Shown here in pieces: positions 1 through 56,564 of a stretch of DNA of 56,564 nt. The stretch comes from a virus. The notes beneath the pieces were generated by a model. That model had not been told where the DNA came from, searched no databases, and saw only the letters and a list, made by a program, of their open reading frames with translations. Both the position numbers and the translations under genes were made by a program. How positions within the stretch are numbered: position 1 is the first letter of the stretch; the number at the start of each line of letters is the position of its first letter. The stretch is taken from positions 1 through 56,564 of the IMG/VR virus record IMGVR_UViG_3300008119_000546; one strand, given 5' to 3'.

Positions 1-1653
1 AACGACAGGAATTCTTCCTGATACTTTATCTTGTGCGTCTTCTCTTGATTCAACTGGAGCAAACTTTCGCAGGTCATCTTTTGCCACAACAACTCCTGCA
101 GCGTGAACTCCAACCGATCTAATTCTTCCACGTAGTCTATCTGCAAGCCATACCACCTCTGGGTATTTTGCTCTAAACTCTTTAGTGTTAGGAGAAGAAA
201 TAAAATCTTCAAAAGTGTCAATTGATTTCATTGCACGATTAACTTCTTGAAGAGGAACCATAAAAATTCTTGCTGCATCACGAATGACACCCTTATCTTT
301 AAAATAAGTATAGGTAGAAATAGATGCTACGTGCTTAAACTTTTTCTTTAAATACTCTTTTACCTCTTTACGACGTCGATCTTCAAAGTCTGTATCAATA
401 TCTGGAAAGTCATTACGCTCTGGATTAATAAATCTAAAAAATAGAAGATTATATTTAATTGGATCAACATCTGTTATGCCCAAGGAATAGCATACGAGTG
501 AGCCTGCTGCAGAGCCACGTCCTGGCCCAACACGAATATCGTTTGTCTTAGCCCAATCAATCATGTCTGCAATTACCAAAAAGTAAGACGCAAAGCTTTT
601 AGATGCGATGACTGAAAGCTCTTCTTCAACTCTATCAGCATAAACTTTGTTATCTGAAAATCCAAGTTTGTTTAATCCAGCATATGCCATCTCACGAAGC
701 TTATCATCTGCATCTGTTTTTGGAACTGGCAGGAGGTCTAGTCCTTGGTGGAAATCATATTCCTCAATCTTGTTTTCAATCTCCATGGTATTCTCATATA
801 TGTCTGTACGAGTAATACCAGCAGTGTTAAAGTCTGCTTCAATTTCTTCTCTAGACTGAATAAATAAATTGTAATCTTGAAATGAAATTCTACGATCTGG
901 ATAAAGGTAGTTAAATCTTTCCATCATGTCTTTTATATTGCGAGACATTTCAAAGTCTGAATCCTTATCAATTTTAGGAGATGTCGATAAAATAAGAAGT
1001 GCTTCTTCTAATATTCTATCTTCTTCTTTAGCAAAGTGAGCATCACCTGTTGCCACCGCTTTAATTCCAAGCTTATCTGCTAATTCTAGAAGGGCGGAGT
1101 TGATCTCCACAGGGTTATGTGATTGCACTTCCACGTAAAAATCTTGTCCGAAAGTTTTCTTAAAGCCTTTGAGAAGAAGTTCAGCCTCTTCCATGTTACC
1201 TTTATCGATAGCCTTACTAATGAGTCCATTAAGACATCCGCTGAGAACGATAATACCTTCGCTATAATCATTTAAAACCTCTCTGTCAATTCTAGGCTTA
1301 TGATAAAAGCCTTCGTTCCATGCTAGCTCTTGTAGAATATTTATATTCTCCAACCCCTTTTTATTTTTCGCTAGCAAAATAATATGGTTATAGGCTTGAA
1401 TAGACTTGTCTGTTTTAGAGGATCTGTCAAACCTATCTGTTGGAGAAATGTACGCCTCAACACCAAGAATTGGCTTAATGCCAGTTTCCTTTGCGGCAAT
1501 TTGCATATCTCTGTGTGAAGAGAGAGTACCATGGTCTGTAATTGCAATCGCAGTTTGCCCAGCATCTAGTGCTGCTTGGCATAATTCTTTAGGTGAATTT
1601 AGTCCATCCATTAATGAATAATAGGAGTGAACGTGTAGGTGCGTAAAACTCAT
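1..1653 (-). CDS. dnaE: DNA polymerase III alpha subunit (DnaE-type), N-terminal 551 residues, cut by window edge
   Basis: Replicative DNA polymerase of family C, synthesising phage DNA. The frame begins with ATG at 1653 and is still open at base 1, so about half of a usual 1,100-1,200-residue protein is present. The N-terminus THLHVHSYYSLMDGL and ITDHGT are PHP-domain metal motifs. Around residues 374-420 lie GPGRGSAAGSLVCY and FPDIDTDFED, the family C catalytic signature with its aspartates. The start overlaps the stop of the upstream 68-residue gene (TAATG), so the two are translationally coupled. It is the most distal visible gene of the replication operon. DnaE rather than PolC is favoured because PHP is at the extreme N-terminus with no OB/exonuclease insertion before the catalytic motif. 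Confidence 0.95.
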   Translation of the reverse strand, partial: MSFTHLHVHSYYSLMDGLNSPKELCQAALDAGQTAIAITDHGTLSSHRDMQIAAKETGIKPILGVEAYISPTDRFDRSSKTDKSIQAYNHIILLAKNKKGLENINILQELAWNEGFYHKPRIDREVLNDYSEGIIVLSGCLNGLISKAIDKGNMEEAELLLKGFKKTFGQDFYVEVQSHNPVEINSALLELADKLGIKAVATGDAHFAKEEDRILEEALLILSTSPKIDKDSDFEMSRNIKDMMERFNYLYPDRRISFQDYNLFIQSREEIEADFNTAGITRTDIYENTMEIENKIEEYDFHQGLDLLPVPKTDADDKLREMAYAGLNKLGFSDNKVYADRVEEELSVIASKSFASYFLVIADMIDWAKTNDIRVGPGRGSAAGSLVCYSLGITDVDPIKYNLLFFRFINPERNDFPDIDTDFEDRRRKEVKEYLKKKFKHVASISTYTYFKDKGVIRDAARIFMVPLQEVNRAMKSIDTFEDFISSPNTKEFRAKYPEVVWLADRLRGRIRSVGVHAAGVVVAKDDLRKFAPVESREDAQDKVSGRIPVV

Positions 1654-1859
1654 TAATACCCGCCCATGCATTCATTTCTTGTATGATAAAGTCTTATCTT
1701 AGTCATAGTCTTTTTGTTTGGTGCATAAAGTTCTTCTCCGCAACATGCAGTTTTTAAATACCATTCTTTTGCAAAGAAGTCGTATAGTATTCCTTTATAG
1801 TCTTTATATTTATTAGCAACAAATGTCTCAAACGGATCTGGGATTTCATATGTAAGCAT
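1653..1859 (-). CDS. Small hypothetical protein, leaderless candidate
   Basis: 68 residues, not recognised. The sequence is rich in aromatic and charged residues and carries a cluster CCGEEL plus a later Cys (RNEC), so a small metal-binding fold is possible, but only three cysteines are present. Its stop overlaps the dnaE start (TAATG), so it probably works in or is co-regulated with replication. No Shine-Dalgarno precedes the ATG; instead a -10-like TAGAAT ends six bases upstream, suggesting that the transcript starts at the ATG itself. Confidence 0.7.
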   Translation of the reverse strand: MLTYEIPDPFETFVANKYKDYKGILYDFFAKEWYLKTACCGEELYAPNKKTMTKIRLYHTRNECMGGY

Positions 1860-1865
1860 AATGTT

Positions 1866-1894
1866 ATTCTACTAAATAAAGCAGGGGCAGTCAA
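1866..1894 (-). promoter_or_regulatory. Promoter for the 68-aa gene and dnaE (TTGACT-N17-TAGAAT)
   Basis: On the minus strand, TTGACT (1894-1889) and TAGAAT (1871-1866) are separated by 17 bases. Six bases separate the -10 from the ATG at 1859, which predicts a leaderless mRNA. The -35 and spacer coincide with the terminator hairpin of the preceding gene. Confidence 0.6.
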
Positions 1895-1907
1895 TAGACT
1901 GCCCCTG
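1873..1907 (-). terminator. Intrinsic terminator after the ssDNA-binding protein gene
   Basis: A perfect 11-bp stem CAGGGGCAGTC/GACTGCCCCTG (1882-1892 with 1897-1907) with a 4-base loop is followed on the minus strand by the T-rich run TTTATTT. It lies just past the stop at 1919. Confidence 0.85.
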
Positions 1908-1918
1908 GCTGTAAATAG

Positions 1919-2596
1919 TTACCAGACTAAATTGCTGTCTGAGTCTGAAGCTGCAGGAGCTTCGTGGCTTCCACCTTCTCCATTAAAGAATCCTTCTTGC
2001 TCTGTGTAAGGCAAGTCTCGAATTGCTGTTGTTTCCAAATCATACAATTCAAGTGCTGAAGAATCAAATGGTGCTTCATCCTTAGCCAAAGGAATGATTG
2101 TGTAACTTGTATCTGTCTTTGTTCCAGTGCGCTTAATACGCCACATTAGATTGCTGATAGAACCCATTTCGCCAGCGTACTCAATAAGAGTTGGCGTAAT
2201 TGTTTTACCACTTGAACCTTGAGAAAGAATTGCTACGTATGGCTCTTCTTTGCCATCATCAATTAATACGTTCATGTAAAGTCGTGAACGACCTTTCCAT
2301 CCCGCCTTATAATCCTTACGGTGTTGTTCGCAGCCATAGCACTTGCCTTGGTCTTCCATTGAACATAGTGCCTTGCGCTTGTAGTCTTTAGGGTTAGTAT
2401 GCTCTACGGCAATAAAACCCAAACCATTTTTTTCGTTGTACATCGGTGAGTCAGGATCTAGTTCTTGCAAGAAACGAACTTTTACGCTCTCTGCATCTTC
2501 TAGCTTTGCCCAACGTGCCTTTGTCCCGTCACCTTCGCTGTATGAAGGCTTGTCCATAACCTGATTTAATCCTTTTAGACCTTTAACGATACCCAT
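1919..2596 (-). CDS. ssb: Phage single-stranded DNA-binding protein
   Basis: 225 residues. Probable ssDNA-binding protein protecting and organising single strands at the fork. The middle holds CSMEDQGKCYGC followed by a charged stretch with GRSRLYMNVLI, like the zinc-containing core of T4 gp32-like SSBs in actinophages. The C-terminal 25 residues are acidic and low-complexity and end in DSDSNLVW, as in SSBs that recruit partners through an acidic tail. A strong Shine-Dalgarno AAGGAGA precedes the ATG. It sits between primase and polymerase and has its own promoter and terminator, which fits a protein needed in large amounts. Family assignment rests on architecture and context rather than a diagnostic motif. 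Confidence 0.7.
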   Translation of the reverse strand: MGIVKGLKGLNQVMDKPSYSEGDGTKARWAKLEDAESVKVRFLQELDPDSPMYNEKNGLGFIAVEHTNPKDYKRKALCSMEDQGKCYGCEQHRKDYKAGWKGRSRLYMNVLIDDGKEEPYVAILSQGSSGKTITPTLIEYAGEMGSISNLMWRIKRTGTKTDTSYTIIPLAKDEAPFDSSALELYDLETTAIRDLPYTEQEGFFNGEGGSHEAPAASDSDSNLVW

Positions 2597-2644
2597 TGTA
2601 TCTCCTTTTTATATAGTTGATGGTGTAAATCCATCTGTTGTTTT

Positions 2645-2673
2645 AGTATATCATATCCATGAGCGATATTCAA
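2645..2673 (-). promoter_or_regulatory. Promoter for the SSB gene (TTGAAT-N17-TATACT)
   Basis: TTGAAT (2673-2668) lies in the end of the primase gene and TATACT (2650-2645) lies just beyond its stop, 17 bases apart. About 40 bases of leader with a good Shine-Dalgarno follow before the ATG at 2596. Confidence 0.5.
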
Positions 2674-3646
2674 TATCTGATACTGATTTTTTTATGCATG
2701 TTTTTATTTCTTCTTCAGTCAAATCACCCGCATCCTTAGCCTTATTTGGATATATCTCACGATATCCAAAGGAGGCCCAAGAAATATCTTTATTCCTAAG
2801 CTTGCCAGAAATAGATTTACCTAATTCTCTGCCAGCTTCATCCGCATCTGTCATAATTATTATCTTATTAAAATGTCTATTTAATAAAGATTGTTGTTCA
2901 TTAGATAAAAATCCACCTAGAGTTGCAACAACGTTGGGGAAACCAGCCTGATGAATTCTTATTGCATCGAAGTTTGATTCGCAAACTATTACTTGGTCTC
3001 CAATTTTCTTTGCCCTATGAATGTTAAATAGAGTTTTACTTTTTGGAAGGCTAGTGCTATTCTTAAAAGTCTTTCCCTCAATAGATCTGCCGACTATTCC
3101 AATTGGCATTCCGTCTGGGCTATGCACTGGAGTAACTACCATATTCATTGCTGGCGAATAGCCAAGTCCAAAATGTTTCATTGACTCTATGTTAATTCCT
3201 CTAGACTCAAGATATGATCTGGCACTAGAATTACTAGCAAGGTCGGAGTGAAGCCTATCTAATATGTCTTGAGAAAATTCTTCAAAAGCTGGCTTCTCTT
3301 CAAGCATGTCTTCCATAATTTCATCGAAGTTGTCTAGCGCTTCTGTTTCTTTTGCTGCTATTAATCTTAAAGACTGAAAATCATTTTTGTGCATAGTGCG
3401 TTTAATTAAATCAATTAGGGTGCCAGTCTCTCCGCAAGCAGGGTTAAAGCAAATGAACGCACCAGATGTTTGGCTTACGCTAAAGCTAGAGGTATGTCTA
3501 TTGGAATGAAACGGGCAGTAGCATAGGAAGTCATTGCCTGTAGCACCAACAACATTAAGTCCTATTTCAGCTAGAACCGATTTAATGTGGCTTGGGGCGT
3601 AGTCCTTGGTATCAATTTGTTTTGAGTTGTACCCTCGAATTGCCAT
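2651..3646 (-). CDS. dnaG: DNA primase (CHC2 zinc finger plus TOPRIM)
   Basis: DnaG-like primase making RNA primers for the replication fork. From the N-terminus: a CHC2-type zinc finger (CPFH, then CFNPAC), a helical linker, and a TOPRIM core with VIVCESNFDAI (catalytic Glu), ATLGG and IIIMTDADEAG (DxD metal ligands). With 331 residues it is short compared with bacterial DnaG and lacks a large C-terminal helicase-interaction domain. The ATG at 3646 has AAGGAAG at good spacing. An in-frame ATG at 3697, with GGAG four bases upstream, would add 17 residues but increase the overlap with the upstream gene to 127 bases. The helicase lies two genes upstream in the same operon. Confidence 0.9.
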   Translation of the reverse strand: MAIRGYNSKQIDTKDYAPSHIKSVLAEIGLNVVGATGNDFLCYCPFHSNRHTSSFSVSQTSGAFICFNPACGETGTLIDLIKRTMHKNDFQSLRLIAAKETEALDNFDEIMEDMLEEKPAFEEFSQDILDRLHSDLASNSSARSYLESRGINIESMKHFGLGYSPAMNMVVTPVHSPDGMPIGIVGRSIEGKTFKNSTSLPKSKTLFNIHRAKKIGDQVIVCESNFDAIRIHQAGFPNVVATLGGFLSNEQQSLLNRHFNKIIIMTDADEAGRELGKSISGKLRNKDISWASFGYREIYPNKAKDAGDLTEEEIKTCIKKSVSDIEYRSWI

Positions 3647-3873
3647 GCCTTCTTCCTTCCCACATATATCCCGTGGAGAGTCATTAAGAATCTCCATGTT
3701 TCTCCAGTAAACTCTATTGAGAATGCTGGATCTATATCTAATACTCTTACATATCCTTTGCCACGCATATCTTGAACTAGCAAATTTTCATATTGAGGTC
3801 TTAGGCTTATGAGTTGTGAGTTATCATAAAACTGTACCTCAATTTGAAACCTTTTAATTCTTTTGTGAGTCAT
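3571..3873 (-). CDS. Conserved hypothetical protein overlapping primase
   Basis: 100 residues from ATG 3873; a GTG at 3909 would give 112. Basic and aromatic-rich, with RGKGYVRVLDIDPAFS in the middle and GIYVGRKKAWQFEG near the end, followed by a Thr/Pro-rich tail. It resembles a small protein often found beside helicase and primase in actinophages, but I know no function. It overlaps the helicase end by 20 bases and the primase start by 76 bases, so its last 25 codons are read in two frames. The composition looks protein-like over the non-overlapping part. No convincing Shine-Dalgarno is visible, suggesting coupled translation from the helicase gene. Confidence 0.6.
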   Translation of the reverse strand: MTHKRIKRFQIEVQFYDNSQLISLRPQYENLLVQDMRGKGYVRVLDIDPAFSIEFTGETWRFLMTLHGIYVGRKKAWQFEGTTQNKLIPRTTPQATLNRF

Positions 3874-5101
3874 CTGCAAACGGGTTTTCGTAAATCTCTT
3901 TGACGACACCCCTATTGATATCCCAATCTAGGAATACTCCAAAGTCGTGTCCGTGTCTATTCTTTCTAGATACAATCTCAATCATATCTGTGCCCTTGTA
4001 TTTATGAATAGCCATAGCCATATCTGCATCATATTCAATTGCTTTTGACCAAGCAACCTGGCTCATCATTGGAGGATTATCTTGATCAGTAATATCGTCT
4101 GCAGTAGCAGCAGTAATATCAATAATAGGAATGTTATTTCTCACTGCTAAGTTTTTAAACTCACGAGAAATATTCATATTACGTTCTGTAGGTGCCTTTG
4201 AATTATTATTGTCAGTAAACAACTGGTGATAATCAAGAATAACAATGTCTGGCTTATGCTGATCTATCTTAGCTTGGATAGCATTTGGAGTTACGTTTCC
4301 AGAACCCTCATTAGAAACTAATATAAACTTATTCTTATCCGCAAACTTTTTACTAGACCAACTACGGAAATCATCAATATTAATATCTCCCTTTGCAAAG
4401 TCACTGGCTTTAAATAAACCAGAGCCGAGCATTGTATATATACGGTCACGCATATTCTCTGGGGTCATTTCAAGGGAAACGATCATAGGCTTAAAACCCT
4501 GTTCCCAGGCCTTACAGGCTAGGTATGAGGTGAACCATGTCTTACCACGTCCTGGCCAGCCAATGGCCACTATAAGGTGCCCTGGAGCCATTCCAGTGGG
4601 GTATGCAAGGTCGATTGACTGGAACCCCGTCTTAATACCTGGAGAACCGCCCATCTCGGCTGTACGGACCTTCAGAGCCTGTAAATGCTTAATAGCATTA
4701 TCTGCATCAGTTATATCTAGGTCACGCACATTATTGGTATATTTATTTAAACTAGAAAGCTGTGATTGAAGTTCGCCAATTACTCTAGAGGCTGCATCTT
4801 CTTTTAGCATGGATCCACCACGAATTAAAATACTCTTTAGTCTGCTAGACAAAAACTCATTCTTAAGGTTATCTAGATAATATGCAGTCTCTGCTGTTGC
4901 ACTTAAGTCTGGCTCAAAGTCTTTAAACTTTTCTTGTAGAATTCCAATTTCTGGTATTGCCTTAAACTTATTATAATAGGACTTTAATCCATCCCAAACA
5001 TCTCCATGAGAAGTAAATAGTTCATCTACATTCTCTGCCATAACGGTGCTAATATCTTTATTCTTGCATATAGCAGAGATTAGTGTTGCTTCTGTATTCA
5101 T
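3854..5101 (-). CDS. dnaB: Replicative DNA helicase, DnaB type
   Basis: 415 residues. Hexameric fork helicase with an N-terminal helical domain (about 1-120), a linker, and a RecA-like ATPase. The Walker A is GWPGRGKT at about 181-188, the Walker B is PDIVILDYHQLF, and the sensor region contains RNNIPIIDITA. Near the C-terminus, EIVSRKNRHGHDFGVFLDWD is the typical DnaB-family strand that follows the arginine finger region. Its start overlaps the stop of the upstream 106-residue gene by four bases (ATGA). The gene order helicase, small protein, primase matches a phage replisome operon. Confidence 0.92.
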   Translation of the reverse strand: MNTEATLISAICKNKDISTVMAENVDELFTSHGDVWDGLKSYYNKFKAIPEIGILQEKFKDFEPDLSATAETAYYLDNLKNEFLSSRLKSILIRGGSMLKEDAASRVIGELQSQLSSLNKYTNNVRDLDITDADNAIKHLQALKVRTAEMGGSPGIKTGFQSIDLAYPTGMAPGHLIVAIGWPGRGKTWFTSYLACKAWEQGFKPMIVSLEMTPENMRDRIYTMLGSGLFKASDFAKGDINIDDFRSWSSKKFADKNKFILVSNEGSGNVTPNAIQAKIDQHKPDIVILDYHQLFTDNNNSKAPTERNMNISREFKNLAVRNNIPIIDITAATADDITDQDNPPMMSQVAWSKAIEYDADMAMAIHKYKGTDMIEIVSRKNRHGHDFGVFLDWDINRGVVKEIYENPFADDSQKN

Positions 5102-5418
5102 AGCCCGCCCTCTTCCACCATCTTCTTAGTAGACTCTCGCAGTAGTCGGCGTGTCTCAATATCCTTTTGTAGTTCTATTCTAGCATTTTCCATTTTGTCA
5201 AAGTTATAATAAAAGAATTGCAGTGGGTGACCCGTTTTTTCTAGACTAAAATAATAGTTTAATAGATCATTTGCCTTATGAAATCCTACGCTATCGATTA
5301 CATCTTGCATAGCCCACTTTTCTCTAAACTTGTTTAGTGTAGGAAGTCTACCATATTTCTCTTTGTAAAGATTCTGGTAATTTGTCATAAGGATATATGG
5401 CTCTCTATTGTTTGCCAC
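5098..5418 (-). CDS. Hypothetical replication-operon protein
   Basis: 106 residues from a GTG start. Mainly helical, with YKEKYGRLPTLNKFREKWA suggesting a small helical DNA- or protein-binding module, and a charged C-terminus RRLLRESTKKMVEEGGL. It is not recognised. Position immediately upstream of, and coupled by ATGA to, the DnaB-type helicase makes a helicase-loading or accessory role conceivable, but that is inferred from context only. The start overlaps the previous gene by 14 bases. Confidence 0.65.
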   Translation of the reverse strand: MANNREPYILMTNYQNLYKEKYGRLPTLNKFREKWAMQDVIDSVGFHKANDLLNYYFSLEKTGHPLQFFYYNFDKMENARIELQKDIETRRLLRESTKKMVEEGGL

Positions 5419-5611
5419 TCTTAAGCTCTTCCTCTACTTCGCTTGTCTTTTGAACAAGCTTTCTTTCTACAAATGCGTATACCCTTTCGGTGGCAGAATC
5501 AACTGTCTCCCCCGAACGAACATCATCTTCTACGCCAACATTAATCCTAATGCTTTCATAGTTACCAAGATTTCTAGTAAAAGAAAGATCGACCTTTACT
5601 CTCGTTGTCAT
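5405..5611 (-). CDS. Conserved small actinophage-like protein of unknown function
   Basis: 68 residues: basic beta-type N-terminus MTTRVKVDLSFTRNLGNYES, then GVEDDVRSGE, then a helical charged tail (ERVYAFVERKLVQKTSEVEEEL). I recognise the pattern as a recurrent small protein in actinobacteriophage replication regions, but no activity is known to me. The start overlaps the stop of the zinc-finger microprotein upstream (ATGA), and its end overlaps the next gene by 14 bases. Confidence 0.75.
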   Translation of the reverse strand: MTTRVKVDLSFTRNLGNYESIRINVGVEDDVRSGETVDSATERVYAFVERKLVQKTSEVEEELKSGKQ

Positions 5612-5721
5612 TTATGTTCCGCCTTCTTATGTCTAGTTAGTGTATCACTGGCAAATATGCCCCAACGAACTTCTATATCCCGATTACAAATATCACAATT
5701 AACTACCCTACTTTTTTCCAT
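5608..5721 (-). CDS. C2H2 zinc-finger-like microprotein (37 aa)
   Basis: An ATG at 5721 opens a 37-codon frame starting MEKSRVVNCDICNRDIEVRW and ending TRHKKAEHK. It contains Cys9-x2-Cys12 and, 18 residues later, His31-x4-His36, the spacing of a C2H2-like zinc finger, so nearly the whole protein is one finger. AAGG lies upstream of the ATG. The stop overlaps the next start (ATGA) and the start lies inside the end of the preceding 43-residue gene. It could bind DNA or a host protein; nothing more can be said. Confidence 0.65.
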   Translation of the reverse strand: MEKSRVVNCDICNRDIEVRWGIFASDTLTRHKKAEHK

Positions 5722-5839
5722 CTTCCACCTTTTTTACTACGACAGGGCCGTTCTTTGAATTCCATTCCTCAACTTCTTTTTCTCTCTTACGCTTCTTAGA
5801 AGCGCCAGTCTCAAGTGTATATATTGCGTTGTAACTCAT
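5708..5839 (-). CDS. Lysine-rich microprotein (43 aa)
   Basis: ATG at 5839 overlaps the stop of the upstream 160-residue gene (TAATG). The frame encodes 43 residues with a highly basic centre SKKRKREKEVEEW and a basic end VVVKKVEDGKK. Unrecognised. It is accepted as a gene because it is stop/start-coupled on both sides and fills a space otherwise empty in a fully packed operon. Confidence 0.55.
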   Translation of the reverse strand: MSYNAIYTLETGASKKRKREKEVEEWNSKNGPVVVKKVEDGKK

Positions 5840-6321
5840 TACTCTGCCTTCCATACTGGTACGAAACCGTCTACGGTCTTAGTATACAATATAAAGCTGT
5901 GTTTGAGAAGAGCCAATAATTCTGCCTTAGATGGAACATTTTTAGAATGACCAGCCTCTAATATATATTGGTGTAGATCTAATATATCTTTGTCGCTAAA
6001 CATATACTTATACCAAGTATCTTCTGAGGCGCTGCCAATAGGATAAATCTTTTGTGGAGACTTTATTTTGCCTTCTAGAATGTAGTCTTGTATTGTAACC
6101 CTATGCTTATTTAACATTGAGGCAACCTGAACAATACTATAAGCACTACCCATATTTTTATCTACTTCTGAATATGGGTAAAGCATTCTTTTCTTATCTA
6201 AATAAGACCAAGCAATAAGCTGATCTTTGGCTCTAGATAGACTAAGAGTCTTGTGTATCTTTTCGTTTAAGAAGAAATACCGTACTTCTTTGAGTGATTT
6301 TCTTCTAGTGTCTCTAGCCAT
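5839..6321 (-). CDS. Helix-turn-helix DNA-binding protein (MerR/excisionase-like)
   Basis: 160 residues. The central part YSIVQVASMLNKHRVTIQDY followed by LEGKIKSPQKI is a winged-helix MerR/Xis-type pattern: helix, turn, recognition helix and a basic wing. A basic N-terminus (MARDTRRKSLKEVRYF) precedes it and a helical C-terminus (SKAELLALLKHSF) follows. It probably binds phage DNA, either at the replication origin or as a regulator; excision is less likely because no integrase is visible. Its first 55 bases overlap the zinc-ribbon gene upstream. The TAATG at its end couples it to the 43-residue gene. Confidence 0.75.
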   Translation of the reverse strand: MARDTRRKSLKEVRYFFLNEKIHKTLSLSRAKDQLIAWSYLDKKRMLYPYSEVDKNMGSAYSIVQVASMLNKHRVTIQDYILEGKIKSPQKIYPIGSASEDTWYKYMFSDKDILDLHQYILEAGHSKNVPSKAELLALLKHSFILYTKTVDGFVPVWKAE

Positions 6322-6455
6322 TTACCCATCCTATTTGTATGCTTATTCATCATCCAGCGTTTACCGCACATGATGCAAAATAGTTCCATATGCATTTTTT
6401 GAGAGAATACTCTATCAACGAATACTCTTCCTCCGCATTTATTACACTTGATCAT
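6267..6455 (-). CDS. Small zinc-ribbon protein
   Basis: 62 residues. MIKCNKCGG and, after 23 residues, LFCIMCGKRW give two CxxC knuckles of a zinc ribbon. The start at 6455 is chosen because ATGA overlaps the stop of the metallophosphoesterase gene; an upstream in-frame start would extend into that gene. Proteins of this size and motif recur in actinophage early regions. The role is unknown; ribbons of this kind may bind RNA polymerase, DNA or RNA. Confidence 0.75.
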   Translation of the reverse strand: MIKCNKCGGRVFVDRVFSQKMHMELFCIMCGKRWMMNKHTNRMGKWLETLEENHSKKYGISS

Positions 6456-7252
6456 ACTTGAAAAAACTTTCCATCCACCACGCAAGAGTAATCTGGTGAC
6501 ACGTGGATCATTTGAATGTGAGGATAGTCATTAACAATATGTGCAACAGCAAATCCCTTTTGCCAATCGTGGTGTTGTGTATACTTCATTCCTGGACCCT
6601 TTTCGTCACACATATGACCAATCTCGTATCCACGAAGAGTTTCTCCAGCGCCATTGTTTCTAAGTTCGTATGTTACCATATGAGAAGCAATTCTGTGTGA
6701 GTGACCACGAATTAAAGATACCTGCATGTCTTCCATATCTTTTCTTGCAGATCCTGTTGCTGCAATTGAAAGTCCATGGTGAACGTGTATGTCTCCAAAG
6801 CGTCGCTTAGGGAGTTCATCGTAATAAATATATTCATATCCTAAAGAGTCAAGACTCCATAGGGCCTCTGGTGTAACCTCAGAGATATAGTCTGGAAGCT
6901 TTGCGTCAACGTAATTAAATACTCTGATGTCGTGGTTACCTAATGCAGAAAACAGTTGTGCATCTGGAAGCATGTCTCTTGTCTTAGCATAAAAATCTCT
7001 TGCACCCTTTGCTTCATGGCGCATCATAGGAACAATTAAATCCTTGCTATCGTTCTTGTGATAATTTAAAAACTCTGCTGAGCGACCTTCTGTATACTTG
7101 CTATAGCATGCTTGGTCGTCTGTATCACCAAGGTAGTCTACAACATCTGGCTTAAACCACTTCATGACTTTGAACCATAGCTCAATCATTTTATCATCCT
7201 GATACGGGAATTGCTGATCTGATGAGAGCATCCACTTTAAATCGTTTGTCAT
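6452..7252 (-). CDS. Calcineurin-like metallophosphoesterase
   Basis: 266 residues. Dinuclear-metal phosphoesterase with the family motifs in order: SSDQQ (residues 11-14, the first metal ligands with Gln/His replaced as in some phage enzymes), GDTDD (42-46), GNHDIR (105-110), HVHHG (156-160) and GHSH (183-186). The target could be nucleic acid ends, a cyclic nucleotide or a phosphoprotein; the sequence does not tell. It is the first gene of the replication operon and is preceded by a strong promoter, an operator-like dyad and a leader hairpin. AAGG serves as ribosome-binding site. Confidence 0.9.
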   Translation of the reverse strand: MTNDLKWMLSSDQQFPYQDDKMIELWFKVMKWFKPDVVDYLGDTDDQACYSKYTEGRSAEFLNYHKNDSKDLIVPMMRHEAKGARDFYAKTRDMLPDAQLFSALGNHDIRVFNYVDAKLPDYISEVTPEALWSLDSLGYEYIYYDELPKRRFGDIHVHHGLSIAATGSARKDMEDMQVSLIRGHSHRIASHMVTYELRNNGAGETLRGYEIGHMCDEKGPGMKYTQHHDWQKGFAVAHIVNDYPHIQMIHVSPDYSCVVDGKFFQV

Positions 7253-7268
7253 ATTTACCTTAATGTTA

Positions 7269-7294
7269 ATAGGCCATGAATATTCATGGCCTAT
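7269..7294. promoter_or_regulatory. 26-bp perfect palindrome in the replication-operon leader
   Basis: Bases 7269-7294 are a perfect palindrome with half-site ATAGGCCATGAAT. It lies roughly 7-32 bases downstream of the predicted start site and 17 bases before the ATG at 7252. There is no T-run after it on the minus strand, so an operator or leader hairpin is more likely than a terminator. Confidence 0.75.
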
Positions 7295-7306
7295 AGTCTA
7301 AATCAA

Positions 7307-7334
7307 ATTGTAGCATAGTGCTACAGATTGTCAA
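7307..7334 (-). promoter_or_regulatory. Strong promoter for the replication operon (TTGACA-N16-TACAAT)
   Basis: TTGACA (7334-7329) and TACAAT (7312-7307) are separated by 16 bases, immediately after the stop of the last tail gene at 7338. The predicted start is near 7300, giving about 48 bases of leader. Confidence 0.75.
7309..7325. promoter_or_regulatory. Operator-like dyad inside the promoter
   Basis: TGTAGCA-N3-TGCTACA is a perfect inverted repeat with 7-base arms covering part of the -10 and most of the spacer. A dimeric repressor bound here would block RNA polymerase. As RNA it could also form a short hairpin followed by a T-rich stretch, serving as terminator for the tail operon. Confidence 0.55.
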
Positions 7335-7337
7335 TAC

Positions 7338-7760
7338 TTAAGTAGTGCTAGAAGCAATCCAATTTACGTAAAAAGTTCCGCCAGAAGACGCACCAACATT
7401 TTGAGCTTGTATTGAAAACCCTGTAGATGATGCAGCAGTTACTACTGGCTGAAATTTATTCTTTAATATTGCCTCTCCAGATGGTTGCCATATGGAGCAT
7501 ACAATATTTGGCTGGGCTTCAAAATCTTTTTTAAATTTTACTGGTGTAACAGTCTTGCCATCTTTATTAGCCACAATCTTTATTCTTCCAGATTGAATTT
7601 GTACTGCTTGTGGAAGGTCCTTGTTATCGCCTGCGCTGCTGTCGTTAATGCTGTTTGATAAACTATTGATTATATTAATATTAGACACAATGTTAGACAA
7701 TAACTCTGATGTTATTGGGTCTCCTGGATTTACAGGCATTGGTTGTAATTGTTCTGCCAT
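7338..7760 (-). CDS. Tail-tip protein with H-type-lectin-like domain
   Basis: 140 residues. The N-terminal 50 residues are helical and low in hydrophobicity (NIVSNINIINSLSNSIN), resembling a short coiled-coil oligomerisation stem. The C-terminal half has KFKKDFEAQPNIVCSIW, then STGFSIQAQNV and FYVNWIASSTT, the alternating pattern of H-type lectins used as receptor-binding domains in tail fibres. It is the last gene of the structural operon, after a fibre and a coiled-coil microprotein, consistent with a host-recognition role. Strong Shine-Dalgarno AGAGGAGA. The lectin call is from pattern recognition. Confidence 0.6.
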   Translation of the reverse strand: MAEQLQPMPVNPGDPITSELLSNIVSNINIINSLSNSINDSSAGDNKDLPQAVQIQSGRIKIVANKDGKTVTPVKFKKDFEAQPNIVCSIWQPSGEAILKNKFQPVVTAASSTGFSIQAQNVGASSGGTFYVNWIASSTT

Positions 7761-7762
7761 AG

Positions 7763-7912
7763 CTACTTCTCCTCTGGCTCCGCAGGATTTTGTGGTTGCT
7801 GAAGCTGTGTAATTTCTGCACGAAGTATTGCAACATGCGTCTCATATTGTGAGACAATTTCTCCAATACGTTGCTGTAGTGCTGTTACAACTAGTTCTAA
7901 TTTATTATCCAT
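7763..7912 (-). CDS. 49-aa coiled-coil microprotein
   Basis: ATG at 7912, preceded by AAGGAA, opens 49 codons: MDNKLELVVTALQQRIGEIV, then a helical run EIVSQYETHVAILRAEITQL, then a Pro/Glu tail ending PAEPEEK. The hydrophobic residues follow a heptad-like spacing, so a short coiled coil is likely. It lies between the S74 fibre and the lectin-like protein, overlaps neither, and may be a fibre linker or chaperone. Function inferred only from position. Confidence 0.7.
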   Translation of the reverse strand: MDNKLELVVTALQQRIGEIVSQYETHVAILRAEITQLQQPQNPAEPEEK

Positions 7913-7935
7913 TATATTCCTTTTCTATTCATAAT

Positions 7936-7953
7936 AAGGATACCATTATCCTT
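7936..7953. terminator. Weak hairpin at the end of the S74 fibre gene
   Basis: AAGGATA-N4-TATCCTT overlaps the stop of the fibre gene at 7946. The following bases (ATTATGAATAG) are not a real T-run, so at most a partial terminator or an mRNA stabiliser. Confidence 0.3.
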
Positions 7954-10516
7954 CAAGGGCGTCAAGTCTAGTATTGGTTACATCAAGCTTCTCTGCTAAT
8001 TCTTGAATAGCTAGTGTCAGGGCTGTGGTCATTCTATCATAAGCTAAACCTTCTGTTTCCCCTAAAGCATTATAATTCACAAAGTCTTTTAATTTATCTA
8101 TTTGTTCTACATCTTCAGCAATCAAACCAGTTATTATTGGTCTAACTGTTTCATATCCTGGGGTTTCGTCAATGTCTGTTTCTTGAAGTTTATATGAAAA
8201 TTTAACTGGCTTTAATAGTTTAATTGCATCTAAGTATCCAGTGCTTTCTATTTCAGAAATGTTTTCTTTGTATCTTAAACTAGAAGAAGCAACTCTTATG
8301 TACCCTTGTGAATCTTGCACTAATCCAGTTCCCGATCCAGTTCCAAGTGTGTTTGCATAAATTCTTCCAGTATTAAGGAATACCGAATATGGCTGCTGCG
8401 CTGTAACGTTTGTTATAGTATCGCTTCCGCCATGCCCCATATAAACCCTACCGCTACTTCTTACGTCATTCCATCTAAAGTTTGGTAGTCCCAAATCAAT
8501 GTTTGGAGATCCTGGCATATATGGGTACCAATGTGTTGTAACGCCACCAGTTGCGCTAGACTCAATTCCAATTGCATTTACAACTAAAGAATCTATTCCA
8601 GCCTTATTTCCTTTTGTATCCAAGTAATAGCTTGTGTTAAGTGCTCCAGCTGTTAATCTGTGACCTGAAAGTGTACCAACTGTAATCTTAGAGGCTGCAA
8701 TTTCAAATGAAGAAATAAAGTTTGTAACAACAGCGTCGGCAGAAATTGTTCCTGTTCTTATTATTCCGCCTTCGATAGTTGTTGTATTAGTACTATTATT
8801 TATTTTAGCTATTATAGCTTCTTTGTTAAAATCGCCCCGTGGTACAGAAGCTAATACTGCTGCGTTTTTAGCAGCCTCAGCTTTTGTTGTTGCATCTCCT
8901 GCTGCTGCATTAATTGCTGCTGTCTGCGCCGCACTTGCCTTGGTAGTGGCATCTGCGGCTGCAGATGACAGTATGCCATTTACAGAATCTGAAGTAGCAT
9001 ATCCAGCAAATACAGCACCAGTTGCATACAAAGTTCCATCTGCTGCGACTCTAAATTTTGCATTTGCGTCTGGTGTATTATTACCAGCCCACATAAGAAA
9101 GCCACCAGAAGATTTTAAATAAACGCTCTGGGCCGCAGTGGACCCTACCTGTATTTGTCCTGTGCTGTCTAAGATAATATTGTTTTTAGATAATGTTGTA
9201 CCGCTTAAGTTCCAACCACCAATTGATCCAGCATTGGCTGTTATAGTTCCTGTTGCTGCTGCAATTGTTACAGAGTTAACGCCGTTAGCAACTTTTAATC
9301 CTGTTGAGTTTAACGCAAATCCATCACCAGTCAAGTTGCCAGTTGTAGCGTCTATTGTTCCATTATATATAGATGCTCCAGCTGTAGTCATATATATATT
9401 ACCGCTAAACTGCCCACCTCTTGCGGTAATGTTTCCATCTACTGCAAATGTTGAGCCGTCCCATAATAGATAGTTGCTTGATGCTCCGCCAACCTTAAGC
9501 CTTGCGCTATTTGTAGCATTGACATACCAGTAGTTACTAGCGTCAAAATATAATCCTTTGTTTGTTGATACAGATCCTACGCCTACGCCAAATTGGAATG
9601 GCCCACCTGTAATAAAGTTTGATACAGATGGAGTACCATTAACTGTAACATCTGCTCCAGATACATATGATGACGATGTATTATTATATTCATCATAAGT
9701 TGCAACTGCTATCTTATATGTTGATCCAATTGCAAGACCCGCAAGCTTGTATGTTGTTCCCGTCCCTGGCGAATCAACATAGGAATATGTTGCGTTGTTG
9801 TCATTACTAAATCTAATTCTATATCCTCTTATGCCACCGCCTGTTACTGCTGGCCAAGATATGTTTGCATATGCGTTAAATCCTAAATACCCAGATGTGT
9901 CGATACCGCTATCAGATGAATTAACTGAAGTAACATTGTCTGGGCCAACCGTGTCTACGACAATTGGATCTGTTGCTTTAAATGGTCCGTATGTTACACT
10001 TTTCTTTCTAAAATCTTGATCTCTTGTGTCAACTCTTATCCATCTATTTGCTGTGTTTGAAACAAGTATAGTTGCAGAGCTTCCATTTCCATTCCAAACT
10101 AAATATTCTTCTCCAGCAAACGCTCCAGTTAAACTTTCATATATTTGTATATCTATCAACCATTTATTTGCAGGTAATAATTTATCAATTAGATCCCATT
10201 TAGCCGTGTAAGAAAGAAGTCCTGGAGTTACAACAAGATTTGTTACTGGCTGAGTTAAATCGGGAGTTTGTAGCGTAACTATAAAGTTGGGGGACCTGGT
10301 TCCAGGAATAAGGTTTGAGGCATTATTTGGATCAGAGTATAAGTACGCAAATGAGAATTGGTACTTGCCATTCATTACAACATTTAGACCTGATTTTGTA
10401 ACAGTAAAAGCATCTGCAGTTTTTGTATTGGCTGCCTTAGCGGCATCGGCATTTGTTTTTTCTAAATCAGCAGGAGTTGGTTGCCACCATCTATCTCCGT
10501 AACCTCTATCAGACAT
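7946..10516 (-). CDS. Tail fibre with FN3-like domains and S74 intramolecular chaperone
   Basis: 856 residues. The N-terminal part contains beta-sandwich segments of fibronectin type III character (e.g. VTSVNSSDSGIDTSG, ITWPAVTGG-like, YRIRFSNDNN). The centre is repetitive beta material (TIDATTGNLTGDGFALNSTG) as in phage central fibres, with an alanine-rich helical cassette near residues 530-570. The last 112 residues form a Peptidase_S74 endosialidase-type chaperone: SSLRYKENI holds the S-x2-R-x-K catalytic signature, followed by FSYKLQE, GLIAEDVEQI and a C-terminal coiled coil. Such domains trimerise the fibre and cleave themselves off before the serine. Start overlaps the previous stop (TAATG). 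Confidence 0.85.
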   Translation of the reverse strand: MSDRGYGDRWWQPTPADLEKTNADAAKAANTKTADAFTVTKSGLNVVMNGKYQFSFAYLYSDPNNASNLIPGTRSPNFIVTLQTPDLTQPVTNLVVTPGLLSYTAKWDLIDKLLPANKWLIDIQIYESLTGAFAGEEYLVWNGNGSSATILVSNTANRWIRVDTRDQDFRKKSVTYGPFKATDPIVVDTVGPDNVTSVNSSDSGIDTSGYLGFNAYANISWPAVTGGGIRGYRIRFSNDNNATYSYVDSPGTGTTYKLAGLAIGSTYKIAVATYDEYNNTSSSYVSGADVTVNGTPSVSNFITGGPFQFGVGVGSVSTNKGLYFDASNYWYVNATNSARLKVGGASSNYLLWDGSTFAVDGNITARGGQFSGNIYMTTAGASIYNGTIDATTGNLTGDGFALNSTGLKVANGVNSVTIAAATGTITANAGSIGGWNLSGTTLSKNNIILDSTGQIQVGSTAAQSVYLKSSGGFLMWAGNNTPDANAKFRVAADGTLYATGAVFAGYATSDSVNGILSSAAADATTKASAAQTAAINAAAGDATTKAEAAKNAAVLASVPRGDFNKEAIIAKINNSTNTTTIEGGIIRTGTISADAVVTNFISSFEIAASKITVGTLSGHRLTAGALNTSYYLDTKGNKAGIDSLVVNAIGIESSATGGVTTHWYPYMPGSPNIDLGLPNFRWNDVRSSGRVYMGHGGSDTITNVTAQQPYSVFLNTGRIYANTLGTGSGTGLVQDSQGYIRVASSSLRYKENISEIESTGYLDAIKLLKPVKFSYKLQETDIDETPGYETVRPIITGLIAEDVEQIDKLKDFVNYNALGETEGLAYDRMTTALTLAIQELAEKLDVTNTRLDALEG

Positions 10517-11403
10517 TATAAGAACCCTAGGTCTATCTTATATTCAATGTCCATCTCTACACCAAGTGTCTTTACCAATGGTGTGGATAGAACCGATCTA
10601 CTAATTAATCCATATTGGCTATTGTATCTGTCTTCGTCATTTAGTCTTAATCCATCTAATAAAACATTTGTTGCGCCAGATGACTTAGCTTTGGCGCCTA
10701 CCTCTATTACAGTAATTTTAGAGAAATCTGTTGCTCCAGCAGATGAAAATGTAGAGTTAAATAGGCTGGATAATTTAAGTGATAAAATTTTATGTCCTAT
10801 AGATGTTGTTGCTGCAAATCTTATTTCTTTATAGCTAGTTGGTGAGCTGTAAAATCTAACATAAATATAATCTAAGTTTAAATCTGATTGATAAAAAGCA
10901 AGTGAAATACTGTCTTCAACTCCATATCCAGCAAGATCAAAAACGGTATCCAGGCTATATGATTTTGATTGATTGCTTGCTGCAGTAATAGAAAAATATG
11001 AAGAGCCTATCCTAGGAGTTGGCGTTGATACTGATATTGGCTGTGCTCCGCTTGAATCTTTCCAGTCTGTTGTGTTTTCAAAAGAAGATATGTACTTAGA
11101 AGAATAGTCTGTATTTTGTAAAAATCCAGTTGGGAAAATTCCAATCTCTGATATTACTCCTTCAACATCTGTAGGCAGTGTAGTTTTATAAACAACAGAA
11201 TACGTTGTTACTCCAGTTGCTGTGTTGGTTTGTATGTCGGAGCTTCCAAGAAAAACTCCTGATCTATAAAATTCAAACTGCATGTCTGAGTCATTTAATG
11301 TGGGAGCTTGTGACCCTATTCCTATTGCAATATCTTTTTGATTAAAGTTAAGTCCACTTGCCAAGTAGGATGTTATAAATCTTTTTCCAAATTTCGTTAT
11401 CAT
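10516..11403 (-). CDS. Minor tail / baseplate-type protein
   Basis: 295 residues. The N-terminus MITKFGKRFITSYLASG followed by DIAIGIGSQAPTLNDSD is a recurrent start of phage tail-tip proteins that attach fibres. The rest is beta-rich, with a middle segment (about 90-230) that looks like a carbohydrate-binding beta-sandwich (YIYVRFYSSPTSYKEIRF). Coupled by ATGA to the gene upstream and TAATG to the fibre downstream. Likely structural adaptor between the hub and the S74 fibre; exact role inferred. Confidence 0.65.
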   Translation of the reverse strand: MITKFGKRFITSYLASGLNFNQKDIAIGIGSQAPTLNDSDMQFEFYRSGVFLGSSDIQTNTATGVTTYSVVYKTTLPTDVEGVISEIGIFPTGFLQNTDYSSKYISSFENTTDWKDSSGAQPISVSTPTPRIGSSYFSITAASNQSKSYSLDTVFDLAGYGVEDSISLAFYQSDLNLDYIYVRFYSSPTSYKEIRFAATTSIGHKILSLKLSSLFNSTFSSAGATDFSKITVIEVGAKAKSSGATNVLLDGLRLNDEDRYNSQYGLISRSVLSTPLVKTLGVEMDIEYKIDLGFL

Positions 11404-11807
11404 ATTATTACTACTCCCTTTACAATTTCTCCAACACTGTTCTTAACTTCAAAAGTTACCTTGAGTAGTCTATTGTTATTTGCATCATAGTATATCTCTG
11501 GGTCAGTTATTGTTTGTCCAGAAGAATATCTTTTACCAGTGGTTCCAATTAAAACTATGTCTTCTAAATTTGGTGCATCAGATGTTTCTATTGGTTCCGT
11601 ATAATTATCATCATCATCACCTTCATCACCCTCACCATCAGCTGGAGAAGAAGCAACATATGTCTTGTCTACCTTATTGCTGTATACATTTACAACATCA
11701 TATTGATCTGTTTTTAATACTCCAATTAGGGGTGAGTCTAGTGGTAGCTGGACCTTAACTCCACCAGCAACCTGTGACTTTCCTATTCTTGGTTTTTTTG
11801 TAGCCAT
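11400..11807 (-). CDS. Hypothetical tail protein with acidic linker
   Basis: 135 residues, not recognised. A basic N-terminus (MATKKPRIGKSQ), a beta segment, an acidic low-complexity linker DGEGDEGDDDDNY at about 59-71, and a C-terminal beta segment (LLKVTFEVKNSVGEIVKG). It lies between the hub and the baseplate-type protein in the tail operon and is probably a minor structural component. Confidence 0.6.
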   Translation of the reverse strand: MATKKPRIGKSQVAGGVKVQLPLDSPLIGVLKTDQYDVVNVYSNKVDKTYVASSPADGEGDEGDDDDNYTEPIETSDAPNLEDIVLIGTTGKRYSSGQTITDPEIYYDANNNRLLKVTFEVKNSVGEIVKGVVII

Positions 11808-11827
11808 ATTAAGATTCTACCATTTCA

Positions 11828-12355
11828 TTAAACATAAATCGACCTACAGGTAAGCTTTGTAGATGGTGTTTGGCTATATCCCTGCTCAATATCTAAAACT
11901 ATATATTTGCCAGCCGTTTTTCCAGCGTCTTCTGTGGAATACAACATGTTATTTGGATAAGATATTTCAACCACATCTCCTGTTTCAATAATGGGGTTTG
12001 GGAAAACATCTATTTGAATAACTGTTTGTTGCTTGGACCATTGAGTTCTCATCCATTTGGAAAGCTCTTTTGCCTCAGACTCTTTTTGTATCCACATGGA
12101 TTCAAATGCTACCTGCTCATCATTTTTAGTTGCAGATAAGTCTGGGTCTAAGTACTCAAACGGATCTAACGGGGCAACTGTTTCTCCTACTACAATAAAA
12201 CTCTTCTGACCGCCGTCTGCCAAGTCGACAAACGCTCCAGTGTTATTTAATATATAAGCATCAATTCCAAATGAGTTTGCGTCATACCCAAGTAAGGTTA
12301 CATTGGGGTTTAATATAATTTGAGGATATTTTACAAAACCTGGTCTTGTTGGCAA
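11828..12355 (-). CDS. C-terminal part of the tail hub protein, separated by a +1 frame break
   Basis: 175 residues if begun at the TTG at 12355. The sequence PTRPGFVKYPQIILNPNVT continues naturally from the end of the upstream hub reading frame (YTASLKKED), but in the +1 frame. No ATG occurs in the first 95 codons and no good ribosome-binding site precedes the TTG. Its C-terminus (GKYIVLDIEQGYSQTPSTKL) looks like the end of a tail hub (Tal/gp27-like) protein. I therefore read it as the second half of the neighbouring gene, joined by programmed frameshift or separated by a one-base indel or sequence error near 12352. Confidence 0.6.
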   Translation of the reverse strand: MPTRPGFVKYPQIILNPNVTLLGYDANSFGIDAYILNNTGAFVDLADGGQKSFIVVGETVAPLDPFEYLDPDLSATKNDEQVAFESMWIQKESEAKELSKWMRTQWSKQQTVIQIDVFPNPIIETGDVVEISYPNNMLYSTEDAGKTAGKYIVLDIEQGYSQTPSTKLTCRSIYV

Positions 12356-14939
12356 AATCTTCTTTCTTTAAAGATGCTGTATATACATAATCAAAAGAGG
12401 ACTCTCCTTGTATTCCAATTAAAGATATTCTATTATTTAAAGTTAATGGTGAAGAGTCTGTTGCGGTTATTACTGAGTTGTTAAATTTAATCTTAAATAT
12501 TAATTTACCAGCAGTGGCTTTAGACACTCTGACGTCTATTCTATAGAATTCTCCACCAGAGACACCAGTAATTGAATTATCTTCTGTTGTTTGAGTATCA
12601 GAAACAGGAGTCTCTACTCCATTTACAACTTTAACTAATTGAACATCTCTATACTTTAATCCTTTGTTTGCAACATTTTGTGAAGTTCCAACCTTTAAAA
12701 TATATCCGTTTAATAGGTTTTCAGAAAGACCTATACCCAATCCAGCAGAAACAAATTGTTCTCCTGTTGTTCTGCCGTTGCTGTTTTTTGCAAGCTTAAA
12801 GAATAGGGCTGTTCCTATTGAAAAATATGTTTGTGTTGTAAAGCTAGGAGTTGGTAATATTGTGGCGCAATAGTATTCCTTGGTAGATGTGGGAGCAACG
12901 ATTGTAAGCAATGATCTAGATACAGATTTTCCAGATCCATCAGTTTGTCTTAATGAAAATACTCCTGGGTCTGCAGCGTTTGTTTTTGCAGATAAATTTA
13001 ACTTAGATCCTAGCCACTCCCCCTTTAAGTCATCAATATTTACATTGTGTGTTTCTCCGACACTCACACCCTTCCCAGTTGCATTAAATGCGTTTCTTTC
13101 TTTAATTCTGTATCTTAAAGTAGGATTAAAAGAATTGATTTTGCTTTCTCCAAGAAACTTTGCAATGTCTGAGTCAGAAGTTATCCACTTTTTTATAACT
13201 GTATTAGGAGCAGATAGTGGTTCGTATTGAAATTCAATAGCATCATATTCAATAATTTCATTATTAATCAAAAAGTAACCAGACTTATTGTAAAAAGATG
13301 TGTCTGCTAAATTGCTGTACACGCTGATTGGCGCAAGTGAGACTACTCCTTTTGGAGCATCTGTTTCGGCTGGAGCTGTTGCTAGAAGTGTATTTTGTAG
13401 TGCGGCTGCACCGATTGCGGCTGGCGGAGAAACATAAAGGTTATCTGATGAACCCTGATAGTTTGTGCTAATGATTGGGGTGTATATTACTTTTACTGCT
13501 TTAACAGATGGCACTGTTTCTTTACTTAAGGATATAATGTTTGGGATATTGACTCCCTTAGTTTCACTTCTAAATTTAAAACTAGACGCTCTTGTTTTAT
13601 CAAATAAGTAGTCTCTAGGATAAAACTGAAGCATATCATTATTATCAAATGTTGCTATCATTTGTGTGTCTTTGCACAACTCTTGTATGTGTTGCCATAC
13701 TGTTTTTGTATCTTCTGTAAACCAATACAGTGGGACTATAGTAGCGGAGTCAACCTTATCCGCATTCCCCTTGCCGTATGTATTAAAATTATATTGAGTA
13801 AACCCTACGCTATCTAGAAGCCTTCTTATGATTGCCTGTGATGGAGCATTTTGAATTACAATATCTGGCGCTAGTATTTCTTGTAGAAACTTTGCTCCAT
13901 CTAATCCCTGTATGTCAATGTCTCCAAATTCTGACAAAGTGAATGAGTCTATGTAGAATACTCCTTGTGGAATAACATCGTCTCCTATTTTATTGAATGG
14001 GGAGACCTTCACGTTCTTGTACAGATTGATGTTGTCTTTGTTAAATGGCATTGTCTTATCATACTCAATACCCTTTTTATCATATCCTTCTAGTGAAATT
14101 GATAAGGCATTTGATGTCACTGATCCAACTGGGACAATGCCAGATGAGTCATCAGATGAAGTTTTTGAAACTTGAAAAGAAACTATTCTATTTGATACAT
14201 CTTGAATATATCTTGCACCCACTTCTATAACTCCAAGGTAGGAGTTGGCCACGCTAATTGTATTTACTGCTACAATAATTTTTTTAACATTAACTGGAAC
14301 AGACGGCGTTGTAAATTTTGTAGTAGACCATGAAGACGCACTTGACCAAGTGCCTCCGTTATAATAAAGTTGAAATACCCCATTGTCTGGAACAACTCCA
14401 TTTGTAGATATTGTTGCTTCAGTGCCAGCGTGATCTTGTATTTTAATAGACCATGTAGACGGCTTAGAATAAGATGTCTCAAATTTAACAAGTATCGTAT
14501 TTGCAACAGCAGTCTGTGATACTGGGTAGTCTACGCTAAAACTAAAATTGCTTAATGTTGTTCCGCCAGCCTTGGGTGAAACCCAAAATTTATATTGATT
14601 CTTTGGGCTTGAAAAATAAGTTCTTACTGGAAGGTCTGATGAAACATTATATTTAGGTATGCTATTTGTAACATTTTGATTTAATATAAAATAATTAATG
14701 CCTGCTACTCCAGGTCTTCTTGGATCTATTATACTTGTTAGGGGGAATAATTTTTTAAATGGCTGGTATGTCTTGCCAGTAATTGGATCTGTTTGAGTTG
14801 CAGTATCGGCTGGTGTGGCTGTAACTGCTGCTTTATCTATTAAATCGTTCATATTATATTCTAGCCAGCATCCTCCTGACATTGAATATGAAGCAGATGT
14901 ATTAAGTTTATCTAAAGTTGTTTGACTTACTGATTGCAT
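12282..14939 (-). CDS. Minor tail / tail hub protein (Tal-like), N-terminal part
   Basis: 885 residues from ATG 14939, whose TAATG overlap with the previous gene fixes the start; an upstream start at 14972 would intrude on that gene. Beta-rich. Residues about 270-480 carry SVTSNALSISLEGYDKKG, GVFYIDSFTLSEFGDIDI, LLDSVGFTQYNF and WQHIQELCKDTQM, the pattern of tail hub proteins at the tip of siphovirus tails. The last 28 codons (ANKTRFCKISSNYIKPQ...) look unlike the rest and disagree with the continuation in the +1 frame, so the true product probably includes the next frame (about 1,055 residues in all). Confidence 0.75.
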   Translation of the reverse strand: MQSVSQTTLDKLNTSASYSMSGGCWLEYNMNDLIDKAAVTATPADTATQTDPITGKTYQPFKKLFPLTSIIDPRRPGVAGINYFILNQNVTNSIPKYNVSSDLPVRTYFSSPKNQYKFWVSPKAGGTTLSNFSFSVDYPVSQTAVANTILVKFETSYSKPSTWSIKIQDHAGTEATISTNGVVPDNGVFQLYYNGGTWSSASSWSTTKFTTPSVPVNVKKIIVAVNTISVANSYLGVIEVGARYIQDVSNRIVSFQVSKTSSDDSSGIVPVGSVTSNALSISLEGYDKKGIEYDKTMPFNKDNINLYKNVKVSPFNKIGDDVIPQGVFYIDSFTLSEFGDIDIQGLDGAKFLQEILAPDIVIQNAPSQAIIRRLLDSVGFTQYNFNTYGKGNADKVDSATIVPLYWFTEDTKTVWQHIQELCKDTQMIATFDNNDMLQFYPRDYLFDKTRASSFKFRSETKGVNIPNIISLSKETVPSVKAVKVIYTPIISTNYQGSSDNLYVSPPAAIGAAALQNTLLATAPAETDAPKGVVSLAPISVYSNLADTSFYNKSGYFLINNEIIEYDAIEFQYEPLSAPNTVIKKWITSDSDIAKFLGESKINSFNPTLRYRIKERNAFNATGKGVSVGETHNVNIDDLKGEWLGSKLNLSAKTNAADPGVFSLRQTDGSGKSVSRSLLTIVAPTSTKEYYCATILPTPSFTTQTYFSIGTALFFKLAKNSNGRTTGEQFVSAGLGIGLSENLLNGYILKVGTSQNVANKGLKYRDVQLVKVVNGVETPVSDTQTTEDNSITGVSGGEFYRIDVRVSKATAGKLIFKIKFNNSVITATDSSPLTLNNRISLIGIQGESSFDYVYTASLKKEDFANKTRFCKISSNYIKPQCNLTWV

Positions 14940-15388
14940 TATACTTCTTCCAGTGCAATAGTTACATCCCAAAATGCCTGTGCTGTATCCGCTACTTTGT
15001 CCTTTACATTTCTTTTAATTAAATTAAATGAACATGAAGTAAAGCTTGCAACGAAATCTTCGGTTCTGGCTGTGTTATAAGCTATTCTGGCATTAAATGT
15101 ACCTTGACCTTTAGCGCTTAAATAGAATGTCTTTATGTCTTCCGCTCCCCAGCCCGCATCAACGGTCATAGTAGAGTATGAAGGAACCATGCTCCAGGAG
15201 GTAGATATGTTCTTCTTATCGGCTATAAACAGCTTTCTAAGGCTTCCATTGGCCATTCTAGCGGTCTGCTCAAAACGTTGAACGTCTACGGATATTGGTG
15301 ACCTATTATGTTCAGTTAATTTTTGCCATACGCCATTGGCATCCTGTATAAACAGTGCTGAGCCTACTGGTAAAACTAAAGCTGCCAT
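14939..15388 (-). CDS. Minor tail protein (distal-tail/tube-like fold)
   Basis: 149 residues. Recognisable actinophage tail-protein pattern: ARMANGSLRKLFIADKKNIS, then STSWSMVPSYSTMTVDAGWG, FYLSAKGQGTFNARI and a final WDVTIALEEV. These proteins lie directly after the tape measure and adopt a tail-tube or distal-tail (Dit) fold forming the platform for the hub. Both ends are coupled to neighbours (stop overlaps the hub start; start touches the tape-measure stop). Shine-Dalgarno GGGGAAG-like upstream is inside the tape-measure gene. Confidence 0.75.
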   Translation of the reverse strand: MAALVLPVGSALFIQDANGVWQKLTEHNRSPISVDVQRFEQTARMANGSLRKLFIADKKNISTSWSMVPSYSTMTVDAGWGAEDIKTFYLSAKGQGTFNARIAYNTARTEDFVASFTSCSFNLIKRNVKDKVADTAQAFWDVTIALEEV

Positions 15389-18300
15389 TATATATTCTTC
15401 CCCTGTCCAACCATTTTAACATTAACTTTAGCCTTTTGTCCAATAACAACTTCAGCCTTTTTAACAATCATATTTGACAATGCCTCGACATCCATTCCTT
15501 CAGACGCATAAATATTTTGATTTACAACATATGAATTACCTGAAGTAGTTCCGTCCTTTAAATTATATTGAGCTTTGTTAAAGTTGTATCTTGGAGATGC
15601 AGCAGCTAATGTATTCATAACATCGTTTGGCATAATGTTGGCACGGTTTTTTAAGTGAACAAATTCTGGTCCCTTTTCTCCAACAAGGTACATTCCACTA
15701 GCTCCACTTTTTACACCAGCAGCAGCCTTACCCATGAAAACAATATTGCCACCTGTCTTGCTCTTGCCATATCTTTGACCATTCCAAATAAAAGTTTCTC
15801 CTATTTGTAGGTCCTGTTGATTTGCAATTGATCTTCTAGCCTGTGCATTTAAAACCTTTGTCTTAACTCCATTATATGTATTTTCATCCATGGCATTTGA
15901 ATAATTTCCTGTAACTGCAATATCTTTTCTTAGGGCTGGCTTTCCGTCTACACCCTTTACAGCATTTACAACATCTTTAAGGGTTGCTCCGCCCTTAATG
16001 CTATTGGCAAGTGCGTCGTTGACTGCAGAACCTGTTCCTGCTTTTGCTAATATTGATAGTGCATTTGCCTGTGGAGAAACTGCAACTTTTTTAGTTACTA
16101 CTTTTCCACCTTCATAATTTTGAAAATCAGTATACCTTGGCATTTTTTCGCCAGTGGCAGCTTCTACTGCAGCAACTAATCCAGCTGCTGCTTCTTTATT
16201 GGTCTTAACATATTCTTCTACTGATTTACCAGCTGCAGCTGCATTACCATAAAGGGCAGTCATTGAATCATTGACCTTGTCTATTGCTGCTTTTTGCTCA
16301 TCGTATTTACCACGAACCTTATCTAAGCTTTCACCAGCAAGTGCTGCGCTATCTGCAAGACCTTGCTGCTTATTGCCCATTGCCTCAATGGCAGCCTTAA
16401 GTGGTGCATTTGCAGCTTCATTCGCTTTGTCAATTGCTTTACTTTGAGATTCTGTTTGCTGTTGCGTTGTTAATGATTCTAGATCAAGCCTTAGCTCTTG
16501 AGCTTTTTGAGTGTCTCCAGTTGCTGAAGCATTTTGCATTTCAAGTCTAGTTTTTTCAATCTGTCTGCCAAGGTCGGCGTCTGCTTGTGCAGCAGATAAT
16601 GCTTTCTTTCTAGCTTCTGCAAGTTTATTATTAGCTTCAATTTGCTTGTTTAGTGCAGATATCTTTTCTCTATCAGATATCTGCTGAGAAACTGTTTGAC
16701 CCTTTAATGCCTTAGTGTAAGATTTAATCTTGTCTTCTAGTTTGCCAAGAGCAGAATACTGCTTGCTCAACATTCCGTCTTTACTTGAATTTGTTGCAAC
16801 TACAGATGTTGCTATGGCATTAAATGAATCAGAAATTAATTGTGTTTGAGCAGCGTTTAATTGAGAAAGATCTCCAGTAAATCCTTTTGCCTGCAATCTA
16901 ATTTTTTGCCATACGCTAACAACTGTGTCTGAGCCATTGATCATTTTCTTTACTTCTGGATTTGTTTTTGCCATTTCATCAATTGTTCCCTGGGTAATCA
17001 TTGTCCCAGCTTCCTTTGATTTATTGATCTGGTCAATCATTATTTTTTCAGCTTCTGCAAAACTTAGTGACTTAGTCTTTCCAGTCAAATCTTTTGCTAC
17101 TAGTCTTTCTCTCTTTGCAATTAAATCATTAATTCCAGTCTCAGTTGCCATCAAGGCTGTATTTAATGAGGCTGCTTTTTCCTTATTGCCTTGATCCTTT
17201 GTGTCTTTGCCAAAGCTTGTGACTGCAGATACTGCGGCTGATTGAGGATCTGTAATTGCTTTAAAGTCTGCGTTGCCCATTGTTGCAGTAATTGATTGGT
17301 CGCTCTTATTTGAAAGCTGAAGCATTGTATAAACTTTTTTAGTTGCTTCTTCAGCAGACATGCCAGCTGCTATGAGCTGTTCTTTAATTCTGCGAACTGC
17401 GTCTGGCACCTTATTGGATGGCTGACGGTCTAATGCATCAATCTGCTCACTAAATGTTTCCTTAACTTCAACCTTTAGTTTTTTATATTCTGCAATCGTC
17501 ATCTGGAACGGTGTTCCGCCATCCTTCATGCTTTCATACACAAGCTTATTTGCAGCAGCCATATCTTTTGAATCTTGAATAGTATCTTTTATTTTTGAAC
17601 CAAAGTCTGTAAATCTTAGATTAGCTTTTTTAGCTGCTTCAGCAGTAAGACCAAATGTAGATATGTTAAGAGTTTGTCCTTCTTTATAATGTTTCCAGGC
17701 TTTATATCCAACATAAACTGCTGCTGTTACTGCTGCAAGCGGCGCAACTAATCCTGCGGCTGCTGCGGCGGTTGCTCCAAAACCTGCTGAAGCCAGTCCT
17801 GCTGTTGCTGCGCTAGCTGCGGCTCTTGATGCAATCTTGCCACCAATGCCCTTTACAATTGCTTGTCCGCCCATCATTCCAGCCATGCTGCCCATCATTG
17901 CACCATTTTGTCCGCCAAATTTTTCTCCAACCATTCCGCCAACTGCCATACCACCCATCATTCCAACTGTGCTTCCAACCGCTCCTTGTCCGAATGTTGC
18001 TGGGTTTATCATTCCTTTATTCTTTAAATATTGAATTGGATGAAGCATGTTAGAAGTTGTATACCTTGCGTTTGCAGCAAAGTTTTGTCCTAGAGTTGCT
18101 CCGCCATAAGCTCCTGGTGCTACAGGTGGAGGTGAAGCCGCCCAACCCTTAACATATGAACCAGCTGCTTTTATTTGAGCACCAACTGCTTTAGCAGTTG
18201 TAGAAATCTGTGAACCTATGTATTTTATACCAGTTACCAATGGGGTTAGTGCTGATTTAATTTGTCCTGGCAACATTCTTGCTCCAACCACAAGTTGGTC

Positions 18301-21300
18301 TCCAGAATACTTTATGACTCTTCCAGTCATAAGAGCATCTTTTTTAACGCTTGTACCAAATGCAAAGAGTGACATCTCTATTTGTTTTGCGGCAGATAGT
18401 AGAGCTGCTTGTGTTCTATTTAAAGCTGCATGACCTAATGTGAGTCCAGGCATATATGGCAAAGAACCTTGTACCCCGTATTGGTTCGTTCTAACACCGC
18501 CATTGCCAACTACTGTTGTTTTTGATCCAGTCAATGGACCAGGCTTACGCTCAGGTGCTTCTACTGGGGCAGGAACATATGCTGCTGCACGTTCTGCCTT
18601 AGCTCTTTCTTGTGCTGCACGAGCCGCAGGATTTCCCTTACGACCATATGAATCTTTTCCGTAACGAATAACTCCGCCTATTTCGTATCCAGGAATAATC
18701 TTTCCGCTTTGAGAAGGACTAAATATTTCTGGGCCCTTTTCTCCGACAACATAATTTTGTCCTGGAGATACTGGTCCACCCATTTCTCTTTTACCATCGA
18801 TGCTAAAGATTTTCTTCTTTAGCTCTGCAGTCATTGGTGTATCTTTTCTTGAATCCCAATTTAAATATTTGTTTCTAAGAATATCTTTATCGATTGGAGA
18901 TAGCTGTCTTAATAGATTTCTATCGCCAACTAAATCGCTAGCTGCTTGTCTAATTACTGAATCTAATGATGATGGCTCAAGAGCATTCTTTAGTGAACCT
19001 TGTGCATCCTTAACATAGCCATAAGGCTTTTCTCTTGCCATTGCAGCGGCAAACTTATCATAGAGTAGCTTTTGTGTATGTTTTCTTAAACCAGAACTTG
19101 CAAACAATGTGTTTGCCATTTCAATAGATAACGAGTTAACACCCCATGGAGCAGACTCATATGCACTAGGCTTAGGTGCTCCAGTTGGTCCAAATCCTGC
19201 ACCAATCCTTCTCATAGCTAATCCCTTAAGGACATTGCCAATTGTTCCTCCATGATTAAATCCATTTAAAGGTGTCTTAAAGGAATTGTCTGCAAGTGAT
19301 ATTGCATGTCCTTTTTGTCTTATTCTTAATTCTGCTTCTTCCTTTAGCTTCTTTAATGCTGCTGGAGTTAATGCCACACCATTGGCTGGCTTTACTGCAG
19401 AATGAATTCCATGAAATTCTTGCCAGTTAACATTCCTGCCCTGCTCAAGTCTTCTAATCATAGATGCATATACAGCTGACTCTTCTGCATTTAAATTAAA
19501 TTGTGAAATAGTTTTCTTTAATGCTGGAAGAACTGTATCAATTTCAGCAATCATTGCTTCATGATATTGCTTTGGTGTCATTCCCTTTGGTATGTTTAAT
19601 GTTGATTCTGCAAAGAATCTCTTTGCTCCGCCCCTTACTCCAAGCAAGTTAATACGTGCTTGGTCTGACATTGATATCATCTCTGGTTCGTAAGCTCTCT
19701 TACCAGAAGCCGTCTTGAATACACCAGCGGTTCCTACATCTGCTAGTGTGCCTCCGTAGAGATTACCTCTACCTAAATCTTTATCGCCTCTTAGGTTAGC
19801 TGCTACTAATTGCTTAAAATAATCTTTCTTTGTAAAATCTGCTGACTGCTTAGCAAATGCCTCATTGTATGGAGACTCTAAAACAATAAGCTTTCTTTTG
19901 CCAGTTGGATCAGTTGGATCAATCATTGTTCTAATTGATTGTTGTGGAGAATTAAGTCCGTGTGCTTGCCTTGCAATGATGGTTGCACGTTGTTCGGCTA
20001 ATGCAGCAGTTTCATCCATAACTGGTTTAACGAATACTCTTGTTCCATCTGGCTTTTCATATACCCCACCGATTCCTGGTACAGGGAAACTTCTTCCAGA
20101 TGTAGGTGTTATTAATTTACCAAAATCTGTTGGCTCCATAGAAGCAAACCTACTGTTTTTAAGTCCAGTATTAATTTCTTCCATATGAAGTCTAGCTTTT
20201 CTTTGTTGCTCAACATCTTTAATTCTTCTAGGCATTCCAAGGAATAGTGGTCTCCCGTATGAGCGCTTGCCCTTTGTAACAGAACCACCAATCATTCCGC
20301 CAGCATTTTTTCTTTCTACTACATTTCTTTTTAGAAGCTTTAGCTTAGCCGCAGATCCTCCTGCAGCAACAATGCTTGAATCTATAAATGGGATAAATGA
20401 ATCAAAGGTTATGTCTCCCTTTTCATCTCCAATTTTCTTTGACTCTTTGCCCTTTAATGACGCAGCAATTTTTGCATCAATTTCTTTTTCGGTATCTGAC
20501 CATTTTGATCTATGAACGCCTGCACGTTGCATAATTGTGTCATACTTACCTGTACGAGACATATTTCTTTCTAAGAAATTTTTTGCAATTAGGGTTCCAT
20601 GGTTTGCCTGAAGATTAGATCTTGAATCATAATCAACAGTATACTTACTTACAAATCTTCTACCATCTCTCACTGATGCTCTAGTTAAATGCGTAGCGTG
20701 TGTAATTCTTTCAAGGTCCAATGGTGGCAGTTTATTCTTTGCTAGTAATTTATCAAGTGCCCCACCACGCTCTAAATGCCCTGGCTCAATTGTAAAGGTG
20801 TCTCTGGCAAATCCTTTGTCCATTCCGCCTCTGCCAGTTCTTATAGAGCCAGAAAAATCTTCTAGTATGCTTGCAGCTCTTCTTCTTTCTCCAGCAGGTA
20901 AAGACTTTATATAGTCGTTAAGAACGGACCTTGTTGTTGCTCCTCTAGCTAACCAAGATCTGGATCCATAACCGCCTACATACTGTGCATCTCTTTCTCT
21001 TACGGCTGCTCTTTCTAAATTTCTTTTTTCTGCTAGTGTAACTAACTGTTTTCTATATGCTGTTCTATTTGATGTAAACAAGCCTCTTATTATTGCAGCA
21101 GACGGTGGTACTAAACCATAATTAGATCTAGAGAGTGTAATGTTTCCGCCAGCCATGTTTGCTTGCAGTGGTGTGCCATTGTTGGCAGCATCTACTGCTC
21201 TAAAAAGTTCTGGGTTATTCTGTAGTCCTGGACCAAACACTGTCTCCTGTGGAGTAAGCAAGGCAGTGATGTTGCTTCCAGAATCTTTATGTGTTGAAGG

Positions 21301-24174
21301 TGCTGCTGCGACTAATGCTGCGTTTCTTGGGTCTAATGACGCCTCCTGATTTAATACATATCCACCAAGCGGTACGGATCCCATTCTATCATCATAGTCA
21401 ATTGATGCTGGTCCAGTAACCCGTGTTTTATTTGCACTAAACTTTTCAACCTTACCGCCTTCATTAAATCTAGGCTTTGTTGTTTGAATACTATAACCAG
21501 CTCCAGAAGTTCTAACTCCAAGACCACGTGCTATTGAGTCTACTAACTTAGATGTTTCTGATTTATGGAAAAGCTCTTTCATGTTTGATTTTCCAGCTGC
21601 GCTTACAACTGGCTGAGTTGTTAATGGCACTGTAGTCAAACTAATAGTTCTTGCTTGAGCTGCTGCAACACCTTGTGCTGTTTGAACCATCATTGCTTCT
21701 ACTTGTGCATTTAATGCAAATATTTTAGCTCTTGCTGCTTCTACTGTAATCTTACCAGCTTGTAGCTGCTTAACAATTAAAGCAGTTTCGTCTGCTGCCA
21801 AAGAAGTTATCTTTGTCATTTGTGGAAGTAATGCTTGGTATGAATCTGTTAATGACGCAGTTACTGTTCCTGTAGCAGCTACTTCTGTTTTAAGTAATGC
21901 TAATTCTGCTTTTGACTGCATAGCAATTGCTGCCGTCATTGAATGCCATTTTGCTGCTTCTGCTGCTACTATACCATTAGAGACTCCATTTACTGAAGTA
22001 ACTCCAGGAATTCTTGGAAGATCATCATTCATGTATGTTTGTGGTGAATTTGAAAGTCTTAGGTTTACTGGCTTAGGACCAGGAACAGTAGAGAATATTG
22101 TTTCACCTGCTCTTTGTTCTGCAGTTTTTGATCCAGTTGGAATAACGTGAGACATGTCTCTTGAATAAGGTCTACCTACAAGAGGGTTGTCTTTGTCTAC
22201 AATTCTTCCTCCGCCACGCAAAACTGGGCTTCCTGCTACAGTAGACATGCTATTGCTTGTTGCAACAGTAGAAGACATGGCGCTTAATTTTAGTTTATCA
22301 AATGACGCTGCTAAAGTTAAGACTGCATCTGAAAATGTAGCAGCTGCTTTTGTGTCACTATAAAATGATTGCTCTACGGTTTTTGCAGCATTTGATGCTG
22401 CCATTAACTCTGGTGTTAATAGCTTAAATCCTGTTCCGCCTTTGCCAATATTCTTTAACGCAAATATTCCTTTTATTATATATCCAAAGAAGTTGGCGAG
22501 TACACCAGTTAACATAATAATAGGTCCAGCAATTGCTGTAAGACTTCCAATAAATCCTAGTACTGCTTTAATAGGTCCAGGAAGATTTCCAATAAACTTT
22601 ACAATTCCATCAATTGCATTTAATACAAATGTTCCTACTTTTAAGAATTGCTCTCCAATTACTGCAAGGTCTGCCTTTACGGCTTCAAGTGCTCTTCTGT
22701 ATTTACCAGAAGCAGACTCTGTCATTGCTTTTAATTCTCGCTCAGATATACTAGCTAAATCTTGTGTACTAGCTTTCATTAAGTCTAATACTTGTAAAGT
22801 CTGACTTCCTTCTTTTCCAAGGTTTTCAAACAACGCATTGATTCTTGCAAACTGAAACTTTCCAAATAGCTGCTCGATTGCTCTTGCTCTTTGCAATGGT
22901 TGTAGTGAGTCTAAAGAATCCTTAAGGGCCATGATTGTTCCAGTTAAGTTGCCAGCATTTTTATTAACAATTCCAGCTAAATCAATTCCCATTCCCATGA
23001 ACTGCTCTTTAGCAACCTTGGTTGGATTAATTATCGACGCTAATGCCGACTTTAGTGCGTTAGCTCCTTCTGAAGCATTAATTCCACCCTCACGCATTGC
23101 TGTTAAATAAAGTGCAAGATCTTGAACATCTCCACCCAATGCTTTTACAACTGGGCCAGCTTTAGGGATAGCCTCTACTAAATCTGCAAGGCTTGTTGAA
23201 GTTTGGTTTTCAACTGCGTTAAGAAAGTCAATGGATTGAGCAAGCTCTTCTGTACTTTGCCCAAATGCTGTTTGAATTGATAGAGTAGCTTTCATTGCCT
23301 CTTGTCTATCAACTTCACCAAGAATTGCAAGTCTAGTTGTTTGTCTTGTTGAGTCTAGAAGATCTACGCCCTCTTTACCAGTTGCAGCAATGTCAGCGGC
23401 CAAGGCAATTGTTTCTGTAAAGTTTGCACCTAACCCAGATGCTAATTCTCTAGACAGAGCTGATACATCTTTTCTAACTTTTAACAGGTCTGCTGATGAT
23501 GTTGCTGTTAATCCACCATAAACCTTTGTAAGTCTTACAAGCTCTTCGTCTGCTTGCCTAAATGCTTTTGCTGCAGCCATTCCAAATGCTGCTAGAGGTA
23601 CTGTAAGTCCTACAGTAAGTTGTCTACCAGCCCACTGTGTATTCTTACCCCAGTTAATAAGCTGGTTAGACCCATCCATCATTACCTTGTTCATAATGGA
23701 TAGTTCTTGTCTTAATAATGCAGACTTATTTTTTGTTGCGTCTAGTCCAGATTGAACCATTACGTTGTATTGCATTAATCCTTGAGCGTTTTTACCTAAC
23801 GGCTGTATGATTGCGTTCTCAAGCATTACTTGCTGTTTAGCTAAGTCTCTAACTAATGAGCTAGTTTTTTGTGTATGTCCTTGCCAGGTTCTAAAGTATT
23901 GCCCTAGCTTCATTCTTCCGCTATCTAGGTTCTGTCCGAACTTAGATACGTCTGAAGTTAGTGTTACAAAGTGTCTGGCAAACTGGCCAGTGGAGCGCAT
24001 GGTTTCGTCAAACTGACGATTCATTACTCCAACTTGGCTAGTTAAATTTTTATTTAAACCAATTGTTGTAGCTTGAAGTTTTAGAAGCTGGGTGGTCACC
24101 GCTTGTAACTGCGCTGTTAGGCTACTAAAATTAGCCGTCGCAGTTATGTTGGTAACTATATTTTGATCTGCCAA
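15388..24174 (-). CDS. Tail tape measure protein (2928 aa) with kinase-like insert
   Basis: Sets tail length and is ejected with the DNA. Residues about 200-480 form the tape-measure core of the PhageMin_Tail family (ADIAATGKEGVDLL, AMREGGINASEGANALKSAL). Hydrophobic segments lie at about 527-573 and a glycine-zipper/alanine-rich stretch at about 2064-2155 (GMMGGMAVGGMVG), likely membrane-inserting. The motif VGEKGPEIFSPS and a second copy VGEKGPEFVHL are typical tape-measure repeats. Residues about 1345-1500 contain a protein-kinase-like set of motifs (see findings). A long coiled coil follows residue 2400 or so. At about 1.5 angstrom per residue an all-helical ruler would correspond to a tail near 440 nm, unusually long. 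Start ATG lies close after the gpGT stop. Confidence 0.95.
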   Translation of the reverse strand: MADQNIVTNITATANFSSLTAQLQAVTTQLLKLQATTIGLNKNLTSQVGVMNRQFDETMRSTGQFARHFVTLTSDVSKFGQNLDSGRMKLGQYFRTWQGHTQKTSSLVRDLAKQQVMLENAIIQPLGKNAQGLMQYNVMVQSGLDATKNKSALLRQELSIMNKVMMDGSNQLINWGKNTQWAGRQLTVGLTVPLAAFGMAAAKAFRQADEELVRLTKVYGGLTATSSADLLKVRKDVSALSRELASGLGANFTETIALAADIAATGKEGVDLLDSTRQTTRLAILGEVDRQEAMKATLSIQTAFGQSTEELAQSIDFLNAVENQTSTSLADLVEAIPKAGPVVKALGGDVQDLALYLTAMREGGINASEGANALKSALASIINPTKVAKEQFMGMGIDLAGIVNKNAGNLTGTIMALKDSLDSLQPLQRARAIEQLFGKFQFARINALFENLGKEGSQTLQVLDLMKASTQDLASISERELKAMTESASGKYRRALEAVKADLAVIGEQFLKVGTFVLNAIDGIVKFIGNLPGPIKAVLGFIGSLTAIAGPIIMLTGVLANFFGYIIKGIFALKNIGKGGTGFKLLTPELMAASNAAKTVEQSFYSDTKAAATFSDAVLTLAASFDKLKLSAMSSTVATSNSMSTVAGSPVLRGGGRIVDKDNPLVGRPYSRDMSHVIPTGSKTAEQRAGETIFSTVPGPKPVNLRLSNSPQTYMNDDLPRIPGVTSVNGVSNGIVAAEAAKWHSMTAAIAMQSKAELALLKTEVAATGTVTASLTDSYQALLPQMTKITSLAADETALIVKQLQAGKITVEAARAKIFALNAQVEAMMVQTAQGVAAAQARTISLTTVPLTTQPVVSAAGKSNMKELFHKSETSKLVDSIARGLGVRTSGAGYSIQTTKPRFNEGGKVEKFSANKTRVTGPASIDYDDRMGSVPLGGYVLNQEASLDPRNAALVAAAPSTHKDSGSNITALLTPQETVFGPGLQNNPELFRAVDAANNGTPLQANMAGGNITLSRSNYGLVPPSAAIIRGLFTSNRTAYRKQLVTLAEKRNLERAAVRERDAQYVGGYGSRSWLARGATTRSVLNDYIKSLPAGERRRAASILEDFSGSIRTGRGGMDKGFARDTFTIEPGHLERGGALDKLLAKNKLPPLDLERITHATHLTRASVRDGRRFVSKYTVDYDSRSNLQANHGTLIAKNFLERNMSRTGKYDTIMQRAGVHRSKWSDTEKEIDAKIAASLKGKESKKIGDEKGDITFDSFIPFIDSSIVAAGGSAAKLKLLKRNVVERKNAGGMIGGSVTKGKRSYGRPLFLGMPRRIKDVEQQRKARLHMEEINTGLKNSRFASMEPTDFGKLITPTSGRSFPVPGIGGVYEKPDGTRVFVKPVMDETAALAEQRATIIARQAHGLNSPQQSIRTMIDPTDPTGKRKLIVLESPYNEAFAKQSADFTKKDYFKQLVAANLRGDKDLGRGNLYGGTLADVGTAGVFKTASGKRAYEPEMISMSDQARINLLGVRGGAKRFFAESTLNIPKGMTPKQYHEAMIAEIDTVLPALKKTISQFNLNAEESAVYASMIRRLEQGRNVNWQEFHGIHSAVKPANGVALTPAALKKLKEEAELRIRQKGHAISLADNSFKTPLNGFNHGGTIGNVLKGLAMRRIGAGFGPTGAPKPSAYESAPWGVNSLSIEMANTLFASSGLRKHTQKLLYDKFAAAMAREKPYGYVKDAQGSLKNALEPSSLDSVIRQAASDLVGDRNLLRQLSPIDKDILRNKYLNWDSRKDTPMTAELKKKIFSIDGKREMGGPVSPGQNYVVGEKGPEIFSPSQSGKIIPGYEIGGVIRYGKDSYGRKGNPAARAAQERAKAERAAAYVPAPVEAPERKPGPLTGSKTTVVGNGGVRTNQYGVQGSLPYMPGLTLGHAALNRTQAALLSAAKQIEMSLFAFGTSVKKDALMTGRVIKYSGDQLVVGARMLPGQIKSALTPLVTGIKYIGSQISTTAKAVGAQIKAAGSYVKGWAASPPPVAPGAYGGATLGQNFAANARYTTSNMLHPIQYLKNKGMINPATFGQGAVGSTVGMMGGMAVGGMVGEKFGGQNGAMMGSMAGMMGGQAIVKGIGGKIASRAAASAATAGLASAGFGATAAAAAGLVAPLAAVTAAVYVGYKAWKHYKEGQTLNISTFGLTAEAAKKANLRFTDFGSKIKDTIQDSKDMAAANKLVYESMKDGGTPFQMTIAEYKKLKVEVKETFSEQIDALDRQPSNKVPDAVRRIKEQLIAAGMSAEEATKKVYTMLQLSNKSDQSITATMGNADFKAITDPQSAAVSAVTSFGKDTKDQGNKEKAASLNTALMATETGINDLIAKRERLVAKDLTGKTKSLSFAEAEKIMIDQINKSKEAGTMITQGTIDEMAKTNPEVKKMINGSDTVVSVWQKIRLQAKGFTGDLSQLNAAQTQLISDSFNAIATSVVATNSSKDGMLSKQYSALGKLEDKIKSYTKALKGQTVSQQISDREKISALNKQIEANNKLAEARKKALSAAQADADLGRQIEKTRLEMQNASATGDTQKAQELRLDLESLTTQQQTESQSKAIDKANEAANAPLKAAIEAMGNKQQGLADSAALAGESLDKVRGKYDEQKAAIDKVNDSMTALYGNAAAAGKSVEEYVKTNKEAAAGLVAAVEAATGEKMPRYTDFQNYEGGKVVTKKVAVSPQANALSILAKAGTGSAVNDALANSIKGGATLKDVVNAVKGVDGKPALRKDIAVTGNYSNAMDENTYNGVKTKVLNAQARRSIANQQDLQIGETFIWNGQRYGKSKTGGNIVFMGKAAAGVKSGASGMYLVGEKGPEFVHLKNRANIMPNDVMNTLAAASPRYNFNKAQYNLKDGTTSGNSYVVNQNIYASEGMDVEALSNMIVKKAEVVIGQKAKVNVKMVGQGKNI
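19400..20150 (-). other. Kinase-like segment inside the tape measure protein
   Basis: Residues about 1345-1590 of the tape measure. In order: glycine-rich PGIGGVYEKPDG, strand RVFVKP with Lys1383, helix with Glu1394 (ALAEQRATII), hinge-like KLIVLESP, GDKDLGRGN with Asp1466 and Asn1471 at the D-x4-N spacing of protein kinases, then LADVG with Asp1479. This order is that of protein, PI or HipA-like kinases. Assignment is by eye. Confidence 0.5.
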
Positions 24175-24178
24175 CTAC

Positions 24179-24837
24179 CTACTCCTTTTTGTATCCGAGT
24201 CCCGCTCCGATACCAAACCCTGCTTCTGAAGCAAACTGACCTTGTAATGAAACAACATCAGATGCATCTGCAGATATTCCAAGAGCATTTCTTTTTACAT
24301 CTTCAAAGCTCTTGCTTCCTTCTTGTTCTCCACCGTCAAGCTCTATGCCTTGTATGGATGCCAGAAACTTTCTTTTTTCTGATTCAGTCTTTTGCATTGC
24401 TGAGAAGGTTTGAATTAACTCTGGCATTGAAAGACTGTCTTCCAATTCTTCGTAGTTCTTATAGTTGCCTATTAAGAATACTTCTCCTTCTAGTGCAGCT
24501 AGATCTAGTTCTGACCAGCTAGAACCGCTGCTGCTAGCAAATTTGGATCATCCATCTTGATGCCACCACAAACTTCAAGGATGCGGTTAATTGTAGGAAC
24601 GTCAAGAGTGTCCTCAAATGCGTCTCTATCTTTTACCAAATCTGGAAGCTGCTTCTCTAGTGCTACTGCACAAGCATCGATTAGGATGGTTAGCGTCTCA
24701 TCTTCTGTAGTTACTTCTGCTGTCTTTGCAATGGCTGCCATAAACTTTCTAAGCTCTTTAATTGTTAAAGGCTTTAGCTTTACGGTTGCGCCATTTTGTA
24801 GTTGAATCTCTTCTACATCATATACTGTTGTTGCCAA
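24179..24837 (-). CDS. Tail assembly chaperone gpGT, made by -1 frameshift
   Basis: The long form reads 100 codons of the gpG frame to the heptamer A AAT TTG (24544-24538), slips back one base and continues in frame -1 to a stop at 24179, giving about 219 residues. The junction reads ...DDPNL then LASSSGSSWSELDLAALE. The extension is helical and charged and ends with FGIGAGLGYKKE, a typical gpT tail. Such chaperones coat the tape measure during tail assembly, and the pair always sits just upstream of it. The slippery site is the canonical X XXY YYZ type in the correct frame. Confidence 0.9.
24505..24837 (-). CDS. Tail assembly chaperone gpG
   Basis: 110 residues, the short form. MATTVYDVEEIQLQNGATVK then LKPLTIKELRKFM and a helical body ending DDPNLLAAAVLAGQN match tail assembly chaperones between the major tail protein and tape measure. 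The start is TTG at 24837, chosen because a perfect AGGAGG (24850-24845) lies seven bases upstream and no ATG is better placed. Together with gpGT it escorts the tape measure while the tail tube polymerises. Confidence 0.9.
   Translation of the reverse strand: MATTVYDVEEIQLQNGATVKLKPLTIKELRKFMAAIAKTAEVTTEDETLTILIDACAVALEKQLPDLVKDRDAFEDTLDVPTINRILEVCGGIKMDDPNLLAAAVLAGQN
24538..24544 (-). other. -1 ribosomal frameshift heptamer AAATTTG
   Basis: Read in the gpG frame as A AAT TTG after codon CCA, an X XXY YYZ slippery sequence. After slipping, the -1 frame is open for 120 codons to 24179. Confidence 0.9.
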
Positions 24838-24867
24838 TTTAAATCCTCCTAGGATCTCGTCTTAATT

Positions 24868-24896
24868 ATTGTATCATATCAGAAATACCAATACAA
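24868..24896 (-). promoter_or_regulatory. Probable promoter for the tail chaperone / tape measure operon
   Basis: TACAAT (24873-24868) with TTGTAT 17 bases upstream (24896-24891); the -35 matches only three of six consensus positions. It starts immediately after the bidirectional terminator and precedes AGGAGG and the TTG start. Confidence 0.45.
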
Positions 24897-24900
24897 TGAC

Positions 24901-24930
24901 AAAACCCCCCTAATTTCTTAGGGGGGTTTT
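24901..24930. terminator. Intrinsic terminator after the major tail protein gene
   Basis: A 13-bp perfect stem AAAACCCCCCTAA/TTAGGGGGGTTTT with a 4-base loop. On the minus strand it ends in GGGGGGTTTT, 20 bases past the stop at 24950. The symmetry makes it potentially bidirectional. Confidence 0.95.
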
Positions 24931-24949
24931 ACTAATTAATGTATATTAA

Positions 24950-25648
24950 TTATGCTACTAGAACACGGTCTACGATAATACCGTACTCAGAGCCAGTCTT
25001 TGCTTCTACTGGAAGTAGACGGAAAGTTACTGGGAATGTTGTTGCTGCGTTACGAGCAAGTGAGAATTGTGACTGTTGTACAGAAAGAACACGACGTGCA
25101 TAATATACACGCTCTGCTTTTGTTGCGTCTTCTGTTGGAGCCTGTCCAACTGCTACTAGCTGGCGCTCTGTTGGTGCAACACCAAGAGCTCCTGCTTCTA
25201 GACCAATTGTAGACTTCTTTGCGTCTGCAGTTCCTGTTACTGTTGCTGTACCTGCTTGACCGAATACTGCAAGAACGTTCTCAAGAGTACCTTCTGCAAG
25301 CTCTGTTGCGATCATAACTTCCATTGACTCCTTGAAAAGCTTTGCTGAGTCAAGAAGCTGATCTACTGTTACTGAACCGTATGATGGGTTGTAAGTAATT
25401 TGTAGACCATTGTTTGTAAATCCTACGTTTCTCCACTTTGGTGATGCTCCTGCTGCGTTTGCATTTAGAGTATCTGTGTATGAAACTGTTGCTGGAATTG
25501 CTGGTGTTGCTGCTTGGTTCTTTGTTACGAATGCTACGCCACCTGCTGATCCTGGCTCCATGTCTGCTACGTATCCAGATGTGGTTGAATCAGAAGCTGA
25601 CAAGAATAGTGGAGAAGCTCCTACTAAAATATTTTTGGCTGATGCCAT
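24950..25648 (-). CDS. Major tail (tube) protein
   Basis: 232 residues. Forms the tail tube by stacking hexamers. The protein is beta-rich and Ala/Thr-rich with few Cys or Trp. NVGFTNNGLQITYNPSYGSV, followed by VDQLLDSAKLFKESMEVMIATEL, is a conserved tube-protein pattern in actinophages. Position between the tail terminator and the gpG/gpGT chaperones is diagnostic. Strong Shine-Dalgarno AGGAGG, its own promoter region and a strong terminator imply high, separate expression, as expected for the most abundant tail protein. Confidence 0.88.
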   Translation of the reverse strand: MASAKNILVGASPLFLSASDSTTSGYVADMEPGSAGGVAFVTKNQAATPAIPATVSYTDTLNANAAGASPKWRNVGFTNNGLQITYNPSYGSVTVDQLLDSAKLFKESMEVMIATELAEGTLENVLAVFGQAGTATVTGTADAKKSTIGLEAGALGVAPTERQLVAVGQAPTEDATKAERVYYARRVLSVQQSQFSLARNAATTFPVTFRLLPVEAKTGSEYGIIVDRVLVA

Positions 25649-25669
25649 TTTAAAACCTCCTGTTAAATA

Positions 25670-25696
25670 AATATATATATATTGACTTACTGTAAA
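25670..25696 (-). promoter_or_regulatory. Possible promoter for the major tail protein gene
   Basis: The 119-base gap 25649-25767 is very AT-rich. TTTACA (25696-25691) and TATATT (25675-25670) are 15 bases apart, with other A/T hexamers nearby at 17. AGGAGG follows before the ATG. No other gene is seen in the gap. Confidence 0.35.
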
Positions 25697-25767
25697 ACTT
25701 TAAATCAAGCTGGCTAGGCTCATTTCCTCTTGGTATAATTTTATCTTACAATCAACTAAAAGGCAAA

Positions 25768-26274
25768 CTAATCGAATCTGCCCGTTGCCCCAACTGTCCT
25801 AGAGTATTTGACCTCAAGTATGATATCTGCCGCCAAAAAGCCTGCTAGCTCCTCAGATGGCTCTGTGGGAGACATATCTACGATCATTGTGTTATGAAAT
25901 ATTATTTTATTTGTAGATTTGGAGTTATTTAGGTCTCTAGCAGAATCGTCCATTCTTCTAAATACATCCATCATCATATTTCTAATGGCATTTATTTCAG
26001 CATGGTCTATTGAGTAGATTGTAAAAGATATCTTTTCGCAACATATCATCCAGTTCTCTTCGTATGTGCTACCTATCTTGTCATAAACAATGTGGGTCTT
26101 GCCGCTTAAAAATTGACTCATTTCTGGAGCCTGCTGAACTGGGATAATTGGAATTATTGCTTCGCCCAAATTATCGCTATAATATGAATTAGGATCTAGC
26201 ATATTGTTTAATTGAAGTTCTCTCCATAAATGCTTTCTAATTTCATACATTGCGTCTATATTATAGTTTGTCAT
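25768..26274 (-). CDS. Tail terminator / head-tail joining protein
   Basis: 168 residues. Mixed alpha/beta small protein with YEIRKHLWRELQL at the start, a middle Cys pair (WMICCEKISFTIYS) and a C-terminal beta strand AADIILEVKYSRTVG. This length, pattern and position (last of four neck genes, just before the tube protein) match tail terminator proteins, which cap the finished tail and bind the head. TAATG overlap with the gene upstream. Sequence motifs are weak; the call relies mainly on synteny. Confidence 0.65.
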   Translation of the reverse strand: MTNYNIDAMYEIRKHLWRELQLNNMLDPNSYYSDNLGEAIIPIIPVQQAPEMSQFLSGKTHIVYDKIGSTYEENWMICCEKISFTIYSIDHAEINAIRNMMMDVFRRMDDSARDLNNSKSTNKIIFHNTMIVDMSPTEPSEELAGFLAADIILEVKYSRTVGATGRFD

Positions 26275-27068
26275 TATGCTGCCCCTCCAAATTGTTCAAT
26301 TAATGCTGAGTCCGCCTGTAGTCTAATTGTACCTGGACTAAAAGAATAACGCACCTTGGATATAGAAGAAGGGACTCTCATTGCTTTTTCAAACTTAGAT
26401 CCAAATATGTTTTGGAACCCAGAAGCTTTTATGGAGTGAGAAACCATAGGTCCGCTAAAATATCTACTGTATGCAAGATCAAACTGGTTGGTAGAAGATC
26501 TTCCGCCTGGGCTTCTTACTGTAACTGATTTACCTTTTGGCATAAATACAACTTCTCCATCAATTTCAAATACCAGTCTTTCAGCTGATTTTGGCCTGAT
26601 TGTGAGTGGCATTCCTTTTTCCATTACCGCAGCCTTATTTGCAAAGACATATCTACTTTTTTGTTTTCTATTTTTAGTAGGCACAGAAGATCTAGATAAC
26701 TTAAGATCATAGTTTATTTTAAATGAAAGTCCCATTGAATCCATTCTGTTTAGCTTAAATAATCTACTAGTAGTCTGCCCAGTCTTATTCCATTCGTATA
26801 CATGGTGCAATGATTTTGGCTTTGTACGTGCTTGGGAGTCTATAAATAATCCAAAGTCTTTGTCTATTTGATTAAATATGGTAGTTTTAAAAAGTCTTTG
26901 AAATGCTTTATTTGACGTAAGTTTTGCTGCAACATTAGCTTGGTAATATAAGAATGCAGATATTTGTGCTACGTTGCTATCTTTAACAACTCCAGCGGCA
27001 GATGAACCAACCATTAGTCTTTCTAGGCCAGATGCTGCTTGTAATAGTGCTACTCCGTTAGTCTCCAA
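26274..27068 (-). CDS. Head-tail connector protein (HK97 gp10-like position)
   Basis: 264 residues, basic. Helical N-terminus (ASGLERLMVGSSAAG), then beta-rich middle (GLSFKINYDLKLS, RLVFEIDGEVVFMPKGKSVTV) and FDLAYSRYFSG. The set of features fits the HK97 gp10-like neck/minor tail component found between the head-closure and tail terminator genes. It overlaps the upstream gene by 11 bases and the downstream gene by TAATG. Confidence 0.55.
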   Translation of the reverse strand: METNGVALLQAASGLERLMVGSSAAGVVKDSNVAQISAFLYYQANVAAKLTSNKAFQRLFKTTIFNQIDKDFGLFIDSQARTKPKSLHHVYEWNKTGQTTSRLFKLNRMDSMGLSFKINYDLKLSRSSVPTKNRKQKSRYVFANKAAVMEKGMPLTIRPKSAERLVFEIDGEVVFMPKGKSVTVRSPGGRSSTNQFDLAYSRYFSGPMVSHSIKASGFQNIFGSKFEKAMRVPSSISKVRYSFSPGTIRLQADSALIEQFGGAA

Positions 27069-27486
27069 TTATCTGGTTCTCCGACCTTTTGGCAATTGAG
27101 TTATATGCCATAAGTGTTCCAAACGGATCTGTAATTGGTGTTGAGCTTACTATCTCAAATACTGTTGGAGTATCATTTGGGTAGTTTAATTCAAACCATA
27201 TTACATTGTTAGAAGAATCTTTGATATTGGCTATCTTCTGTCTGTATGTAATTGGCGTCTGTGTTCTAATTTCTATAGTTTGAGTATTCTCATATTTAGT
27301 TGATATGGCCCTGTTATCTCCGCTTCTTGCAGTGGATGAATTAGATATCATTCCTTTTGCAAAGCACGGGATTGTTTTCTGGTATATCCAAGACTTCTTG
27401 ATAGCACCAGTGTTTGGGTCCTGGTAATCTTCTTGCAGATATACATCTACCTTCATATTGAAAATAGAATCAACTAGGTTGTTCAT
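27058..27486 (-). CDS. Head closure / head-tail connector protein
   Basis: 142 residues. Begins MNNLVDSIFNMKVDVYLQED, contains the beta segments TIEIRTQTPITYRQKI and ends with VFEIVSSTPITDPFGTLMAY. This is the pattern of SPP1 gp16-like stoppers that close the portal channel after packaging. It follows the adaptor gene by a single base and precedes the gp10-like gene. Assignment from length, beta-barrel-like pattern and order. Confidence 0.6.
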   Translation of the reverse strand: MNNLVDSIFNMKVDVYLQEDYQDPNTGAIKKSWIYQKTIPCFAKGMISNSSTARSGDNRAISTKYENTQTIEIRTQTPITYRQKIANIKDSSNNVIWFELNYPNDTPTVFEIVSSTPITDPFGTLMAYNSIAKRSENQIIGD

Positions 27487-27487
27487 C

Positions 27488-28468
27488 TTAAATAACTACC
27501 ATTTTGTTTGTGACATATGGGAGTAATAGCTGATCTGCATAGTTATTGCCTGTGCCGCTAAATGCTGATGTATCATATTGGAACTGCCAGTCAAATGTCT
27601 GGATGCTCTTTATATACTTATTGCGCCATTCTTTATCTTTAGAGAAAAAGTCTTTCATTAATTCAATGCATGCAAGCTCTACTTCGTCTGGTACATTTTG
27701 CCAGCCATATCTACCAGCGACCCTGTAGGTCCCGCCATTTACAAATATGCCTCTTCCGCTATCATTAATGCTTGGAGGAATCATGCCGTTAGCATAATAA
27801 ACTACATTGTCTAATGCGTTTGATCTATCAACTCTTAATCCAAATCCACTTTCAGATACTGAAACTGGCATATTTAAATTATTAACATTGTTAATAGTAT
27901 CTACCAAAAGCATGTCATTTAAATAAAGCTCATGCAACTGGTTAATCTTTTGAGGCAGTGGAAGAATATCTGCTCCAGTTGAATAAACAACATTTACGTC
28001 ATCATACAAATGGAACTGCTGTCCAGTGTAATTTTCAATTAACTTTCTAGCATATCTTTCTGCGGCAACTAGGTCAGCAAATGTTTTATAATTAGGGTCA
28101 GATTGATCAAACCCAAATCCAAGTGCGTCAGCTGCTTGTGTTAAATCTGCATACGGGGTAACAACAAAAATCTTATGCTCTTTTGTTACTACTTGCCCTT
28201 GAACCCGATATTCCCATACTAGCTTTAATGATCTAGGTCTGTTTGTAAGAGTCAATGGTGGGTATACGCTATATACACCAAAGTCTGTATCTACTTCTTC
28301 TGCTGTTTGCGTGTGTAAAAGAGTTGCTGGATTAATAGATGGTGCAACTGCTGGGTCTTCAGTTATGTCATAGAACTTAACTGTTGGCAATGAGTCTGCT
28401 TTGGATATGCTGCCCTTCCAAAAAACTCTTTGCTTTACTGGAGCATTTGTTCCTACTATAATTTCCAT
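27488..28468 (-). CDS. Head-tail adaptor protein
   Basis: 326 residues. The N-terminal 120 residues are beta-rich. The C-terminal part contains the helical DLVAAERYARKLIENYTGQQF, then DILPLPQKINQLHEL and a late VPDEVELACIELMKDFF, the arrangement of HK97 gp6-like adaptors that ring the portal, here with an extra N-terminal domain. Position after capsid and before the closure protein agrees. Confidence 0.7.
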   Translation of the reverse strand: MEIIVGTNAPVKQRVFWKGSISKADSLPTVKFYDITEDPAVAPSINPATLLHTQTAEEVDTDFGVYSVYPPLTLTNRPRSLKLVWEYRVQGQVVTKEHKIFVVTPYADLTQAADALGFGFDQSDPNYKTFADLVAAERYARKLIENYTGQQFHLYDDVNVVYSTGADILPLPQKINQLHELYLNDMLLVDTINNVNNLNMPVSVSESGFGLRVDRSNALDNVVYYANGMIPPSINDSGRGIFVNGGTYRVAGRYGWQNVPDEVELACIELMKDFFSKDKEWRNKYIKSIQTFDWQFQYDTSAFSGTGNNYADQLLLPYVTNKMVVI

Positions 28469-28483
28469 GTTGTGCGGTTAAGC

Positions 28484-28879
28484 TTAGCCGTAATAATCCT
28501 GTACTTCTTTTGGTGTGGCTAAACGAAACCCCTCCTCTATATCAAAAATTTCCTGAGCAGAATCTTTGTGCATTGCTACAAATGGGTGTTCCTGTGTGAA
28601 CGTGTGTCCCAAGATGTCATACCTAAAGTTTGCTCTTGTCATTCTAACTAGCACAGTATCTTCTGTACGCTCTGCCTTTGGATCAAATACTGGGAGGATT
28701 TCAATTTCCTCTTTTGCATCCTCTAGATCCTTTAGTGTCTTAGCATACACTTCGTATGTGACACCTTCTTCTGCTAGTGCTGCAATTATGTCCTGCTTGT
28801 TCTTAAGTCCTTCTGTTTCAACTGCAAAATCTTCTGCAATTGCTTTTAGCTCTCCGACCTTTAATGTGTCAAAAGACAT
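28484..28879 (-). CDS. Hypothetical head protein with SAP/Rho-N-like motif
   Basis: 131 residues. The first 40 (LKVGELKAIAEDFAVE, KQDIIAALAEEGV) match the two-helix SAP / Rho N-terminal motif, commonly placed in small proteins beside phage capsid genes. The rest has DTVLVRMTRANFRYDILGHT and FDIEEGFRLATPKEV, suggesting a small beta domain. Probably a head decoration or completion protein, by position. Good AAGGAG ribosome-binding site. First gene of the connector operon behind a TATAAT promoter. Confidence 0.65.
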   Translation of the reverse strand: MSFDTLKVGELKAIAEDFAVETEGLKNKQDIIAALAEEGVTYEVYAKTLKDLEDAKEEIEILPVFDPKAERTEDTVLVRMTRANFRYDILGHTFTQEHPFVAMHKDSAQEIFDIEEGFRLATPKEVQDYYG

Positions 28880-28906
28880 TTATTACTCCTTTTTCTAGGT
28901 AAAACC

Positions 28907-28935
28907 ATTATAGCATTGTATAATTAAAATGAAAA
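28907..28935 (-). promoter_or_regulatory. Extended -10 promoter for the connector operon
   Basis: TATAAT (28912-28907) preceded by TGC, with TTTTCA 17 bases upstream (28935-28930). The -35 falls on the foot of the capsid-gene terminator. Start site about 20 bases before the ATG at 28879. Confidence 0.65.
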
Positions 28936-28960
28936 GCCCCCAAAATTAATTGGGGGCTTT
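28933..28960 (-). terminator. Intrinsic terminator after the major capsid gene
   Basis: 11-bp stem AAAGCCCCCAA/TTGGGGGCTTT with a 6-base loop, followed on the minus strand by TTTTCATTTT. It lies 19 bases past the capsid stop. Confidence 0.93.
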
Positions 28961-28978
28961 CCTGAGATTAATTCCTAA

Positions 28979-30028
28979 TTAGGAAGCAACCTTAACGTTC
29001 TTTACAACTACCCAAGCGTCTGCTTGCTCGATTTGAACACCAACACGAGTATACATTGTGTACTCGATTGAGTCCTTACGTGGCCAGAAGAAGCGGTAAA
29101 CTGTTACGTCACGCTTTACACCAATTACCACGTTGTTAGGGAATGTCAAGTGGACATCTCCGTGTGATCCTGATGGGCTTGCGTATGAACCAGCCTGTGT
29201 CTCTGGAAGAAGTGGAACTTCAACGATTGGAATACCAAATGCGTATGGAGCTACATATCCTGCAGGACCTCCTAGAACAGGAACATCACCACGGATAATG
29301 CCAGAGGCAATATCTTGTGGAGTAACGTTCTGGATGTTCTGTGAGTTTGAGTATAAGTAATCTTGGATCAAGTTTGATCCTGAAAGGAAGCGAAGGTCTG
29401 TACGACGTTGCTTGTACTTACGTGGAAGGGCCTTTAGCGCTGAGTTAAATACAGCACGGGAAATTCCCGCACCTGCTGCATCGACTACACGACCAGAGGT
29501 CTTAGCCTTCTTAACTACACCGTCAAATGACTTGTATAGTGCATCGCTTGAAAGGGCTGTGTCACCGTTAAGAATAACATCTTCGATGTCATTTCCTGCT
29601 TGTGTTGCCATCAAACGTGCGATGTGATCTTCAAGATCGGCACCTTCAATATTGTCTTCTAGAGACTCAGTTGAAAGTTCCCAATCCATGCGAAGCTTCT
29701 TTGTTGTTAGAGAGATCTTTGAGAAAGTTACAGCTGAGTTAACACCTGTGTTGTCTCCTTCGGATGCAAGCTTAACAAGCTTTTCTCCTACTGACATACG
29801 ATCAATCTCTGTTGTGTCTGACTTCATTCGAACTGTACGTGCGACTTTTCCAATTACGGTTGAATCGAACATATAGTCTAGGAAGCGAGCTGATTGTTCT
29901 GGATTTAGAAGACCACCGTTGCCGTTTTCAGACGCTGTGTGTACTCCTGCTCCACCTGCTGTTGATGCAAAACCAGCTGTGGCTGTTGTGCCTGCTGCGA
30001 TTGCTTTTTCTAATGTTTCATTGCTCAT
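28979..30028 (-). CDS. Major capsid protein, HK97 fold
   Basis: 349 residues from ATG 30028 (AGGTGA upstream); a GTG nine bases earlier is less likely. Builds the icosahedral head. HK97-type features: an N-terminal region rich in small residues, SARFLDYMFDSTVIGKVAR, the E-loop-like KLRMDWELSTESLEDNIEGA, EDVILNGDTALS, VPVLGGPAGYVAP and the C-terminal strand DAWVVVKNVKV. It directly follows the fused protease/scaffold and has its own terminator. Confidence 0.92.
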   Translation of the reverse strand: MSNETLEKAIAAGTTATAGFASTAGGAGVHTASENGNGGLLNPEQSARFLDYMFDSTVIGKVARTVRMKSDTTEIDRMSVGEKLVKLASEGDNTGVNSAVTFSKISLTTKKLRMDWELSTESLEDNIEGADLEDHIARLMATQAGNDIEDVILNGDTALSSDALYKSFDGVVKKAKTSGRVVDAAGAGISRAVFNSALKALPRKYKQRRTDLRFLSGSNLIQDYLYSNSQNIQNVTPQDIASGIIRGDVPVLGGPAGYVAPYAFGIPIVEVPLLPETQAGSYASPSGSHGDVHLTFPNNVVIGVKRDVTVYRFFWPRKDSIEYTMYTRVGVQIEQADAWVVVKNVKVAS

Positions 30029-30042
30029 ATAATTCACCTACC

Positions 30043-31386
30043 CTAGTTAAATATTTCGTTTACGGAACCGAGGAAAGAACCGTTCCATTTTGATTTGTTT
30101 ACTGCTGGTGCAACAGACCCGCCAAGGTCTGAGGACTTCTTGATTGCTGTATCGCCTTCTACGGCATCTACACGCTTTTGAACACCATCAATGGTGCCCT
30201 TTATTTCTGTGACAGCGGCACTAAGTGCACTGTGCTTTTCTGCTAACTCTGTAATTTGAGCATTTACGCTCTTGCTAAAAGTCTCTACAGTTTCTTTGAT
30301 TTCTGAAACCTGTACTGCATTTGCCTCTGTAGCCTTGCTAAGAGTATCTGCAAAGAATCCCTTTAGGTCTACTAACATTTTTGCAAAATCAGGTTCTTCA
30401 ACTGCAGCATCTGCTTGAGGAGCATCAACTGACTTAAAGACATCTACAGAAGCAGAGTCTGCATCTTCCACTGAGTTAACAGCGTTTGGTGCATCTTCGA
30501 CTGCAGGTGCATTAGATGCCACTACGGTCTCTTCAACGATTGCTGTTTCTGTAATTTCTACTACTGAATCTTCAGCTATTGCGTTTAGTTTTTCCACTTC
30601 ATTACCTCCTTGTACGTTTACCTGTTTTGCTATTGTTTGTATTCCAGGCAACGGAACTCTTGACTTCTTAAATGAAGCAAGAATCTTATCTATCTCTTTT
30701 GATTTGTTTATGTCTGAGCTTTCGACCCATCCAATTAGCGTAGCTTCTTTTCCAGTAACTGGAGAAGAGTATGTCTTGTCTGTTGAGATAAAAACAGAGT
30801 CGCTTTCTTCACAATAAAAAATATTTTCTGTAACTACATCTGCAGCCATTCCCTTGAATACAAGTTGGCCGTTCATCTTTTCAATTGATATGATGTTACA
30901 CATTTCATTTGCTGGTGAATCAACAATTGATAATTCTATTAGATCGTAATCCTTAATAAATCTTACAGTCTCTCCTGTTGACTTATTCATTTCGTTGTCT
31001 GACTCTTTAATCTTTCCGCCGATTGAAAAACCTGAAAGTGTTCCGTCAAGAACCTTTTCCCATGTATCTTGTGCGCCTTTTGAGATGTACGATGTAACAT
31101 ACACTCCGTTATAAAACTCTTTTGACTTTTGATCATAGTATGTTTCTGGTTTGAAAGAAACTACTTTGCCTACAGCTAGTGGCTGATGCATCTCTCTAAG
31201 ATTGCCTCTAAAACTTTCAAATGCCTTCATGCTTGCTTCTGCTGTTACGACATCACCTGTTTGATCTACGTTGTCTAGTGTAGCGAATCCAGAAACAGTT
31301 CTGTTCTCCCTATTCACCTTTGTGAACGGGACAGATAAATGAATGTTTTGGCCGTTTGTGGACCATTGGGCTTTTTCAATGTTCAT
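30043..31386 (-). CDS. Prohead protease fused to scaffold
   Basis: 447 residues. The N-terminal ~190 form an HK97-type (S78/U35) maturation protease: KVNRENRTVSGFATLDNVDQ, FRGNLREMHQP with the catalytic His, GTLSGFSIGG with the catalytic Ser, and IELSIVDSPAN. The C-terminal ~200 residues are acidic, Ala/Val/Glu-rich and end in a coiled coil (TVETFSKSVNAQITELAEKH), typical of a scaffolding domain that would be digested after assembly. No Shine-Dalgarno is visible; TAAAAT seven bases upstream of the ATG suggests leaderless translation. Confidence 0.88.
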   Translation of the reverse strand: MNIEKAQWSTNGQNIHLSVPFTKVNRENRTVSGFATLDNVDQTGDVVTAEASMKAFESFRGNLREMHQPLAVGKVVSFKPETYYDQKSKEFYNGVYVTSYISKGAQDTWEKVLDGTLSGFSIGGKIKESDNEMNKSTGETVRFIKDYDLIELSIVDSPANEMCNIISIEKMNGQLVFKGMAADVVTENIFYCEESDSVFISTDKTYSSPVTGKEATLIGWVESSDINKSKEIDKILASFKKSRVPLPGIQTIAKQVNVQGGNEVEKLNAIAEDSVVEITETAIVEETVVASNAPAVEDAPNAVNSVEDADSASVDVFKSVDAPQADAAVEEPDFAKMLVDLKGFFADTLSKATEANAVQVSEIKETVETFSKSVNAQITELAEKHSALSAAVTEIKGTIDGVQKRVDAVEGDTAIKKSSDLGGSVAPAVNKSKWNGSFLGSVNEIFN

Positions 31387-31393
31387 ATGCTTA

Positions 31394-31422
31394 ATTTTAA
31401 TGGTTTATCTACTATAATGCAA
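31394..31422 (-). promoter_or_regulatory. Possible leaderless promoter before the protease gene
   Basis: TTGCAT (31422-31417), 17-base spacer, TAAAAT (31399-31394), then seven bases to the ATG at 31386. The -35 is only TTG-like. Confidence 0.35.
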
Positions 31423-31439
31423 ATAGCAGTTGATTAGGT

Positions 31440-33023
31440 TTAGTCAACCTTTTTTCCGTCACCTTTTGCATTTCTGCCTTCTCCGACCTTATCGGAAGAT
31501 GCGGCAGATCTTTCTGAATCCCTTGCCCTAGTTTTGCCAGCGGTTGCTTTTTGGTCAGCAGCTTGCTGTGGCTTTAATTCAACCATTTCATCTCCGCCAT
31601 CAACAGGAATCATTCCTTTTCTAATTCTAACTTCATTAGGGGTAATAACCTGCATTCTTAAATATCTTTCGTCTATTTGAGACTGAGTATCTTCGTCAGT
31701 TAAAGTCAACTCTTCAAATTTAATTTTTAATGCATCTGTCTTTTCTTCAATTATTGAATTAATTCTTTTTTCAAGTCTCATTTGAGCTGGTCGGCAAACC
31801 TGCTCTTTAAATGTTTTATCTGCGTCTCTAGCATTTGCCAAGGACACACCTTCTGGAACACCAATTTTATTAATTGGAACTCTGTGTGCCAATAGAATTT
31901 CATCTCTATTTGATTGTCTATAAATATTAAATGAGGACTCTTGGGCACCAGCTTCAACTGGCTCCATTTTAAATTCAACCTTATTGTCTTGAGTGTCGGC
32001 TGGTAGAGGGATATATAGTGATCTGTGGTTCTTTCCTTTTAGTCCAACCTGGAAGAATTCAAGCAATTTTCTTTCTGACTCTGGAGAAAGCTTTGCTCCC
32101 TTAACTGTGATGATATATCTTGGAACCGCTTTATTTTCAAAATAATCTAGGTTATATCTGCCAGCAAATTCGTTTCCTGCAAGTGACATCTGGGCTGCTA
32201 CAATATCTGGAATGCCGTAGTAGTTATTCATTGGGGTATATTTCTTTAAATGAATTATTTCGTTTGGTCTATCTTCTGAATCACCAATTGGATTAACGGT
32301 TTCTGTATCTCCAAAGTTTCTAAAGAATACAGCCTTGCCATAAAGCAATTGCATAAAGCCATCTCTAAGTCTTCTTACACGCATAGTCTTTGCTGGGATA
32401 TGCCCAATATATCCAATATCTCCGCCTGTAGTTCTACCTACTTCAAGGTAGCCGTTACCAGTTGCTTCTAGGTCTGTATAGACCTTTATCAATGTTTCAG
32501 TAAACGTATCTTCTTGGTTTGTTGCATCTAGCCAATCTTGAAGATCCTGCTTTAACTTATTAAGCTTTCTACGTGCTCTATCTAATTGCTTGTCATCTGT
32601 TATTGCATCGATAGCATCGTTTGTCTTTCTTGTTTCCATAAAGGAATATCCAAGACCAACAATATTTGCTACCTTGGCATTAATGGCTGCATAGTTGTAT
32701 GTTGAAACTTCATATATCTGAGAAAGGTATTCTAGATTATATACTGGTTGAACAAGGTCGAACATTGCATATCCAGTAACTGCTGACTGCAATAGATTCT
32801 GTTGTGTGCCTGATCCATCTTTACCAGTAAATGATTTTGTAAAATCTCTATTTACTTTTCTTTTAAAATTTGTGCCTAGGCCTCTTACTTTTTTAAGGTC
32901 ATCAATACCAATAGCAAATGGGTCTACGTGTTCTTTCTCTTTCTTAAATGAGAATAGGTCTGAGCTATTTTTAACAGATACCTCGTATGTATCTTCTGGT
33001 CCGTCTTCTAAAAATTGTGTCAT
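31440..33023 (-). CDS. Portal protein
   Basis: 527 residues from ATG 33023, which overlaps the upstream stop (ATGA) and has GGAG upstream; a longer frame to 33095 overlaps that gene and is rejected. The dodecameric portal is the DNA gate of the head. Landmarks: VYNLEYLSQIYEVSTYNYAA, GYSFMETRK, ATGNGYLEVGR, IIHLKKYTPMNNYYGIPDIV, GLKGKNHRSLYIPLP and SNRDEILLAHRVPINKIGV, the series of strands and stem helices of HK97-type phage portals. A basic, Ser/Ala-rich C-terminus follows. Usually terminase precedes portal, but none is seen upstream here. Confidence 0.92.
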   Translation of the reverse strand: MTQFLEDGPEDTYEVSVKNSSDLFSFKKEKEHVDPFAIGIDDLKKVRGLGTNFKRKVNRDFTKSFTGKDGSGTQQNLLQSAVTGYAMFDLVQPVYNLEYLSQIYEVSTYNYAAINAKVANIVGLGYSFMETRKTNDAIDAITDDKQLDRARRKLNKLKQDLQDWLDATNQEDTFTETLIKVYTDLEATGNGYLEVGRTTGGDIGYIGHIPAKTMRVRRLRDGFMQLLYGKAVFFRNFGDTETVNPIGDSEDRPNEIIHLKKYTPMNNYYGIPDIVAAQMSLAGNEFAGRYNLDYFENKAVPRYIITVKGAKLSPESERKLLEFFQVGLKGKNHRSLYIPLPADTQDNKVEFKMEPVEAGAQESSFNIYRQSNRDEILLAHRVPINKIGVPEGVSLANARDADKTFKEQVCRPAQMRLEKRINSIIEEKTDALKIKFEELTLTDEDTQSQIDERYLRMQVITPNEVRIRKGMIPVDGGDEMVELKPQQAADQKATAGKTRARDSERSAASSDKVGEGRNAKGDGKKVD

Positions 33024-33358
33024 TTTACTGCTCCCCCTCTTAGTATTGAATCTTTGTATTCTCCAATATCTAATGTATCTGGAGTAAGTCCCCATTTAAG
33101 TCTTTCGTTCTGATGTTCAAATTCTTCATCATCAATTTTTCTTCTACCCGAAAGGAATTTCGGCTGTCCCTCATAAATACCATAGTGTCTAACTGAATCT
33201 GCGAGTGCAGCTATTTTTGATCTATTGCCTTTAGTTGATGTTATAGAAAGGAAATTGCCATCATCATCACCGATCCATCGGCCATCTGGCATTTCCCATA
33301 CGTATATGCCTAGGCGTGTCTCTTCAATGATTTGACTTTTTTGATTTAAGATTTCCAT
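33020..33358 (-). CDS. Conserved hypothetical protein before portal
   Basis: 112 residues. GIYVWEMPDGRWIGDDDGNF at the N-terminus, then KIAALADSVRHYGI and a charged EEFEHQNERLKWG. Proteins with a W-x-MPDG-x-W-I pattern are frequently found just upstream of portal genes in actinophages, without known function. Ends with the ATGA overlap into portal. No clear Shine-Dalgarno; a TAAACT hexamer ends nine bases before the ATG. Confidence 0.7.
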   Translation of the reverse strand: MEILNQKSQIIEETRLGIYVWEMPDGRWIGDDDGNFLSITSTKGNRSKIAALADSVRHYGIYEGQPKFLSGRRKIDDEEFEHQNERLKWGLTPDTLDIGEYKDSILRGGAVK

Positions 33359-33439
33359 ATGTTAACCAGTTTACCATTATTCCTAACAAAAGTCCATCTT
33401 CTGTACCAGTCTGTGACAATATTTTTAATATATTGTAGG

Positions 33440-35245
33440 CTATACGTCAAAAGATCTTGTGAAGTAGGCTGTGTTGTCTCGGCCAGTAGCACTTTCTGAG
33501 AAAGTTATGCCTGGGTCTTGCACGGTAAATGAATTTTCTGAACAATATAGCTTATAATTCTTTAAGGCTTCTAGAGCAGTAAATGGGGTTTCATAAAATG
33601 CTAAATTGCTGTAGATATTAGATCCACCATATTCAGAACCGCTCTGGTTTTGGTTCATCTTAATCCCTGTGGCAATTGCGCTTAAGACTATTAGTACGTG
33701 ATGGGATACCCCGCTTAAAAAGAAGTCGGATACATTGGTAGAAGATGTCCTGTTTATTCCATTAACGTATATTGCGCTAATTCCGCTCTTTGTTATTGCT
33801 CCTGCATTAGTCCAGCTAAAAGAGGCCGCAGTCGATGAGAACAAAACATTCTTTCCTTCTCTTGGAGTAAAAAACATTTCAATGGTTCTTGGCTGTATTG
33901 GAAGATCTACAGAGAATCCATGTCCTGAAGTCATAGATAGGCCATTGTATTTATTTTGCATTCTTACTGGATAGTTGTAATATCCAAGTGAATAATCATA
34001 GTCGGAATAAACTTTGCCTCCGCCATTATCAGAATAAAAATCTTTATCTGAATATAAATCAATTTCTAATTTATCAAAGTAGGGTAGGTCAAAAGAGGAG
34101 TCGAGTGTGGTCATTGTAATTCGTATGTCTAATATTGGACCAGACAAGTTTTCATTTTTGTTATAGTATGGCAAGACAGAATTGTTTTTGCATGGCGCCC
34201 AGGCTTGTCCTGGAACTTTAACCTCTATTAAAATGTTATCTACATCTTGCCCGTAAGATATTCTAGAAGAAACAATGTTCTCTGGGTTTGGCACATAAAG
34301 TCTTTCTTCAAATACAAAAGTTTTTTCTTCTACTAATTCTGTCTGGGCAAATTCTATTCTTTTATAGGTTGGATTATAGTATGCATCTCCTGAAACTATA
34401 GTGTCTAAAGATTTAAGTCCAGGATATCTGTAAGATACTGATGGCTTTAGGGATACAGAGTTTAGTGAAAATAAAGTTCCGTTTTTAGAATAAACAATCT
34501 GTGAATATTTAGTTTCTTTATAGCCAACCAAATAGTGAGATAAAATCTTTGTGTCTTCAATTTCATAATTATAGATTGCTGCCGAATCTACTACAAATCT
34601 CTTTCCAGTATTTGCTGGACCAATATTAATAGTAATTAATTCATTTGTAAATTTAAATGCTGTTGTGATAATTTTTTCAGAAACCAGTAATCCGTTTATA
34701 TACAAAGACATCTTGTCTTTAGAAAATATACCGACTATATGCATTACTTGATTTTTACTTACTTTGTACCATACTGTTTCTTGCTCTGTACATTTAAATA
34801 TTACATTTTCATTTTTATAAAATAGGCCTATTTTATTTGTTGCGTCTCCAAGAATTAAATACTCTTGGCTATCTGATACGTCTGGACTAAACCATATTTC
34901 AAATGAGAATGGGCTGTCTGGGTTCTTGTATGTAGCAATGCCTGGGGCTTTTAGTGATAAGTCTATGTCATTATTAATTTCTGTTCCTCTGACTCCCGCC
35001 CCAATTATAGGCAAGACTTCCATTGCAGAAGCATTTATTGCATATCCTTCCATACCATTACCAGAATAGTCTTTTATTGGAAGTCCACTTATTGCTGCAT
35101 ACGAAACGCCATTATCTCTTAAATCAGCATATGTGGCATATTGTGTTGTTAGGTTGCTGTATACTCCAGCAGTTCCAGAACGGACTTCATCTAATAAGAA
35201 AAAAGAAAGTGGATTATCTTTTAAGACAGTGTATTTGTATGACAT
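33440..35245 (-). CDS. Tail or head-fibre protein with LamG-like lectin domains
   Basis: 601 residues. Two regions resemble concanavalin A/LamG beta-sandwiches: about 85-235 (FSFEIWFSPDVSDS, VMHIVGIFSKDKMSLYINGL) and about 440-580 (RTIEMFFTPREGKNVLF, SAIYVNGINRTSS). The phrases W-F-S-P...H-I-V-G...L-Y-I-N-G are the usual LamG strand pattern. Likely binds surface glycans. It stands between the collagen-like fibre and the head operon. Confidence 0.75.
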   Translation of the reverse strand: MSYKYTVLKDNPLSFFLLDEVRSGTAGVYSNLTTQYATYADLRDNGVSYAAISGLPIKDYSGNGMEGYAINASAMEVLPIIGAGVRGTEINNDIDLSLKAPGIATYKNPDSPFSFEIWFSPDVSDSQEYLILGDATNKIGLFYKNENVIFKCTEQETVWYKVSKNQVMHIVGIFSKDKMSLYINGLLVSEKIITTAFKFTNELITINIGPANTGKRFVVDSAAIYNYEIEDTKILSHYLVGYKETKYSQIVYSKNGTLFSLNSVSLKPSVSYRYPGLKSLDTIVSGDAYYNPTYKRIEFAQTELVEEKTFVFEERLYVPNPENIVSSRISYGQDVDNILIEVKVPGQAWAPCKNNSVLPYYNKNENLSGPILDIRITMTTLDSSFDLPYFDKLEIDLYSDKDFYSDNGGGKVYSDYDYSLGYYNYPVRMQNKYNGLSMTSGHGFSVDLPIQPRTIEMFFTPREGKNVLFSSTAASFSWTNAGAITKSGISAIYVNGINRTSSTNVSDFFLSGVSHHVLIVLSAIATGIKMNQNQSGSEYGGSNIYSNLAFYETPFTALEALKNYKLYCSENSFTVQDPGITFSESATGRDNTAYFTRSFDV

Positions 35246-35248
35246 GTC

Positions 35249-36361
35249 TTAGATCTCTTCTAGTGCTTTAACTCTCGCTGTAAGCTCTTGTACTGCTTTA
35301 ATTAATGGAGCAATAAATTGGTCGTATCTAAGTCCCTGCATAGAGTCTTCTTCTAACATATCCATTTTTACCCAGCCTGCAAAATCTGCAACTCCAGACT
35401 CATCTAAAGCTGTTTTTACTTCTTGTGCAATAAGTCCATAGTGGGTTCTTGATCCAGGAATTGAAACAATATCTCCGTCTACTATTTCTTTGCCGCCTTC
35501 AATAAACTTATAGCTTACTGGATTTAATTCATTTATAAAATTAAGGCCTAGCTGAGATGGTGCAATTTCAGTTTTTAATCTTTGATCTGACGTATTGATA
35601 GTTCCAGTGTTAGAGTATATTGTTTTCCAAAATCTGTTTGATGTAACTCCATTTGGTGTATCTGTTGGCTGCCCTAAACTATAAAGGTTATTTGCCAAAG
35701 GATACCAGTTAGAGTTTACGCCAAACCCAGTTGAGGTTGGTATGTTTAAACTTATTGTTGTTGGCACTGGATCTATAGTTGCGCTTGATCCAGGAATTCC
35801 TTGTGGTCCAGTGGCACCTGTGGCACCAGTTGCTCCTCTTGGAATTGTAAATGCAAAAACTGCTGCTGTACTTGTGCCAGTGTTTGTAACTGAAGCATTT
35901 GTTCCAGCTGCACCAGTTGTAGTCGTTCCAACCGCAAGCGTGGTAGGACCCTGCGGGCCAACTGGACCCTGTATTCCTTGTGGGCCTTCTGGCAAAACTA
36001 AATTTAATGTCTGTGTAGGTGAGGTTCCAGTAATTGTTGCTGATGCTGTACCGCCCTGTGCTACAGTTCCAATAGACAATACATTTGAAGGACCTGGACC
36101 GCCAATAATACCATCAATTCCTCTAGGCAAAGTTAGATTTAATATAGCTGCTGATGAGGTTCCAACATTTGTAACTGCTGCTGGAGTACTTGCGCTAACG
36201 GTAGTTACTGTACCTATTGCTAAGGTGCCTGAAGGGCCCTGTGGGCCTGGATTAGCAGCAATGAAGGTTGCAATGTCAGCACCAAGGTTTCCAAGGTCTC
36301 TAGGGACGTCTGGGGTGTCTGTATAGTCTGGAAATCTCCAGCCGTTTACTCCTGTGCTCAT
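35249..36361 (-). CDS. Collagen-like tail fibre with S74 chaperone
   Basis: 370 residues. Contains short Gly-X-Y collagen-like runs (GPQGPSG; GPQGIQGPVGPQGP; GATGATGATGPQGIPG) separated by beta modules with the repeated phrase LNLTLPRG / FAFTIPRG. From about residue 258 a Peptidase_S74 chaperone: SDQRLKTEI carries S-x2-R-x-K, then NPVSYKFIEGG, YGLIAQEVK and a terminal coiled coil (LIKAVQELTARVKALEE). Trimeric fibre expected, with self-cleavage. No Shine-Dalgarno precedes the ATG; TATAAT lies six bases upstream. It follows directly after the 2OG-oxygenase operon, whose enzymes could hydroxylate its prolines. Confidence 0.85.
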   Translation of the reverse strand: MSTGVNGWRFPDYTDTPDVPRDLGNLGADIATFIAANPGPQGPSGTLAIGTVTTVSASTPAAVTNVGTSSAAILNLTLPRGIDGIIGGPGPSNVLSIGTVAQGGTASATITGTSPTQTLNLVLPEGPQGIQGPVGPQGPTTLAVGTTTTGAAGTNASVTNTGTSTAAVFAFTIPRGATGATGATGPQGIPGSSATIDPVPTTISLNIPTSTGFGVNSNWYPLANNLYSLGQPTDTPNGVTSNRFWKTIYSNTGTINTSDQRLKTEIAPSQLGLNFINELNPVSYKFIEGGKEIVDGDIVSIPGSRTHYGLIAQEVKTALDESGVADFAGWVKMDMLEEDSMQGLRYDQFIAPLIKAVQELTARVKALEEI

Positions 36362-36367
36362 TTTTTT

Positions 36368-36373
36368 ATTATA
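36368..36373 (-). promoter_or_regulatory. -10 element for leaderless collagen-like fibre mRNA
   Basis: TATAAT ends exactly six bases before the ATG at 36361, and no Shine-Dalgarno is present. The -35 region (inside the end of the oxygenase gene) is poor. Confidence 0.45.
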
Positions 36374-36381
36374 CCACCGAT

Positions 36382-37032
36382 CTACTTAATATATACGTGT
36401 GCGGGGCTCATATATCTGGTGCCAGAAATAATTGGCTTTACTTCATGAATATATGGCTCCTGCGAAGGAAACATTATCATGCTTCCAGCTTTTGGCTTAA
36501 CGGTAACATTGTGATTTGGAAAGCTAATTTCTCCGCCTTCGTAGTCGTCGTTTATATATGCTACCAAAGAAAATGCTAGATCTGCATTACCATCTTGTCC
36601 GTCAAAATGTGGACCCATAGACTGTCCTTCATTCCAAGCCTTAATAGTGGTGTTATCTAAATTTAAATTATATTTACTTTTATCCAGCTTGTGTCCTTCT
36701 AGGTATCTATCGGTACACATTTCAAATGCCATTAGAAAGCTATTTGCTATATACAAAGTTTTTTTATCTACCATATCTGATCCAGTAGATTCTTTTAACT
36801 TAGATTTATTAATATTTTTTGTTTTTCCGTAAATTAATTCTTTGTCATCGCTTGCTGTCCAATTTTCCCATTTAGATATTCTAGAATAAGACTGTGGCTC
36901 TTCATCAATTTTGTCAATAAATACTTTTAGCTCTTCTGGAAAACTTAATGCATTTTCCCAGTACCAAATTTGTGGTCCAAGAACCTGAAGGTCAAACATT
37001 ATAAATTGTTTAAACTCAATATTGTTTTGCAT
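36382..37032 (-). CDS. 2OG-Fe(II) oxygenase 1 (prolyl-4-hydroxylase type)
   Basis: 216 residues. Double-stranded beta-helix dioxygenase using 2-oxoglutarate, O2 and Fe(II). Visible motifs: iron ligands in GPHFDGQ (His142, Asp144) and YIHEV (His196); Arg206 ten residues later (SGTRY) for the 2OG carboxylate; strand pair YINDDYEGGEISFP; PKAGSMIMFPS. Substrate unknown: a hydroxylated prolyl residue on a fibre is my inference. TAATG coupling with the next oxygenase upstream. Confidence 0.9.
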   Translation of the reverse strand: MQNNIEFKQFIMFDLQVLGPQIWYWENALSFPEELKVFIDKIDEEPQSYSRISKWENWTASDDKELIYGKTKNINKSKLKESTGSDMVDKKTLYIANSFLMAFEMCTDRYLEGHKLDKSKYNLNLDNTTIKAWNEGQSMGPHFDGQDGNADLAFSLVAYINDDYEGGEISFPNHNVTVKPKAGSMIMFPSQEPYIHEVKPIISGTRYMSPAHVYIK

Positions 37033-37781
37033 TATTCTACTTCCTTGGCTGAATATTTTTCTCCAGATGCAGTAATTCTTAGTCCTTGGTTACGAATATC
37101 TTCCCACTCGGTAGCCTCTACCTTTTGATACGCTCTTACTTCAGCAAGCTCTTCTGCCCACTTATCTCTTACCTCTTGTGGGTAATCTGATTCTTCTCTG
37201 TCATCCCAAAAAGATCCGAGTGTATATCGAATTGCTTTCTTTACTGTTGTAACTTCGTGAGTGTTTTCAAATCCTCCAGCAAATGTGGCCATGCTTCCAG
37301 TCTTTGGAACAATCGTTAGCCCATGCTTAAAATTTAAAACTCCATCTTCAAAGTCATCATTTAAGTAAATAAATGTTGCGTATCTGCTTCTTGTAAATGC
37401 ACCAGAGTTGCCTTCATTATCTGTGTTATCTGAATGCATATTTGCAAATGCGCCAGGTGCCCATCTCTGAGAGTGCCAACTAATTTGTGACATTTGCTCA
37501 GGATTTTTACCAGCCATATCGGCTGTTGCGTCAATTACTCTTTGTCTTAGTACTTGAAAAAAATCTCCTGGCAATCCGCAAGCAATTGTATCTGGATCAT
37601 TGACTTCTGGCATACCAGATGAATATGATTCATAGAAAGAAATAGGCATCCACTTCAATTCTTCTTTTTGCATTTTTATGTCTAGGACTTTAATAATTGC
37701 AGCGCACTCTTCTGGAGTCAAGAAATTGTCATATACAACTATATCTGATTTATGTCTTGTTACAACCATGTCTCTTTCCAT
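37032..37781 (-). CDS. 2OG-Fe(II) oxygenase 2, divergent
   Basis: 249 residues. Ligands: NMHSDNT (His116, Asp118), NTHEV (His175) and Arg185 at +10 (KKAIRY). The strand motif is YLNDDFEDGVLNFK, and PKTGSMATFAGG replaces the FPS found in the others, so this is the most divergent member, perhaps with another substrate. A charged C-terminal extension of about 55 residues follows the core. TAATG overlaps on both sides. Confidence 0.88.
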   Translation of the reverse strand: MERDMVVTRHKSDIVVYDNFLTPEECAAIIKVLDIKMQKEELKWMPISFYESYSSGMPEVNDPDTIACGLPGDFFQVLRQRVIDATADMAGKNPEQMSQISWHSQRWAPGAFANMHSDNTDNEGNSGAFTRSRYATFIYLNDDFEDGVLNFKHGLTIVPKTGSMATFAGGFENTHEVTTVKKAIRYTLGSFWDDREESDYPQEVRDKWAEELAEVRAYQKVEATEWEDIRNQGLRITASGEKYSAKEVE

Positions 37782-38596
37782 TATTTATTTTCTCCCTTTA
37801 TATTAGCAAGATCATCGTAAAATGTTGGTACACCATTTTCCAAATATCTCATGTTTCTTGGGTCTTCGTGCTTAATTCTTTCCGCTTCCATCTGAGCCCA
37901 CTTATATGCCCCATAAGTCTTTTGGTTGTTTAACCATTCTTTTGTTCCATCAAATGGTGTCATAACAAAGTTTCTTACAAAGAACTTCTCGTTATTTTCA
38001 ATAGTTTTAACTCCGTGATAATATGGCTCTGTAGATGGGAAAACTAAAATATCTCCAGAAACTGGCTTATGATTAATAAGCTTACCGTCTACAAAAAATT
38101 CAATGTCACCACCATCGTAGTCATCATTTATATACATTGTACAAGTTATAAAAAATTTGTCTCCAGGCATATCTTTTTGAGATGTTATATGATCTGTATG
38201 ATACTGCATTGTCATTTTGTTATCTAAAGTGTTAATTTGTGGATTATACTTTGAGTATGAGCATCCGCTAAATCTCCAGCCATCTGGCAAACTAATGTTA
38301 TGTCTTTCTACGTAGTCCATTAAAACTGCATGATAGGCAGCCTCAACCTCTTCTACAAAATTCTTTTCTTTAATAAACATTTCATCTGACTGCTGATCAT
38401 CAGATATCTCCATTGGATTCTTTTTTTGTGTATAAGTGCCAAAGTGTGCCCATGGATCCCATGTCTTTAAAAAATGCTTGCCCTCTGAAGTTCTTTCAGA
38501 CTCTTTCATTACTTCGTACATTTTTTGTGGATCAGTAAGAACATCTCTGTAAACTTCTACATTTGGATAAATCTCTATATAATTTAAGTTACTCAT
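37781..38596 (-). CDS. 2OG-Fe(II) oxygenase 3
   Basis: 271 residues. Ligands: QYHTDH (His133, Asp135), YYHGV (His194). The residue at +10, which anchors 2-oxoglutarate, is Lys204 rather than Arg; collagen-type prolyl 4-hydroxylases also use Lys here. YINDDYDGGDIEFF and SGDILVFPST match its paralogues. A 60-residue C-terminal extension is rich in Trp/Tyr and Lys (GAYKWAQMEAERIKH). Start overlaps the previous stop by four bases (ATGA). Confidence 0.9.
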   Translation of the reverse strand: MSNLNYIEIYPNVEVYRDVLTDPQKMYEVMKESERTSEGKHFLKTWDPWAHFGTYTQKKNPMEISDDQQSDEMFIKEKNFVEEVEAAYHAVLMDYVERHNISLPDGWRFSGCSYSKYNPQINTLDNKMTMQYHTDHITSQKDMPGDKFFITCTMYINDDYDGGDIEFFVDGKLINHKPVSGDILVFPSTEPYYHGVKTIENNEKFFVRNFVMTPFDGTKEWLNNQKTYGAYKWAQMEAERIKHEDPRNMRYLENGVPTFYDDLANIKGENK

Positions 38597-39267
38597 GGTT
38601 GTCTGTCTCCTGTATGTTTAGATATCGTCCAAAAGAATGGAGATGTAAATCGGTTGCCAGATTTTACTGGCCTTACCCCGTGAGTATAATTCATGTCTCC
38701 TGGGAAAAAATATGCTGCTCCTGCTACTGGCTGAAATTCAATTCCGTGTTGTGGGAAATAAAGTTCTCCACCTTCATAATCATCGTTAAAATAAAAAAGG
38801 CCAGCTAAATCGTACCACGGGAAATCATTTGGTCTTCCCTTTTCTGGACCAGAATGAAATTCTTTATCTGCGTGAGGCTCTTGTCTTGCACCTATTGGCC
38901 ACTTAACAATTGCTGGACCAGTTTCTTTTGCGTCAACATCAAAAAATTTATCTACTTCAATCTTTAGTCTGTCAATCATGCTATAAATAAGTTCTAGTAT
39001 GCTGGGATCTGAAGCTCGCAATGAGTTCATTGTACATACTCTATCTTCCCAAATTTTGTGATCATACAAGACTAGTCCGTCTTCATCAACGTGAGTTTCA
39101 GTTACATCCCAAATTTTATTAGATAAGGCAAAGTCCATCAATCTTTTTCTTTCTTCTAATGAAAGAAAGTCTCTTATTTCAACAATGTTGTCTATGGAGT
39201 TGCCAAAAAAACCAGAGGGTGTAATAGATACTGGTCTGTTGTCATGCCATTCGTTTTGCGGTTTCAT
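38593..39267 (-). CDS. 2OG-Fe(II) oxygenase 4
   Basis: 224 residues. Ligands: EPHADKE (His132, Asp134), YTHGV (His196), Arg206 at +10 (SGNRF). YFNDDYEGGELYFP and VAGAAYFFPGD are close to oxygenases 1 and 5, indicating tandem duplication followed by divergence. The N-terminal ~110 residues are mixed helices typical of the substrate-binding side of prolyl hydroxylases. GGGGAAGAAG upstream serves as ribosome-binding site. Confidence 0.9.
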   Translation of the reverse strand: MKPQNEWHDNRPVSITPSGFFGNSIDNIVEIRDFLSLEERKRLMDFALSNKIWDVTETHVDEDGLVLYDHKIWEDRVCTMNSLRASDPSILELIYSMIDRLKIEVDKFFDVDAKETGPAIVKWPIGARQEPHADKEFHSGPEKGRPNDFPWYDLAGLFYFNDDYEGGELYFPQHGIEFQPVAGAAYFFPGDMNYTHGVRPVKSGNRFTSPFFWTISKHTGDRQP

Positions 39268-39318
39268 TTTATCTTCTTCCCCTGGTAATTAATTTTACCA
39301 TATTGTGGTTTATAATCT

Positions 39319-40029
39319 TTATTTGTCTTTATTTTCTTTATTTACAACTAGCCTTAATGCCTTTACCTGATGCTTGCCTATAGCATTTTTTAAATGGTCT
39401 ACGGCATCTCTGTAAAAATTTGACCATACCCCAGATCTATTTAAATCATAAATTATCTCAGAGTATTTGTCTGAATCAAACTGGCTGGCTGGCATAGTAG
39501 ACATTGACTCAAAATTTATCTCAGAGCCTTGAAGGGATGCTAGATCAATTGGTAGAATGGCTATTATTGGGGTTCCAGCCTCTATTGTTAGAATTTCATT
39601 TGGCTTAGTAATCATCCAGGCCACTGGGATTTCTCCCCTAAAAAAAGAAGTGCTGATTAATGTTGTAAATGGTACAGCGCCATCAAAAAATAAATTTGGG
39701 ACTGGCATAGAAAGCATGCTTAAATTATCTTCTGTTTTAAACATAAGCCCAGTGTTAAAACTTATAGTCCCGTTAGCTCTACCTGCATATGCATATTTTT
39801 CTCCAGATAAAATTTTAACATGATCTGGGCTAGCATCGCTTACTCCGTCCCAAATAAAGCTTATATCCTCTGGGAATGATATTGACCAGCCAAGCTGATT
39901 AGTTAGTCCTACTGGAAAACACTTGTATGCGTGAGCTTCCCAAGTATTATCCATCCATTTTCTTTTTATAGAAAGCGGTTCTACTATTCCGTAACCATCT
40001 CTTATCTCCCAAGCCTTTATGTTATGCAT
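39319..40029 (-). CDS. DUF6065-like protein in the oxygenase operon
   Basis: 236 residues. KCFPVGLTNQLGWSISFPED, SFIWDGVSD, FNTGLMFKTEDNL, PNLFFDGAVPFTTLI and EAGTPIIAILPIDL follow the pattern I know as DUF6065: a beta-rich protein with conserved N-Q-x-G-W and W-D/N-G. Function unknown. It overlaps the first oxygenase gene by eight bases and lies amid five oxygenases, so it probably acts in the same pathway, for instance as substrate adaptor or lectin-like subunit. That role is inferred. Confidence 0.7.
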   Translation of the reverse strand: MHNIKAWEIRDGYGIVEPLSIKRKWMDNTWEAHAYKCFPVGLTNQLGWSISFPEDISFIWDGVSDASPDHVKILSGEKYAYAGRANGTISFNTGLMFKTEDNLSMLSMPVPNLFFDGAVPFTTLISTSFFRGEIPVAWMITKPNEILTIEAGTPIIAILPIDLASLQGSEINFESMSTMPASQFDSDKYSEIIYDLNRSGVWSNFYRDAVDHLKNAIGKHQVKALRLVVNKENKDK

Positions 40030-40735
40030 AGGGGTTTTTGCCAGTCTTAGCGTCTTCCTCTACCCACTTTGATCTCATCTCCATAAATTCTTGTCTGTGC
40101 TGATGATCGTTATAGTCTAACATTGTAACAATTGAAAATTTCATTCCAGATTTTACTGGCATAGCTCTATGAGAAAACAAATATGTTGATGGGAAAATGT
40201 ATAGGTCTCCAGCTTGTGGTTTAATATCAAGACCTATTTTTGGAAAATATAAATTTCCGCCTTCGTACTCATCATTAACATATGCTACAAGAGAAACTGT
40301 GGCACTGTAAGAAAATCCATGGTCTGCGTGTTCTTGAAAATGCTGTCCTTCTCCATAACGAATACAGTTCATAACTTCCCAGTAATTCATTTTTACATTA
40401 TGCTTTGCACAATAATCTTCTACTGCTGGATTTTGAGATTTTTTTAGATCTTGCCACAAACTAGAAACTAGTTTTTCTGTTTCTGTTCTAGGATTTGGTA
40501 TGTCGCCAACCTTAATATCTTCACAGTCTCTGTAGTCTGGCCTTTTTTCGCTATAGCCAACAAATCCAAAGGTCCAAAGAAATCTGGAATCGTTGTCTTT
40601 AATTGCTGACTCGCCTATTTCATTAAGTCTTTCAATAACATTTAATTCTTTTTTAATTGCGTTTCTATATACCCAAACGCCTGGGAAAAGCTCTTCTTTT
40701 GAAGAAAATTTATATTTATCATTTATGTTATCCAT
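40022..40735 (-). CDS. 2OG-Fe(II) oxygenase 5, first gene of the operon
   Basis: 237 residues. Ligands: QEHADHG (His136, Asp138), FSHRA (His189), and Lys199 at +10 (SGMKF) instead of Arg. YVNDEYEGGNLYFP and PQAGDLYIFPST agree with its paralogues. C-terminal extension is charged (EMRSKWVEEDAK). No Shine-Dalgarno; the TATAAT of a near-consensus promoter ends seven bases before the ATG, so translation is probably leaderless. Confidence 0.9.
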   Translation of the reverse strand: MDNINDKYKFSSKEELFPGVWVYRNAIKKELNVIERLNEIGESAIKDNDSRFLWTFGFVGYSEKRPDYRDCEDIKVGDIPNPRTETEKLVSSLWQDLKKSQNPAVEDYCAKHNVKMNYWEVMNCIRYGEGQHFQEHADHGFSYSATVSLVAYVNDEYEGGNLYFPKIGLDIKPQAGDLYIFPSTYLFSHRAMPVKSGMKFSIVTMLDYNDHQHRQEFMEMRSKWVEEDAKTGKNPYA

Positions 40736-40742
40736 AATATTT

Positions 40743-40772
40743 ATTATAGCATTTAAAAATTCATATTGTCAA
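40743..40772 (-). promoter_or_regulatory. Near-consensus promoter of the oxygenase operon (TTGACA-N18-TATAAT)
   Basis: TTGACA (40772-40767), 18-base spacer ending in TGC, TATAAT (40748-40743), seven bases to the ATG at 40735. Its -35 abuts the terminator of the Hint protein gene. Confidence 0.8.
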
Positions 40773-40773
40773 T

Positions 40774-40806
40774 AAGAAAGGGAGCAGATTGACTGCTCCC
40801 TCTCTT
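40774..40806 (-). terminator. Intrinsic terminator after the Hint-domain protein gene
   Basis: 14-base arms (40774-40787 with 40793-40806) with one mismatch, core GGGAGCAG/CTGCTCCC, 5-base loop, followed by TTTCTTATT on the minus strand. Confidence 0.9.
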
Positions 40807-40821
40807 ATTATACGCTTATTT

Positions 40822-42198
40822 TTAGTTTCTAATTATAAACGATTGTCCTAGGACTAATACGTCTGGGTCGGTAAAGAATCTATAAACTATAGAGCTTACA
40901 TCTACTGTATCGACTGACTCTACTGCCAGATACTTAATTTCTTCATCAGATCTGTAAACTATCTGATCTCCAATTTGTATGCCCGCTGGGGTAACAAATT
41001 TATAAGTATTTCCTCTGAGTGCTAGAATTTCTTCTTGCAAAGAGAATCTTGCGGTATCGTCATTGTTAATCATAAATGTTTCATTCTGCAATGTAGCTTG
41101 TATTGAGAATATCTTTGACTCAATTACTTTTGCGTTACCAAGATGTGTATCTTCCCAAGTTGCTGGGTCGTACTCACCTTCATTTGGCAATTTATCAAAT
41201 GACAAGCTTATTAGCATATCTCCAATTTTTATATCTTTAGCCATCTTATAGCCTTCAGATGTAAGTATTAAAGTGTCTTCATTTATGCAACCGAATCTTG
41301 GTGGGGCAAAGAACCCTGGTGGGAAGAACGGTGGGAAGAATGGTGGGAAGAACGGTGGGAAGAATGGTGGGAAGAACGGTGGGAAGAACGGTGGGAAGAA
41401 CGGTGGTGAGAAGAAGCTTGGTGGGAAGAATGGTGGTGAGAAGAAGCTTGGTGGGAAGAATGGTGGTGAGAAGAAGCTTGGTGGAAAGAACGGTGGTGAG
41501 AAGAAGCTTGGTGGAAAGAACGGTGGTGAGAAAAAGCTTGGTGGGAAGAACGGTGGGGCAAAGAACCCTGGTGGGAAGAATGGTGGGAAGAACGGTGCTT
41601 GTGTAGTAACGGTATTAGTGTTATTAGAAGCAGCTGATCTTCCGTTTGCATTGTCTGCATATACGTTATAATACTGAGAAGTATTGGCGGCATCATTAAT
41701 AGATGTTGATGTAGAAGCTGTATTACCAGATGTTCCATCGTTTCCAGCTACATAATAATTTGTTATTGCTGATCCACCATTATTTGGAGCTGTCCATTGG
41801 ACTGTATTTGCATTAACTCCTGCAGTTGCAGATGCAGCACTTGGCGCATCTGGTACTGTTGTGACTGTCACAGAATTAGATGCTGCAGATGGAGCTGATG
41901 TTCCTTCTGCATTTGTTGCTGTTACTGTAATAGTTGTAACTGCACCTACACCAAAACCAGTTATAGTTAATGGTGAAGATGATCCTGTTGCTGTGTGAGT
42001 AGTATTGTGTACGCTACAAAAACCAGATGCTGTAAATGATGTTGCGGCATAAGGCCCTTCAGGTGTAAACGTTACTGTAACTGCACCATTGCCATATGGG
42101 CGATTTGTGCCAACGTTTGTAGCTGTTCCTATTGTTGGTGCATAAGGGGCTAAAAAGTCATTTGATGACTGGCTCATTCTACCTACTTGTTTTGACAT
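40822..42198 (-). CDS. FN3 / Phe-Pro repeat / Hint-domain structural protein
   Basis: 458 residues. Two fibronectin-like beta-sandwiches (about 20-115 and 116-200: TVPDAPSAASATAG, NNGGSAITNYYVAGNDG). Then about 100 residues built only of FFPP, SFFSPP and GFFAPP units (202-302). Finally a Hint (hedgehog/intein) domain from Gly303-Cys304: GCINEDTLILTSEGYK, DIKIGDMLIS, IQIGDQIVY, ending FIIRN with terminal Asn. The expected block B TxxH reads TARF, lacking His, so autoprocessing may be altered or lost. Secreted or particle-associated fibre by context. Shine-Dalgarno GGGAGA. It immediately precedes the oxygenase operon. Confidence 0.8.
   Translation of the reverse strand: MSKQVGRMSQSSNDFLAPYAPTIGTATNVGTNRPYGNGAVTVTFTPEGPYAATSFTASGFCSVHNTTHTATGSSSPLTITGFGVGAVTTITVTATNAEGTSAPSAASNSVTVTTVPDAPSAASATAGVNANTVQWTAPNNGGSAITNYYVAGNDGTSGNTASTSTSINDAANTSQYYNVYADNANGRSAASNNTNTVTTQAPFFPPFFPPGFFAPPFFPPSFFSPPFFPPSFFSPPFFPPSFFSPPFFPPSFFSPPFFPPSFFSPPFFPPFFPPFFPPFFPPFFPPFFPPFFPPGFFAPPRFGCINEDTLILTSEGYKMAKDIKIGDMLISLSFDKLPNEGEYDPATWEDTHLGNAKVIESKIFSIQATLQNETFMINNDDTARFSLQEEILALRGNTYKFVTPAGIQIGDQIVYRSDEEIKYLAVESVDTVDVSSIVYRFFTDPDVLVLGQSFIIRN
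41293..41596 (-). repeat. Tandem repeat encoding FFPP/SFFSPP units
   Basis: On the plus strand the motif GGTGGGAAGAA(C/T) recurs. The centre holds five 30-bp units (10 codons, PPFFPPSFFS), flanked on one side by about seven 12-bp FFPP units and on both ends by GFFAPP. The units differ by a few silent or near-silent changes, which shows old, ongoing expansion rather than a very recent duplication. Confidence 0.95.
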
Positions 42199-42219
42199 TT
42201 ATATATCTCCCTTATCCTA

Positions 42220-44817
42220 TTACGCTGAAAGGTCTCCGAAGACCAACCATCCGCTTGAAATTTTTAATGCTGTTACAACTGAATTTGTTGTTCTGAACTT
42301 TAATCCTGGAGTTCCTACAACGCCGTTTGTTGAAGCAAATGATGCGCCAGTTCCAGTCTGTTGCCAGAAATCAATTGATTGTCCCATTGAATATCCTGTT
42401 GCAGGAAGAGTAACTTGCTGAGCTCCAGTTAAAGCTACAAATTTATCTTGTGAATTTAATGGAAGCACATCGCCAGCTGCAAGCCCAGTAAACTCTGTGA
42501 TAGAGGGAACTCCAGCTCGTGTCTGTGTTCCATCTGAGAACGCAATTCCTGCTGCTGCAACTGTTACTGTTCCAGTAAATGTTGGGCTAGCGATTGGTGC
42601 TTTTAATGCAACGCTAGATGTTATAGTTCCTGCAAAGTTGGCGTCATCACCAAGTGCTGCTGCAAGTTCATCTAGTGTATTAAGTGCTGCTGGGGCTGCT
42701 GCAATTACTGCATTTACCTGAGCTGTTGCATCTGCAATAGCTTCTGACTTAGCAGTTGCAATTGCAGAGTTACGACCTGAAACCTCTGTTGAAATTGCAC
42801 CTGAAAGTGCTGCTGCTGCTGTGGCTTCTGCTGCTGCTTGAGCTGCGTTGGCCTTAGTTGTAGCGTCAGTTGCTGCTGCTGCAATTGCTTCTGACTTAGC
42901 AGTTGCTACTGTTGTAGCAGTTGCAAGTACTGAAGTATCTGCGATTCCGTGAATATTGGTTGTGTCTGATTCGTGATTTGAAAGTGCTGTTGCTGCTGTA
43001 CCAATTTGTGTCTGCACAGAAGATGTAATTCCGTCTAGGTATCCAAGTTCTGTTGCAGAAAGATTTCCAATTGATGTTGTATTTGGTAGAACTACTGTGC
43101 CTGTAAATGTTGGAGATGCAATTGGGGCCAGCGCTGTTAAAGATTCTCCTAGTCCATCAATTTTACTTTGAGCAATTGCTGCTGTAGGGCTAATGTCTGC
43201 GTTTACAATTGTTTCATTTGTAATTTTAGCTGATGTAATTGCGCCGTCTACAATCTTTGCTGTATCAACTGCGCCATCTGCAATCTTTGTACCATTTACT
43301 GCTAAATCGGCAATCTTTGCTGCAAGAACTGCTCCGTCAGCAATCTTTGCTGAAGTAACAGCTAGAACTGCAATCTCGTCTGTAGTTACTGCAGATGTTG
43401 CTATCTTTTCTGTTGTAACAGCATCTACTGCAATCTTTGCTGAAGTAACAGCTAGACCTGCAATCTCGTCTGCAGTTACTGCAGATGTTGCTATCTTTTC
43501 TGTTGTAACAGCATCTGTTGCAATCTTATCTGCGGTTACTGCGGATGTGGCTATTTTCGCTGTTGTAACAGCAAGTCCACTAATTTCATTTGTTCCAACT
43601 GAGTCATCACCTAAATGTGATTGAGCAATTGAGTTTGCTGCAATTTTGTCTGATGTAATTGCTCCGTTTGCAATCTTAGCATTAGTTACTGAGTTAGCTG
43701 CTATTTTGCCTTCTGTTATTGCATTTGCTGCAACCTTTGCTTCTGTAATAGCTCCATCTGTAATTTTAGATGATGCTACAGCATTTACTGCAATGTTTTC
43801 ACCTATAATTGATGAGCTTGGAAGAACTACTGTTCCAGTTAATGTTGGATTATTAAGAACAGATTCTGTTGATTCTAGTCTTCCAACTGCTATGGCGTCT
43901 AATGATCCTTGTGTAAAGTTAACTGTAGTTGTAGGCTGTGCTGTAACGCCCTTAAACAACTTCCACTTATCTTCTGAAGCGTCACGGACAAATCCTGTGT
44001 GATTAAATACTCCAGTATTATGTCCAACAACAAAGCCTAAGTCTAACATTCCAGACTGATTGCCTTTTGCCATTAAAAGAAGTGTATCTTGAACTTCAAA
44101 GTTTTCTGTATTAATAGTTGTCATTGTTCCATTAACCGCAAGGTTACCGCTGACAACAATGTCGTTGGCAAATATGTCGCCAGTTGTTGAAATATCAGTT
44201 GTAAGAGAGTTCAAAGGAAGTTCTGATTGTAAAATTTTAGTATTTGAATCTAATGAAGCAACTCCACCAGCAGTTCCTCTATCTCCTGTTTCTAGGTATC
44301 CTGAAAGAGAATTGCTTACTGTATTTACTGCAGCATCTGTGTAATCTTCTGCTGCGTCTCTTGCTGCCGCTGATTTTGTAGTAGCATCTGTTGCTGCTGC
44401 TGCGATTGCGGCTGCTTGTGCTGCGCTAGCCTTGGTTGTAGCGTCAGTTGCTGCTGCTGCGATTGCGGCTGCTTGTGCTGCGCTAGCCTTGGTTGTTGCT
44501 TCTGAAGTAGCAAATGTTTTAGTTGAAACTACATCTGTATCAACAGTTATAGTAATTGTATTTGCTCCATCGTTATAAGTCTTTGTTAGTCCTGCGCCCA
44601 TTGTTAAGGCTGTGTTTATAGCATCCTGGGAAATTTCACCAATTGCTACATCTGAGTTGTTGGCATATGCTAGGGCTGTCCATGTAGCTGTTCCATTACC
44701 AAACTTAAATAAATTAGTGTTTGTTTCAACACCCATTTCACCTGCAGCTAATATTGGATTTGCTGCGGTCCATTCAGAGGCTGTACCTCTTCTTACTTGA
44801 ATTCTTACTGTTGACAT
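42220..44817 (-). CDS. Long tail fibre with Mtd-like N-terminus and 12-residue repeats
   Basis: 865 residues. The first 50 (VRIQVRRGTASEWTAANPIL, AAGEMGVETNTNLFKFGNG) match the N-terminal anchoring module of phage tropism determinants and fibres. Then come an Ala/Thr coiled-coil cassette (ATTKASAAQAAAIAAAATD), a beta module (GNLAVNGTMTTINTENFEV, SEDKWKLFKGV), and about 20 copies of a 12-residue repeat of the form KIATSAVTTDEI between 340 and 560. A C-terminal beta domain (GYSMGQSIDFWQQTGTG) follows. Probable trimeric fibre. Ribosome-binding site AAGGGG, extended -10 promoter upstream. Confidence 0.82.
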   Translation of the reverse strand: MSTVRIQVRRGTASEWTAANPILAAGEMGVETNTNLFKFGNGTATWTALAYANNSDVAIGEISQDAINTALTMGAGLTKTYNDGANTITITVDTDVVSTKTFATSEATTKASAAQAAAIAAAATDATTKASAAQAAAIAAAATDATTKSAAARDAAEDYTDAAVNTVSNSLSGYLETGDRGTAGGVASLDSNTKILQSELPLNSLTTDISTTGDIFANDIVVSGNLAVNGTMTTINTENFEVQDTLLLMAKGNQSGMLDLGFVVGHNTGVFNHTGFVRDASEDKWKLFKGVTAQPTTTVNFTQGSLDAIAVGRLESTESVLNNPTLTGTVVLPSSSIIGENIAVNAVASSKITDGAITEAKVAANAITEGKIAANSVTNAKIANGAITSDKIAANSIAQSHLGDDSVGTNEISGLAVTTAKIATSAVTADKIATDAVTTEKIATSAVTADEIAGLAVTSAKIAVDAVTTEKIATSAVTTDEIAVLAVTSAKIADGAVLAAKIADLAVNGTKIADGAVDTAKIVDGAITSAKITNETIVNADISPTAAIAQSKIDGLGESLTALAPIASPTFTGTVVLPNTTSIGNLSATELGYLDGITSSVQTQIGTAATALSNHESDTTNIHGIADTSVLATATTVATAKSEAIAAAATDATTKANAAQAAAEATAAAALSGAISTEVSGRNSAIATAKSEAIADATAQVNAVIAAAPAALNTLDELAAALGDDANFAGTITSSVALKAPIASPTFTGTVTVAAAGIAFSDGTQTRAGVPSITEFTGLAAGDVLPLNSQDKFVALTGAQQVTLPATGYSMGQSIDFWQQTGTGASFASTNGVVGTPGLKFRTTNSVVTALKISSGWLVFGDLSA
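44391..44497 (-). repeat. 57-bp tandem duplication in the alanine-rich cassette
   Basis: A stretch of about 49 bases beginning at 44391 recurs almost exactly at 44448, a period of 57 bp (19 codons, AAATDATTKASAAQ-type heptads). In-frame duplication lengthens the coiled coil. Confidence 0.85.
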
Positions 44818-44847
44818 TATGCCACCCCTTTAAATTGATATATTGAA

Positions 44848-44876
44848 ATTATAGCATTTAAACCTTTATAACTTAA
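44848..44876 (-). promoter_or_regulatory. Extended -10 promoter for the long fibre gene
   Basis: TGC-TATAAT (44853-44848) with a poor -35 TTAAGT 17 bases upstream (44876-44871). The leader of about 25 bases contains AAGGGG. Confidence 0.55.
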
Positions 44877-44878
44877 CA

Positions 44879-45241
44879 TTATGCTACTAATGCTCCTGAA
44901 TCAAACGTCATTCCAAACTCGGCGGTTGAAGGATCTCCTCCAGAAACATACTTGCTTGTTCCTGATGTTATGACTCCATTTGCCTGTACTATATATGTTG
45001 GCTGCCCATTGTAATCAATAGCCAGTCCGACATCCATAAATGAAAGCATTTCTGCTTCATTTGGAATTTCTGAATACAAAGCTATAGGCTGCCAAGTTCC
45101 ATCAATTTGGACTTGTAGCCTATTTGTTGCTGTATCAAAAGATATTGGGGCTGTTCCTAATACAATACTAGAGTCAAACGTCGCAGTGCCTGCTACATTT
45201 AACCCGTTCTTTACTCTAAAGTTCTTATTTACTGTTGCCAT
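44879..45241 (-). CDS. Short tail-fibre-like protein
   Basis: 120 residues. The N-terminus ATVNKNFRVKNGLNVAGTAT is almost the same as that of the upstream fibre (ATVTKNFRIKSGLIVEGTTG), a shared anchoring module. The rest is beta-rich (FDTATNRLQVQIDGTWQPIA). It may be a minor fibre or a truncated relative that kept the anchor and lost the shaft. Preceded by AGGGGA. Confidence 0.7.
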   Translation of the reverse strand: MATVNKNFRVKNGLNVAGTATFDSSIVLGTAPISFDTATNRLQVQIDGTWQPIALYSEIPNEAEMLSFMDVGLAIDYNGQPTYIVQANGVITSGTSKYVSGGDPSTAEFGMTFDSGALVA

Positions 45242-45307
45242 TTAAGTTCACATATCCCCTAATTGTTTTTGGTGGGGTTTTGAAAGGACCCCATACCTTT
45301 TATTTAA

Positions 45308-46423
45308 TTATTTAAGAAGTGTTCCAGATACTTTAACTGTTGAGTTATCTACTGGAGTTACTCTTATTCTTACATTTGAACCTGATACATCTGCTGTAAT
45401 AGTTCCTCTTGATCCATTAGTTCCGACAATTGCATATTCTGTAATTGCTACGTTATCTGATGCATCTAGTGTTATTAAAACTTCTGAAACTTCGTTATGT
45501 GTTGCGTTATCAATCTTAACAAGAACCTTAGCTGAGCGATAGTCTGCCTTTGCCCACTCATAAGCTGTTCCAGCAACTGATGCTGTTCCAGAAGATGAAG
45601 CCGCAAACTGCTTGGCTTGATCATTTACGTTTAACGCTGTAAATGCTGTTGTTCCTGCTTGCTGTGCTGCATTGGCTGCTGCTGCAGTTGCTTCCGCTGC
45701 TGCTTGAGCGGCGTTAGCCTTAGTTGTAGCGTCTGTTGCAGCGGCTGCTTGAGCGGCGTTAGCTTTAGTTGTAGCGTCAGCTGCTGCTGTCGCTACTGAT
45801 GCTGCGTCACCTGATACTCTAAGAGTGGCTTCTGCTGCTACCTTAGATGTTGCGTCAGCTGATGCTGTGGCTTCTGCTGCTGCTTGAGCTGCGTTGGCTT
45901 TTGATGTTGCATCTGCTGATGCATTTGAAGCGGCAGTTGCAAGACTTGCAGTAACATCGGCTGCATTAGCCTTTGTTCCCAAAGCTGTTGTAATAGTTGT
46001 TGTGTAATTAGCATCGTCATTAATTGCTGCTGCTAATTCATTTAATGTATTAAGAAGTGCTGGTGCACCGTCTACTAATGAATCTACTGCAGTTGAAATT
46101 GCTGTGTTACGATTTGAAACTTCTGTTGAAATTGCTGCTGTAAGTGCTGCTGCTGCAGTTGCTTCCGCTGCTGTCTTGGCTGCATTAGCCTTAGCTGTTG
46201 CATCTGCTGATGCATTTGAAGCGGCAGTTGCAAGACTTGCAGTAACATCGGCTGCATTAGCCTTTGTTCCCAAAGCTGTCTGTTGCTGCTGCAGAGATTG
46301 CTGCAGATTGTGCTGCATTAGCCTTTGAAGTAGCGTCTGTTGCTGCTGTGGCAACGGCTGCGTTGGCCTTGGTTGTTGCGTCTGCTGCTGCTGCAGTTTC
46401 AGCTGCTGTCTTAGCAGTTGCAA
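45308..46423 (-). CDS. Tail fibre, C-terminal part behind a +1 frame break
   Basis: The open frame begins at 46423, but its first ~50 codons (Gln/Leu-rich) are the upstream fibre read out of frame. Fibre-like sequence starts near 46275 with TALGTKANAADVTASLATAA. It consists of Ala/Thr-rich coiled coil and ends in a beta domain (SAKVLVKIDNATHNEVSEVL ... VRIRVTPVDNS) resembling the end of the 185-residue protein at 46804. The break lies exactly at the edge of an 84-bp direct repeat. With the upstream frame it would make one fibre of about 490 residues. Confidence 0.65.
   Translation of the reverse strand: MQLLRQQLKLQQQQTQQPRPTQPLPQQQQTLLQRLMQHNLQQSLQQQQTALGTKANAADVTASLATAASNASADATAKANAAKTAAEATAAAALTAAISTEVSNRNTAISTAVDSLVDGAPALLNTLNELAAAINDDANYTTTITTALGTKANAADVTASLATAASNASADATSKANAAQAAAEATASADATSKVAAEATLRVSGDAASVATAAADATTKANAAQAAAATDATTKANAAQAAAEATAAAANAAQQAGTTAFTALNVNDQAKQFAASSSGTASVAGTAYEWAKADYRSAKVLVKIDNATHNEVSEVLITLDASDNVAITEYAIVGTNGSRGTITADVSGSNVRIRVTPVDNSTVKVSGTLLK
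45905..45988 (-). repeat. 84-bp direct repeat, copy 1
   Basis: Identical to 46196-46279. Encodes TALGTKANAADVTASLATAA and onward in the fibre. Copy 1 is in frame with its surroundings on both sides. Confidence 0.9.
46196..46279 (-). repeat. 84-bp direct repeat, copy 2, at a frame break
   Basis: Identical to 45905-45988. On its upstream side (minus strand) the fibre reading frame shifts by +1 within a few bases of the repeat edge. Confidence 0.9.
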
Positions 46424-46775
46424 TATTTGTTGTTACTGTTCCAAGAAGTGCTGTGTCTGCTGATGTAGCAAATGCTTGGGCTGCAGATTGTGCTGCTGCT
46501 GATTTGTTAGTGGCATCTGTTGCAGCGGCTGCTTGAGCTGCTGAAGCTGATCCGTATGAATCAAATGTATTAGGCTTTACTGTAAGATTGCCTGCACCAT
46601 CGACTGCAAAGGTTCCTGCGTCTACAGATTTTACAAGAGTGGCACCGCCAACAAGGTTGAGAATATAAGCATTCCCGCCTGTTTCTGTAAGTATGTTTTG
46701 GCCATTGATTGTACCTGTAGTACCTTCAACTATAAGGCCCGATTTAATTCTAAAGTTTTTTGTTACTGTTGCCAT
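46257..46775 (-). CDS. Tail fibre, N-terminal part
   Basis: 172 residues. Shared N-terminal anchor (ATVTKNFRIKSGLIVEGTTG), a short beta part (NAYILNLVGGATLVKSVDAG), then Ala/Thr coiled coil (ATDATNKSAAAQSAAQAFA). It stops abnormally with SFGNKG after a +1 shift; the continuation is in the frame of the next entry. Removing one base (the A in CAGACAG near 46279) would restore the coiled-coil sequence. Ribosome-binding site GAGGAG. Confidence 0.7.
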   Translation of the reverse strand: MATVTKNFRIKSGLIVEGTTGTINGQNILTETGGNAYILNLVGGATLVKSVDAGTFAVDGAGNLTVKPNTFDSYGSASAAQAAAATDATNKSAAAQSAAQAFATSADTALLGTVTTNIATAKTAAETAAAADATTKANAAVATAATDATSKANAAQSAAISAAATDSFGNKG

Positions 46776-46803
46776 TTATATGACTCCTCTTGTTGCTTTT
46801 TTG

Positions 46804-47361
46804 TTATGCTTTAAGCGCTGTTCTGACATATCTAACTGAGATTGAACCAGAAACAGGGGTTACTCTTAGACTAATTATACCTGAGTTTTCTTCAAAGGTA
46901 TAAGTAAATATGCTGTTGCTTGTGTTTGAGATAATGTTTGCTTCTGAAACCATTATGTTTGTTCCATCGTGGGAAACAAGAATCTCTGATGTATAAACAT
47001 CGGATCCTTTTGTCACCTGAATGTTATATTTAGCGGTTCTCCATGTGTTTTTTGCAAAGGAGTCTACGTTTGTAGGGTTTTCAATACCATAGACTGCTAG
47101 ATCGTTGTTGCCCTCTAATCCTAAAAGCTCTTGTATTGTATCTGTGCTATTTTCTAGATCATTCAATACTGTTTCAATAGTTGAAACTTTGTATGTTAGT
47201 GATGCTGGATCTGTTGAACCGTTTACGCCAACTTTTGTTTCTAACGCTTCAATAGCATCATTTGCATTAGTGTGCTGTTCGGAATGAGACGGTGACGCTA
47301 ATGTATCTGACCCGCTTGGATTAACAAGCTGATCTATGTTATTTGGATAACTGGTGGCCAT
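46804..47361 (-). CDS. Tail-associated protein with shared C-terminal beta domain
   Basis: 185 residues. N-terminal helical portion (SPSHSEQHTNANDAIEALET) with a typical phage fibre phrase VGVNGS, followed by a beta domain TAKYNIQVTKGSDVYTSEIL ... ISLRVTPVSGSISVRYV. The latter is a paralogue of the end of the neighbouring fibre at 45308, so the two genes share a C-terminal head. Shine-Dalgarno AGGGGG. A TATAAT occurs about 40 bases upstream of the ATG with a poor -35. Confidence 0.7.
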   Translation of the reverse strand: MATSYPNNIDQLVNPSGSDTLASPSHSEQHTNANDAIEALETKVGVNGSTDPASLTYKVSTIETVLNDLENSTDTIQELLGLEGNNDLAVYGIENPTNVDSFAKNTWRTAKYNIQVTKGSDVYTSEILVSHDGTNIMVSEANIISNTSNSIFTYTFEENSGIISLRVTPVSGSISVRYVRTALKA

Positions 47362-47422
47362 GTGACTACCCCCTATGTGTGATTGTGTTACTTAGATAAT
47401 TATACCGTATAAAACTTTAATG

Positions 47423-47665
47423 CTACCACTTATTTAGAGGACATGTTGCATCCTGAAGTTTTGTTTTCAATGACATAAAACATCCACATTTTTTGCAGGT
47501 TTTAGTTAATTGAATTAGTTCGGGGCAGGCTTTGCAAATATCATATCTTGATTCTGCCAACTCTTCTGAGGCATAATTTGTATTAGGGTTTAAAAAGTCC
47601 CAGGGTTTTACTGATCTAAGGTTTTCTTTTTCTTGGTACTTTTCCCACTCTGTCTTTTCTGTCAC
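47423..47665 (-). CDS. Small cysteine-rich zinc-binding protein
   Basis: 80 residues. RYDICKACPELI, then KTCKKCGCFMSLKTKL and DATCPLNKW: CxxC, CxxCxC and a final Cys, a recurrent zinc-ribbon-like small protein of phages and some bacteria whose function is unknown to me. It lies amid fibre genes, unlike the other zinc proteins of the window, and overlaps the upstream gene by four bases (ATGA). Confidence 0.8.
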   Translation of the reverse strand: MTEKTEWEKYQEKENLRSVKPWDFLNPNTNYASEELAESRYDICKACPELIQLTKTCKKCGCFMSLKTKLQDATCPLNKW

Positions 47666-48057
47666 TCAAGCTCTCCTGGAATTATAAAGTCGCCATCAAT
47701 ATACTTCCAGCCTACACCAATAATTTGTGCATATTTGTGTTGTTCTTTTGTCCAGCCAACTAGTGTTGGATTTGACAATAAAATTGATCTAATTTTTTCT
47801 GGGCAAATAAGTGTGTTAACCACAATGCCATCTTTTATTAAGTCTACTGCAAATACTTCTTCAGAAGAATGCTCAGGATTATCTTTAAATTCATCTATTG
47901 TTTCCATTAAATCAGAAAACCATCTATCTGTTGCCATTGTTTCTACAACCGTGTCTCCTATAATGAATGCTAATGGCTTGCCACCCTCAATATTATTATC
48001 AATTCGGTTTTGTTTTATTCCTGGAGTAGACCAGTTTATTTCTGAATAAATTATCAT
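47662..48057 (-). CDS. Hypothetical protein, leaderless candidate
   Basis: 131 residues, unrecognised. Begins MIIYSEINWSTPGIKQNRID; the middle is acidic (TIDEFKDNPEHSSEEVFAVD). The C-terminus contains QHKYAQIIGVGWKYIDGDFI, similar to short phage proteins that end with W-x-Y-I-D-G. No Shine-Dalgarno is present; a consensus promoter ends five bases before the ATG. Confidence 0.65.
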   Translation of the reverse strand: MIIYSEINWSTPGIKQNRIDNNIEGGKPLAFIIGDTVVETMATDRWFSDLMETIDEFKDNPEHSSEEVFAVDLIKDGIVVNTLICPEKIRSILLSNPTLVGWTKEQHKYAQIIGVGWKYIDGDFIIPGELE

Positions 48058-48062
48058 AGTTT

Positions 48063-48092
48063 ATTATACCCTTTTCAATTCGTTTTTGTCAA
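48063..48092 (-). promoter_or_regulatory. Consensus promoter (TTGACA-N18-TATAAT), leaderless
   Basis: TTGACA (48092-48087), 18-base spacer, TATAAT (48068-48063), then five bases to the ATG at 48057. Begins four bases after the stop of the fibre gene at 48096. Confidence 0.8.
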
Positions 48093-48095
48093 TTA

Positions 48096-49676
48096 TTATG
48101 AGTAACATTTAGGTCTACCGTTTGAAGGGTCTCTTGGTGCAGTACATTGTCCATTGTAATAGCATTGGTAATAATTTGTGCTTGCTGGATCATTTACGTC
48201 ATAGTTATTACAAGAATAAAATCCAGTCCAAGTTCTAGATACATTGGGGCAACATGCGTTAGTTGTAGTTCCACTTAATGATCCAGCTCTTGCTGAGCCA
48301 CCAGGACAACATTCTGGGGCAAAGTGGTAGCTGTCTGTGTCGGAAGCACTATAGTTACATATACACGCTGGTGGCGGCGGTGTAACATATCCGCAATTAC
48401 CATCTTGCTGATACCAGTCACCATATGAGGTGTATGTCTTAGTCGTTGAACAATTATAATCAAATACGCCAGTTCTAACTCCATCACTTAATTTTTCTTT
48501 TCTGTAATAAGAAATATCAAAGTACGCAGTTCTACCATATGTACCACTACATTCAAATTCGTACGAACTATTTTGTGTATAATATTCACATCCAGTCCAA
48601 GTAATTACTGGCTCTGGCGGAACATATACATCTGTAGTATATGAAGCAGATGAACTAGCTGTTCCTTCTGAGTTTGTGATGCTAGCTGTACAAGAAAAAT
48701 TTGTTCCATTTCTGTCGGCTAACATAAAGTTTCCGCCATTCCAAACATATCCTGGACCCCAATAATAATCTAAAGTTCCTGCTGGGCTTCCATAACTTCC
48801 AACACTAACGTTCATTCTAAGCTCCATAAGGCTTGGGTATTGAGCTGATTGAGTAGCAGAAATGGATGAGCTATTAATTGATGGTGGAGTTGAGGTTCTT
48901 ATTGTTGTTAGACCAACATATTTTCCTCCGCCTTGAATTCTTGAACCAAGCACATTAGAAAATGGGTTTGAATTATTTGTTGGCCAAATGCTTATGCCTA
49001 GGGTGCCTCGTTTGTCTGTTCCTAAATCTAAGTACTTGTTTCCAAATTCAGTTCCAACTGATGTTCCTGGTTCTTCATTGTGCGCTGGAAGTATCAATTC
49101 GGTAAAGGCAACATTTGGTCCCTGATATTGAACATAGTATCCGTTTGCACCCTTAGATTTTTGCCACAGCATGTATATTTTTCCGTCAGAAACTGGATAA
49201 GCCATAAAGACTGGAATTGTTTGTGGGCCCAATATCATTCCTGGCTCTACTAGATAAGGATCAGATTCACCAGATGCGTTGATTGCATAAACTTTACATC
49301 TAATCAAATATCCAACATAATTAAATGGGACATAAGCAGTAGATTGAGTTTGTGCAACAGAATTATTTAATAGTGGTTGCCAGCTGTAAGTAGAGTTTGT
49401 ATATGGTGCTGCTTCCCAAACATATCTATAAGAAGTAGGAGTATTTTCCCATGTGCCAGTTGTAACAGATAAAGTTTGTTCTACTGCTCCCTCTGATCCA
49501 GATGTTTGAGAAAATGCTGGGGCTACAGTATTTTTTGGTACTCCAGTTGAAAATAATTTCCAGGAAGTTCCGTCCCATACCTGTGCAGATTTAGCAGTAA
49601 CCCACGATGAACCATCATGAATATTTATTTTTTTAAAGGGGTTCCAACTAGAACCATCAAAAATGTTTAGTGGCAT
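48096..49676 (-). CDS. Tail fibre with Ig-like domains and cysteine-rich C-terminus
   Basis: 526 residues. The N-terminus repeats a short phrase three times (NIFDGSSWNPFKKI, NIHDGSSWVTAK, QVWDGTSWKLFS), a common phage anchoring motif. Ig/FN3-like domains follow (YRYVWEAAP, IRCKVYAINASGES, FSCTASITNSEGT). The last ~165 residues hold 14 cysteines including two CC pairs (PECCPGG, NACCPN) and a PPPPACICNY linker, unusual for a phage fibre and suggesting disulfides formed outside the cell. Host-binding tip is likely. Confidence 0.75.
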   Translation of the reverse strand: MPLNIFDGSSWNPFKKINIHDGSSWVTAKSAQVWDGTSWKLFSTGVPKNTVAPAFSQTSGSEGAVEQTLSVTTGTWENTPTSYRYVWEAAPYTNSTYSWQPLLNNSVAQTQSTAYVPFNYVGYLIRCKVYAINASGESDPYLVEPGMILGPQTIPVFMAYPVSDGKIYMLWQKSKGANGYYVQYQGPNVAFTELILPAHNEEPGTSVGTEFGNKYLDLGTDKRGTLGISIWPTNNSNPFSNVLGSRIQGGGKYVGLTTIRTSTPPSINSSSISATQSAQYPSLMELRMNVSVGSYGSPAGTLDYYWGPGYVWNGGNFMLADRNGTNFSCTASITNSEGTASSSASYTTDVYVPPEPVITWTGCEYYTQNSSYEFECSGTYGRTAYFDISYYRKEKLSDGVRTGVFDYNCSTTKTYTSYGDWYQQDGNCGYVTPPPPACICNYSASDTDSYHFAPECCPGGSARAGSLSGTTTNACCPNVSRTWTGFYSCNNYDVNDPASTNYYQCYYNGQCTAPRDPSNGRPKCYS

Positions 49677-49685
49677 CAGAACTCC

Positions 49686-51680
49686 TTAATACTGAATATA
49701 TATATCTCCAGCTACATTTCCGCTGGCTGGTGGGGTTGCGCTGGCTCCATAAGTAATCTTATTAACATTTGATCCGCTTATACCGTTAGTATATCCAGTA
49801 TTTACTGAACCACCTAAAGATATTGATGATCCGTTTATAGTAATTGCACTATTTTGTAGCATTGAATTAGATATAACTGGAACTGCAGAAACAAGAATTT
49901 TACCGCTTGAATCTAAACCAGCATATCCATTAGTTTGATTTTTCTCAGACTCTGGCTGATAATCTCCAAGTGAGTTATTAAGTCCATTTCTGGCTGTGTC
50001 TGTGTATGCCTTTGCTTCATTAAGAGCGGCAGTTAAATTAATTGATGTAGCAAAACCAGATATAGATGCTCCTGCTGGTATTGTTACTGTTCCTGTAAAT
50101 GTAGGAGAAGCAATTGGAGCATAAGTTGTAGCTGCTGTTGTTGAAGATAATTTAGTGCCAACCAAAGTTGTTAAAGTTGATGCTCCAGTTTGATCTGATG
50201 CAATATAATCTGCAATCTCTTTAAGTGTATCAAATGAGGCTGGTGCTGTATTTACAATTCCTGCTATTGCAGAAGTAATATCTGATGTTCTTGCAATTGT
50301 TGATGGTATCGTTGTTTCTGATACTTTTCCGCTTGCATCTAATCCTGCAATTCCACTTAATGCGTTTATTTCAGACACTGGTATATAGTTTAATAAATCT
50401 GCGTGTAATTCTGTTCTTAAATCATCTACAGCAGATAGTGCTGATAACAATACATTTGTTCTTGCTGCATTTGTAGCAGTTACTGCTCTGGCGTTTGTAA
50501 AATATAAATTAGTGCCTTCTGCAAGATCTGTAGTTGAAGCTAATGAGGATCCGCCTCCTGGGATTGCGGCGATTGCATTTGCTATATCTAGTGCAACTGC
50601 AGCTTTGGCTCTTTGGTCTGTAAAATATTTATTTGATCCTTCTTCTATATCAGATGTTGTTAATGCATTTATAGAAGTAGATATTGTATTATTCATGTGA
50701 GCACGTAGGATGCTATCTGTTTCAATATCTCCGTTGTCTGCATAATCTTGTGCCGCCATTTGAGCTGTAAAAACTCTATTGGTTGCATCTGCTGCTGCTG
50801 CAGCTATTGCTGCCAATTTAGCTGCATCTGCCTTAGCGTTTGCATCTGCTAATGCTGCGGTAATTGCTGTTGCTTGTGCTGAGTTAGCCTTTGTGGTAGC
50901 GTCTGCTGCTGCTGCGGCTATTGCTGCAGCCTGAGCTGCATTTGCCTTAGTAGTGGCATCTGTTGCTGCAGTGGTTATTGCTGAATTAGCTTTAGTTGTG
51001 GCATCTGTTGCTGCTGCAGTTTGTGCAGCATCTGCTGCTGCTTTTGCATAAGCGGTTGTAGCAATTTGCGTTGTATTTGTGTTAATAGCTGCAGTTGGTG
51101 CTGTAGGTACACCAGTTAATGCTGGGGATGCAAGTGGTGCCTTTAAACCAACTGAGGCTGTAAGATTTGTAATTGTATCTGGTGAGTTACCAAGGGCTGC
51201 TGCAAGTTCGCTTAAAGTGTTAAGGGTTCCTGGCGCAGAATTAATAAGATCATTTATTTTAGTAGCAGTATTAGTTGCTGCAGTTACTACTGCCTGATTG
51301 GCAGAACCAATTGGATCAAATGCTGTTTGTCCTGCTGCAATTGCTCTGGCTGGGGTAAAGTACAAATTTGTACCTTCTGCAATATTTGTTGTTGTCTTTG
51401 AGTTAAAGGCAGATGTTATTGCTGACTCTAAGTCTTGAATTGAATTAAAGGCTGGAATTTGTGACAACGGAACTTTACCAGAAGAATCTAGAGTGGCTAC
51501 TCCATTTGGGCTTCCTGGCTTTAATGCATAAAATTCAATAGCGTTCCATCTTTGGCTTCCATTACCAACTTTAAATTTTAATGTATCGGTTTCAATTCCA
51601 ATTTCACCATTTAAAAGCAATGGATTGTTTGCTGTCCAGTTTGCTGCTATATCTCTTCTTAATTGAATTTTTAGTGCCAT
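49686..51680 (-). CDS. Tail fibre with Mtd-like N-terminus and coiled-coil shaft
   Basis: 664 residues. N-terminal anchor LKIQLRRDIAANWTANNPLL and GEIGIETDTLKFKVGNGSQRW, homologous to the one at 44817. Then alternating units such as DIEEGSNKYFTDQRAKAAV and TNIAEGTNLYFTPARAIAAG (a frequent fibre repeat), long Ala/Thr heptads (ATDATTKANAAQAAAIAAAA), and APIASPTFTGTVTIPAG. Ends in a short beta tail (NVAGDIYIQY). TAATG coupling with the upstream gene. Confidence 0.82.
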   Translation of the reverse strand: MALKIQLRRDIAANWTANNPLLLNGEIGIETDTLKFKVGNGSQRWNAIEFYALKPGSPNGVATLDSSGKVPLSQIPAFNSIQDLESAITSAFNSKTTTNIAEGTNLYFTPARAIAAGQTAFDPIGSANQAVVTAATNTATKINDLINSAPGTLNTLSELAAALGNSPDTITNLTASVGLKAPLASPALTGVPTAPTAAINTNTTQIATTAYAKAAADAAQTAAATDATTKANSAITTAATDATTKANAAQAAAIAAAAADATTKANSAQATAITAALADANAKADAAKLAAIAAAAADATNRVFTAQMAAQDYADNGDIETDSILRAHMNNTISTSINALTTSDIEEGSNKYFTDQRAKAAVALDIANAIAAIPGGGSSLASTTDLAEGTNLYFTNARAVTATNAARTNVLLSALSAVDDLRTELHADLLNYIPVSEINALSGIAGLDASGKVSETTIPSTIARTSDITSAIAGIVNTAPASFDTLKEIADYIASDQTGASTLTTLVGTKLSSTTAATTYAPIASPTFTGTVTIPAGASISGFATSINLTAALNEAKAYTDTARNGLNNSLGDYQPESEKNQTNGYAGLDSSGKILVSAVPVISNSMLQNSAITINGSSISLGGSVNTGYTNGISGSNVNKITYGASATPPASGNVAGDIYIQY

Positions 51681-52135
51681 TATGAATTTCCTCCGTCAAG
51701 TGATGGTGCGTCAAAGTCTTCCGACCCTCCGCCTCCTGTTCCTGTTTCTACTGTTTCTTGCGTTCCATCAAAAAATCCTGCATCAAATAGTGTTTCTTCT
51801 TCAAAAGAAGCTTGACCCAAAATGTCTCCTGGTCTTCCTCCGTCATAGCCTATAACTAATGGAAGAACTAGTCCTGGAGTGTTAGGGTTTTCTAATGCTT
51901 TAAAATCAATTTGATTTTGAATATCAATTGTGTGTACATCTCCATCAAATGTGTGAGTATGCATGTAAAACGGTGTTGGGTCTGTGCTAGGTGGGGTAAG
52001 TTCTATCCAAGTAGTTCCATTATGAACACGTAAATTTTTAGTTATCGTGTTTATATAAATTTCGCCAACTTGTCCAAAAACTGGGTCTGTTGACAAAGCT
52101 AGAAGTCTTAATGGGACTAGCATTTGTCTAGACAC
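51680..52135 (-). CDS. Tail-associated structural protein
   Basis: 151 residues. FGQVGEIYINTITKNLRVHN and GTTWIELTPP are a phage fibre anchoring motif like that of the next gene (VSGQVYYDTSSNVMYYYNG). A His-containing stretch FYMHTHTFDGDVH follows. The C-terminus is acidic and Gly-rich (TGTGGGGSEDFDAPSLDGGN), probably disordered. Likely an adaptor between the tail tip and the long fibres. Confidence 0.65.
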   Translation of the reverse strand: MSRQMLVPLRLLALSTDPVFGQVGEIYINTITKNLRVHNGTTWIELTPPSTDPTPFYMHTHTFDGDVHTIDIQNQIDFKALENPNTPGLVLPLVIGYDGGRPGDILGQASFEEETLFDAGFFDGTQETVETGTGGGGSEDFDAPSLDGGNS

Positions 52136-52137
52136 GA

Positions 52138-53337
52138 TTAACCTACTACAACTACTCTGTATTCTCCAGCAGCTGGTGCAGAGGCAAAGTTAATAGTTAC
52201 AGAATTAGCATTTGATCTTTGAACATCTGCTTCTACTTGAGCAAATGGTGTAGCTGATTCAAATATTTGAACAGTTACATCTGTTGTACCAAGATTGTGT
52301 GTCACTGTGTAAGAAGTTGCTGATGCACCTAATGTTTCTGAATGCTTTCTAGTAATTGCGTGATAGTTTGTGCCATTGTTTGTTAATGTCCACTTATCTG
52401 ATGTTTCATTCCATAGAATTTCAACATCTGTTTCTGTTCCACGCTCAACAACAATTCCTGCATCTGTTGTAGGGGCACCAGTAAATGTGCTATTAAGCTT
52501 TACCTTATTGTCTTCAATATTAATCTGTGTTGTATTTACAGAATTAACAGTTCCAAGTACATTTAAGTTTCCGCCAACCTGTAAGTTTCCAGTAATTTCT
52601 ACGTTGTCTGGTAATCCTATTGTTACGGCTGCGTTATGTCCACTATTTGGAGAAACAGTAACTTCATTTGCTGTTCCAATGATAGTTGCTACATAGTCGC
52701 CAGTTGTTTGTGAGTCTAAATTAATATCTTTTACTGTTACTACGCCTGCGTTTACATTAAAGTCTGCTGCATCAAATGAGGCAACGCCTTTGTTTGTTGT
52801 GCTTGCGTCTTCACCAGAAATTGTTATTGCATTATTTGTTACAGCAACATCAATTCCTTCTCCGCCATTTACAGTTAATCCTTCTGTAAGTAGTGATATT
52901 GCAGTTGTGCCAGTATCTCCAGTTATTGAAAGCTCTGTTGCTACATCTACTTCACCAGCAGATGTTAATCTACCTTGCTGATCTACTGTGAATGTTGGTA
53001 TCTTTGTTTGAGATCCGTATGACCCTGTGCTTACTGCTGTGTTATCTAAATCTAATGTTAATGTTCCTGCTACATCTGAATAAGTAGCAGTTAATGCTGT
53101 TCCGCCAAGTACTGCTGTGCTAATAATATCTTGTATAACCTCTGGTGAGGCAGACATTGGCATCCATGGGCCATTAGGAGAGGAAAGTCCATTGTAGTAA
53201 TACATGACATTGCTTGATGTGTCATAATAAACTTGACCAGATACTGGACTCGATGGTGCAGTTCCTAAGTTTTGAATTCTAGCATTGAGTAACTCATTTT
53301 TGTTTAAATCAATGCTAACTAAAAATTTTCTTGCCAT
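52138..53337 (-). CDS. Tail fibre protein
   Basis: 399 residues. N-terminal anchor PSSPVSGQVYYDTSSNVMYY; middle repeat region with IKIPTFTVDQQGRLTSAGEV-type fibre beta units; GNLQVGGNLNVLGTVNSVNT and SDKWTLTNNG, a beta module shared with the 865-residue fibre. The C-terminal domain is YTVTHNLGTTDVTVQIFES ... EYRVVVVG, a compact beta-sandwich also found at the end of the gene upstream. Ribosome-binding site AAAGGAGA. Confidence 0.8.
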   Translation of the reverse strand: MARKFLVSIDLNKNELLNARIQNLGTAPSSPVSGQVYYDTSSNVMYYYNGLSSPNGPWMPMSASPEVIQDIISTAVLGGTALTATYSDVAGTLTLDLDNTAVSTGSYGSQTKIPTFTVDQQGRLTSAGEVDVATELSITGDTGTTAISLLTEGLTVNGGEGIDVAVTNNAITISGEDASTTNKGVASFDAADFNVNAGVVTVKDINLDSQTTGDYVATIIGTANEVTVSPNSGHNAAVTIGLPDNVEITGNLQVGGNLNVLGTVNSVNTTQINIEDNKVKLNSTFTGAPTTDAGIVVERGTETDVEILWNETSDKWTLTNNGTNYHAITRKHSETLGASATSYTVTHNLGTTDVTVQIFESATPFAQVEADVQRSNANSVTINFASAPAAGEYRVVVVG

Positions 53338-53352
53338 TTTTTTATCTCCTTT

Positions 53353-53790
53353 TTAGGACAGGTATGCTGTCCCCGAAAATGGCTGGGCCATTGTCAATGT
53401 TATTTGGTTAATACTATTATAGTCTATTCCCGTTTCTAATAAGTCGCCAGAACTTGACTTAACTGCTACGTTGGGGTGGAATTGCAAATTGTGGTTAATT
53501 GATACAGAGTATATGCCATTTACTGGTCCAGTAATTTGGCTCATTTCCCATGAATACATGTAAGATATCTGCTTATCCAAGATAAAGCTTTTCTGTATAC
53601 TCCAGGTATCTGTAGTTGCAGATTTTGGTCCCCAAAACCTTGTGGTAAGCTGATCAAAATAAAAATCTCCTGGGACTCCAAGAGAGTTTGCTGGATTTCC
53701 CTCTCCGCTGATTATTGTTCTTCCAGGGGAACCAGAAGCTCTTACTACTACTAGGGGATTATTTTCGGTTACAATCAGGCGGGTTGCCAT
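53353..53790 (-). CDS. Tail protein with C-terminal beta-sandwich
   Basis: 145 residues. N-terminal part contains LGVPGDFYFDQLTTRFWGPK, a typical anchor motif of small baseplate or fibre proteins. The C-terminal half YSVSINHNLQFHPNVAVKSS ... QPFSGTAYLS resembles the end of the fibre at 52138. TAATG coupling with the gene upstream. Likely an upper-baseplate or fibre adaptor. Confidence 0.65.
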   Translation of the reverse strand: MATRLIVTENNPLVVVRASGSPGRTIISGEGNPANSLGVPGDFYFDQLTTRFWGPKSATTDTWSIQKSFILDKQISYMYSWEMSQITGPVNGIYSVSINHNLQFHPNVAVKSSSGDLLETGIDYNSINQITLTMAQPFSGTAYLS

Positions 53791-54134
53791 TATAGTGTTA
53801 CCGCCCTATTTAATGTAAAGTATCCCTCTAAAAGTCTTGTTACGTTTACACTTGGATCAACCAATACTAGGTCATAAGCAGATTTTGGATAAAAAAGTTT
53901 TTTAGTCCTATCTGCAGAAATAGAAATTGAAAGTTTACCAATTGAAGGTATTATTGTAATACCGTCTTGCTCTGTTAATGTAAATGCTAATTTTTTCCCA
54001 CCTTGCGTATCTCTAACTTGCATCTTTGCTGTGTGGTGGTTTAATTGTATTGGAGCGTTATCTTCATCAAGGTATTGCAACTCAAAAGTAAACGTTGCAT
54101 TCTCGTCTACCTGAAAATTTTTTTGAGCTGCCAT
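53790..54134 (-). CDS. Small structural protein, BppU-like N-terminal fold
   Basis: 114 residues. NFQVDENATFTFELQYLDED, then HHTAKMQVRDTQGGKKLAFT, GKLSISISADRTKKL and a final strand LEGYFTLNRAVTL. This is the immunoglobulin-like pattern seen in upper baseplate proteins that connect fibres to the tail tip. Ribosome-binding site TAGGAG; an extended -10 (TGCTAAAAT) lies in the preceding gap. Confidence 0.6.
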   Translation of the reverse strand: MAAQKNFQVDENATFTFELQYLDEDNAPIQLNHHTAKMQVRDTQGGKKLAFTLTEQDGITIIPSIGKLSISISADRTKKLFYPKSAYDLVLVDPSVNVTRLLEGYFTLNRAVTL

Positions 54135-54153
54135 TTTTACTCCTAAAAAGAAA

Positions 54154-54184
54154 ATACCCTTACACTATTTTAGCATAAGGGCAT
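54154..54184 (-). terminator. Intrinsic terminator after the holin gene, with -10 in its loop
   Basis: A 9-bp stem ATGCCCTTA/TAAGGGTAT (one G-T pair) is followed by TTTCTTTTT on the minus strand. The loop region contains TGCTAAAAT (54175-54167), an extended -10 for the next gene. Confidence 0.7.
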
Positions 54185-54201
54185 TCTCAATTGACTAATA
54201 A

Positions 54202-54444
54202 TTACTTGGATGTAAATCCGAACTCTTTATTGCTTGGGCTTAATGCCTTTAGGATTACTGGGGCAATTGCTGCTACTCCAGCCGCAATTAAATCCTTTGG
54301 ATTTGTATTGCCAGTCATATATAGAGCCGTGGCTGCTGCCAAAAATGCTCTTCCGTAAGTTCCTATTGCTGCTAAGATTTGTTCTTGCATAGTTACTTTC
54401 CCATCTTTATTTAAATCAGCTTTATCAAATTTTTTGATAGCCAT
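54202..54444 (-). CDS. Small holin-like protein with EF-hand-like loop
   Basis: 80 residues. Residues 10-21 read DLNKDGKVTMQE, which satisfies every ligand position of an EF-hand calcium loop (D1, N3, D5, G6, T9, E12). Two hydrophobic segments follow (about 30-45, AFLAAATALYM; about 52-68, LIAAGVAAIAPVILKAL), then a short polar end. Length and two-TM layout resemble r1t-type holins. It would permeabilise the membrane at lysis; calcium binding is my inference. AGGAG precedes the start. No endolysin gene is adjacent. Confidence 0.65.
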   Translation of the reverse strand: MAIKKFDKADLNKDGKVTMQEQILAAIGTYGRAFLAAATALYMTGNTNPKDLIAAGVAAIAPVILKALSPSNKEFGFTSK

Positions 54445-54513
54445 TTTTTATCATCTCCTCGTGGGCGGGGTTGCCCATGAATTTTGGTGTTACCCAATCC
54501 TATAAGTTTACCA

Positions 54514-56448
54514 CTAAGCCGAAATATCCACAAGTTCGCAATTGCCGTCTGAGCTGCAGGCTAGAGTTGCATTTGTTGAGGTTCCGTCTTCTGTCTCGTA
54601 AAATGATAGATCTTCCCAGCGAATGTTGCTAGGCATTTTTGCCACTAGGGCATCATATTCTTCTTTTGAAATTTCTTGATATGGAGCCTGCTTATAGGTA
54701 TGCTCTGAATGAGGCAGGAATGAAATACCAGAAACTTCATCAAAGTTTTTATATACCCATGCTCCTACTTCCATCCACTCATCTTCTTTTACAGAAACTG
54801 TAATTGAAGGCTTGTGTTCACACCATGCACGTTGATATACAAGCCATATATTTAAATGATCAATTGCTGTCAAGTCATTTCTAACAATTGCACCCTCTGG
54901 TGCTTTTACTGGAAACGAAAATACATAAGTCTCATTTGGCTTCATTACATCATCTTCAACTGGAATCCCAACTTCTTTTAAGAATGTTGAAATTGGATCT
55001 CCCTTTGAACCACGAACTGTACGAACATAATATGGAGAATGCCAAGGATGCATTCCTGAAGATACCCCGACCAATTGAGATACTGTTCCAGAAGGCTTAA
55101 CGCATGTGATTGCTGCAGACTCGGGAATCCCAATTTTTCCAGACTCTTCTCTGTTTATTTCTCTTGCTTTTTCACGCAATGTCATTAAGAATGCTTCTAG
55201 TGAAATTAAATCTTCTTTACCAGACATAAACTTGTGACCAAATTGCCCAGTCAAAGAAACTCCTAGAAGTCTTTCTTCTTCTGTGTTGTCTTTCCAAATT
55301 TTTCTAAGATACTTAAAGTCTGTAAGAGTTGACTGCCATGTACCAAGGATAGTTGCTAGCTCTACCTTGCGCTGAATATCTTTTTTAGTGTCGTTTTCAC
55401 GCAATACAACTTCTGAAAGGTTGCAGAACTGATAAGGACGCAAGATAATCTCAGAACACGGATTAGTTCCATAATGGATGTCTGGATCTCTGCGACCATA
55501 CTTTGCAGCTTGTGCCTGTGCTGCCGCTACGTTATAAATACCACGTTCCCCAGACTTGGAATCATATAAAGATTTCCATTCAGCAATGAACTGTTCCATT
55601 TCTGGCTTGCGAGAATATGCAACTGAATTATTTGATAATGCACGTTGTGGGCTTTGCTCCCACCAGTTTCCTGACTTAGCTTGTGCCATTTCAATGTCAT
55701 TAATGTTAGATAAAGAAATCATTGCAGAACGTCTAACTCCACCAACAACTACAACTTCTCCAATTTTGCACATAATGTCATGGCACTCAATTGGCTTAAG
55801 GTTTCTACCAGTAGCGTTTTTAAATTTCGCAATAGTAAAATCAAAAAGGTTTACAAGTGGCTGTGGACCAGATGATCTACCACCCATTGTCTTAAGTCTT
55901 GCTCCAGCTGGCCTAACTTTAGTAACATCTATTGCTGGAATTTGTCCAGACCATAGCAATGCAAGCAACTCACGGTATGCCTTTGCCCAACCTTGCTTAG
56001 AGTCTTCTACTGTAATAACTGTAGTTGATTTTTCCAAAGTTTCTGGGACTGGGGGAAGCTTATTAATGTACTTGTATTCTACTGAGAATCCAACACCTGT
56101 TCCACACATAAGAACATACATTGTTTCGTCAAATGATCTTGGAGAATCAACTGGTAAAAATGCACAGTTATATCCAGCAACATTGTCTCTTTCTAATGCG
56201 GCTCCAGAAGTCATGACTGATCTCATTGATGGCATTACATTTCTTTCAAACACAAACTCTTTTAATTCCGCAACAAGCTTTTCATTTGGAATGTAATTGT
56301 GGTTTTCCTGCAAGTGATTTGTCATAAAAGAAAAATATCTGTCTACTGTTTCTCCCCATGTCTCTCTACGTCCTTCTGCTTCTACCCATTTAGCATATCT
56401 GGATAGTGCAATAAAATTCTCATATGGGTTTTCGATAGTATTTTTCAT
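54514..56448 (-). CDS. nrdJ: Adenosylcobalamin-dependent ribonucleotide reductase, monomeric class II
   Basis: 644 residues. Reduces ribonucleotides to deoxyribonucleotides with coenzyme B12, supplying DNA precursors. NPCSEI (Asn329, Cys331 radical cysteine, Glu333) is followed 11 residues later by FCNLSE (Cys342), the same spacing as in the Lactobacillus leichmannii enzyme; AGYNCAF gives the partner Cys95. The C-terminal CSSDGNC pair is the thioredoxin-reducible shuttle. It is shorter than the 739-residue model enzyme. No small subunit or activase gene is present, as expected for class II. Shine-Dalgarno AGAGG. Confidence 0.92.
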   Translation of the reverse strand: MKNTIENPYENFIALSRYAKWVEAEGRRETWGETVDRYFSFMTNHLQENHNYIPNEKLVAELKEFVFERNVMPSMRSVMTSGAALERDNVAGYNCAFLPVDSPRSFDETMYVLMCGTGVGFSVEYKYINKLPPVPETLEKSTTVITVEDSKQGWAKAYRELLALLWSGQIPAIDVTKVRPAGARLKTMGGRSSGPQPLVNLFDFTIAKFKNATGRNLKPIECHDIMCKIGEVVVVGGVRRSAMISLSNINDIEMAQAKSGNWWEQSPQRALSNNSVAYSRKPEMEQFIAEWKSLYDSKSGERGIYNVAAAQAQAAKYGRRDPDIHYGTNPCSEIILRPYQFCNLSEVVLRENDTKKDIQRKVELATILGTWQSTLTDFKYLRKIWKDNTEEERLLGVSLTGQFGHKFMSGKEDLISLEAFLMTLREKAREINREESGKIGIPESAAITCVKPSGTVSQLVGVSSGMHPWHSPYYVRTVRGSKGDPISTFLKEVGIPVEDDVMKPNETYVFSFPVKAPEGAIVRNDLTAIDHLNIWLVYQRAWCEHKPSITVSVKEDEWMEVGAWVYKNFDEVSGISFLPHSEHTYKQAPYQEISKEEYDALVAKMPSNIRWEDLSFYETEDGTSTNATLACSSDGNCELVDISA

Positions 56449-56564
56449 GTGTCGCCTCTTCTTCCGACTGACGGATTGTTTATTTTTTAAGTGAAGTCTA
56501 AGTGTATCAAACTTTTTTATAAAAGAAAAGAAAAATAACTTTATGTTGCTTTTTTAGTTAACTA
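56449..56564 (-). other. AT-rich leader upstream of nrdJ
   Basis: 116 bases without a gene. Poly-T/A tracts (CTTTTCTTTTATAAAAAAG on the minus strand) and a TGATACACT element occur, but no clear -35. A 10-bp palindrome TAGTTAACTA closes the window. A promoter is likely here but cannot be placed with confidence. Confidence 0.4.

Follow-up and report, generated by a model that had tools for sequence, protein, structure and literature searches.

A predicted kinase-like domain in an optional cassette of a phage tape measure protein

Virion-borne effectors are already known, among them polyvalent-protein kinases, phage-head ADP-ribosyltransferases (ARTs) and injection-system effectors derived from tape measure proteins (TMPs). 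Specifically, phages and conjugative elements encode polyvalent proteins, which are multi-domain effectors carried in the virion, with ART and protein kinase domains, and are predicted to be injected (Iyer et al. 2017, PMC5512222). ARTs packaged in the phage head, such as T4 Alt, are injected protein-modifying enzymes that act before phage gene expression (PMC9503650). In actinobacterial contractile injection systems, the Sle1-type effectors are TMP-derived carriers of structurally diverse functional domains (PMC13277306), and in phage P23-45 a virion RNA polymerase is fused to the TMP, with a proposed action at the membrane during DNA entry (PMC10770324). Whether a phage overcomes its host is decided by enzymes delivered at the very start of infection, and few of them are known in siphophages.

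The locus described here lies in a window, i.e. the whole stretch of DNA that was analysed (56,564 nucleotides of an IMG/VR viral contig), which is a structural block of a tailed phage, with genes for head, tail and fibres. Its 2928-aa open reading frame (ORF) is identified as a TMP because PF10145 (PhageMin_Tail) matches residues 243-438 with E 2e-27 in the Pfam search, and PHROG tape-measure families cover residues 122-861 of the same ORF with E up to 1.7e-116; the profile matches and the tail-gene context are both present. The features of the carrier are as follows.

15388..24174, (-) strand: TMP gene, 2928 aa, TTG start as listed (ORF list, Pfam, PHROG)
22255..23784, (-) strand: TMP head, residues 131-640, present in every relative whose 5′ end is intact
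22456..22575, (-) strand: hydrophobic segment, residues 534-573, putatively membrane-inserting (hydropathy scan)
17704..17802, (-) strand: second hydrophobic region, residues 2125-2157 (hydropathy scan)

Relatives of the TMP head among 50,697 phage records reach about 32-35% identity, the best being those of Streptomyces phages. Isolates are available for phages that infect freshwater Nanopelagicales (PMC10202952). Elsewhere in the tail block, an 856-aa protein is encoded at window positions 7946-10516, (-) strand, the C-terminal 150 residues of which match minor head protein families.

From the order of motifs, the sequence-only reading had proposed a kinase-like domain inside this TMP, at 19400-20150. 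The model, the structural matches, the conservation across homologues and the TMP profiles all bear this out, and the location stands, although the domain proves slightly wider than that interval (19375-20187) and sits in a cassette of residues about 1289-1641. The five residues that had been singled out (K1383, E1394, D1466, N1471 and D1479) are exactly where they had been placed.

19252..20310, (-) strand: kinase-like cassette, residues about 1289-1641, with a GG linker on either side, NAGGMIGG ... FNHGGTIG (linkers, junctions)
19375..20187, (-) strand: predicted kinase-like domain, residues about 1330-1600 (AlphaFold2, VIA-align, Foldseek, conservation)
20065..20097, (-) strand: glycine-rich loop G-R-SFPVPGIGG, residues 1360-1370 (G1360, S1362, F1363, P1364 and G1370 invariant, n=94)
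20026..20028, (-) strand: Lys1383 in VFVKP, predicted ATP-binding lysine of strand 3 (94/94; strand in the model)
19993..19995, (-) strand: Glu1394, predicted helix C partner of Lys1383 (E 92/94, Q 2/94)
19777..19785, (-) strand: Asp1464-Lys-Asp1466, catalytic loop, with Asp1466 the predicted catalytic base (both Asp 94/94)
19762..19764, (-) strand: Asn1471 (D-x4-N), predicted metal ligand (94/94)
19732..19740, (-) strand: Asp1479-Val-Gly1481, predicted DFG-like metal-binding motif (D and G 94/94)

Residues 1299-1638, used as the query against 2.9 million viral contigs, returned at least 38 relatives, and alignment queries against the same contigs returned at least 142 and then at least 355 candidate stretches, with contigs recurring between the result sets. 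Conservation was counted over the 94 distinct domain sequences among the matches listed, in which pairwise identity falls to about 41-45%. Conservation of residues in the kinase-like domain is well supported: the strand-3 Lys, the D-x4-N catalytic loop and the D-x-G metal motif stand in the correct order in all 94 domains, and K1383, P1384, D1464, D1466, L1467, N1471, D1479 and G1481, together with the five loop residues named above, never vary. Loss of the Lys or Asp residues in homologues, which the sequence-only reading had asked after, was thus never found. Two details count against the kinase reading, namely the substitution of Glu1394 by Q in 2 of the 94 domains (E in the other 92) and the short spacing of 8 between Asn1471 and the DxG motif.

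The structure of the domain was predicted with AlphaFold2 from 40 aligned homologues (model residue n being TMP residue 1298+n), giving a model with pLDDT 84.5 and pTM 0.79. In this model, strand 55-59 is followed by the glycine loop, strand 72-75, strand 81-87 (with K1383) and helix 90-105 (with E1394); then come strands 115-120 and 130-137, a hinge, helices 140-143 and 151-164, the catalytic loop D1466...N1471, D1479-V-G and a helical C-lobe. The kinase residues therefore fall in the right elements of the model, i.e. K1383 in a strand, E1394 in the next helix and D1466/N1471 in a loop after a helix. VIA-align, run against PDB chains preselected by Foldseek, listed matches that are kinase-like folds: CotH (5jda) at the top with Z 11.7 over 218 residues and rmsd 4.0, CtkA (3akk) with Z 10.4 over 199 residues, PI4KIIalpha (4hnd) with Z 9.6 over 214, LepB (9.0), VPS34 (8.9), Fam20C (4kqb, 8.8), HipA (2wiu, 8.6) and actin-fragmin kinase (8.3). 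In the Foldseek search of the PDB no match fell below E 5e-3, the best being LepB at 5e-3 and then CtkA, so the call of a kinase fold rests on the VIA-align Z scores and the order of motifs. Against predicted viral proteins Foldseek gave stronger matches (E 1.5e-5), several of them being large phage proteins annotated as ADP-ribosyltransferase or portal, and one a halovirus protein annotated as PI3K/PI4K. All fold evidence in this work comes from two structure predictions, of the present domain and of the ART-like module described below. The predicted two-lobed, kinase-like fold of TMP residues about 1330-1600 is well supported, and the structure prediction that had been proposed as a check thus came out kinase-like, by AlphaFold2 and VIA-align alike.

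Searches for a family were less productive. The comparison with kinase, HipA and PI-kinase profiles, also proposed beforehand, yielded no significant match (Pfam, 40 members; hhalign for HipA), and sequence searches of Pfam, PHROGs, NCBIfam, PADLOC and the PDB (phmmer, profile) returned no match to the domain. Matches to BPA, NanE and IucA_IucC were short and below cut-off, and PHROG matches on some members of the domain alignment (A3) are located on the linker after the domain and not on the domain itself. A eukaryotic-type Ser/Thr/Tyr kinase was rejected, as D-K-D stands in place of HRD and none of 40 domain members matches a Pfam kinase at E up to 1. HipA has no Pfam match either, and hhalign of alignment A3 against nine HipA sequences gave a probability of 0.5% and E 0.12, which is not significant overall, with VFVKP falling on the HipA lysine in the best alignment. 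PI3/PI4 kinase (PF00454) finds no Pfam match in the record or in 40 members, though PI4KIIalpha is among the structural matches above; the same 40 members lack a Pfam match to CotH kinase, though CotH gives the best structural Z. Pattern scans of 84,980 cellular genomes found no relatives of the domain, and tblastn found none in the 50,697 phage records. Because the model is kinase-like, yet no profile matches and the HipA comparison is not significant, the domain is best described as a predicted divergent member of the kinase-fold superfamily, assigned to no family. The failure of every family profile to detect it is what one would expect if there were no kinase-like domain and the order of motifs were coincidental, but the topology of the model, the kinase-like VIA-align matches listed and the strict conservation leave that reading with next to no probability.

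A fold does not reveal substrate specificity, and an injected enzyme with this fold might arguably carry out another chemistry, i.e. the transfer of AMP (SelO-like) or of glutamate (SidJ-like), or the phosphorylation of lipids or small molecules. Its fold is near atypical families that include the lipid kinases PI4KIIalpha and VPS34, and SidJ is among the Foldseek matches; the KP that follows the catalytic Lys, and the order of D-x4-N, also resemble features of PI4KII/Fam20-type kinases. While nothing specific speaks against such a chemistry, D-x4-N together with DxG is what an ordinary kinase has, and we regard the alternative as rather unlikely.

The kinase-like domain is carried on an optional unit. 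Every kinase ORF with an intact 5′ end has the TMP head, and distant relatives share with the window only this head (about 37-41% identity) and the kinase domain (about 46-65%), the TMP sequence between the two and after the kinase being different. Of the TMPs closest in the head region, 53 have a complete 3′ end; the cassette is present in 26 of these and absent from 27 (two of the latter being short ORFs that are probably broken). The cleanest pair is that of L003 and L171, in which presence and absence are bounded by FN-x-GG linkers: the two TMP genes are 87% identical in DNA across the first 3,803 nt, after which L003 alone has an insert of about 1 kb that encodes the kinase, and identity returns (82%) at the linker FN-x-GG-x-IGNVLKGLAMRR. 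The positions on either side of the cassette are modular as well.

20308..21117, (-) strand: upstream variable module, residues about 1020-1289, family 3 (module clustering, pairwise BLASTP)
18784..19254, (-) strand: family 1 module downstream of the cassette, residues about 1641-1797, with the MGGPVSPGQNYVVGEKGPE motif at its end (module clustering)

Where heads are 86-96% identical to that of the window, the modules in the upstream position fall into at least five unrelated families, whether or not a kinase follows (the module counts come from splitting by regular expression and are lower bounds). The upstream module of the window has no Pfam match in the whole-protein search, and none of the alternative families in sister phages is known to Pfam. 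Downstream, family 1 is common to many TMPs both with and without the kinase, and the MGGPVSPGQNYVVGEKGPE motif that closes it is matched by PHROG tape-measure families. Kinase domains can diverge by 20-30% between phages with heads more than 90% identical. No pair combines heads below 55% identity with kinases above 75%, and the exchange observed is therefore confined to related phages. The TMPs of kinase carriers with complete ORFs range from about 2,400 to 4,140 aa (L017 3693 aa, L043 4141 aa), a spread that leaves some doubt over how cassettes count in tail length. TMPs that lack the cassette measure about 2,500 aa, against the 2,928 aa of the window TMP. In L033 (7779-11381), TMP residues about 1263-1304, downstream of the kinase, have a weak GNAT match (PF00583, E 0.0075, below cut-off) and are possibly another enzyme cassette, to judge from this sequence match.

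Optionality of this kind argues against a structural or assembly need. An enzyme could instead work in the producing cell or in the virion, with tail or head proteins as its targets during assembly, and have no role in the next host; modification of virion components is known from T4-type phages, and the TMP is made alongside the structural genes, the window itself being a structural block. Nevertheless, many sister phages with near-identical heads lack the cassette and presumably assemble normally (L171, with a head 94% identical to that of the window, is one), which makes an assembly role very improbable.

A second enzyme fold occurs in the same region of a sister TMP. The TMP of L181 has a head 89% identical to that of the window and no kinase, and in the corresponding region it carries a 245-residue module (L181:13481-14215) that is present in 23 viral loci. 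Its model is of moderate confidence (pLDDT 70.7). Foldseek against the PDB matches it to ARTs, with 26 matches at E <1e-3 and an ART match at E 1.7e-4, and the best 50 VIA-align matches are all ART enzymes, with Z up to 10.6. In 19 homologues R124, S159-x-S161 and E207-x-E209 are all invariant, so that both the predicted fold and the R, SxS and ExE residues of an ART are present. The alternation of two protein-modifying enzyme folds in one TMP region points to effector cargo and not to structure. TMPs do tolerate variation in length and the cassette obeys the general linker grammar of the protein, as would suit a pseudokinase or a stable globular fold retained for spacing or binding. A spacer, however, needs no invariant Lys, Asp, Asn, Asp and loop (n=94) among columns that otherwise vary; about half of the close TMPs do without the cassette, and the ART module in the corresponding region also retains its catalytic residues. 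A purely structural role is therefore improbable.

Taken together, we consider it probable that the cassette is a swappable TMP unit bearing a divergent, kinase-fold, ATP-dependent transferase, which the tail delivers to modify a target in the host. Residues about 1330-1600 would form an atypical enzyme of CotH/CtkA/PI4K/HipA-like kind, and the cassette would be gained, lost and exchanged with other enzyme cassettes (e.g. ADP-ribosyltransferase) at GG-rich linkers. The tail lumen would hold it as part of the TMP; a folded domain may not fit there, and would then travel unfolded or distorted. At infection the TMP would leave the tail ahead of or together with the DNA, the hydrophobic segments 534-573 and 2125-2157 would contact the membrane, and the cassette, lying between them, would arrive in the host cytoplasm. 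A host target, presumably a protein, would be modified before phage gene expression, most likely by phosphorylation. TMP copies per virion are few, which fits a catalytic cargo. The sequence-only reading had likewise suggested that such a kinase, if active, would be injected as an effector and act in the first minutes of infection, a suggestion that gains from the strictly conserved catalytic residues, the optional and exchangeable cassette and the ART fold of a sister phage.

More broadly, we lean towards the view, with some reserve, that in this uncultivated phage lineage the TMP serves as a combinatorial platform for effector delivery, comparable to a polymorphic-toxin system built into the tail ruler, in which (i) several cassette positions lie between conserved ends, (ii) the enzymes (kinase-like, ART and unknown folds) are interchangeable, (iii) recombination occurs at GG linkers and (iv) close relatives inject different sets of enzymes. 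The kinase-like family resides in the tail ruler with its catalytic residues intact, is found in hundreds of environmental contigs, is missed by current profile libraries and is swappable with an ART. If the proposal is true, TMPs would be a systematic place to search for injected effectors, and early host modification by siphophages would be directly testable.

Our search of the open-licence literature turned up no paper describing a TMP with a kinase-fold domain, or a phage TMP whose enzyme cassettes are exchangeable; a text search of the polyvalent-protein paper (PMC5512222) found no mention of tape measures, and the Sle1-type effector paper (PMC13277306) has no mention of kinase. Compared with known kinase-like proteins, the window domain is akin to CotH, CtkA, PI4KII, HipA and Fam20C in its predicted fold (Z 8.6-11.7) and in the order of Lys, D-x4-N and D-x-G, but it shares only 7-15% identity with them, has no profile match and is embedded in a viral TMP. 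The polyvalent-protein kinases are members of the Ser/Thr/Tyr superfamily without the C-terminal subdomain, whereas the window domain keeps the C-lobe helices and has no HRD (PMC5512222). T4 Alt is an ART carried in the head, whereas the predicted enzyme here is kinase-like and lies in the tail ruler, with an ART in sister TMPs (PMC9503650). The Sle1-type effectors resemble the window TMP as TMP-derived carriers of varied functional domains in Actinobacteria, but they belong to cellular injection systems and have the functional domain at the C-terminus, whereas the cassette is viral and lies mid-TMP (PMC13277306). The nearest precedent is P23-45, where an enzyme is likewise encoded within the tape measure protein (PMC10770324); there it is an RNA polymerase at the TMP N-terminus of a Thermus phage, whereas the window has an optional, exchangeable kinase-like cassette halfway along a TMP of actinophage type.

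Follow-up and report, generated by a model that had tools for sequence, protein, structure and literature searches.

A Phe/Pro repeat protein with a predicted C-terminal Hint fold beside a 2OG-Fe(II) oxygenase array in an uncultured aquatic phage

Results and Discussion

The window, by which we mean the whole stretch of 56,564 nucleotides analyzed here (IMG/VR virus record IMGVR_UViG_3300008119_000546), carries on its minus strand an open reading frame with the following parts and upstream neighbor.

40822..42198 (minus): open reading frame of 458 aa with FN3-like region, Phe/Pro repeat and C-terminal Hint-like domain
41611..41847 (minus): FN3 domain, residues 118-196 (PF00041, 20.2 bits, weak and below the Pfam cutoff)
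41299..41595 (minus): Phe/Pro repeat, residues 202-300 (99 residues with 43 P, 42 F and 21 PP)
40825..41289 (minus): Hint-like domain, residues 304-458 (AF2 model, Foldseek matches to BIL/Hedgehog/intein, profile against the PDB)
41287..41289 (minus): Cys304, the block A nucleophile position (Cys or Ser in 99 of the 99 repeat-derived Hint domains listed)
41032..41043 (minus): block B SLQE, residues 386-389, with Glu in place of His (alignment with His-bearing relatives)
40825..40836 (minus): block G end IIRN, residues 455-458 (Arg in place of the penultimate His, followed by the retained terminal Asn and the stop codon)
42220..44817 (minus): upstream fiber gene with Mtd_N domain (PF18454, E 1.4e-13)

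The initial annotation had described an aromatic/proline repeat fiber whose last 155 residues begin at Gly-Cys, end at Asn and have no C-extein. The composition of residues 202-300 bears out the repeat, which is at the same time a tandem repeat in the DNA (a 30-base unit, 9.9 copies), and the translated ORF agrees on every other count, with the Hint-like domain running from Cys304, at the Gly303-Cys304 junction, to Asn458 and the stop codon. The FN3-repeat-Hint architecture is likewise supported, its FN3 element being one match below Pfam's cutoff and the only match, a weak one, that Pfam and PHROGs gave for the whole 458-aa protein. The literature searched, with subscription papers and preprints outside its scope, contained no description of this architecture. 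Since the Mtd_N fiber gene adjoins upstream, the ORF is placed in the tail-fiber region; from these neighbor genes only we infer a location of the protein in the virion. Farther upstream (45308-46775, minus strand), two overlapping ORFs in different frames each read as a portion of a single Ala-rich 'KANAAQAAAEA' repeat protein, which looks like a frameshift, either an assembly artifact or real. The capsid protein encoded in the window has Streptomyces phages among its best matches (56%), which suggests, without proving, an actinobacterial host.

The Hint Fold

Residues 304-458 were modeled with AF2 using 45 family members as alignment (pLDDT 93.7, pTM 0.86). Foldseek against the PDB returned the bacterial intein-like (BIL) domain 2lwy as the best match (E 8.8e-7), followed by Hedgehog 6tyy (E 4e-6) and 1at0 (E 1e-5) and then by many inteins, and the family profile matched 2lwy in the PDB at E 9.1e-10. 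Pfam assigned PF14890 Intein_splicing to 25 of the 45 relatives, Hint_2 to 13 and PT-HINT to 9. The window domain's own sequence matched no Pfam family and, used alone against the PDB, gave nothing meaningful, the family profile being required; its assignment therefore rests on family and fold. As judged from the predicted structure, the C-terminal 155 residues are a real Hint fold, as had been proposed.

The catalytic residues of this fold are only partly present. Position 1 holds Cys304, in keeping with the Cys, Ser or Thr nucleophile of the Hint-fold superfamily. The histidine of block B TxxH, the mark of catalytic inteins, BIL and Hog domains, is missing; this block had been read as TARF (382-385), which proves to be out of register, and alignment with His-bearing relatives gives SLQE, with Ser kept at B:7 and Glu in place of His at B:10. 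The C-terminal His-Asn of BIL type A domains and inteins is replaced by Arg457-Asn458-stop, and since Asn458 is the last residue the C-extein with its +1 nucleophile is absent. The protein stops at the Hint domain, which leaves no room for the sterol-recognition region of Hedgehog Hog domains, so that the suggested likeness to Hedgehog is one of fold only.

Relatives and Distribution

Searched directly against GenBank phages, the window protein matched Phage NCTB alone, whose BN7874_136 is 28% identical over window residues 303-433; the Hint domain of this phage (TEQH, HN), used as a query, led on to Erwinia and other phages. Phage NCTB also encodes a second small Hint-like ORF (L001:5483-5944, 'intein domain protein') directly after the Hint-ended tail protein. 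In IMG/VR the family is common: a Hint pattern found 72 loci, a few of them ordinary inteins in a helicase (L074, L075, L077 and L078), and repeat patterns gave samples of at least 120 stretches with FFxPP (PP) and at least 120 with the single-proline FGFxPF (SPF). Among the matches listed, a Hint domain is present in 72 of 119 PP and 95 of 120 SPF repeat proteins, and 45 PP repeat proteins end without one. Some of the latter (L090, L111, L121, L193 and others) carry short conserved tails (SRFIRSY, SFK/AFK, GFWD), and others small Cys-rich tails (SFCSFCPYGYYCSGGSCQL). Stand-alone Hint-like proteins of 164-175 aa, with a Cys near the N-terminus and neither upstream rod nor HN, were seen at L041:3959-4483 and L062:2281-2772, the former on the same contig as the full-length family member L042. 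A cellular origin of the PP repeat was rejected, the PP pattern having only five matches in cellular genomes, none of them with Hint, 2OG or DUF6065 neighbors. By sequence, then, the window protein belongs to a large class found in aquatic phages. Its relatives L002-L005 have Hint domains 92-100% identical to that of the window. Rod length varies freely and the Hint does not, as L003/L010 combine a Hint identical to the window's with a rod of only ~15 residues.

Active-Site Classes

The first loci had been found with Hint patterns containing Cys1, which makes conservation of Cys1 among them partly circular; to avoid this, Hint domains were taken through the repeat patterns only and dereplicated to 99. 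Among the matches listed, position 1 in these 99 domains is Cys in 68 and Ser in 31, and nothing else. This bears on the idea that fibers are cross-linked through the one conserved Cys, by inter-chain disulfides or other thiol chemistry. A lone Cys in otherwise Cys-free proteins would fit such a role, and the L010, L011 and L013 proteins indeed have no cysteine besides Cys1; the occurrence of Ser in its place in one third of the dereplicated set (among the matches listed) speaks against it, and we consider cross-linking highly improbable. A thioester between Cys and a Gln/Glu side chain, the linkage of pilus thioester domains, was weighed too, and no evidence for it was found.

Homologues that retain the block B His, for which the initial annotation had called, are abundant, and a Ser1/His/Asp sister class came to light besides (L209, L211, L241 and 28 others), standing behind FGFTPF-type and some PP repeats. 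All 31 Ser1 domains among the matches listed combine a terminal Asp with the block B His, and their C-terminal extensions, at 0 to 98 residues, are longer than those of the Cys1 domains. The latter mostly end in Asn with short extensions, and their block B residue (n = 68, among the matches listed) is Gln in 33, His in 20 and Glu in 15. Within the Glu class, again among the matches listed, Tyr replaces the penultimate His (Tyr-Asn) in 13 of 15 domains, and Phe occupies position -1 in 14 of 15, compared to 2 of 53 in the other Cys1 classes. On the tree the Glu class is a single clade (support 98/98) and an old one, its members being 25-84% identical. A single change (SH-aLRT 98) accounts for Ser1 on the tree, and one or two account for Glu; with the patterns nested in this way the Ser1/Cys1 and Glu/Phe(-1) correlations reflect few evolutionary events. 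Across the family the -1 residue may be G, A, S, V, F, T, K, R, P or Q; the Gly-Cys junction, described earlier as hedgehog-like, is present in the window but is a feature of its subclade.

In inteins that have lost the block B His, a bulky residue at -1, such as Phe, makes up for the loss in the N-S acyl shift (Friedel et al., PMC6333167), and the Glu class, from its residue pattern, looks like a natural case of such compensation. The window subclade is Glu-type and has Gly between Phe and Cys1 and an Arg-Asn end, so it is expected to be the weakest member. With Gly at -1, steric compensation is unavailable to the window Hint (PMC6333167). Autoprocessing at the repeat-Cys1 junction, as first suggested for this protein, is plausible across the family, given Cys or Ser in 99 of the 99 domains listed, and has its weakest case in the window copy, which by its residues is probably weak or inactive as an autoprocessing domain.

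Could the Hint domain be purely structural throughout the class, a C-terminal cap or assembly domain with Cys or Ser at position 1 as a relic? The block B His has been lost repeatedly (at least 3-4 forced changes on the tree), HN is also lost in some members (an IA-ending clade), and the -1 residue is unconstrained overall, even Pro being found. A cap, however, needs no nucleophile, and yet among the matches listed all 99 domains have Cys or Ser at position 1, every Ser1 is paired with His, and Asn or Asp is kept at the end of most members. We therefore regard a class-wide structural role as rather doubtful.

The converse possibility is that the window Hint is still active, with Cys1-Glu-Arg/Asn as an alternative active site, and that it cleaves or transfers the rod at Gly303-Cys304. 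The window Hint is under purifying selection, with a dN/dS of ~0.10 against L011 and ~0.17 against L013, and there is no sign of decay. These values, the invariant Cys1, sole cysteine in close relatives, and the terminal Asn kept in the window all favor continued activity, as do the existence of inteins naturally without block B His (PMC6333167) and an old Glu clade in which Tyr-Asn and Phe(-1) are mostly retained over an identity range of 25-84%. The window subclade, however, lacks the Phe(-1) seen in its relatives of the Glu class, its penultimate His has become Arg, there is no C-extein, and the His-less Ssp DnaB M86 intein with Gly(-1) is completely inactive (PMC6333167). On balance an active window Hint seems unlikely to us, if well worth keeping in mind.

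The Oxygenase Array

Directly 3' of the Phe/Pro gene, five PF13640 genes and a DUF6065 gene lie in tandem (36382-40735, minus strand).

40022..40735 (minus): 2OG-Fe(II) oxygenase, first gene downstream of the ORF (PF13640, E 1.3e-13)
39319..40029 (minus): DUF6065 protein (PF19541, E 2.4e-28)
38593..39267 (minus): 2OG-Fe(II) oxygenase (PF13640)
37781..38596 (minus): 2OG-Fe(II) oxygenase (PF13640)
37032..37781 (minus): 2OG-Fe(II) oxygenase (PF13640)
36382..37032 (minus): 2OG-Fe(II) oxygenase (PF13640)

All five oxygenases score above the PF13640 cutoff and have the HxD...H iron-ligand motif. In 18 family contigs, the density of PF13640 genes is 1.92 per 10 kb up to a distance of 12 kb from the Hint gene versus 0.34 elsewhere on these contigs. 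At least four lie nearby in 26 of 27 PP-type lineages of the Hint tree versus 0 of 13 others; where branches are well supported, this PP/oxygenase link comes down to only three independent contrasts, which all agree in direction. Among the matches listed, PP loci have 3.26 oxygenases per 10 kb versus 0.57 at SPF loci, and since Hint-less PP loci among these matches are also oxygenase-rich (2.68 per 10 kb), the association follows the diprolines and not the Hint. Loci were dereplicated greedily, single-linkage clustering having merged them into one large cluster; at three thresholds the densities for the matches listed are 2.6-3.3 (PP) versus 0.5-0.55 (SPF) per 10 kb. Placement is equally regular, with 348 of 364 oxygenases at the PP loci listed within 6 kb downstream and 351 of 364 on the same strand. 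DUF6065 accompanies 71 of 93 PP loci versus 0 of 99 SPF loci among the matches listed, and after dereplication of these it is found at PP loci only. Taken together, these data suggest that the oxygenases may hydroxylate the rods they accompany across freshwater phages, prolyl hydroxylation of the rod being the simplest reading.

PF13640 enzymes have many substrates, a point against this assignment, and the oxygenase/DUF6065 cassette might instead be unrelated to the fiber, acting for example in nucleotide or DNA modification and merely sharing a variable genome region. DUF6065 had no match in phage isolates; its AF2 model (pLDDT 91) shows a weak Foldseek resemblance to dUTPase (E 2.5e-4, TM 0.39 by query length), which keeps a nucleotide-related function in play, and 2OG enzymes are common in phages, for example in cyanophages (PMC12774648). 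Dependence of the association on PP in the repeat, rather than on the presence of a Hint or fiber gene, and the position of the arrays directly 3' of the PP gene on the same strand argue against an unrelated cassette, which we judge to be a less probable, though credible, alternative to rod hydroxylation.

Just past the array (35249-36361, minus strand) lies a gene for a collagen-like GPQ repeat fiber with a Peptidase_S74 chaperone domain, itself a possible second hydroxylation substrate. Collagen-like repeats as a shared oxygenase substrate were rejected, as they occur in only 3 of 93 PP loci among the matches listed, even though the window carries this one close by.

Proposed Role

Building on the fold, family, residue pattern, purifying selection and genomic association described above, we favor with some confidence the reading that the ORF encodes a fiber rod with a Hint cap, the latter attenuated here and the former prolyl-hydroxylated. 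The protein would be a tail-fiber-region component of an uncultured aquatic phage in which the FN3-like sequence bears a stiff aromatic/diproline rod ending in the Hint-fold domain. As part of the same reading, this domain would descend from an autoprocessing domain of BIL/intein type. In the wider family the Hint most likely makes a (thio)ester at the rod-Cys1 or rod-Ser1 junction, through which the rod could be released or handed over to a nucleophile. In the window subclade such activity is probably attenuated or lost (Glu for the block B His, Arg457, Gly(-1), no C-extein), and the domain would mainly cap the C-terminus as a folded unit with its thiol still in place; retention of the block G Asn, useless in a dead domain without C-extein, is at odds with this. 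The 2OG-Fe(II) oxygenases encoded immediately downstream likely have the rod diprolines as their substrate, and the product would be a prolyl-hydroxylated, extensin-like fiber. A bolder and distinctly speculative version, to which we would give little weight, sees extensin-like aquatic-phage fibers with 2OG-hydroxylated rods, in which a Hint with a Cys1/Asn or Ser1/Asp site attaches the rod covalently to a partner by way of its (thio)ester and a native Phe(-1) replaces the catalytic His in the Glu class.

The family around the window, with its oxygenase link, is more interesting than the window copy itself. It brings to light a widespread class of proteins in aquatic phages for which the isolates found are remote jumbo-phage relatives only, it includes natural variants of the Hint domain that seem to mirror an engineered solution, a bulky residue at -1 in place of the block B histidine, and it adds a Ser1/His/Asp sister group of Hint domains. 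For phage 2OG-Fe(II) oxygenase arrays next to fiber genes it predicts hydroxylation of diprolyl repeats, testable by mass spectrometry.

Comparison with Known Systems

BIL domains (C. thermocellum, 2lwy), the best match by both profile and fold, share with the window the Hint fold, Cys1 and the lack of a Cys, Ser or Thr +1 nucleophile, and in both cleavage rather than splicing would be expected; the window domain differs in having no block B His, no His-Asn and no C-extein, and in following a Phe/Pro rod in a phage fiber locus. The Hedgehog autoprocessing domain (1at0, 6tyy) likewise places a Hint fold at the protein C-terminus behind a Gly-Cys junction as in the window subclade, whereas the window has neither sterol-recognition region nor catalytic block B His, and the Gly is not conserved in its family. 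Loss of the block B His is shared with Tko CDC21-1-type inteins and the Ssp DnaB M86 G(-1)F/H73A mutant (PMC6333167), and Glu-class relatives carry Phe(-1) like the engineered compensation in Ssp DnaB M86 G(-1)F; compared to these His-less inteins (PMC6333167), the window has Gly(-1), and splicing is impossible. Phage NCTB BN7874_136 ('putative phage tail protein, contains intein domain') resembles the window in its C-terminal Hint in a tail-region protein and departs from it in having TEQH and HN and no aromatic/Pro rod. Finally, extensin-type hydroxyproline-rich proteins are alike by analogy, with diproline- and aromatic-rich repeats and P4H-type 2OG enzymes encoded alongside, although the window repeat is of phage origin, has Phe rather than Tyr, and would be hydroxylated by inference only.
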